21,228 bases of DNA from a virus, in IMG/VR virus record IMGVR_UViG_3300025141_000932, positions 1-21,228 of that record; one strand, 5' to 3'. Of this stretch, positions 1 through 21,228 are shown piece after piece. The notes beneath the pieces are model-generated. The model did not search any database, was not told the DNA's origin, and worked only from the letters and a program-made list of their open reading frames with translations. Both the position numbers and the translations under genes were made by a program. Position 1 is the stretch's first letter; the number at the start of each line of letters is the position of its first letter.

Positions 1-635
1 TTTATGACCTTCCAGTAGGTGCCTGTAAGTAAGGTTCTATCGACCGTTACATTTTGGTCCGGGTTAGAGGCAACATAGGGAATAAAATTGGTTATTTTCG
101 ATTGGTTCATTATTGCGTTTACCGTTGTGCTAACAGGGGCACTTCCGGCAAGGCTTAGGTCTGATATGTCGTACTGCTGAAGAATGGTTATGTAGCTCAG
201 AACGGAGATTCTGACTGTTCCATCGCCCTTTATCTCAGGTTTTTCGATGATGCCTTCAAAAGAATCTGCGGTTCCGACCTCAGATCCATCGTCGTCAAGA
301 TATGCTATTTCTATTTTCAGCTTAGAAAGAGGTCGTATATACGTGAAACTGTCGTGCCAGAATGAATTAGTATCCGATTCAATATTGAAGTTGCCATCGT
401 TATTATCGAACACCATTGTAAGGCTAGTTGCCTCAAAAGACGGAATTTGACCAGGTTCATTGTTTACCTCCCAAGCTCCGGATCCCCAGCTTATTACTCG
501 GTCCTTGTTGTTATAGTTATCAACCCTTTGCCAGCTGGCTTCAAATGTTCCGTCCGCATAAAGGCGCCGCTTTATGTAACAGCGCCGAACCGCTCTTTGT
601 CGGTTTCGTTTGATGAGGTTGGCTAAGGTTGTCAT
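1..635 (-). CDS. Distal tail structural protein (partial, C-terminus outside window)
   Basis: The reading frame starts with ATG at 635 and stays open to base 1, so 211 residues are visible and the C-terminus is lost at the window edge. Its ATG overlaps the stop of the upstream gene (ATGA), so it is translationally coupled, with a GGAGG about 10 bases upstream. The N-terminus is very basic. It is followed by a beta-rich segment with a W-G-S-G-A-W-E-V run and a later L-T-M-V-F-D-N-N-D-G-N-F-N run. Alternating hydrophobic residues and a 'tail protein then deviation from a plane' style resemble siphovirus tail-tip proteins that I know only as unnamed structural proteins. Position two genes after the tape measure supports a tail-tip or hub role. 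The exact family is not established. Confidence 0.7.
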   Translation of the reverse strand, partial: MTTLANLIKRNRQRAVRRCYIKRRLYADGTFEASWQRVDNYNNKDRVISWGSGAWEVNNEPGQIPSFEATSLTMVFDNNDGNFNIESDTNSFWHDSFTYIRPLSKLKIEIAYLDDDGSEVGTADSFEGIIEKPEIKGDGTVRISVLSYITILQQYDISDLSLAGSAPVSTTVNAIMNQSKITNFIPYVASNPDQNVTVDRTLLTGTYWKVI

Positions 636-1402
636 GCCCGTCTAACCTCCATGGCATAAACGGTGCCAATACCAAGTAGATTTCCTTTTAAACGAGGCTT
701 GAAGTCGTTGACGACTGTTACAGGGAATATATCTCGAATTCTAAATCCCTCTTGCGTGTAGGTAGTGTCTCCACCGCCAGGAAAAATGTAGAAAATGTTT
801 GTCCGATTTTTTAGGGTTCTGAAGATGGTGATATCCGCGTCTGACGCATCTGAGAAAAATAGCTCGGCAGAATAATTGTCGATTGCGAAGGTGACATTTA
901 CGGTGCGTCCGGTTCCAGTTTGGTGCAAAAACTTTGCGTCTTTAAACTCGAAGTCTATTTCAGAGGGGTTTGTTGCGACCTCCCCAATTTCAACGAAACA
1001 CCGGAATTGACCCACATATTTTTCAGCATCAACCGTTTGGGCCGTATTCATCGTTATTCTGACTTTTGTGGTGCTGACACTGTTGAACTCATGATAGTGA
1101 CTTGGATCTCTTTCAGAAGAATATGAGATGGCCGTGGAGAAGTCTGCGTAGCTAGACCCATTCCAGTATTTGATGTCGCCGGCCTTAATATTGTGGTTAT
1201 CGATGTGGATCCTATCGATTGTAGTCGATGCTGCGAACTCTATTATCCATACTTCAGGTGTTACGTCGTCGGACCCGACGCTCGTTAACTTTGTATTTCG
1301 ATTGTTGTCGTACAAGACGGATGCGCCATCCGTGTCTGCACTGGTGAGGGTATAGGTCGCGTCCACATCAACCAGGTTGATATCCATGAATTTTACTGCC
1401 AT
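632..1402 (-). CDS. Distal tail protein with discoidin-like N-terminal region
   Basis: A 256-residue protein encoded directly after the tape measure gene, which is the usual place for a distal tail or tail-tip protein. Residues about 15-140 look like a galactose-binding/F5-8C-type jelly roll: a D-N-N-R-N-T-K-L-T strand start, a W-I-I-E-F strand, the I-D-R-I-H-I-D-N-H-N segment and a final strand T-K-V-R-I-T. Such folds often bind carbohydrate. The C-terminal half is beta-rich and ends in a basic tail. The start ATG shares one base with the tape measure stop (TAATG), with a GGAG about 10 bases upstream. No membrane segment or signal is seen. The tail location is inferred from gene order; the sugar-binding idea rests only on the strand pattern. 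Confidence 0.7.
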   Translation of the reverse strand: MAVKFMDINLVDVDATYTLTSADTDGASVLYDNNRNTKLTSVGSDDVTPEVWIIEFAASTTIDRIHIDNHNIKAGDIKYWNGSSYADFSTAISYSSERDPSHYHEFNSVSTTKVRITMNTAQTVDAEKYVGQFRCFVEIGEVATNPSEIDFEFKDAKFLHQTGTGRTVNVTFAIDNYSAELFFSDASDADITIFRTLKNRTNIFYIFPGGGDTTYTQEGFRIRDIFPVTVVNDFKPRLKGNLLGIGTVYAMEVRRA

Positions 1403-3144
1403 TACAGTCGCTCCTGCAGTTCGCCAGTTCGCAGCATGTCTGTTTGTTTCTTATACACGGCCTTGGCTAATACTCGAACGCCATCTGCTTCAAGAACGAT
1501 TTTTTCCATTGAACCATTGCCGAGAGCATCTCGGCCTCGTTTTGAGTCGAGAGGGATTACGGCCTCGTCCCTTCCGGCCTCTCCGATAATCGCAGAAGTT
1601 CCGCCGGATTTTGCCTTTACGACCCCTCCTTGGGCTAGCTTGATTGAGTTTATGGCGGAGATGGCCGCGGCTTCGGCTAATGCTATAGGGACTAAGGCTA
1701 GTAGGGAGGCCCCAAACGAAAGTGGCGCAGACAGTTTTGACTTAGCGGCTTCTTCGATCGCCTTTGTTCGGACGGAGGATAGGGCTCTCTTAATTTCGTG
1801 CTTTAAGATTGCCTTTGCAGATAGTTCTGCGGCGTCTTCTTGGCCCGACAACATGCCTTCAAAGCCGGTTAATAAGTCCCTGTGTATTGTGGCCGCGTGG
1901 TTTTTCTCTGCCTCCAAAATGCTTTGCTTGATTGCAGAGGCTTCTGTAACGGAAGCGATTTCGTCTTTGATCAAGCGCTTTTTAATATTTAGAGCTTCGG
2001 TCTCCGCCGCGATATCTGCCTGCCGGTATGAGTTTCGGATTTCCTCTTTTTTGAGTTCGGCCGCTTCCCGAATCTTAACAATCTCCTCTTCTAATGTTAG
2101 CCCCTCTTCTAGTTCTTTTTCCTGAATATCGCGCCTGAATTGCTGGATCCCTTCCCACCCAGATTTAATTGCGTCAAAAAACTTACTAATGTTGCTCCCG
2201 AGCTCTTCGACTATTGTCTTGTAGGTTTCCCACGAGAATGGCGCCGCAATCAGCTCTTTCATGGTTTCCGTGCGAATTTTTATGAACGTCTGAATATCTA
2301 CGAAGGCAAATTTTATTTTTTTTACAAAATCAGGTATGTTTTCAACCCTTGTAATATTTTTTACGGCAGTAGCAAGCTCTTTAGCTGCGGGGAGCAGTTC
2401 ATTTCCAATCGCTATGGCGAACTGAGTGATGTTGTCTTTTATATTTGATAATACCCCAAATAAACTCAGAGATTGCTTCTCCATTAACCCCCCAAAAACA
2501 GAGGCCTCTCCCGTCAATGTTTGAATGGCTGTATTTACATCGTCGAACCCAACTTTTCCCTGAGTAACCATCTTAAGTAGTTTCTCGGTAGAGACATCAT
2601 AGTTCTTTGCCAACTCATCTAGTATCGGAACCCCTGCCTCAAGAAGCATATTAAGCTCCTCCATAGAGGCTTTACCCTTCGCCTGAATCTTGCCGAACGC
2701 CCTAACTAACGTGGGTAGCTTGTCTGTCCCCACACCCGCCGCGATGTCGCCGAGCCTCCGCATTGTCTCTATAACGTCTTCCTGCTGAACTCCGAATGCA
2801 ATCAATTGCTTTGAGGACTCTATTAATCCGGTTAACTGGAATGGGGTTTCTGCTGCAAATTCAGCGATGTCTTTCAATAGAACTTTGGCCTTTTCTGCAG
2901 ACCCCAACATAGTCGTGAACGATATTTCCCACTGTTCAAAAGACCCCGAAGCCTTCAAGAAAAAGGTTGATATTCCAGCGGCCGCTGCAGACAGGACCGT
3001 TACACCTTTTGTAAAAGACACCAAGTGCGTACGAGCTTTATCAAACCCCTTGCCCAGTCGCCCAAGAGAGCCCCTTAACTTGTTTAAGCCTTTTGAGGCC
3101 TTGTCTTTCAGGGTATATATTATCGAGACCTTTTTATCAGCCAT
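1402..3144 (-). CDS. Tail tape measure protein
   Basis: A 580-residue tape measure protein, which sets tail length and occupies the tail tube lumen before DNA ejection. Residues about 69-245 match the conserved N-terminal tape measure domain: G-S-F-E-Q-W-E-I-S-F-T-T-M-L-G-S, then A-E-T-P-F-Q-L, G-V-G-T-D-K-L-P-T-L-V-R-A-F-G and L-N-M-L-L-E-A-G-V-P-I. A hydrophobic segment lies at 47-63 and another at about 470-500. Between them is a charged helical stretch (about 340-440). Near the C-terminus is the G-E-A-G-R-D-E-A-V-I-P-L motif typical of this family. At 580 residues it is short; using about 1.5 angstrom per residue the tail would be roughly 85-90 nm (inference). The start overlaps the chaperone gene by 8 bases. 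Confidence 0.93.
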   Translation of the reverse strand: MADKKVSIIYTLKDKASKGLNKLRGSLGRLGKGFDKARTHLVSFTKGVTVLSAAAAGISTFFLKASGSFEQWEISFTTMLGSAEKAKVLLKDIAEFAAETPFQLTGLIESSKQLIAFGVQQEDVIETMRRLGDIAAGVGTDKLPTLVRAFGKIQAKGKASMEELNMLLEAGVPILDELAKNYDVSTEKLLKMVTQGKVGFDDVNTAIQTLTGEASVFGGLMEKQSLSLFGVLSNIKDNITQFAIAIGNELLPAAKELATAVKNITRVENIPDFVKKIKFAFVDIQTFIKIRTETMKELIAAPFSWETYKTIVEELGSNISKFFDAIKSGWEGIQQFRRDIQEKELEEGLTLEEEIVKIREAAELKKEEIRNSYRQADIAAETEALNIKKRLIKDEIASVTEASAIKQSILEAEKNHAATIHRDLLTGFEGMLSGQEDAAELSAKAILKHEIKRALSSVRTKAIEEAAKSKLSAPLSFGASLLALVPIALAEAAAISAINSIKLAQGGVVKAKSGGTSAIIGEAGRDEAVIPLDSKRGRDALGNGSMEKIVLEADGVRVLAKAVYKKQTDMLRTGELQERL

Positions 3145-3721
3145 GATTTGCCCTAAGCCCCAACTTTGAATGTTGCCGTACGGCGGCCTTATTGGCCTTC
3201 TTTATTGATGCTGCCTGATCGTTTAGGCATGTAACGAATACGAAGCTATTGAACATGTAGGCATCAAGATCTGTATACCCCCCTGTTGGCCGCATGATTT
3301 CTATTGGGGTTTTACCGTAATCTGTGGCCATCTTGTTGATTAGATGTGCGTTTTGCTTGGACATATCTCTGACAGAGGTAAACAGGGTCAAGGAATGAGC
3401 GAAAATTGCGTCTATCAAAGCGAAGCACTCGGAGACATCTGTTGTAGTTTCCATAAACTTATCAACACAAAATTGTTTTTTATTTACATCAATACAGCCT
3501 ACTTTAAGCACAAGGGTAATCGTCTCTATGATTTTCGCGTCTTCATCTGCAGAGTCTTCGACTTCTGGCTTTATCTTCCTTCTCAGCGCTTCCTCCCTAG
3601 ACTCCTCTTCTTTTGCGCAGAAGAGCTGGAAAGGAACGCCGATGTCGCTGTTCAGAAAAGCGTCAGGCGATAACTCCTTGATCGTATAGATATTCCCGTT
3701 AAGTGAGACCTTTTTTATCAC
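3137..3721 (-). CDS. Probable tail assembly chaperone
   Basis: A 194-residue protein between the tail tube and tape measure genes, the standard slot for the tail assembly chaperone that coats the tape measure before tube polymerisation. Many phages make two forms through a programmed frameshift. Here one uninterrupted frame seems to hold both parts: an N-terminal acidic/helical part and a C-terminal part with Y-G-K-T-P-I-E-I-M (about 134-142), reminiscent of the T-domain 'fGw.P.ei' pattern. No second frame is available because the tape measure starts 8 bases before the stop. The start is GTG at 3721 with only a weak ribosome binding site, 8 bases after the tail tube stop, so coupling is likely. 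The function is assigned from position; the sequence match is weak. Confidence 0.65.
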   Translation of the reverse strand: MIKKVSLNGNIYTIKELSPDAFLNSDIGVPFQLFCAKEEESREEALRRKIKPEVEDSADEDAKIIETITLVLKVGCIDVNKKQFCVDKFMETTTDVSECFALIDAIFAHSLTLFTSVRDMSKQNAHLINKMATDYGKTPIEIMRPTGGYTDLDAYMFNSFVFVTCLNDQAASIKKANKAAVRQHSKLGLRANHG

Positions 3722-3729
3722 TGAACTGC

Positions 3730-4740
3730 TTATGCTGAGTAGGCAGTTGCGGCATCAAGAAGTCTAACTTCGAACATAACTGCGGTTCCGTTGGTTGTAT
3801 TGCCGCCATAACCGCAGTCAAATTCAATGTCCATTGATCGACGCTCATCGCCATTTTCGATAACAGTTTCTGGTTTAAGACGACATCCGGGAAGTTCTAC
3901 GACAATCGTGTATTTTGTAGAGCCTGCTCCTGTGATGGTTGCGCTATGTGTAAGTGTTAGCGTTAAGTCCGCCTCTGTGTGTGCTCGAGCGTAGTCAATG
4001 AACTGTTGATCTGCATCGATGTTAGCAGTGAACCCCACAACAGGAATTGTGTTGAACACTGGCTGGCTTAGCTGCGCAGATCCGACCTTAAAACGCTCCC
4101 TGTCGTACCCAAGGTCTAGGTTTAAACTGAAGCTATTTACGTCCTGGTTGAAGTTAGAAACGCCTGTAGGGTCGATATTTAATACTCCCATTGTGAAGTT
4201 GAATGGGATATCTGAGGGATAGGAAAAGGACGAAGCCCTGGCCACATCTTCAGTGTAAGACTGGAATGTTGCCTCAAATGCGGCCGTTATATTTTGCCCT
4301 ACTTCACCTGCCAGAGTCATCGCGACTGCCGTTCCCCCGGGGAAAGTATCTCCCAAGTCACCTCCGATGGCTTGTTGAAGTGTGAACGAGGTAGAAATTC
4401 GCTCTCCGGTCAGTGGTTGCAGCCAGTAATGAGTATATGCAGCTGTGTCCGTTGGCCCTGAAGTCGTTGCGGCTCCTAATAGGAAGTTCAACCAGTCTCC
4501 GATTAATGTCGGAGGAACGTCGAAGGTTTCCGTTCCTGAAATCAACTGCCGACCGGCATTTGGATCTTGCTTCAGCCTGCTTGAAATTGTGTTGTTGTTT
4601 TCAATGTTTTCGACTACTGCTGTCACTAACGAATCGTTTTTGACGGGCAAGTCCGTCATCGAATCTGTCTTCGCGCTCCCGTATGTCGTTTCCTTTTGGT
4701 ACCTAACATACCCATCAACGCCTAATCCTGTTGCCGTCAT
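3730..4740 (-). CDS. Major tail tube protein
   Basis: A 336-residue beta-rich protein in the position of the major tail protein, upstream of chaperone and tape measure. The N-terminus (G-V-D-G-Y-V-R-Y-Q-K-E-T-T-Y-G) is a common beginning for phage tail tube proteins of the 'tube protein of ~300 residues' type. Next comes an insertion domain with strands and repeated F-T-L-Q-Q and F-E-A-T-F-Q-S-Y segments. It should polymerise as hexameric rings to form the tail tube. A GAGGAG ribosome binding site precedes the start, and the ATG overlaps the previous stop (ATGA). No cysteine-rich or membrane segment is seen. Major tail proteins are usually 150-350 residues, so the length fits. Confidence 0.85.
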   Translation of the reverse strand: MTATGLGVDGYVRYQKETTYGSAKTDSMTDLPVKNDSLVTAVVENIENNNTISSRLKQDPNAGRQLISGTETFDVPPTLIGDWLNFLLGAATTSGPTDTAAYTHYWLQPLTGERISTSFTLQQAIGGDLGDTFPGGTAVAMTLAGEVGQNITAAFEATFQSYTEDVARASSFSYPSDIPFNFTMGVLNIDPTGVSNFNQDVNSFSLNLDLGYDRERFKVGSAQLSQPVFNTIPVVGFTANIDADQQFIDYARAHTEADLTLTLTHSATITGAGSTKYTIVVELPGCRLKPETVIENGDERRSMDIEFDCGYGGNTTNGTAVMFEVRLLDAATAYSA

Positions 4741-4937
4741 GATTTTTGCTCCTCTTTCAATTCGTTTTCTTTTTTCTTACTAGCCTTGTACTCGTCGACC
4801 ACCCAGTCTTCATGATCCTTGTAGAAAGAATCATATTCTGACCGGCTGATCTGTATTTTCTCTCCAGGTTCGAGTTCCCCGGAGTATGTTGGGCAGTCGT
4901 GAAGTATCTTGTGTCGTCCTATGTATTTAGCTTTCAT
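4737..4937 (-). CDS. Small tail-module protein, unknown function
   Basis: A 66-residue protein, not recognised. The first 45 residues look like a small beta domain with a G-E-L-E-P-G-E-K-I-Q-I turn; the last 20 are highly charged and lysine/glutamate rich (K-K-K-E-N-E-L-K-E-E). It has a clear ribosome binding site (TAGGAG, 6 bases before ATG) and its stop overlaps the tail tube start (ATGA). The beta part faintly resembles the N-terminal part of the 117-residue protein encoded at 8804-9157, which also opens with a short SH3-like strand pattern. Position between tail terminator and tail tube suggests a tail assembly helper, but this is inference only. Confidence 0.7.
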   Translation of the reverse strand: MKAKYIGRHKILHDCPTYSGELEPGEKIQISRSEYDSFYKDHEDWVVDEYKASKKKENELKEEQKS

Positions 4938-4945
4938 GTTTTCTC

Positions 4946-5431
4946 CTATCTGGCTCCCGCCTGAAATTGTTTTGATTGTATTGTCAGAAAGATGGATATC
5001 TCATAATAAGAATCTGCATCATCTTTGATTTCATATGTGTAGTTTGGCTTGTCATTGGCCTTTTGGTTCATGGATAAGTCGAGTACGTCAGATGTGTTGT
5101 TATCAAGGGCGTCTAGCGTCTTTTCTAGCACAAATAAAGCGCCAGAGCTGTCGGAGGTCTTATATAGCTGGTTGTTTGAGGATAAGGACGCCAACCTTGG
5201 GTGTAAAAGTGTTATTTCAACAGACATATTGTCTGTGAATCCAGACTTAATATAGGCAGCCTCTTCATTCCCGGAGGCTAGCATAATGTTAATGAACGGC
5301 ATGTCCTGTTGTTTTCGCGCTTCCCTGAGGCTCCCAACGTGAACGGCCTTCACTTCAGTAAGGGTTCCGCTAGACTGTGCCGTTGCGAGACGGTCCCTAA
5401 TTTCTTCTATGAGGTCTACCTTGTTTCCCAT
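4946..5431 (-). CDS. Probable tail terminator protein
   Basis: A 161-residue protein in the place where siphophages encode the tail terminator (lambda gpU-like), which caps the tail tube and connects it to the neck. It begins with a helix (V-D-L-I-E-E-I-R-D-R-L), continues with strands containing P-F-I-N-I-M-L-A and V-E-I-T-L-L-H-P, and ends with a strand Y-Y-E-I-S-I-F-L-T-I, matching the alpha/beta order expected of the family. The ATG shares one base with the previous stop (TAATG). No family-specific catalytic residue exists to check, so the name rests on position and secondary-structure pattern. Confidence 0.6.
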   Translation of the reverse strand: MGNKVDLIEEIRDRLATAQSSGTLTEVKAVHVGSLREARKQQDMPFINIMLASGNEEAAYIKSGFTDNMSVEITLLHPRLASLSSNNQLYKTSDSSGALFVLEKTLDALDNNTSDVLDLSMNQKANDKPNYTYEIKDDADSYYEISIFLTIQSKQFQAGAR

Positions 5432-5925
5432 TAGACCCTATCCAATTTCTTAAGAATTCGGCGCTGAAGTTCTCTTTCTGCGGTTTCGATTGCAAGGGTT
5501 AAGTACTTGGTTCCCCTGTAGGCCTTTGCTGACTTAGCTAGAACAAAATCTTTTCCCCACTTTAGACTTGGCGGGATTGGCCCCCCGATGGGCTTTGATT
5601 TCCCTGAATTGGATAGGGGAATGTATAGCCGGCTCGCTTTAACTGGACGCACTATTCCACGACCTTTATCCAATATTTCGGCTAGTAGATGCTTCTTATC
5701 AGGTGTTTTTTTGTCATTCTTGACCATAAATCTTGAAAGCCCTAGCTTTCGAGGTCGTGTCCAGCTTCTGGACGTGTCTCCAGAGTCCTTTGGCGTCGTT
5801 TCCAGGATTCTTCTGAGGCTGCTTAGCGCCGTCTTTCTAACCTCTCCATCGAACAGTTTTTCTGGGTTCTTGACCTTCTTAAGGTGTTTTTCTAGTTCTT
5901 TCTCGCCCCTAACGGTGAGTGTCAT
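5431..5925 (-). CDS. Neck/tail completion protein, HK97 gp10-like
   Basis: A 164-residue basic protein of the HK97 gp10 type by position and pattern. It starts T-V-R-G-E-K-E-L-E-K-H-L-K-K-V, followed by a helix with R-K-T-A-L-S-S-L-R-R-I-L-E, then T-P-K-D-S-G-D-T-S-R-S-W, the 'P-x-D-T-G-x-L-x-x-S' signature of this family. A further conserved feature is the A-E-I-L-D-K-G-R-G segment. These proteins sit at the head-tail interface or close the tail. The start overlaps the preceding stop by one base (TGATG). The C-terminal 30 residues form a basic helix. Confidence in the family is fair, in the exact role moderate. Confidence 0.75.
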   Translation of the reverse strand: MTLTVRGEKELEKHLKKVKNPEKLFDGEVRKTALSSLRRILETTPKDSGDTSRSWTRPRKLGLSRFMVKNDKKTPDKKHLLAEILDKGRGIVRPVKASRLYIPLSNSGKSKPIGGPIPPSLKWGKDFVLAKSAKAYRGTKYLTLAIETAERELQRRILKKLDRV

Positions 5926-6497
5926 CAGAAGTCCCTAACTTTGTAGCTATTCAAAAGCCTTTTTGTTGGGGCTGTCAGGTCTCTGACCGTAAATTCTTCT
6001 CCGTTGTAATAGCTTTTCCATAGCCCGGATTTAACGGCCGCTATTTCGACGATTACTTGCTTTAAGTCTACTGGAGTTTCCTCCGAAGAATCGACAAGCC
6101 CCAAGTCTCCAGAAAGTTTTACTGCATTGTGTAAGCTAGACCATTGCTGGTTGACCCGTTTAATTACGCCTGATTCAGAATCAAGGTAGTATCCGCCCCC
6201 GTCGTTGGAGTCTGCAACAGCTGTAAGTGCGGTTCCATTCTCTGAAATCGACGAGAGGCTATATAAGTCCCGGTATTTTCCCTTTAGGAACAGGGTATCC
6301 CCAATAATCGAGCAGTTTCTGTTGTTCTCAAACAAGACGTCCGTGACCGTCTCCTTTTCGATCTTCCTGCCAATTGTGTGCTCAATTTCCTTTATGGCCC
6401 GTGCCACTAAGTTCGTGACCGTAGTTGAGTGTTGGGTACGGATATCCGTCTCCGTACCCATGAAGTCAAAAACGTCCGTGTTTGTGATCTGGGCCAT
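5925..6497 (-). CDS. Head-tail connector (adaptor) protein, gp6-like
   Basis: A 190-residue protein in the connector slot, where HK97 gp6-like adaptors bind beneath the portal. Features are a helical N-terminus (V-T-N-L-V-A-R-A-I-K-E-I-E-H-T-I-G-R-K-I), the usual first part of the family, then a beta region (L-F-L-K-G-K-Y-R-D-L-Y-S-L-S-S-I) and C-terminal helix (V-I-V-E-I-A-A-V-K-S-G-L-W-K-S-Y). It starts 9 bases after the previous stop with only a poor ribosome binding site. A short DNA stretch inside it (6216-6237) repeats in the capsid gene (see findings). The role is inferred from order and secondary structure. Confidence 0.65.
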   Translation of the reverse strand: MAQITNTDVFDFMGTETDIRTQHSTTVTNLVARAIKEIEHTIGRKIEKETVTDVLFENNRNCSIIGDTLFLKGKYRDLYSLSSISENGTALTAVADSNDGGGYYLDSESGVIKRVNQQWSSLHNAVKLSGDLGLVDSSEETPVDLKQVIVEIAAVKSGLWKSYYNGEEFTVRDLTAPTKRLLNSYKVRDF

Positions 6498-6506
6498 TAA
6501 TTATGT

Positions 6507-6755
6507 CTAGCCTTTTTCTGGCTCTTTGGGGGCAAGAAAGCTAACAGCTGAAGCAGCAATTTCCAGAAGTGCTTGGTAGTATTTCTTTTCATCCTCAGAT
6601 GCTTTTGATTGGTATGTTCCTAGCTCTTGTAGGTCCGCAATCTCTTTTTGCAGACTCGCCCCGTAGCTGAGGACGCTTTGCGCTGACCTATTAATTGAGA
6701 CGGATAGATCAATCACCTTTTGTGTTTCTTCGTTTTTCATATCACTTATTGACAT
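6507..6755 (-). CDS. Small helical protein, unknown function
   Basis: An 82-residue protein, not recognised. It is predicted almost entirely helical, with heptad-like hydrophobic spacing from about residue 13 to 75 (V-I-D-L-S-V-S-I and L-Q-K-E-I-A-D-L-Q-E-L), so it may be a coiled coil. The AAAGGAG ribosome binding site is strong, 7-8 bases before the ATG. It lies between the fibre gene and the connector gene in the same operon, so it may serve the fibre or the neck. No membrane segment is seen. Confidence 0.7.
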   Translation of the reverse strand: MSISDMKNEETQKVIDLSVSINRSAQSVLSYGASLQKEIADLQELGTYQSKASEDEKKYYQALLEIAASAVSFLAPKEPEKG

Positions 6756-6807
6756 TTTATTTTCTCCTTTTTGATTTCCTCGTTTTTCAGTTCATTTATT
6801 TCTACTT

Positions 6808-8145
6808 TTAAGTTGGTGCGTTAGTGCTAACGGCAATCCAGGCTTTTGCTCCGTTATAATCTATTTGAACATGCCCCGTCGTTGCCCCAGACGTAGTTAA
6901 GGATGAAAGAGAGCTGTTTGCATCCGCCGTCTCAGTTCCAACAAAATTTATGAATGGCTCACTCGTATCATCCTGATCTAGCTCTAACACAGGTATTGCA
7001 CCAGTAGCTGATGGCTGTGTTATATCTAATGTCGCCGCTACTGAATTCGAAGCTATATTTATTCCTATAGTTCCGTTTCTTCTTATATTAAGAATATCAG
7101 CCGTATTAACAGTGTCAGTTCCTCTATTAACTGATTGAATATTTAGAGTATCAGAACCAGCTGATACACTTCTTATTTGAAAACCATATGTTGATGCACC
7201 ATCTATTTGAATGCCTGTTCCTGTTGCGCCCAAAACGTGAAGATCTTTTATCGGGCCAGAAGTTCCAATTCCTACCTTGGCCTCACTTTCATCTACGAAT
7301 AATGTATCCGTATCAACTTTAAAATCCGCACCACTTACCGACACAACACCTAGCTGATCAATTCTGAAGTGCTCAACGCTTTGAATGTTAAATATAAAGT
7401 CCTGACTTCCCGACGGCGAGCCTCCAGCATCGTGAGTGTTATTAAAAATAACGTCCTTTTTATTGCTCTCTAAACAGTTGAAATTTACTGCGTTCCCCGT
7501 ACCATCAAGCGTTGTATCAATATATTGAGAAGCCCCCCCAGCCCGCTGAACACGAAGTTCCCCTATAAGATCTAAAGATATTCCGGAGGTTATTGAGGTC
7601 GTATTTATCCCCACGGCATCCTCTGACGCATCTACAAAAAGCGTGTTTGTATCCACTATTACATCCCCAGCAACAGTCAGTGATGTCAGAGTACCTACGG
7701 ATGTTAAACTTGAATTTACTACCGGAGTTCCCAGAGTAGTTCCAGATAACAGAGATACAGTATTTTGGTTGAAAGATCCGCCAACAGGTATATCTATTCC
7801 CCCGGAGCTTATTACGGTTTGTACCGGTCCAGACGTCTTAATCCTGAAGGATAGTCCGCCGTGGAGAGTTAGGTCACTTCCATCAAAATACATTCCCGCA
7901 TCATTTCCGGCGCCTAGAGTGATTGCGCCGTCGGTGGCTAGTGCAGATCCATCCAGTGGAATGCTTAGAGCTGTGAATGATGGGCTATCCCCAGTTCCTA
8001 ATCCTAAGCTTGTTCTTGCAGTGTCTCCTGTCTCCAATACAAAATCAGATCCGTTTCCAACAATGAACCCGCCATCTGTTGGCGTTAGATCAGCAATCTC
8101 TACCAGTTCGGGGTCTGCTAAACATGATGCTCCAGAAAACCTCAT
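6808..8145 (-). CDS. Fibre or capsid-fibre protein with repeat modules
   Basis: A 445-residue beta-rich fibre-type protein. The start chosen is ATG 8145: it shares one base with the preceding stop (TAATG) and has a TGGAGGG ribosome binding site; an in-frame ATG 45 bases upstream lies inside the preceding gene and lacks one. The body is rich in G, S, T, D and N, with repeated T-L-F-V-D modules: D-T-N-T-L-F-V-D-A-S-E-D-A-V-G-I and D-T-D-T-L-F-V-D-E-S-E-A-K-V-G-I, each followed by a variable insert. Similar modules occur in phage tail fibres with endosialidase-type chaperone ends, but no such chaperone domain is visible at the C-terminus. Its place between capsid and connector, not after the tape measure, favours a head fibre or decoration (inference). 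Confidence 0.75.
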   Translation of the reverse strand: MRFSGASCLADPELVEIADLTPTDGGFIVGNGSDFVLETGDTARTSLGLGTGDSPSFTALSIPLDGSALATDGAITLGAGNDAGMYFDGSDLTLHGGLSFRIKTSGPVQTVISSGGIDIPVGGSFNQNTVSLLSGTTLGTPVVNSSLTSVGTLTSLTVAGDVIVDTNTLFVDASEDAVGINTTSITSGISLDLIGELRVQRAGGASQYIDTTLDGTGNAVNFNCLESNKKDVIFNNTHDAGGSPSGSQDFIFNIQSVEHFRIDQLGVVSVSGADFKVDTDTLFVDESEAKVGIGTSGPIKDLHVLGATGTGIQIDGASTYGFQIRSVSAGSDTLNIQSVNRGTDTVNTADILNIRRNGTIGINIASNSVAATLDITQPSATGAIPVLELDQDDTSEPFINFVGTETADANSSLSSLTTSGATTGHVQIDYNGAKAWIAVSTNAPT

Positions 8146-8432
8146 TATTCGCCCTCCACAACCGCCATGTTTTTGGTGCCGGTTGTGCAAATACCTGTGA
8201 TAAGGGACTTCGACAAGATCGGAAACTCCATTACGAACTTTTCGCCGGGTAGAACTGGTATCCCCTCATTCATTACGGCGGTACCGCCGAGAATGTTCAA
8301 ATATATTGTTTCGTCAGCATCATTGGCGAAAATGGCAACTTCCCGATTGTCATTTGCGGCCAATACGGTAGTGGATGTGTTTCCTACCGAAACTTTTGTG
8401 CTTGTGCCTGTTTGTATCCCAGCTCTACCCAT
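8145..8432 (-). CDS. Small beta-rich protein, possible capsid decoration
   Basis: A 95-residue protein with a strand pattern and no helices of note: T-S-T-K-V-S-V-G-N-T-S-T-T-V-L-A-A-N, then R-E-V-A-I-F-A-N-D-A, E-T-I-Y-L-N-I-L-G-G, and P-G-E-K-F-V-M-E-F. This alternating pattern resembles small phage head or fibre-associated proteins that begin with a strand carrying N-R-x-x-x-x-I-x-N. It has a TAGGAG ribosome binding site and sits between two other presumed surface proteins. I infer a decoration or fibre-anchor role from this setting; no named family is claimed. Confidence 0.7.
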   Translation of the reverse strand: MGRAGIQTGTSTKVSVGNTSTTVLAANDNREVAIFANDADETIYLNILGGTAVMNEGIPVLPGEKFVMEFPILSKSLITGICTTGTKNMAVVEGE

Positions 8433-8441
8433 TTGTTTCTC

Positions 8442-8792
8442 CTATGCGTGGTTGGTTGATCTATAAAGCTCGACGTAGTCGTTGTCAGCCTGCACATACA
8501 AGCACAGGACGTTGTCTGCTTGTGCTGTAAATGCAGCAGAAAGAGCAAAGTTTCCGCTATCGGCTATCGTGGATGAGTTTGTATCAGAACCACCTATAAT
8601 TATGACCTTCTGTCCTACGACGGGATTGTCTAAATCGGTAATTGCTGTAGCACCTGTATTTGCGGAAGTCACGAAGACATTCCCAGAAGATACATCTGGA
8701 GTTACGTCATCCGCTGCAATTGTCTGTTGTTGGAACTTAAAAGGTCCTTTTGACATTTTATCGTCCTCAACACTCCTAAATTTTTGAGCCAT
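8442..8792 (-). CDS. Small beta-rich protein, possible capsid surface protein
   Basis: A 116-residue protein with an extended polar N-terminus and a compact C-terminal domain containing V-G-Q-K-V-I-I-I-G-G-S-D-T-N-S-S-T-I, then alternating strands and L-C-L-Y-V-Q-A-D-N-D-Y-V-E-L-Y-R-S. That pattern (G-G-x-x-x-N followed by a strand ending W/Y-x-E-x-x-R) is common in phage fibre and head-fibre tips. It has an AAGGAG ribosome binding site right after the previous stop. Together with the next two genes it forms a cassette between capsid and connector. Function is inference. Confidence 0.7.
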   Translation of the reverse strand: MAQKFRSVEDDKMSKGPFKFQQQTIAADDVTPDVSSGNVFVTSANTGATAITDLDNPVVGQKVIIIGGSDTNSSTIADSGNFALSAAFTAQADNVLCLYVQADNDYVELYRSTNHA

Positions 8793-8803
8793 TGTTTTCT
8801 CCT

Positions 8804-9157
8804 TTATTTCTTATCAACTTCAGGGTCCTTTTTGTTTATGCTCGATGGAGCACCGCTCAAAAGGTCTTTCAGTTGTTTTTTGTTCATTGCCGCAAGGTTC
8901 CGGCCTTCAGATAGGCCACGTTCCTTTACGGCGGCTATTAAGTCTTCTTTTGAATCGGTCTTCACTGTGCTTTTTGCCTCCTGGCTTCCCTCGATGGATA
9001 AACGTCCTTTTTCGACTAACTTATCCAGGCATTCTTGTGTGAATAGTCGGTCCTCAACGAGGTTGAAGGGCAGAGCCTTTCCCTTCTCAACAAATATGGT
9101 TTGGCCAGATTTATCTGCGTACCCCACCCCTTTTGGATCTTTTACTATGTATGTCAT
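8804..9157 (-). CDS. Small two-domain protein with HeH/LEM-like C-terminus
   Basis: A 117-residue protein. Residues 1-50 form a short beta domain (Y-I-V-K-D-P-K-G-V-G-Y-A-D followed by T-I-F-V-E-K-G-K-A-L). Residues about 66-103 read S-K-E-D-L-I-A-A-V-K-E-R-G-L-S-E-G-R-N-L-A and K-K-Q-L-K-D-L-L-S-G, a helix-extended-loop-helix pattern as in HeH/LEM or Rho-N-like domains, which in phage proteins often follow a capsid gene. The tail is lysine-rich. A GGAGG precedes the ATG. The 3' hairpin of the capsid gene (9171-9209) lies just upstream. It may be a head completion or DNA-associated protein; this is inference. Confidence 0.7.
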   Translation of the reverse strand: MTYIVKDPKGVGYADKSGQTIFVEKGKALPFNLVEDRLFTQECLDKLVEKGRLSIEGSQEAKSTVKTDSKEDLIAAVKERGLSEGRNLAAMNKKQLKDLLSGAPSSINKKDPEVDKK

Positions 9158-9170
9158 GATTCCTCCATTT

Positions 9171-9209
9171 AGGATTAGCCCGGCCGAAGCCGGGCTTTTA
9201 GCTAATCCT
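9171..9209 (-). other. Strong stem-loop with UUCG-type tetraloop after capsid gene
   Basis: Read on the minus strand, GCCCGGC-TTCG-GCCGGGC forms a very stable hairpin, closed further out by AGGATTA/TAATCCT arms with an asymmetric bulge. It begins inside the capsid stop codon and ends before the ribosome binding site of the next gene. No U-run follows on the minus strand, so it is not a typical terminator for the late operon. It may protect the capsid mRNA 3' end or tune downstream expression. On the plus strand a short T-run follows, so it could act on antisense transcripts. Confidence 0.6.
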
Positions 9210-10590
9210 AGTTAGTCAACTCCTGTACCTGACACAAGTCAGCGAATAGAAGTTTGAAACCGATTCGATCAAGACCTCGCATGGTCATTTGATCCTTAGT
9301 GAAATTGAAATCGACTGATGTTGCGATTTCCATCTGAGGTGCTAGTCCTACGATGAATTTTGAAAGGTCGACAAGCAAAAGAACATCATCGGTTCCGCCT
9401 GTGCTGTCATCTCCACCGACATCTAACACTGATGTAATTTTGTTGTTCTCAATCACTGGGAAGCCAAGTGGTTTGAACTCGTTTCCTGTTATGTATTCAG
9501 GATACTCCCTGTTTCCACCGGTGCTTTCAAGTAGTCCTATGGTGCTTTTTACTTGATGGTTGCAGACCCAGAATGTAGTTGCTGGGTTGTATTCGTTATC
9601 CATATTGGTGACAACATTTACAAGGTCGGACACTCCGAAGGTAGACCTAGCAACGGCTGTAAGTGCGGTTCCTTGCCACGTTAGTCCGTCAATGAGGTCG
9701 GAATTCCCGGTGATGTTTCCGATTGTCAATTCGGTATCAATGAACCGCGCTCTAGCAGAGGCATAGCCCGTTGTGAATGCTGAGGTTAGGTTTGCTCCTT
9801 TTTGCCGAATGAGTGTGTTTGAGATGTTTGTAAATGCGCCAAACCGCTCCATGTTTACCGTTGGATTACTTACGGTTGGGTTACTTTCTGTTGCCGCAGT
9901 ATCCTGATTTGCAATATAGGCCACCGATATATCCGTGAAAGTTGGATAAATCTTGTCTTCCACCACGATGCCGTTTCGGTTCACATGCTTAAGCATCACT
10001 GATTCTTGGTAAGTTAGCTGATTGATTTCATCGGCCACTTCAGTTGGGATTGCGTAACCACCAACAGCGTCACTATCTGACCTCATAGTTGCCTTAATTC
10101 CATATCGTGAGTTGTCGCTTCTGATTTCATCGGATATTGACTTTGCTGAGGAGCGATCATCTTGTGCAAGGGCTGAGATCATCGCATTCATGGCTTTTTT
10201 GCCTTCAGAATTGACTTGATCTTCTGTGACAAACTCTCCCTTGGCATAGTCCCAAGATTTTTCCATCGTTAGGCCGCCATATTTTCTTGACGGGTCGATG
10301 TTGATTGATTTGAGCTTCTCTGCAACCAAATCCCCGATTTTTTTCTCAGTTGCATCGTCACTTGCTTTTTTCTCCGCAAGTTTTGATTCTTCAGCTTCAG
10401 CAACTCTAACTGACGCTGAAGCAGCTTCGGCTTTTTTGAAGGCCAACACTCGAACGGCAATCTCATCTGCCTGTAGGTTTTTGCATTCGTCCAACTTTGC
10501 AAGCTCGGATGCAACATCTTCACTAGATTTTCCTTCTGAAAAAAGTTTTTTCATCAATTCTTTAACACTGTCTTTTACTGCTGTTGTCAT
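9208..10590 (-). CDS. Major capsid protein, HK97 fold
   Basis: A 460-residue major capsid protein. The first about 110 residues are charged and coiled-coil-like (the delta/scaffolding domain normally cut off by the protease); the HK97 fold appears to begin near residue 170 with the family-typical G-G-Y-A-I-P-T-E-V (177-185). Other family features are the E-loop-like segment with Y-P-T-F, a run N-M-E-R-F-G-A-F-T-N-I, and N-H-Q-V-K-S-T-I-G-L. The protease is encoded directly upstream and the two overlap (ATGA), with GGGAG as ribosome binding site. This fits delta-domain processing on maturation. The C-terminus holds the P-loop-like strand with L-L-F-A-D-L. Confidence 0.92.
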   Translation of the reverse strand: MTTAVKDSVKELMKKLFSEGKSSEDVASELAKLDECKNLQADEIAVRVLAFKKAEAASASVRVAEAEESKLAEKKASDDATEKKIGDLVAEKLKSINIDPSRKYGGLTMEKSWDYAKGEFVTEDQVNSEGKKAMNAMISALAQDDRSSAKSISDEIRSDNSRYGIKATMRSDSDAVGGYAIPTEVADEINQLTYQESVMLKHVNRNGIVVEDKIYPTFTDISVAYIANQDTAATESNPTVSNPTVNMERFGAFTNISNTLIRQKGANLTSAFTTGYASARARFIDTELTIGNITGNSDLIDGLTWQGTALTAVARSTFGVSDLVNVVTNMDNEYNPATTFWVCNHQVKSTIGLLESTGGNREYPEYITGNEFKPLGFPVIENNKITSVLDVGGDDSTGGTDDVLLLVDLSKFIVGLAPQMEIATSVDFNFTKDQMTMRGLDRIGFKLLFADLCQVQELTN

Positions 10591-11249
10591 TTCTTTACTC
10601 CCTTTTTTAGGTGTTCTTTTATTTCTTTTAAGTCCTCATCGCTGCCAGATCCCCTAAATCGTTCTACTAGTCTTTCCAGCTCATCTCTCGGATCGAGTTT
10701 TGAGCCTTCGGGCAAGTCTCCCTTAGGTTTTCTCTGTTCAGTAATCAATGCCTGGTCATCCGAGCCGACTGCTACGGCGGATATCTCATGTACAACGGCC
10801 TTTGTTAAATGAGTTGGGTTTTTTTCGTCCTCAAAGTACCAACGCCCCCCTATCGACAGGGCCTTTGCGAACCCGTTCTTGTACGAAGATATTGCGTCCT
10901 TCACCAATGGATTGTGCACATCTGATATCTTTCGAAATTTAGCTGTGACCTTCAAACCTTTTTCGTCTTCTTTTAGCGAAACGAACTTGCCTACGATTGA
11001 TGCCGCTGAGTTGTTATGGTCTAGCAGCATTACCGGATTAGATTTCATGCGGTCTAATTGGTATACCTGAGCCCCTTTGTAGCTTGTTGGTATGTCCCCA
11101 TAGGAATCAGCCTTGTTCTTGTTGTTTGCGTAACCCTCAATGACCACCTCGTCGCTGTCTGATTTGATATCAACAGACTCCAAATCAAAAGATTTGCAGT
11201 ATATGGTTTCTGAACCTGACTTCTTTGATATTGGGTACTGTTTTTCCAA
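10587..11249 (-). CDS. Prohead protease, HK97/U35 family
   Basis: Serine protease that cleaves capsid delta domains during prohead maturation. The chosen start is TTG at 11249, 6 bases after AGGAGGG (11256-11262); an in-frame TTG at 11270 would lie in the terminator, so I reject it. This gives 220 residues, the normal size. The family signature is present: E-G-Y-A-N near 38-42, L-L-D-H-N-N with catalytic His78, A-L-S-I-G-G with catalytic Ser132, and V-H-E-I-S-A-V (153-159) carrying the acidic/third residue region. The last 40 residues are charged. It is coupled to the capsid gene. Expression is probably controlled by the terminator immediately upstream. Confidence 0.92.
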   Translation of the reverse strand: MEKQYPISKKSGSETIYCKSFDLESVDIKSDSDEVVIEGYANNKNKADSYGDIPTSYKGAQVYQLDRMKSNPVMLLDHNNSAASIVGKFVSLKEDEKGLKVTAKFRKISDVHNPLVKDAISSYKNGFAKALSIGGRWYFEDEKNPTHLTKAVVHEISAVAVGSDDQALITEQRKPKGDLPEGSKLDPRDELERLVERFRGSGSDEDLKEIKEHLKKGVKK

Positions 11250-11255
11250 TTTATT

Positions 11256-11262
11256 CCCTCCT
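11256..11262 (-). promoter_or_regulatory. Ribosome binding site deciding the protease start
   Basis: AGGAGGG on the minus strand, 6 bases before the TTG at 11249. No other start codon with comparable spacing exists, so this site fixes a rare TTG start. Confidence 0.8.
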
Positions 11263-11268
11263 GAAGGC

Positions 11269-11308
11269 AAAAAAAAAGGCGGAGGTAGATTTCTCTACTT
11301 CCGCCTTT
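11269..11308 (-). terminator. Intrinsic terminator in the protease leader
   Basis: On the minus strand a 15-bp stem (AAAGGCGGAAGTAGA paired with its near-complement, one G-T wobble) with a GAAA tetraloop is followed by nine T. It lies only about 20 bases upstream of the protease start, so it would stop transcription coming from the regulatory island before the capsid operon unless something opposes it. It shares upstream sequence with the terminator at 16262. Confidence 0.88.
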
Positions 11309-11325
11309 GGCATTTTCCAACCAGC
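11303..11325 (-). repeat. Leader element copy 1 (protease leader)
   Basis: A 23-nt stretch beginning GCTGGTTGG and ending CCAAAGGC on the minus strand, running into the terminator stem. It matches the copy at 16294-16316 at 20 of 23 positions. It contains a TTGG...CCAA dyad, so it could fold as a small hairpin or bind a protein. Confidence 0.75.
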
Positions 11326-11339
11326 GATTGCTTATTCAG

Positions 11340-11504
11340 TTATTTTACGTTTATTCGATGCTTGTCTGTTCTGGACACGTCTACGTGCTTATCGTTGCAG
11401 ACAACCTCTATCCTACCATACTTTGGTAGTCCCTTTTCAACCATAACTTTGAACACCTCTGACATCCGTCTATCTGAAACATCGAAAATCGACGGCTCAG
11501 ACAC
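11340..11504 (-). CDS. Small protein, unknown function (54 residues)
   Basis: A 54-residue frame with GTG start at 11504, one base after the TAG of the upstream gene, ending with TAA at 11340. The product begins M-S-E-P-S-I-F-D-V-S and ends in a basic part (R-T-D-K-H-R-I-N-V-K); the middle strand R-I-E-V-V-C-N-D-K-H-V-D-V is well formed. No recognisable domain. No strong ribosome binding site is present, so it probably relies on coupling to the upstream gene. An internal ATG could also be the start. Confidence 0.5.
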   Translation of the reverse strand: MSEPSIFDVSDRRMSEVFKVMVEKGLPKYGRIEVVCNDKHVDVSRTDKHRINVK

Positions 11505-11505
11505 T

Positions 11506-11796
11506 CTACTTTTTAGACCCGATCTTTTCTAAGGCGTCATGGATCTGTCGTTTTACCATATTGTTGTATATTTTGGTTTCTTTTACAGCTGCCTGAATTG
11601 CTTTTAGATCTTGGTCATCGCACTCAAGTTTTCCATTCCTGTATATCGTGAGCGCATGGTCTGTTAGCTTGATAAAATCGCCTGTTCCTGACTTCGCAAG
11701 CAGGTTTGACAGCAATGCGCTGAGCTTAGTTGAATCGTCCTTGCTTTCGGACCCGTCTAGCTCTTTATAGTGCATACTTAAGTCAATTTTGTTCAT
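11506..11796 (-). CDS. Small helical protein, unknown function
   Basis: A 96-residue protein starting at ATG 11796, chosen because AGGAGGG lies 4 bases upstream; a longer in-frame version at 11835 lies inside the preceding gene. Content: charged N-terminus (K-E-L-D-G-S-E-S-K-D-D-S), then helices with L-S-A-L-L-S-N-L-L-A-K-S and a C-terminal helix K-R-Q-I-H-D-A-L-E-K-I. The stretch Y-R-N-G-K-L-E-C-D-D looks like a turn. Not recognised. Its start overlaps the end of the membrane protein gene, so the two are probably co-translated. Confidence 0.65.
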   Translation of the reverse strand: MNKIDLSMHYKELDGSESKDDSTKLSALLSNLLAKSGTGDFIKLTDHALTIYRNGKLECDDQDLKAIQAAVKETKIYNNMVKRQIHDALEKIGSKK

Positions 11797-11797
11797 G

Positions 11798-11995
11798 TTA
11801 CCCTCCTGATATAGCCCCGAATGCCCCCGTAACAAAGCTCATAATGGTGTTGTGAGTCTCGAACATCATTGGGATGATTTTTAGGATTGATGAGACCACG
11901 AACAAGATCATTGCGTAGCCCAGTCCAGCACTAATTGCCACTGACAGAAAGCTTCGCTTCTTTGTTTTCTCTTGGTCGATTTCGACTGGGGACAT
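11798..11995 (-). CDS. Small membrane protein
   Basis: A 65-residue protein with a charged N-terminus (D-Q-E-K-T-K-K-R) and two hydrophobic segments, about 16-44 (strong) and 50-65 (shorter, glycine-rich). It has no ribosome binding site; instead TACAAT lies 6 bases before the ATG, as for other possible leaderless genes in this window. Size and topology overlap with holins, but no endolysin gene lies nearby and the setting is regulatory, so a holin call is not supported. Stop codon and next gene's ribosome binding site overlap (GGAGGGTAAC). Confidence 0.6.
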   Translation of the reverse strand: MSPVEIDQEKTKKRSFLSVAISAGLGYAMILFVVSSILKIIPMMFETHNTIMSFVTGAFGAISGG

Positions 11996-12001
11996 ATTGA
12001 A

Positions 12002-12012
12002 ATTGTATCATA
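12002..12012 (-). promoter_or_regulatory. Possible -10 box(es) for the membrane protein gene
   Basis: Minus-strand TATGATACAAT contains two overlapping -10-like hexamers (TATGAT and TACAAT); the second ends 6 bases before ATG 11995. No good -35 at 17 bases. A transcript from TACAAT would begin at or near the start codon. Confidence 0.35.
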
Positions 12013-12039
12013 TAAAGTTATCTTTATGCAGATAGTAGC

Positions 12040-12762
12040 TCAGGCCTTTGCGTATGGGTCCGGCACGTCCTTGTAGGTGATCCCCTTCATTATTCGGTAG
12101 CTGGTTATATATGAAATCCCAAATAGGTCGCAGGCCTCCTTGTCCGTTAGCTTGGTGTTTCGCCAAATATCCCGGAAGTTTTGGACCTCCCTATCAGTCA
12201 GTTTTCGCATTTCTCTAGCGTTTTTTTGCAACTGCGCAATATCGTGAGTGACCAGGTTGTTTTTATGCGCGTGAATAGCGTTTTCCTTAGCGGTGACCCA
12301 TTCAAGATTCCAGACCTGGTTGTCTGTTTTGCACCCGTTTATGTGGTTTACGAATGGCTTGTTTTCTGGATTTTCGATAAAGGTTCTTGCCACCAATCGG
12401 TGCATCCAGTACATCTTTCTTATCCCATTGGTTATAATCTCAACCCACTCATATCCATCGTAATGGAGCATCGGGTTTAGATTCCTGCAGCTGGCTAAGG
12501 ACCATATATTTCCCTCTATACTGACTGCGTACCGGTCTTCAAACCCAGGGACCCATTCATATCCTTTTGGCTTGTATTTGACCATTTTTTTTAGGGTGTT
12601 TGCCGAGTATTGAATTTTCCCCTCGTTGGTATAAAGTCTGTAAGAATTATTGTTATGTGAAATAAACCCATCTGACGCACGGCTAAATACTCCGCCATCC
12701 TCGTCCATGTAATATTTCCCGTTCGTCCCCGGTATCTCCTTCATGTTTTCTATTGTTTCCAC
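12040..12762 (-). CDS. Free-standing HNH homing endonuclease
   Basis: A 240-residue homing endonuclease with GTG start at 12762 and a good AGGAGA ribosome binding site 7 bases before it. The order of domains is: an N-terminal part about 1-60 with another short domain-like stretch (N-G-K-Y-Y-M-D-E-D-G-G); NUMOD4-like segment about 68-100 (W-V-P-G-F-E-D-R-Y-A-V-S-I-E-G-N-I-W-S-L); HNH_3-like nuclease about 118-165 with H121, H140, N142 and N152 (H-R-L-V-A-R, V-N-H-I-N-G, W-N-L-E-W-V-T); and a C-terminal helix-turn-helix about 188-235 (L-T-D-K-E-A-C-D-L-F-G-I-S-Y-I-T). Such genes cut phage genomes at unoccupied sites and copy themselves. It is not within an intron here. Its presence may explain the break between portal and protease. 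Confidence 0.9.
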   Translation of the reverse strand: METIENMKEIPGTNGKYYMDEDGGVFSRASDGFISHNNNSYRLYTNEGKIQYSANTLKKMVKYKPKGYEWVPGFEDRYAVSIEGNIWSLASCRNLNPMLHYDGYEWVEIITNGIRKMYWMHRLVARTFIENPENKPFVNHINGCKTDNQVWNLEWVTAKENAIHAHKNNLVTHDIAQLQKNAREMRKLTDREVQNFRDIWRNTKLTDKEACDLFGISYITSYRIMKGITYKDVPDPYAKA

Positions 12763-12775
12763 GCGCTTCTCCTAA

Positions 12776-12799
12776 ATAATAGTTGTAACCAACTATTAT
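12776..12799. promoter_or_regulatory. Perfect 10-bp inverted repeat before the HNH gene
   Basis: ATAATAGTTG, a 4-base centre, then CAACTATTAT, directly upstream of the HNH ribosome binding site and downstream of the antirepressor stop. No T-run follows, so a terminator is unlikely. It looks like an operator. Its core resembles the palindrome at the terminase promoter (18188-18200). Confidence 0.6.
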
Positions 12800-12842
12800 C
12801 GGACTAACGATGGATAAAATTTCACTTAATATAATTTATTAT

Positions 12843-13295
12843 TTAATGCCCCTTTGCTCTGCCGTAGGCCCTCCAGGCTGTTTCGACCTCCTTGTATAAC
12901 AATCTGTTCTCTTCTTCGAGCCGCTCGATCTTATCTTCCTTGGCTTTGTCTCCACCAAGCGCATACGAAACTGACAAAGACTTCATTTGTCCGTCAGTAA
13001 GCGCGGCCATCTTTACTCCGATGGCCTTGGCAAATTCGCGACTCTTAGCTGTGTTTTCTGAGCTGGCCACCATGATTGCGCATTCCATCCCCAAAAAATG
13101 GTCTATTTGCTTCCGTCCCCTACCGGGATTATTTTTACTCAAATTTGAGTAAAAATCCTTCTCAGGCACGAATTCCCATTTTTTGATTACCCTTGGAGCC
13201 CAATCGTTATAACGGCTATCTACCCCAATAGACCCATGTATTTGCCGCATACTTACGAGCTTTTTGTTCTTACCTTCTATTTGCACTAAGTTCAT
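12843..13295 (-). CDS. AntA/AntB-type antirepressor
   Basis: A 150-residue antirepressor-family protein. Residues about 14-93 carry the pattern of the family: V-S-M-R-Q-I-H-G-S-I-G at the start, W-A-P-R-V-I-K-K-W-E-F-V-P-E-K-D-F in the middle, G-R-G-R-K-Q-I-D-H-F-L and A-K-S-R-E-F-A-K-A-I-G-V. A C-terminal helix (about 117-140, E-R-L-E-E-E-N-R-L-L-Y) looks like a coiled coil, replacing the C-terminal DNA-binding domains of many relatives. Such proteins inactivate phage repressors to promote lytic growth. AGGAGG 6 bases before the ATG is strong. Start and stop overlap a tiny upstream membrane peptide (ATGA). The RHH gene at 13417 is divergent, as in the P22 immI region. Confidence 0.87.
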   Translation of the reverse strand: MNLVQIEGKNKKLVSMRQIHGSIGVDSRYNDWAPRVIKKWEFVPEKDFYSNLSKNNPGRGRKQIDHFLGMECAIMVASSENTAKSREFAKAIGVKMAALTDGQMKSLSVSYALGGDKAKEDKIERLEEENRLLYKEVETAWRAYGRAKGH

Positions 13296-13393
13296 TGCTT
13301 CCTCCTCTTGATTGCCATGATTACTGCTAATGCTCTAAATGCTCCCATTGTCGCTATTATGATAAATAACGCTTTAACGATGGTCAAATGCAC
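13292..13393 (-). CDS. Tiny membrane peptide upstream of the antirepressor (33 residues)
   Basis: A 33-residue frame with GTG at 13393 and TGA at 13294-13292 overlapping the antirepressor ATG (ATGA). The peptide is one hydrophobic helix (V-K-A-L-F-I-I-I-A-T-M-G-A-F-R-A-L-A-V-I-M-A-I) with a basic end K-R-R-K-Q; the antirepressor's AGGAGG lies in its last codons. No good ribosome binding site precedes GTG, but a -10-like TATACA ends 8 bases upstream, so a leaderless transcript is possible. It may couple translation of the antirepressor to its own, or be a small membrane effector. Possibly the gene is not real. Confidence 0.4.
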   Translation of the reverse strand: MHLTIVKALFIIIATMGAFRALAVIMAIKRRKQ

Positions 13394-13401
13394 GTTTCTG
13401 A

Positions 13402-13409
13402 TGTATAGT
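13402..13409. promoter_or_regulatory. Face-to-face divergent promoter of RHH gene and antirepressor
   Basis: TATAGT (plus, 13404-13409) with TGGTCA 17 bases upstream is a fair promoter for the RHH gene at 13417, and the overlapping minus-strand TATACA (13407-13402) could serve the antirepressor. The -10 boxes overlap, so only one promoter can be used at a time. The plus transcript would start within a few bases of the ATG. Confidence 0.45.
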
Positions 13410-13416
13410 AATCCCC

Positions 13417-13587
13417 ATGAATGATAGACGTGGAATAACTACAACACTTAGCGATAAACTGATAAAGCGAACGAGAGCGTATGCTGCTTTAGAGGGTAAG
13501 CTCTTGAATGACTTTATCGAGGAAGGCATGAGGCGCGTAGTCAAAGATAGATCAGAAAAAATGAAGGGTTTAAAGGAGGACGATTAG
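13417..13587 (+). CDS. Ribbon-helix-helix regulator 1 (Arc/Mnt-type)
   Basis: A 56-residue protein with the RHH pattern: a basic strand (G-I-T-T-T-L-S), then helix 1 (D-K-L-I-K-R-T-R-A-Y-A-A-L-E) and helix 2 after the G-K turn (L-L-N-D-F-I-E-E-G-M-R-R-V-V). Length equals that of Arc/Mnt-class repressors. It runs divergently from the antirepressor, with only 23 bases between start codons, so it is likely its repressor (inference). There is no ribosome binding site; TATAGT ends 7 bases before the ATG, so translation may be leaderless. Its stop overlaps the stop of the opposite gene at 13584. Confidence 0.75.
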   Translation: MNDRRGITTTLSDKLIKRTRAYAALEGKLLNDFIEEGMRRVVKDRSEKMKGLKEDD

Positions 13588-13751
13588 TCCTCCTCCCCTA
13601 TCGCTATACAGCCCATAATCAAACCCGATTTCGGAGTTTTGTCTTTCGCTATGCTATTTAGGTGCCTTAGGGCCTCTTCCTTTGTCATTGCCATACCTAT
13701 TGGCTTATACTTTTCTTCTTGGGTATCACATGGGTTCTTGATCGGGTTCAT
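13584..13751 (-). CDS. Small protein, unknown function (55 residues)
   Basis: A 55-residue protein with start ATG 13751, chosen because GGAGGG lies 7 bases upstream; the ATG at 13769 is immediately before that site and is rejected. Sequence features: lysine-rich N-terminal half, M-T-K-E-E-A-L-R-H-L-N-S-I-A as a helix, then P-K-S-G-L-I-M-G-C-I-A-I-G as a strand. Not recognised. It is transcribed from the divergent region shared with RHH gene 2 and ends convergently with RHH gene 1 (4-base overlap). Confidence 0.6.
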   Translation of the reverse strand: MNPIKNPCDTQEEKYKPIGMAMTKEEALRHLNSIAKDKTPKSGLIMGCIAIGEED

Positions 13752-13777
13752 GTGGTGCCCTCCTTTCATTGGCTTAT

Positions 13778-13802
13778 GTTATCAATGTTATCATCGTTAT
13801 CA
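13778..13802. repeat. Three 9-bp-spaced GTTATCA direct repeats
   Basis: GTTATCA occurs at 13778, 13787 and 13796, each 9 bases apart, between the small minus gene and RHH gene 2. Regularly spaced short direct repeats are typical operators of RHH proteins such as the omega repressor family. Confidence 0.6.
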
Positions 13803-13824
13803 CCCCTTAGCAATATCATTGATA

Positions 13825-13849
13825 ATACCGTTACCATTTGATACCGTTA
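13825..13849. repeat. ATACCGTTA direct repeat before RHH gene 2
   Basis: ATACCGTTA occurs at 13825-13833 and 13841-13849, start points 16 bases apart, overlapping the likely promoter of RHH gene 2 (TTGATA, 17-base spacer, TACCGT); an inverted TATCA-T-TGATA lies just upstream. The second copy ends 4 bases before ATG 13854. It is probably an autoregulatory operator. Confidence 0.5.
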
Positions 13850-13853
13850 GTCT

Positions 13854-14018
13854 ATGGATTCCTCAGATAGGCAAATTGTTCAGTTGATTTCGCGGGTTCC
13901 AAAGTCCCTCAAAGAGGATCTGTCAGAAATTGCCTGGAAAAAAAGAAAATCGTTGAATGAGCTTATGAATCTCTTGCTGCAGGCCTACGTAAATCGCAAA
14001 AAGCAACAGAAGAAGTAG
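13854..14018 (+). CDS. Ribbon-helix-helix regulator 2
   Basis: A 54-residue RHH-type protein: strand Q-I-V-Q-L-I-S-R-V-P, helix 1 (K-S-L-K-E-D-L-S-E-I-A-W-K-K), turn and helix 2 (S-L-N-E-L-M-N-L-L-L-Q-A-Y-V), and a basic tail K-K-Q-Q-K-K. The R-V-P-x-x-L-K pattern is common in Arc-like and ParG-like regulators. It has no ribosome binding site, so a leaderless transcript from the adjacent TACCGT is likely. Downstream it meets the portal gene end-to-end (12 bases apart). Its operators are probably the repeats at 13778-13849 (inference). Confidence 0.75.
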   Translation: MDSSDRQIVQLISRVPKSLKEDLSEIAWKKRKSLNELMNLLLQAYVNRKKQQKK

Positions 14019-14029
14019 TTTAGATTTGC

Positions 14030-16240
14030 CTATGGCTCTACGCTTGGCGCAGGCACTCCCACGTGATTAGGATGATAGTCGAGCGAGGATATCTGTGAAA
14101 CAGGTATGTCCTGCCAGCCACAGCTGCCGACCTCTTCACTTCCCCCTACCCTGACGCTTAGTCCCGTACACCCTACGATGTCCACGGTGTTAACGCCGAT
14201 TTCTTTGTATGCGACTTCAGCGCCCTGGTCGTAGGCCTGTCTACTTTCGGTTCTGGCGATCATTCTAGACCTCCAGCTTTCGTACTTCACGAACCTTGTC
14301 TGAATGTTCGTTGATATTTCGGCTATTGTTAGGTCTTCGCTAACTCCATTTGTAATGATCTTAGCTATATCTCGTCGTGTTGACTCATTGATTCTGGTTA
14401 CTTTTTTACCTAGAGAGGCAATCGAAACCCGGACGAAGTCATTTGATGTGTTGGGGTTTACGTTGGAGTTTGTTATGTCGTTTAGATCTCCGATGGCTCT
14501 TTGAACTCCTGAGGTGTGCAAGGGTTTCGATGTGGCCTTGAGAGACTCATCTTCCTCAACTGAGAGTAAAATCCCAGCGATCATGGACGGGGTCATGCCC
14601 TTTAGGGATGTCTTTTTGTCGTATTTTTCGCCATTTATCTCGACGTCCTTATCGAAATTCAGGGTTATTGTACCTACAGTATCGAAATACTGGTAAGACT
14701 TTGCCGCTCCGAGGAGGTCGTTAAAGGCTTTGCGTACACGAACCTTCTGGGACTTGAAGAATGAGTCGTATTTAAAAGCGAACTTATCTTCGAGCTGACT
14801 TCTTGTTTTAAGTCCGGCGCTTAGGAATTTCCCCTGGAATTTCTTTGGTTTTGTGGCTGACTTTAGGAATAGCTCTGTTATCTCACTGAAATTCTTTGGA
14901 TTACTCAGGTCGACCTTTGGGGTATCCTTCGTGTCGTCGCTCTTACTTTCGTTTTTTTTAAGGCGGTTTAGGCTTGATTTCCCTGTTTCTTCGCTTGACT
15001 CATCAAAATTGCCAAAGGACCCTAATTCGAAGTTTGCTCCTGCCATGTAGAAGGTGTTTCTAGCTTCATCATTGTCATCAAAGGGGAGGCCAAGTCTCTT
15101 GCTGGCCTCATTTGGAGTGATAAACCCGTTCCGAACCATGATTTGAAGTCGTTCGACGTCGCCTGTGAAGTGTTTTTTGAACTTAAACTGCAGTGATTTA
15201 TCAAACATACTGACATGCTGGCTGGTTATTGCCTTTTCCAGGTTTTCGAGGATTGAATTGATATTTGAGTAGTATCGGACCATTGACTGCTCGATTGTAG
15301 ATCTATTGCTGTTTTTAGTGACGCCTACGGCCTCTGGGACGACCCCGAACAGGGAAAGTACGGTTTCTTTGTTATATTCCTTTTGTTCAAGCCACTGAAG
15401 GTCTTTATGTGATATCTGTAGAGGCTTTGCATCGACGCCCTTCCCTGAGAGGTACAGGATGTTTCCTGCGTTGTTTGAACCTTGATACTTCTTATTTAGG
15501 AGCATCATGTTTCTTTGCAGTTGTTTTTCATCGAACTCCATCTCGTCCTTGATGAAGAGGCTTGGAGACGCTTTATTTCCCATAAACTCGGAATTGAATT
15601 GGTCCGCATTCATTTCACCCTCGGCCATGGTCCTCATCTTTTCGACCTGTCCAACGCCCCAAAATGGTGAGTAAATCCGGTTTTGTGAGAAGTGAATCAC
15701 ATCCTCTATTGGAACTGTCAGAATCTTTCCTTTTCCAAGGGTCAGTTCATAGGCCTCTATTCTTGTCTCGCTCATTGTGAGTTTGACCTTAAATGACCCT
15801 GGGCAAATCGGGATGAGAGAATCTGAAATTCCTCTGCTAACTGACAGCGCTGTTGTAGGAGCCTTCCACAGTAACCCGTTTCCGGTTAACGCCATGTGCC
15901 CGACGATGGTAGCCATTAGGTCTGGAAGACTGTTGAATCCTGCGCCACCCTCTAGGGGGTCAATAATGGATCGAGATACACGCCGGGATCTTGACTCTCC
16001 TGGTTCGTACACGATATCCCCTTTCGCGTTTTCGATATGCCAGGTCTGTCCACCAGCGTCTCGCATTAGCGCGTCGACGGCTACCGCAATCCAGGGTAGC
16101 TTTTTATAGGTCCCGATCTCATCGCTCGTGGATCGTATTTCATTTGAGGATAGCGAGAAGTCTCCAAATGCTTGTGAGTTATATGGGTCTGATTTTTTAC
16201 TTGTTGTTAGGAATCTCTTTATTTGTTTTACAAAAGACAT
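14030..16240 (-). CDS. Portal protein fused to a MuF-type minor head domain
   Basis: A 736-residue fusion. The start is ATG 16240; a longer frame opens from 16318 but crosses the terminator. Residues about 20-410 are an HK97-type portal: G-N-G-L-L-W, the Y-Q-G-S-N-N-A-G-N-I-L-Y-L segment, then P-L-Q-I-S-H-K-D-L-Q-W-L-E and F-G-V-V-P-E-A-V-G-V. After a charged linker (about 430-480) comes a long helical stretch, and residues about 600-736 match the Mu gpF/SPP1 gp7 type: R-M-I-A-R-T-E-S-R-Q-A-Y-D-Q-G-A, C-G-W-Q-D and Y-H-P-N-H at the end. The portal is the DNA gate of the prohead; gpF proteins bind it or travel with the DNA. No toxin domain follows MuF. Confidence 0.88.
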   Translation of the reverse strand: MSFVKQIKRFLTTSKKSDPYNSQAFGDFSLSSNEIRSTSDEIGTYKKLPWIAVAVDALMRDAGGQTWHIENAKGDIVYEPGESRSRRVSRSIIDPLEGGAGFNSLPDLMATIVGHMALTGNGLLWKAPTTALSVSRGISDSLIPICPGSFKVKLTMSETRIEAYELTLGKGKILTVPIEDVIHFSQNRIYSPFWGVGQVEKMRTMAEGEMNADQFNSEFMGNKASPSLFIKDEMEFDEKQLQRNMMLLNKKYQGSNNAGNILYLSGKGVDAKPLQISHKDLQWLEQKEYNKETVLSLFGVVPEAVGVTKNSNRSTIEQSMVRYYSNINSILENLEKAITSQHVSMFDKSLQFKFKKHFTGDVERLQIMVRNGFITPNEASKRLGLPFDDNDEARNTFYMAGANFELGSFGNFDESSEETGKSSLNRLKKNESKSDDTKDTPKVDLSNPKNFSEITELFLKSATKPKKFQGKFLSAGLKTRSQLEDKFAFKYDSFFKSQKVRVRKAFNDLLGAAKSYQYFDTVGTITLNFDKDVEINGEKYDKKTSLKGMTPSMIAGILLSVEEDESLKATSKPLHTSGVQRAIGDLNDITNSNVNPNTSNDFVRVSIASLGKKVTRINESTRRDIAKIITNGVSEDLTIAEISTNIQTRFVKYESWRSRMIARTESRQAYDQGAEVAYKEIGVNTVDIVGCTGLSVRVGGSEEVGSCGWQDIPVSQISSLDYHPNHVGVPAPSVEP

Positions 16241-16261
16241 GGTCACCGCCGTAGATTTAAT

Positions 16262-16299
16262 AAAAAAAGGCAAGACTCCTATGCGGGAATCTTGCCTTT
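16262..16299 (-). terminator. Intrinsic terminator in the portal leader
   Basis: Minus strand: AAAGGCAAGA pairs with TCTTGCCTTT, with a further short inner stem (TTCC/GGAG), then seven T. It ends about 22 bases upstream of portal ATG 16240. Together with element 16294-16316 and the promoter-like sequence at 16339 this forms a compact attenuator-like leader. Confidence 0.85.
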
Positions 16300-16316
16300 G
16301 GTATTTGCCAATCAGC
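16294..16316 (-). repeat. Leader element copy 2 (portal leader)
   Basis: Begins GCTGATTGG and ends CCAAAGGC on the minus strand and merges with the terminator stem. It differs from copy 1 (11303-11325) at three of 23 positions. The TTGG...CCAA dyad is conserved. Confidence 0.75.
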
Positions 16317-16338
16317 ATAAATATTTGAACTAATTTAA

Positions 16339-16352
16339 ATCATACCACACTG
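16339..16352 (-). promoter_or_regulatory. Extended -10 promoter candidate for the portal leader
   Basis: Minus-strand CAGTGTGGTATGAT contains an extended -10 (TG-G-TATGAT). The 11 bases CAGTGTGGTAT recur exactly in the promoter region of the RHH/recombinase operon (20376-20386). No clear -35 is seen. A transcript would begin about 30 bases before the terminator stem. Confidence 0.5.
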
Positions 16353-16359
16353 TTCAACT

Positions 16360-17802
16360 TTAGCTCACTCCGATGCCTAGTCTTCCTTTGTCGTCCTCTA
16401 AGCAAAGCAGTAAGGCGTCTCTCAAGTCATCGTGAGGTGGGTTGTTGTTTGTGATCTGCTCTACAAGCTCTTCTCTAGTCTCTCGGTCTATGTCTGTGCT
16501 GATAAAAACCTTCCCGTTTTCGAACTTGGCGGACTGTTTTTCTAGCCTGGAGAGCTTGTCCTTTACTGCGGTTATCAACCTTACCGGAATCCCGGTGGTT
16601 CTCCTTAGCTCATCTCCGTATAATTTGAATGCTGATATTGATTCAATTTTTACTAGGTCGAACTGATAGGTGTCGTATAGCCGCATTGTGTGCTCAAGGT
16701 TCTTATGGAAGGACATTTTGCAGTTCTCTGCTCCGAGAACGTAGTAGTTTTCATAGCTTGTTTTTGCGACCCATACTTTGCCCGTGAAGTCATTATGAGA
16801 CTTCTCCCCTATTGCGGGATCAATTCCGCACCAAAGCCACTCTAAATCTTCTTCATCTGGGATGGCACCGTCGAAGTATCGAATATGTTCCATCTTCACC
16901 TTTGATTCGGCATCACTTCTACATTCGTTCTGCATTTCTCGATCAAAGGCGATGGCGCCCATTTGGGCTCTGTCCGTCATGAGGGTTTTGAAGGTGTTGT
17001 TCTCTGGCCAAAGGACCACTTCCTTTACCCAGTCTGTTACTGCCTGAAATTTTTTGGTGTGCCAGTTCTTTTGAAGTGCCAATCGATGCATCAAGTCTAG
17101 TCGATGTATTGCTGTTCCCTGTATGTGTATCACGGACTGCTTAGATGTTGACATGGCCTTGTATAGGGAGGCCCAAAACCACCGTTCTTTTTTCTTGATT
17201 CGTTCAATGTTGTAGGCATCCTCGTCGTCGTATAGGTCATCAATTACCATGTAGTCGGGCCTTTTGTTCTTGTAATGTATGCCCCGGACACTTTCTCCAG
17301 CGCCGATGGCAGAAAAGATAACGCCATTTGCCAATACGAACTGCTTTTCAGTCCATTTACCTGGCCCTACGATCTCCCCGTAATCAGCAATAAGCTTTTC
17401 GTTGTTTTCAAACTCTTCCTTAATCGTAACGTTGACGTTTATCGCCTTTGAGGTTGTTGATTGGACGTTTAGGAAGTGCTGATACTTTTCTGGGAAGTTT
17501 AGTGCGAGATAGGTTGGTATTAGGAAGCACGATATCGTTGTTTTTGCGTGTCCTCTTGGCGCCAAAGTGGCTGTTTGAGAGGTGTGCATATTGTCGACAA
17601 GGTAATTGTGCAGGTCTGGACAGAATGCTTTGTCGAACTTATCAGGGAAATAGTATTTTCCCCAATTCAAAACGCTCGATTTTCGGAAGTTGAATCGGAT
17701 TGCTCTCAGCATCTGACCGGCAAATGAGGTGTCGATAATCCCGGCCTCGAGAGATCTCTTTACGACCTTAAGCTGCCTTATTGATTGACTTTTTGGATCC
17801 AC
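16360..17802 (-). CDS. terL: Terminase large subunit
   Basis: A 480-residue terminase large subunit: ATPase motor plus nuclease for genome packaging. ATPase motifs: Walker A A-P-R-G-H-A-K-T-T (81-89), Walker B Y-M-V-I-D-D-L (184-190) with D188/D189, coupling motif Q-G-T-A-I-H (228-233). Nuclease residues: D328 in G-I-D-P-A, E387 in K-I-E-S, and D459 in H-D-D-L-R-D-A-L. The GTG start at 17802 overlaps the preceding gene by 35 bases; its ribosome binding site is distant (GAGGAA, about 14 bases away), so the exact start is uncertain, but there is no better one before residue 31. The strategy (cos or pac) cannot be read from this. Confidence 0.95.
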   Translation of the reverse strand: MDPKSQSIRQLKVVKRSLEAGIIDTSFAGQMLRAIRFNFRKSSVLNWGKYYFPDKFDKAFCPDLHNYLVDNMHTSQTATLAPRGHAKTTISCFLIPTYLALNFPEKYQHFLNVQSTTSKAINVNVTIKEEFENNEKLIADYGEIVGPGKWTEKQFVLANGVIFSAIGAGESVRGIHYKNKRPDYMVIDDLYDDEDAYNIERIKKKERWFWASLYKAMSTSKQSVIHIQGTAIHRLDLMHRLALQKNWHTKKFQAVTDWVKEVVLWPENNTFKTLMTDRAQMGAIAFDREMQNECRSDAESKVKMEHIRYFDGAIPDEEDLEWLWCGIDPAIGEKSHNDFTGKVWVAKTSYENYYVLGAENCKMSFHKNLEHTMRLYDTYQFDLVKIESISAFKLYGDELRRTTGIPVRLITAVKDKLSRLEKQSAKFENGKVFISTDIDRETREELVEQITNNNPPHDDLRDALLLCLEDDKGRLGIGVS

Positions 17803-18142
17803 TTATTTGTTTTATTTCCTCTTCTAGGTCGATCACAACGCTGTCGGATATTCTGGCAGCATCAAATGTGGAAGTTTTAACGTCAGCCTCAACCTTGAAC
17901 TCTTTTGGCATAAATGGGACGACAAAGCGCTCATAGAACTTTAATGGGTTTCTCTTGCAGCTCTTGCGAAGTTCCGTAACAAACAGCTCTTCGTTTTGGG
18001 AAAAAACATCCAAGATTAGGTTCTTTGCTCTGGTAAGCTTGTTTATTCCTGACGTGCCCCCAAAAGCGTTTCCAGAATGTCCTTTTATATACCGGCCCTT
18101 GTCGTCCCTCTTTGCTAAATCACTAATGGATCGTAATGTGAT
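17768..18142 (-). CDS. Probable terminase small subunit, non-canonical (ATC) start
   Basis: The gene preceding the large terminase. A version starting at TTG 18013 would give 81 residues, but the frame is open further up, to a TGA at about 18170, and encodes a recognisable motif in the upstream part: K-G-R-Y-I-K-G-H-S-G-N-A-F-G-G (about 15-29), like the G-R-F-x-x-G-x-S-G-N-P-x-G motif of DUF5681-type small terminase-associated proteins. The only good ribosome binding site (AGGAGG, 18154-18149) lies 6 bases before ATC at 18142, so I place the start there (124 residues, rare start). Downstream are helices (L-F-V-T-E-L-R-K-S-C, F-Y-E-R-F-V-V-P-F). The function is from position; the start is an inference. 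Confidence 0.65.
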   Translation of the reverse strand: MTLRSISDLAKRDDKGRYIKGHSGNAFGGTSGINKLTRAKNLILDVFSQNEELFVTELRKSCKRNPLKFYERFVVPFMPKEFKVEADVKTSTFDAARISDSVVIDLEEEIKQISGSKKSINKAA

Positions 18143-18148
18143 GACCTG

Positions 18149-18154
18149 CCTCCT
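18149..18154 (-). promoter_or_regulatory. Ribosome binding site with no canonical start codon after it
   Basis: AGGAGG on the minus strand. The next codons are CAG-GTC-ATC-ACA-TTA; there is no ATG, GTG or TTG at usable spacing. It implies an ATC (or similar) start for the terminase small gene. Confidence 0.75.
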
Positions 18155-18174
18155 GCGTTTTTGGATATGGACTC

Positions 18175-18183
18175 ATTATAGCA
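18175..18183 (-). promoter_or_regulatory. Packaging-operon promoter with extended -10
   Basis: Minus-strand TGCTATAAT is a consensus extended -10. The -35 region (ACTAGT) is poor and lies within the palindrome next to it. It would start transcripts about 20 bases before the AGGAGG of the terminase small gene. Confidence 0.75.
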
Positions 18184-18187
18184 ATAA

Positions 18188-18200
18188 AGTGGTTACCACT
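18188..18200. promoter_or_regulatory. Palindrome at the -35 region of the packaging promoter
   Basis: AGTGG-TTA-CCACT, overlapping the spacer and -35 position of the extended -10 promoter and the stop codon of the lipoprotein gene. It is probably an operator. Its outer sequence resembles the inverted repeat at 12776-12799 (TAGTTGTAACCAACTA versus TAGTGGTAACCACTTT, 12 of 16 identical). Confidence 0.55.
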
Positions 18201-18558
18201 AGTCTATCCAGTCCATGAGGTAGGAGATGTCGTCGTAATCGTCATGCGAGTCAATTCGTCTGAAAAAGCCCGTCCCTTCAGCTGATTCACCTGGGCCAAC
18301 CTCTCCGCCGTTGAGGAAGCGTATAGTTGCTTCATCGACTTTTACACCATGTTTTATTGCGGTTACTGAGAGGGTTACATATGTTGCCACCCCATCTCCT
18401 TTATTCTTTACTACAGCGGTTACATTGGGAGAGCCCCAACTTGCCATACCGTAATTTGTGCTCACGACAGAAAAGTCTGCTGTCTTTTTCTCTGAAGGGC
18501 CGGTCATGGCACACCCTGCACTAAATATTGCCAGCAGTATAATCAATACGACAATCAA
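18199..18558 (-). CDS. Lipoprotein with FxLYD-like domain, lysogeny-type gene
   Basis: A probable lipoprotein: hydrophobic signal ending in F-S-A-G-C (Cys16), then a globular beta domain with V-V-S-T-N-Y-G-M-A-S-W and T-A-V-V-K-N-K-G-D-G-V-A, the strand-and-turn pattern of FxLYD-type domains, ending in G-F-F. The start is uncertain. TTG 18558 has AGGAGG 6 bases upstream (18570-18565), giving a signal lacking basic residues; an in-frame GTG at 18591 would add a basic N-terminus (Y-R-R-K) but has a weak ribosome binding site and overlaps the recombinase. It sits between recombinase and terminase, where small lysogenic genes such as superinfection-exclusion lipoproteins are found. That role is an inference. 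Confidence 0.75.
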   Translation of the reverse strand: MIVVLIILLAIFSAGCAMTGPSEKKTADFSVVSTNYGMASWGSPNVTAVVKNKGDGVATYVTLSVTAIKHGVKVDEATIRFLNGGEVGPGESAEGTGFFRRIDSHDDYDDISYLMDWID

Positions 18559-18568
18559 TAATTTCCTC

Positions 18569-20194
18569 CTATATGGATTTTTGTAATTCACGTTCTTTTG
18601 CCCCTTTCTTTTTTAACGAAACTGATTTTTTATAGACGTTTGAGGCTAAAAGTTCGTAAAGGGCTCGATTAGGGCTACCAAACCGTTCACTGTACGAACT
18701 TCTGTCTACCGGCATTTTCCAGAAAACATCAGCTGACTCATCCGTCATTTCTATTTTCTCTATTGTTTTAGAGACACTGTCTTTGTTTAAGAAGTTCACC
18801 TCCTGTACGATTTTCTTTAGGTCGTTCACAAAAGACTTGAATGTGCTTTTGTCCTGGATATCGAATGGGCCATTCAAGTCCATGAATCTGGTAATTCGAA
18901 CCTTTCGAGATTCAAGCTCTTTGATTTCGTTTTTTAGCATTCGAAGTCTTGGAGCTACATCTTCGTAGGTTATCGCCCCTCCTTCTTCGATAACATTTAT
19001 CAGTTTCATGTATCTCTTGTTCTTGTCCTCGAGATCGGAGCCAATTGTTACGAGGTCTTTTTCTGAATCGTCATGCTTTGCCTTCATTTGCTTCATGAGA
19101 TCTACGGCGATTTTTTTGATGACGGATTTGTTCAGGATGGTTTTAGCCACTAGGTTCAACACTTTATTGTCTAGGTCTTCACGCCGAATTGGTTTGTAGG
19201 TACATACAGATGGCCCATGCTTAGTGCTTCCTATGCACTTATAATATTCGTACCGAACCCCCTTGCTTCCGTACGCTGATACACCCGACATTTTACTTCC
19301 ACAATTATTGCAGTGGAGAAGCCCCGATAGGATATAGCTGTTGTTCACTTTAGACCTAGATACATGTCTCTTTTTCAGCATACTCAAGACGAGGGCGGAA
19401 TCTTCGGGTGTGACAATAGATTCATGGGCGTTTTCTGTTGCGACGGAATCATGTCCGTGTCGATTATTCTTGTTGAAGACCACTGTTCCGGAGTAAACGG
19501 GGTTTCTTAAGATGCTGCCCACAAATGCCGGGGTGAACAATTTGTTGGCCCTTGTTTTGTATCCCGCCTCATTGATTTCTAGCGCTATTGTCTTTTGGCC
19601 CTTACCTCCACGAATGTACAATTCAAAAATTCTACGAACGATTTCGGCTTCGGGATCGCAAACCCGAAGTTTGTTCTTTTGGCCTCCGTTATGATCGATC
19701 TTTTCAATGGCGTACCCGTAGGGTGCCCTACCCTGCCAGAACCCAAGCTTTGCCCCTTGAATCATCCCCTTCATGGATTCTTTAGCCAGGTTCTTACTAT
19801 ATGAGTCTGCTAGCGCCTCGTATAGAGATTCCATTACTACCCCATATGGGCTCTCGTGATCTACCGGCTCTGAGACAGAAACTACTACCGCCCCATTTTT
19901 GGATAGCTTTCGCTTGAAGACGATTTGATCGTACCTGTCTCGACCAAATCGGTCGTATTTATGGACGAGAACTACGTGAAACCCCTTTTCACCTGAGTCG
20001 TCGATCATTTCCATGAAGGCATCTCTTTCAGCCGTCCTTCCGGAGATGGCTTCGTCGATGTAATGGTTTACTATCTCAATATTGTTTTTGTCGGCATACG
20101 ATCTGCAAGCTTCAATTTGCGCTTGTATGCTGAATCCGTCTTTTTGCTTTTGAGAAGAGAACCGGGCGTAGATTACACCTTTCTTTTCAAGCAA
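18569..20194 (-). CDS. Large serine recombinase (integrase)
   Basis: A large serine integrase of about 541 residues (TTG start at 20194 chosen, as it lies where family members begin; ATG starts at 20248 and 20236 overlap deep into the upstream gene). The resolvase domain has V-I-Y-A-R-F-S-S with catalytic Ser at residue 13, a conserved I-S-G-R-T-A-E-R-D-A-F and H-K-Y-D-R-F-G-R-D. Then come the recombinase domain (A-P-Y-G-Y, L-R-N-P-V-Y-S-G) and a zinc ribbon with Cys 295, 298, 320 and 331, followed by a long coiled coil. It catalyses attP/attB recombination during lysogeny. It is translationally coupled to the RHH gene upstream (stop overlaps start region). Excision would need a separate directionality factor, not evident here. 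Confidence 0.93.
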   Translation of the reverse strand: MLEKKGVIYARFSSQKQKDGFSIQAQIEACRSYADKNNIEIVNHYIDEAISGRTAERDAFMEMIDDSGEKGFHVVLVHKYDRFGRDRYDQIVFKRKLSKNGAVVVSVSEPVDHESPYGVVMESLYEALADSYSKNLAKESMKGMIQGAKLGFWQGRAPYGYAIEKIDHNGGQKNKLRVCDPEAEIVRRIFELYIRGGKGQKTIALEINEAGYKTRANKLFTPAFVGSILRNPVYSGTVVFNKNNRHGHDSVATENAHESIVTPEDSALVLSMLKKRHVSRSKVNNSYILSGLLHCNNCGSKMSGVSAYGSKGVRYEYYKCIGSTKHGPSVCTYKPIRREDLDNKVLNLVAKTILNKSVIKKIAVDLMKQMKAKHDDSEKDLVTIGSDLEDKNKRYMKLINVIEEGGAITYEDVAPRLRMLKNEIKELESRKVRITRFMDLNGPFDIQDKSTFKSFVNDLKKIVQEVNFLNKDSVSKTIEKIEMTDESADVFWKMPVDRSSYSERFGSPNRALYELLASNVYKKSVSLKKKGAKERELQKSI

Positions 20195-20366
20195 CAGCTT
20201 TTTTACCTCTCTTGGCTGTGGGTTGAGTTCGATCATGTTTGTCAACATAGTCAGACGCTATTTTGACGAGAAGGTTATTGAGAGACCTTTTATCAAGATC
20301 CGCCATTTCCTTCATTTTCTTCTTTAAGGCTTCTGGAAACCGCACATTTATTGCTTGATTTGACAT
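20187..20366 (-). CDS. RHH regulator preceding the recombinase
   Basis: A 59-residue RHH-type protein starting at ATG 20366: strand Q-A-I-N-V-R-F-P, helix 1 (E-A-L-K-K-K-M-K-E-M-A-D-L-D) and helix 2 (S-L-N-N-L-L-V-K-I-A-S-D-Y-V), then a basic tail ending K-R-G-K-K-A-V-A. It has no ribosome binding site; TATTGT ends 6 bases before the ATG. It is the third RHH gene in the window and overlaps the recombinase start, so it may regulate integration or serve as directionality factor; both are inference. Confidence 0.75.
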   Translation of the reverse strand: MSNQAINVRFPEALKKKMKEMADLDKRSLNNLLVKIASDYVDKHDRTQPTAKRGKKAVA

Positions 20367-20372
20367 AACACA

Positions 20373-20386
20373 ACAATACCACACTG
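20373..20386 (-). promoter_or_regulatory. Extended -10 promoter of the RHH/recombinase operon
   Basis: Minus-strand CAGTGTGGTATTGT with TTTACA 16 bases before TATTGT. It shares CAGTGTGGTAT with 16342-16352. ACAATA...TATTGT arms flank it, a possible operator. A transcript would start at about the RHH start codon. Confidence 0.55.
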
Positions 20387-20498
20387 GGGCCTATTGTAAA
20401 TAATCTACACCTTATGGCATACTCTTCCGTAATTATTTCATAATAAAATTTAATATATTCATTTCTTCGGAATGACTTGTGTCTTTTAGGGGCGGATT

Positions 20499-21170
20499 GT
20501 GTCTGAATTATCGTTACAAATGTCCAGGGCGGATGCCATTAGGTATCTTGAGTCCTGCGTGAGCCTAGATGACTTAGTTGAACGGCTGGGCTATTCTGGG
20601 GGATATAGAGGTTGTGGATTCAATGAAGAACGGAACGGAGGCGTTAGTATTATGAAAGACTTTGATTCAGATAGCGTTGATTGGGATAAGCTTGATATTG
20701 AAAAGGCTGAGCTTGTTTTGTCCGATGGGAAGGATGCTCTAGCTTGTGCTGAGGACAACTTCGAGTACTTAGATGGCAAGATAAAGTCTATTCGGAATCT
20801 TTGTTTTGCTTTGTTATCGGGAACCAACCTATTACATCCCCTGTTTAAAGACATGTTGAGCATCCCTGTTTTATTTTTGCTGAACGTTGGGCCTTTAATC
20901 TCTCTGTGCATTCTTGTCTGGTCATATAAGACAACGACTGTCCCCCTTTTAGGGTTTAGGCCTAGAGACTTGATGAAGGATCACTACATAAAAAAGGACT
21001 ACAAGTATATGATTCATTGCTATTTATGCACTTTGGACCTGATGATTGACGACTTTACATTGCTAAACAATATAAAAGGGCAGGCTTTAAATTGGTCGAT
21101 GAATATTTTGGTGACGACTTTTTTACTTTCCTTTAGTGTGACCTGGGGTGTATACCTCTGGCCCGGGTAG
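20499..21170 (+). CDS. Membrane protein of unknown function at the prophage edge
   Basis: A 223-residue protein, not recognised. Start GTG 20499 with AGGGG 6 bases upstream; ATG 20520 is an alternative. It has a soluble, acidic N-terminal half (residues 1-115, helical with coiled-coil tendency, L-V-L-S-D-G-K-D-A-L-A), a hydrophobic segment at about 121-143 (I-P-V-L-F-L-L-N-V-G), a charged loop (R-D-L-M-K-D-H-Y-I-K-K-D-Y) and a C-terminal membrane segment at about 202-222. This soluble-membrane-helix-membrane plan recalls several bacterial membrane effectors, but I see no family signature. It is divergent from the recombinase operon and could be host DNA at the attachment site or a cargo gene. 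Confidence 0.65.
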   Translation: MSELSLQMSRADAIRYLESCVSLDDLVERLGYSGGYRGCGFNEERNGGVSIMKDFDSDSVDWDKLDIEKAELVLSDGKDALACAEDNFEYLDGKIKSIRNLCFALLSGTNLLHPLFKDMLSIPVLFLLNVGPLISLCILVWSYKTTTVPLLGFRPRDLMKDHYIKKDYKYMIHCYLCTLDLMIDDFTLLNNIKGQALNWSMNILVTTFLLSFSVTWGVYLWPG

Positions 21171-21228
21171 CTCTTTTTCCTCGTCCATAGCTACCTCCCC
21201 CACCCCATAGCAATAGCTTTAATGGCAG

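Follow-up and report, generated by a model that had tools for sequence, protein, structure and literature searches.

A phage small terminase gene that probably starts at an AUC codon behind a perfect Shine-Dalgarno sequence

Small terminase genes (terS) of the DUF5681 type (PF18932), such as L007/L027 among the loci collected in this study, share an N-terminal F-K-P-G-x-S-G-N-P-type motif, lie upstream of and overlap the large terminase gene terL, and start at ATG, GTG or TTG. The terS gene described here, found in a virus record of 21,228 bases that was analyzed in full (the window), has the same kind of motif and position but would start at ATC, and its protein does not match that Pfam model. 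AUC starts are rare but documented, and judged from its sequence terS appears to be a clear example of this known kind. The infC/dsg gene of Myxococcus xanthus naturally starts with AUC, as terS would, although it is a cellular gene and not a terminase. The infC gene of Escherichia coli, encoding IF3, has an AUU start that limits or regulates its output (papers cited within PMC9845219) and is autoregulated by IF3. The two genes would be alike in having a near-cognate AUN start codon, but infC is a host gene with AUU and IF3 autoregulation, and terS would have AUC, with no such loop evident. The literature searched yielded no phage gene with an AUC start, although this does not prove that no case is known. 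If AUC is truly used, terS would be a natural phage case of near-cognate initiation aided by a perfect Shine-Dalgarno (SD) sequence, in a gene of the packaging motor.

The terS frame lies on the minus strand, where it follows the in-frame stops TAA 18178 and TGA 18175 and reads open from 18172 as far as its own stop, which ends at 17768. The first-pass annotation of this DNA, in which every coordinate proved correct, had claimed that no ATG, GTG or TTG lies ahead of TTG 18013 and that a perfect AGGAGG stands 6 bases before ATC 18142. Reading of the frame confirmed the former, with TTG 18013 lying 53 codons past the upstream stops, and at base level the order is AGGAGG (18154-18149), CAGGTC, then ATC (18142-18140). 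The motif noted upstream of the TTG, G-R-Y-x-x-G-x-S-G-N, was found between the two codons as GRYIKGHSGN, and the N-terminal G-x-S-G-N motif is present in the terS product (GRYIKGHSGNAFGG). Gene finders limited to ATG, GTG and TTG would call terS 43 residues short, losing its sole recognisable motif. Between 18172 and TTG 18013, no other in-frame candidate has a comparable SD; ATA 18088, itself part of the motif region, is preceded by just AAGG at 8 nt. No RNA structure hiding the terS start was found, the leader not being unusually structured (z 0.94). We put at roughly 80% the probability that the gene encodes a small terminase subunit (TerS) of DUF5681-like type and that its translation begins at AUC. 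The small-terminase identity and the ATC start had both been put forward in the first-pass annotation, and they are supported by the position of the SD, gene order, a second contig that has the same bases, and homology reaching upstream of TTG 18013.

Table 1. Coordinates of terS, its neighbors and the candidate initiation signals in the window
Feature	Position	Strand	Remarks
terL, large terminase subunit	16360..17802	-	PHROG 38 E 8.6e-59; GTG start
terS, probable small terminase subunit (DUF5681-like), 124 aa from ATC 18142	17768..18142	-	Open frame; homologue L014 in equivalent place; directly upstream of terL
TTG, first canonical start codon of the terS frame	18011..18013	-	No SD; would remove conserved N-terminus
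17-codon out-of-frame ATG ORF (MSPYPKTQEAGHHITIH)	18123..18176	-	TAG end over ATT 18127; ATG overlaps -10 box
Proposed start codon ATC	18140..18142	-	6 nt after AGGAGG; identical in L001
Perfect Shine-Dalgarno AGGAGG	18149..18154	-	
Putative extended -10 promoter box TGCTATAAT	18175..18183	-	Sole exact match in window; predicted transcript start near 18168
Inverted repeat AGTGGTAACCACT then TTTATT	18188..18200	-	Directly after stop of upstream gene
Lipoprotein-like gene, TTG start	18199..18558	-	AGGAGG at 6-nt spacing as for ATC (internal calibration)
Other AGGAGG-led starts, 5-7 nt	TTG 11249 (head protease), ATG 11796, ATG 13295 (AntA-type antirepressor), ATG 13751, TTG 18558	-	

With 13 occurrences of AGGAGG on the minus strand of the window, the chance of finding one 5-9 nt ahead of a given codon is about 0.003, and the arrangement AGGAGG-N5-9-ATC has a single instance on the minus strand, with none on the plus strand. 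The same hexamer precedes five other plausible starts in the window by 5-7 nt (three ATG and two TTG, all on the minus strand; Table 1). A late first canonical start is by itself weak evidence: of the 39 stop-to-stop frames that span 100 codons or more, five lack a canonical start in their first 30 codons, and the four of these other than terS run across called genes of the opposite strand or of a different frame. The case for the ATC start is carried by homology and the SD. In the terS frame, codon log-odds reach 0.195 bits per codon from 18142 to 18014, against 0.011 and -0.129 when that stretch is read in either of the remaining frames. They keep to about that level from 18013 to 17771 (0.230) and drop to -0.358 over the eight codons ahead of ATC. 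Of the open off-frame segments, 9.7% reach the score of the stretch between ATC and TTG. These stretches are short, and the statistic backs coding upstream of TTG 18013 in a supportive but not decisive way.

To collect the genes upstream of terL, we used relatives of the large terminase subunit (TerL). One of these loci, L014, has a homologue of the window TerS in the equivalent position. The two proteins are identical at 26% of 104 aligned positions (BLASTP E 1e-9 for the pair), and phmmer, run against every ORF of the retrieved loci, gives E 2.8e-7. The alignment runs from GHSGN to near the C-terminus, across the TTG 18013 boundary, and the L014 gene begins with ATG seven residues ahead of its FKPG motif. 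A gene with an F-K-P-G-Q-S-G-N-P-type N-terminus also lies upstream of terL in about a dozen other loci; the motif takes the form FKPG.SGNP.GRP, and in most relatives some 3-11 residues separate it from the start. A start at TTG 18013, the first canonical start of the frame, would give an 81-residue product without the motif; because the L014 gene and the dozen others begin with a G-x-S-G-N-P-type motif, this short product would be a truncation. Such a start would also lose part of the stretch shared with L014, has no SD match 3-13 nt ahead, leaves the AGGAGG unexplained and ignores that the frame ahead of it is still coding-like, and we regard it as quite improbable. The comparison with homologues that had been proposed as a check supports an N-terminus carrying the motif upstream of TTG 18013; the ATC start was used by none of the relatives examined. 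Their best start candidates are ATG or, often, a weaker codon, GTG (L022) or TTG (L015, L016 and L031), several with recognisable SDs. The start codon of this gene drifts, as L022 carries GTG and its close relatives L023, L026 and L032 carry ATG.

The L007/L027 TerS matches PF18932 with an E-value of 5e-17. For the window TerS there is no PF18932 match above the Pfam cut-off, and we therefore name it DUF5681-like and not a member of the family. In searches of viral contigs, genome contigs, phages and plasmids, the only close TerS homologue was that of the near-identical contig L001 (IMGVR_UViG_3300002518_005091), and the L014 TerS as query found no viral contig besides its own, and one phage with a weak DUF5681 match. 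Solved structures gave no significant match to TerS, and a structure model from a two-sequence alignment had a mean pLDDT of 48.8, a confidence too low for use. The C-terminal 44 residues of TerS had a Pfam BamHI match (E 0.006) that fell below the cut-off and was taken as chance.

L001 agrees with the window along 6206 bases except at four sites, each an N in L001 and each outside terS; the search of viral contigs found no other contig with the DNA around the terS start. The true start might be ATG or GTG, with the ATC, or the frame, resulting from an assembly error or from a recent mutation in the sampled population. ATG is one substitution away from ATC, and, as noted above, the relatives examined all lack an ATC start. 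This reading, also raised in the first-pass annotation as a sequencing error or local frameshift, is improbable as well: L001 has the same ATC, even if the two contigs may represent one population and not independent samples, and the site has no homopolymer. Conservation of the ATC is seen only in a near-identical contig that is possibly of the window's own population. A real recent mutation to ATC would still require initiation at ATC or leave the gene weak.

Just upstream of terS is the putative extended -10 box TGCTATAAT. Its exact sequence is expected 0.77 times by chance in the window, and no -35 box was found by it; the position is the argument for a promoter. A transcript from near 18168 would have a 26-nt leader and start past ATG 18176. 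The inverted repeat farther upstream scores as a weak terminator, perhaps of the preceding gene, but could equally be an operator lying upstream of the -10 box. Rfam and tRNA searches had no match. The 17-codon ORF from ATG 18176 offers another route into the terS frame, by re-initiation at ATT 18127, where its TAG overlaps the candidate start (ATTAG). This is the classical re-initiation layout and would keep the motif, but neither ATG 18176 nor ATT 18127 has an SD (none at usable distance for the latter), and the ATG lies at the -10 box and would be absent from the predicted transcript; we find this very improbable. A +1 frameshift joining the two frames, which overlap from 18172 to 18123, is less credible again, with no slippery codon of the prfB kind ahead of the TAG, the SD about 20 nt from that stop and the same ATG lacking an SD.

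AUC initiation remains the preferred reading. The best explanation is that the phage is tailed and probably temperate and that terS opens its packaging and head operon. Transcription would probably begin near 18168 from the extended -10 promoter, and the perfect AGGAGG in the leader would set the 30S subunit with AUC 18142 in the P site, where initiator fMet-tRNA could start by a third-position mismatch, the strong SD partly offsetting the poor codon. In one leader context, AUC, AUU, AUA and CUG work at 5-20% of the AUG level in C. butyricum and at 7-17% in C. sporogenes, but at only 0.1-0.3% in E. coli, a figure that weighs against AUC initiation (PMC9680021 for the rates), and IF3 disfavours weak third-position pairs in vitro (PMC10158994). 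Because these near-cognate rates are low, TerS output would be expected to be low too, with the proviso that rates from these three species may not be those of the phage host. A TerL profile search of genome contigs gave one distant match in a Bacteroidales MAG, of no help for the host.

The terL start, GTG 17802, lies inside terS with no SD, and the genes overlap by 35 nt; the TerL N-terminus is comparable with those of L004, L014 and L027, and an overlap of the two genes recurs in nine relatives examined. This arrangement suggests that terL translation is coupled to terS, in which case weak terS translation may limit TerL too and the AUC may govern how much of the entire terminase is made. 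That the ATC keeps terminase levels low, as first proposed, is plausible from the published initiation rates. Selection of AUC as a dosage control, setting TerS and through coupling TerL so that packaging is delayed or low, possibly in response to the IF3 level of the host, is speculation that we consider unlikely.

Several other genes on the minus strand of the window deserve mention. A large serine recombinase (18569-20248; PHROG 95 integrase, E 3.9e-104) suggests a temperate phage, and the 3' end of its gene contains the SD of the next gene. That gene, between the integrase and terS, encodes a small lipoprotein-like protein having a hydrophobic N-terminus with SAGC, and its listed start, GTG 18591, is less convincing than TTG 18558, which follows AGGAGG. 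An AntA-type antirepressor (12843-13295; Pfam E 7.7e-11) has an unusual location within the structural gene cluster. An HNH endonuclease gene with a weak NUMOD4 match (12040-12762), probably a homing endonuclease, lies between the portal and head-protease genes. Portal and head-morphogenesis functions seem to be fused in 14030-16318, where the portal has a C-terminal Mu-F-like head-morphogenesis segment that is weak in Pfam and clearer in PHROGs. For the head protease, TTG 11249 (AGGAGG at 7 nt) is probably the start, in place of the listed TTG 11270.
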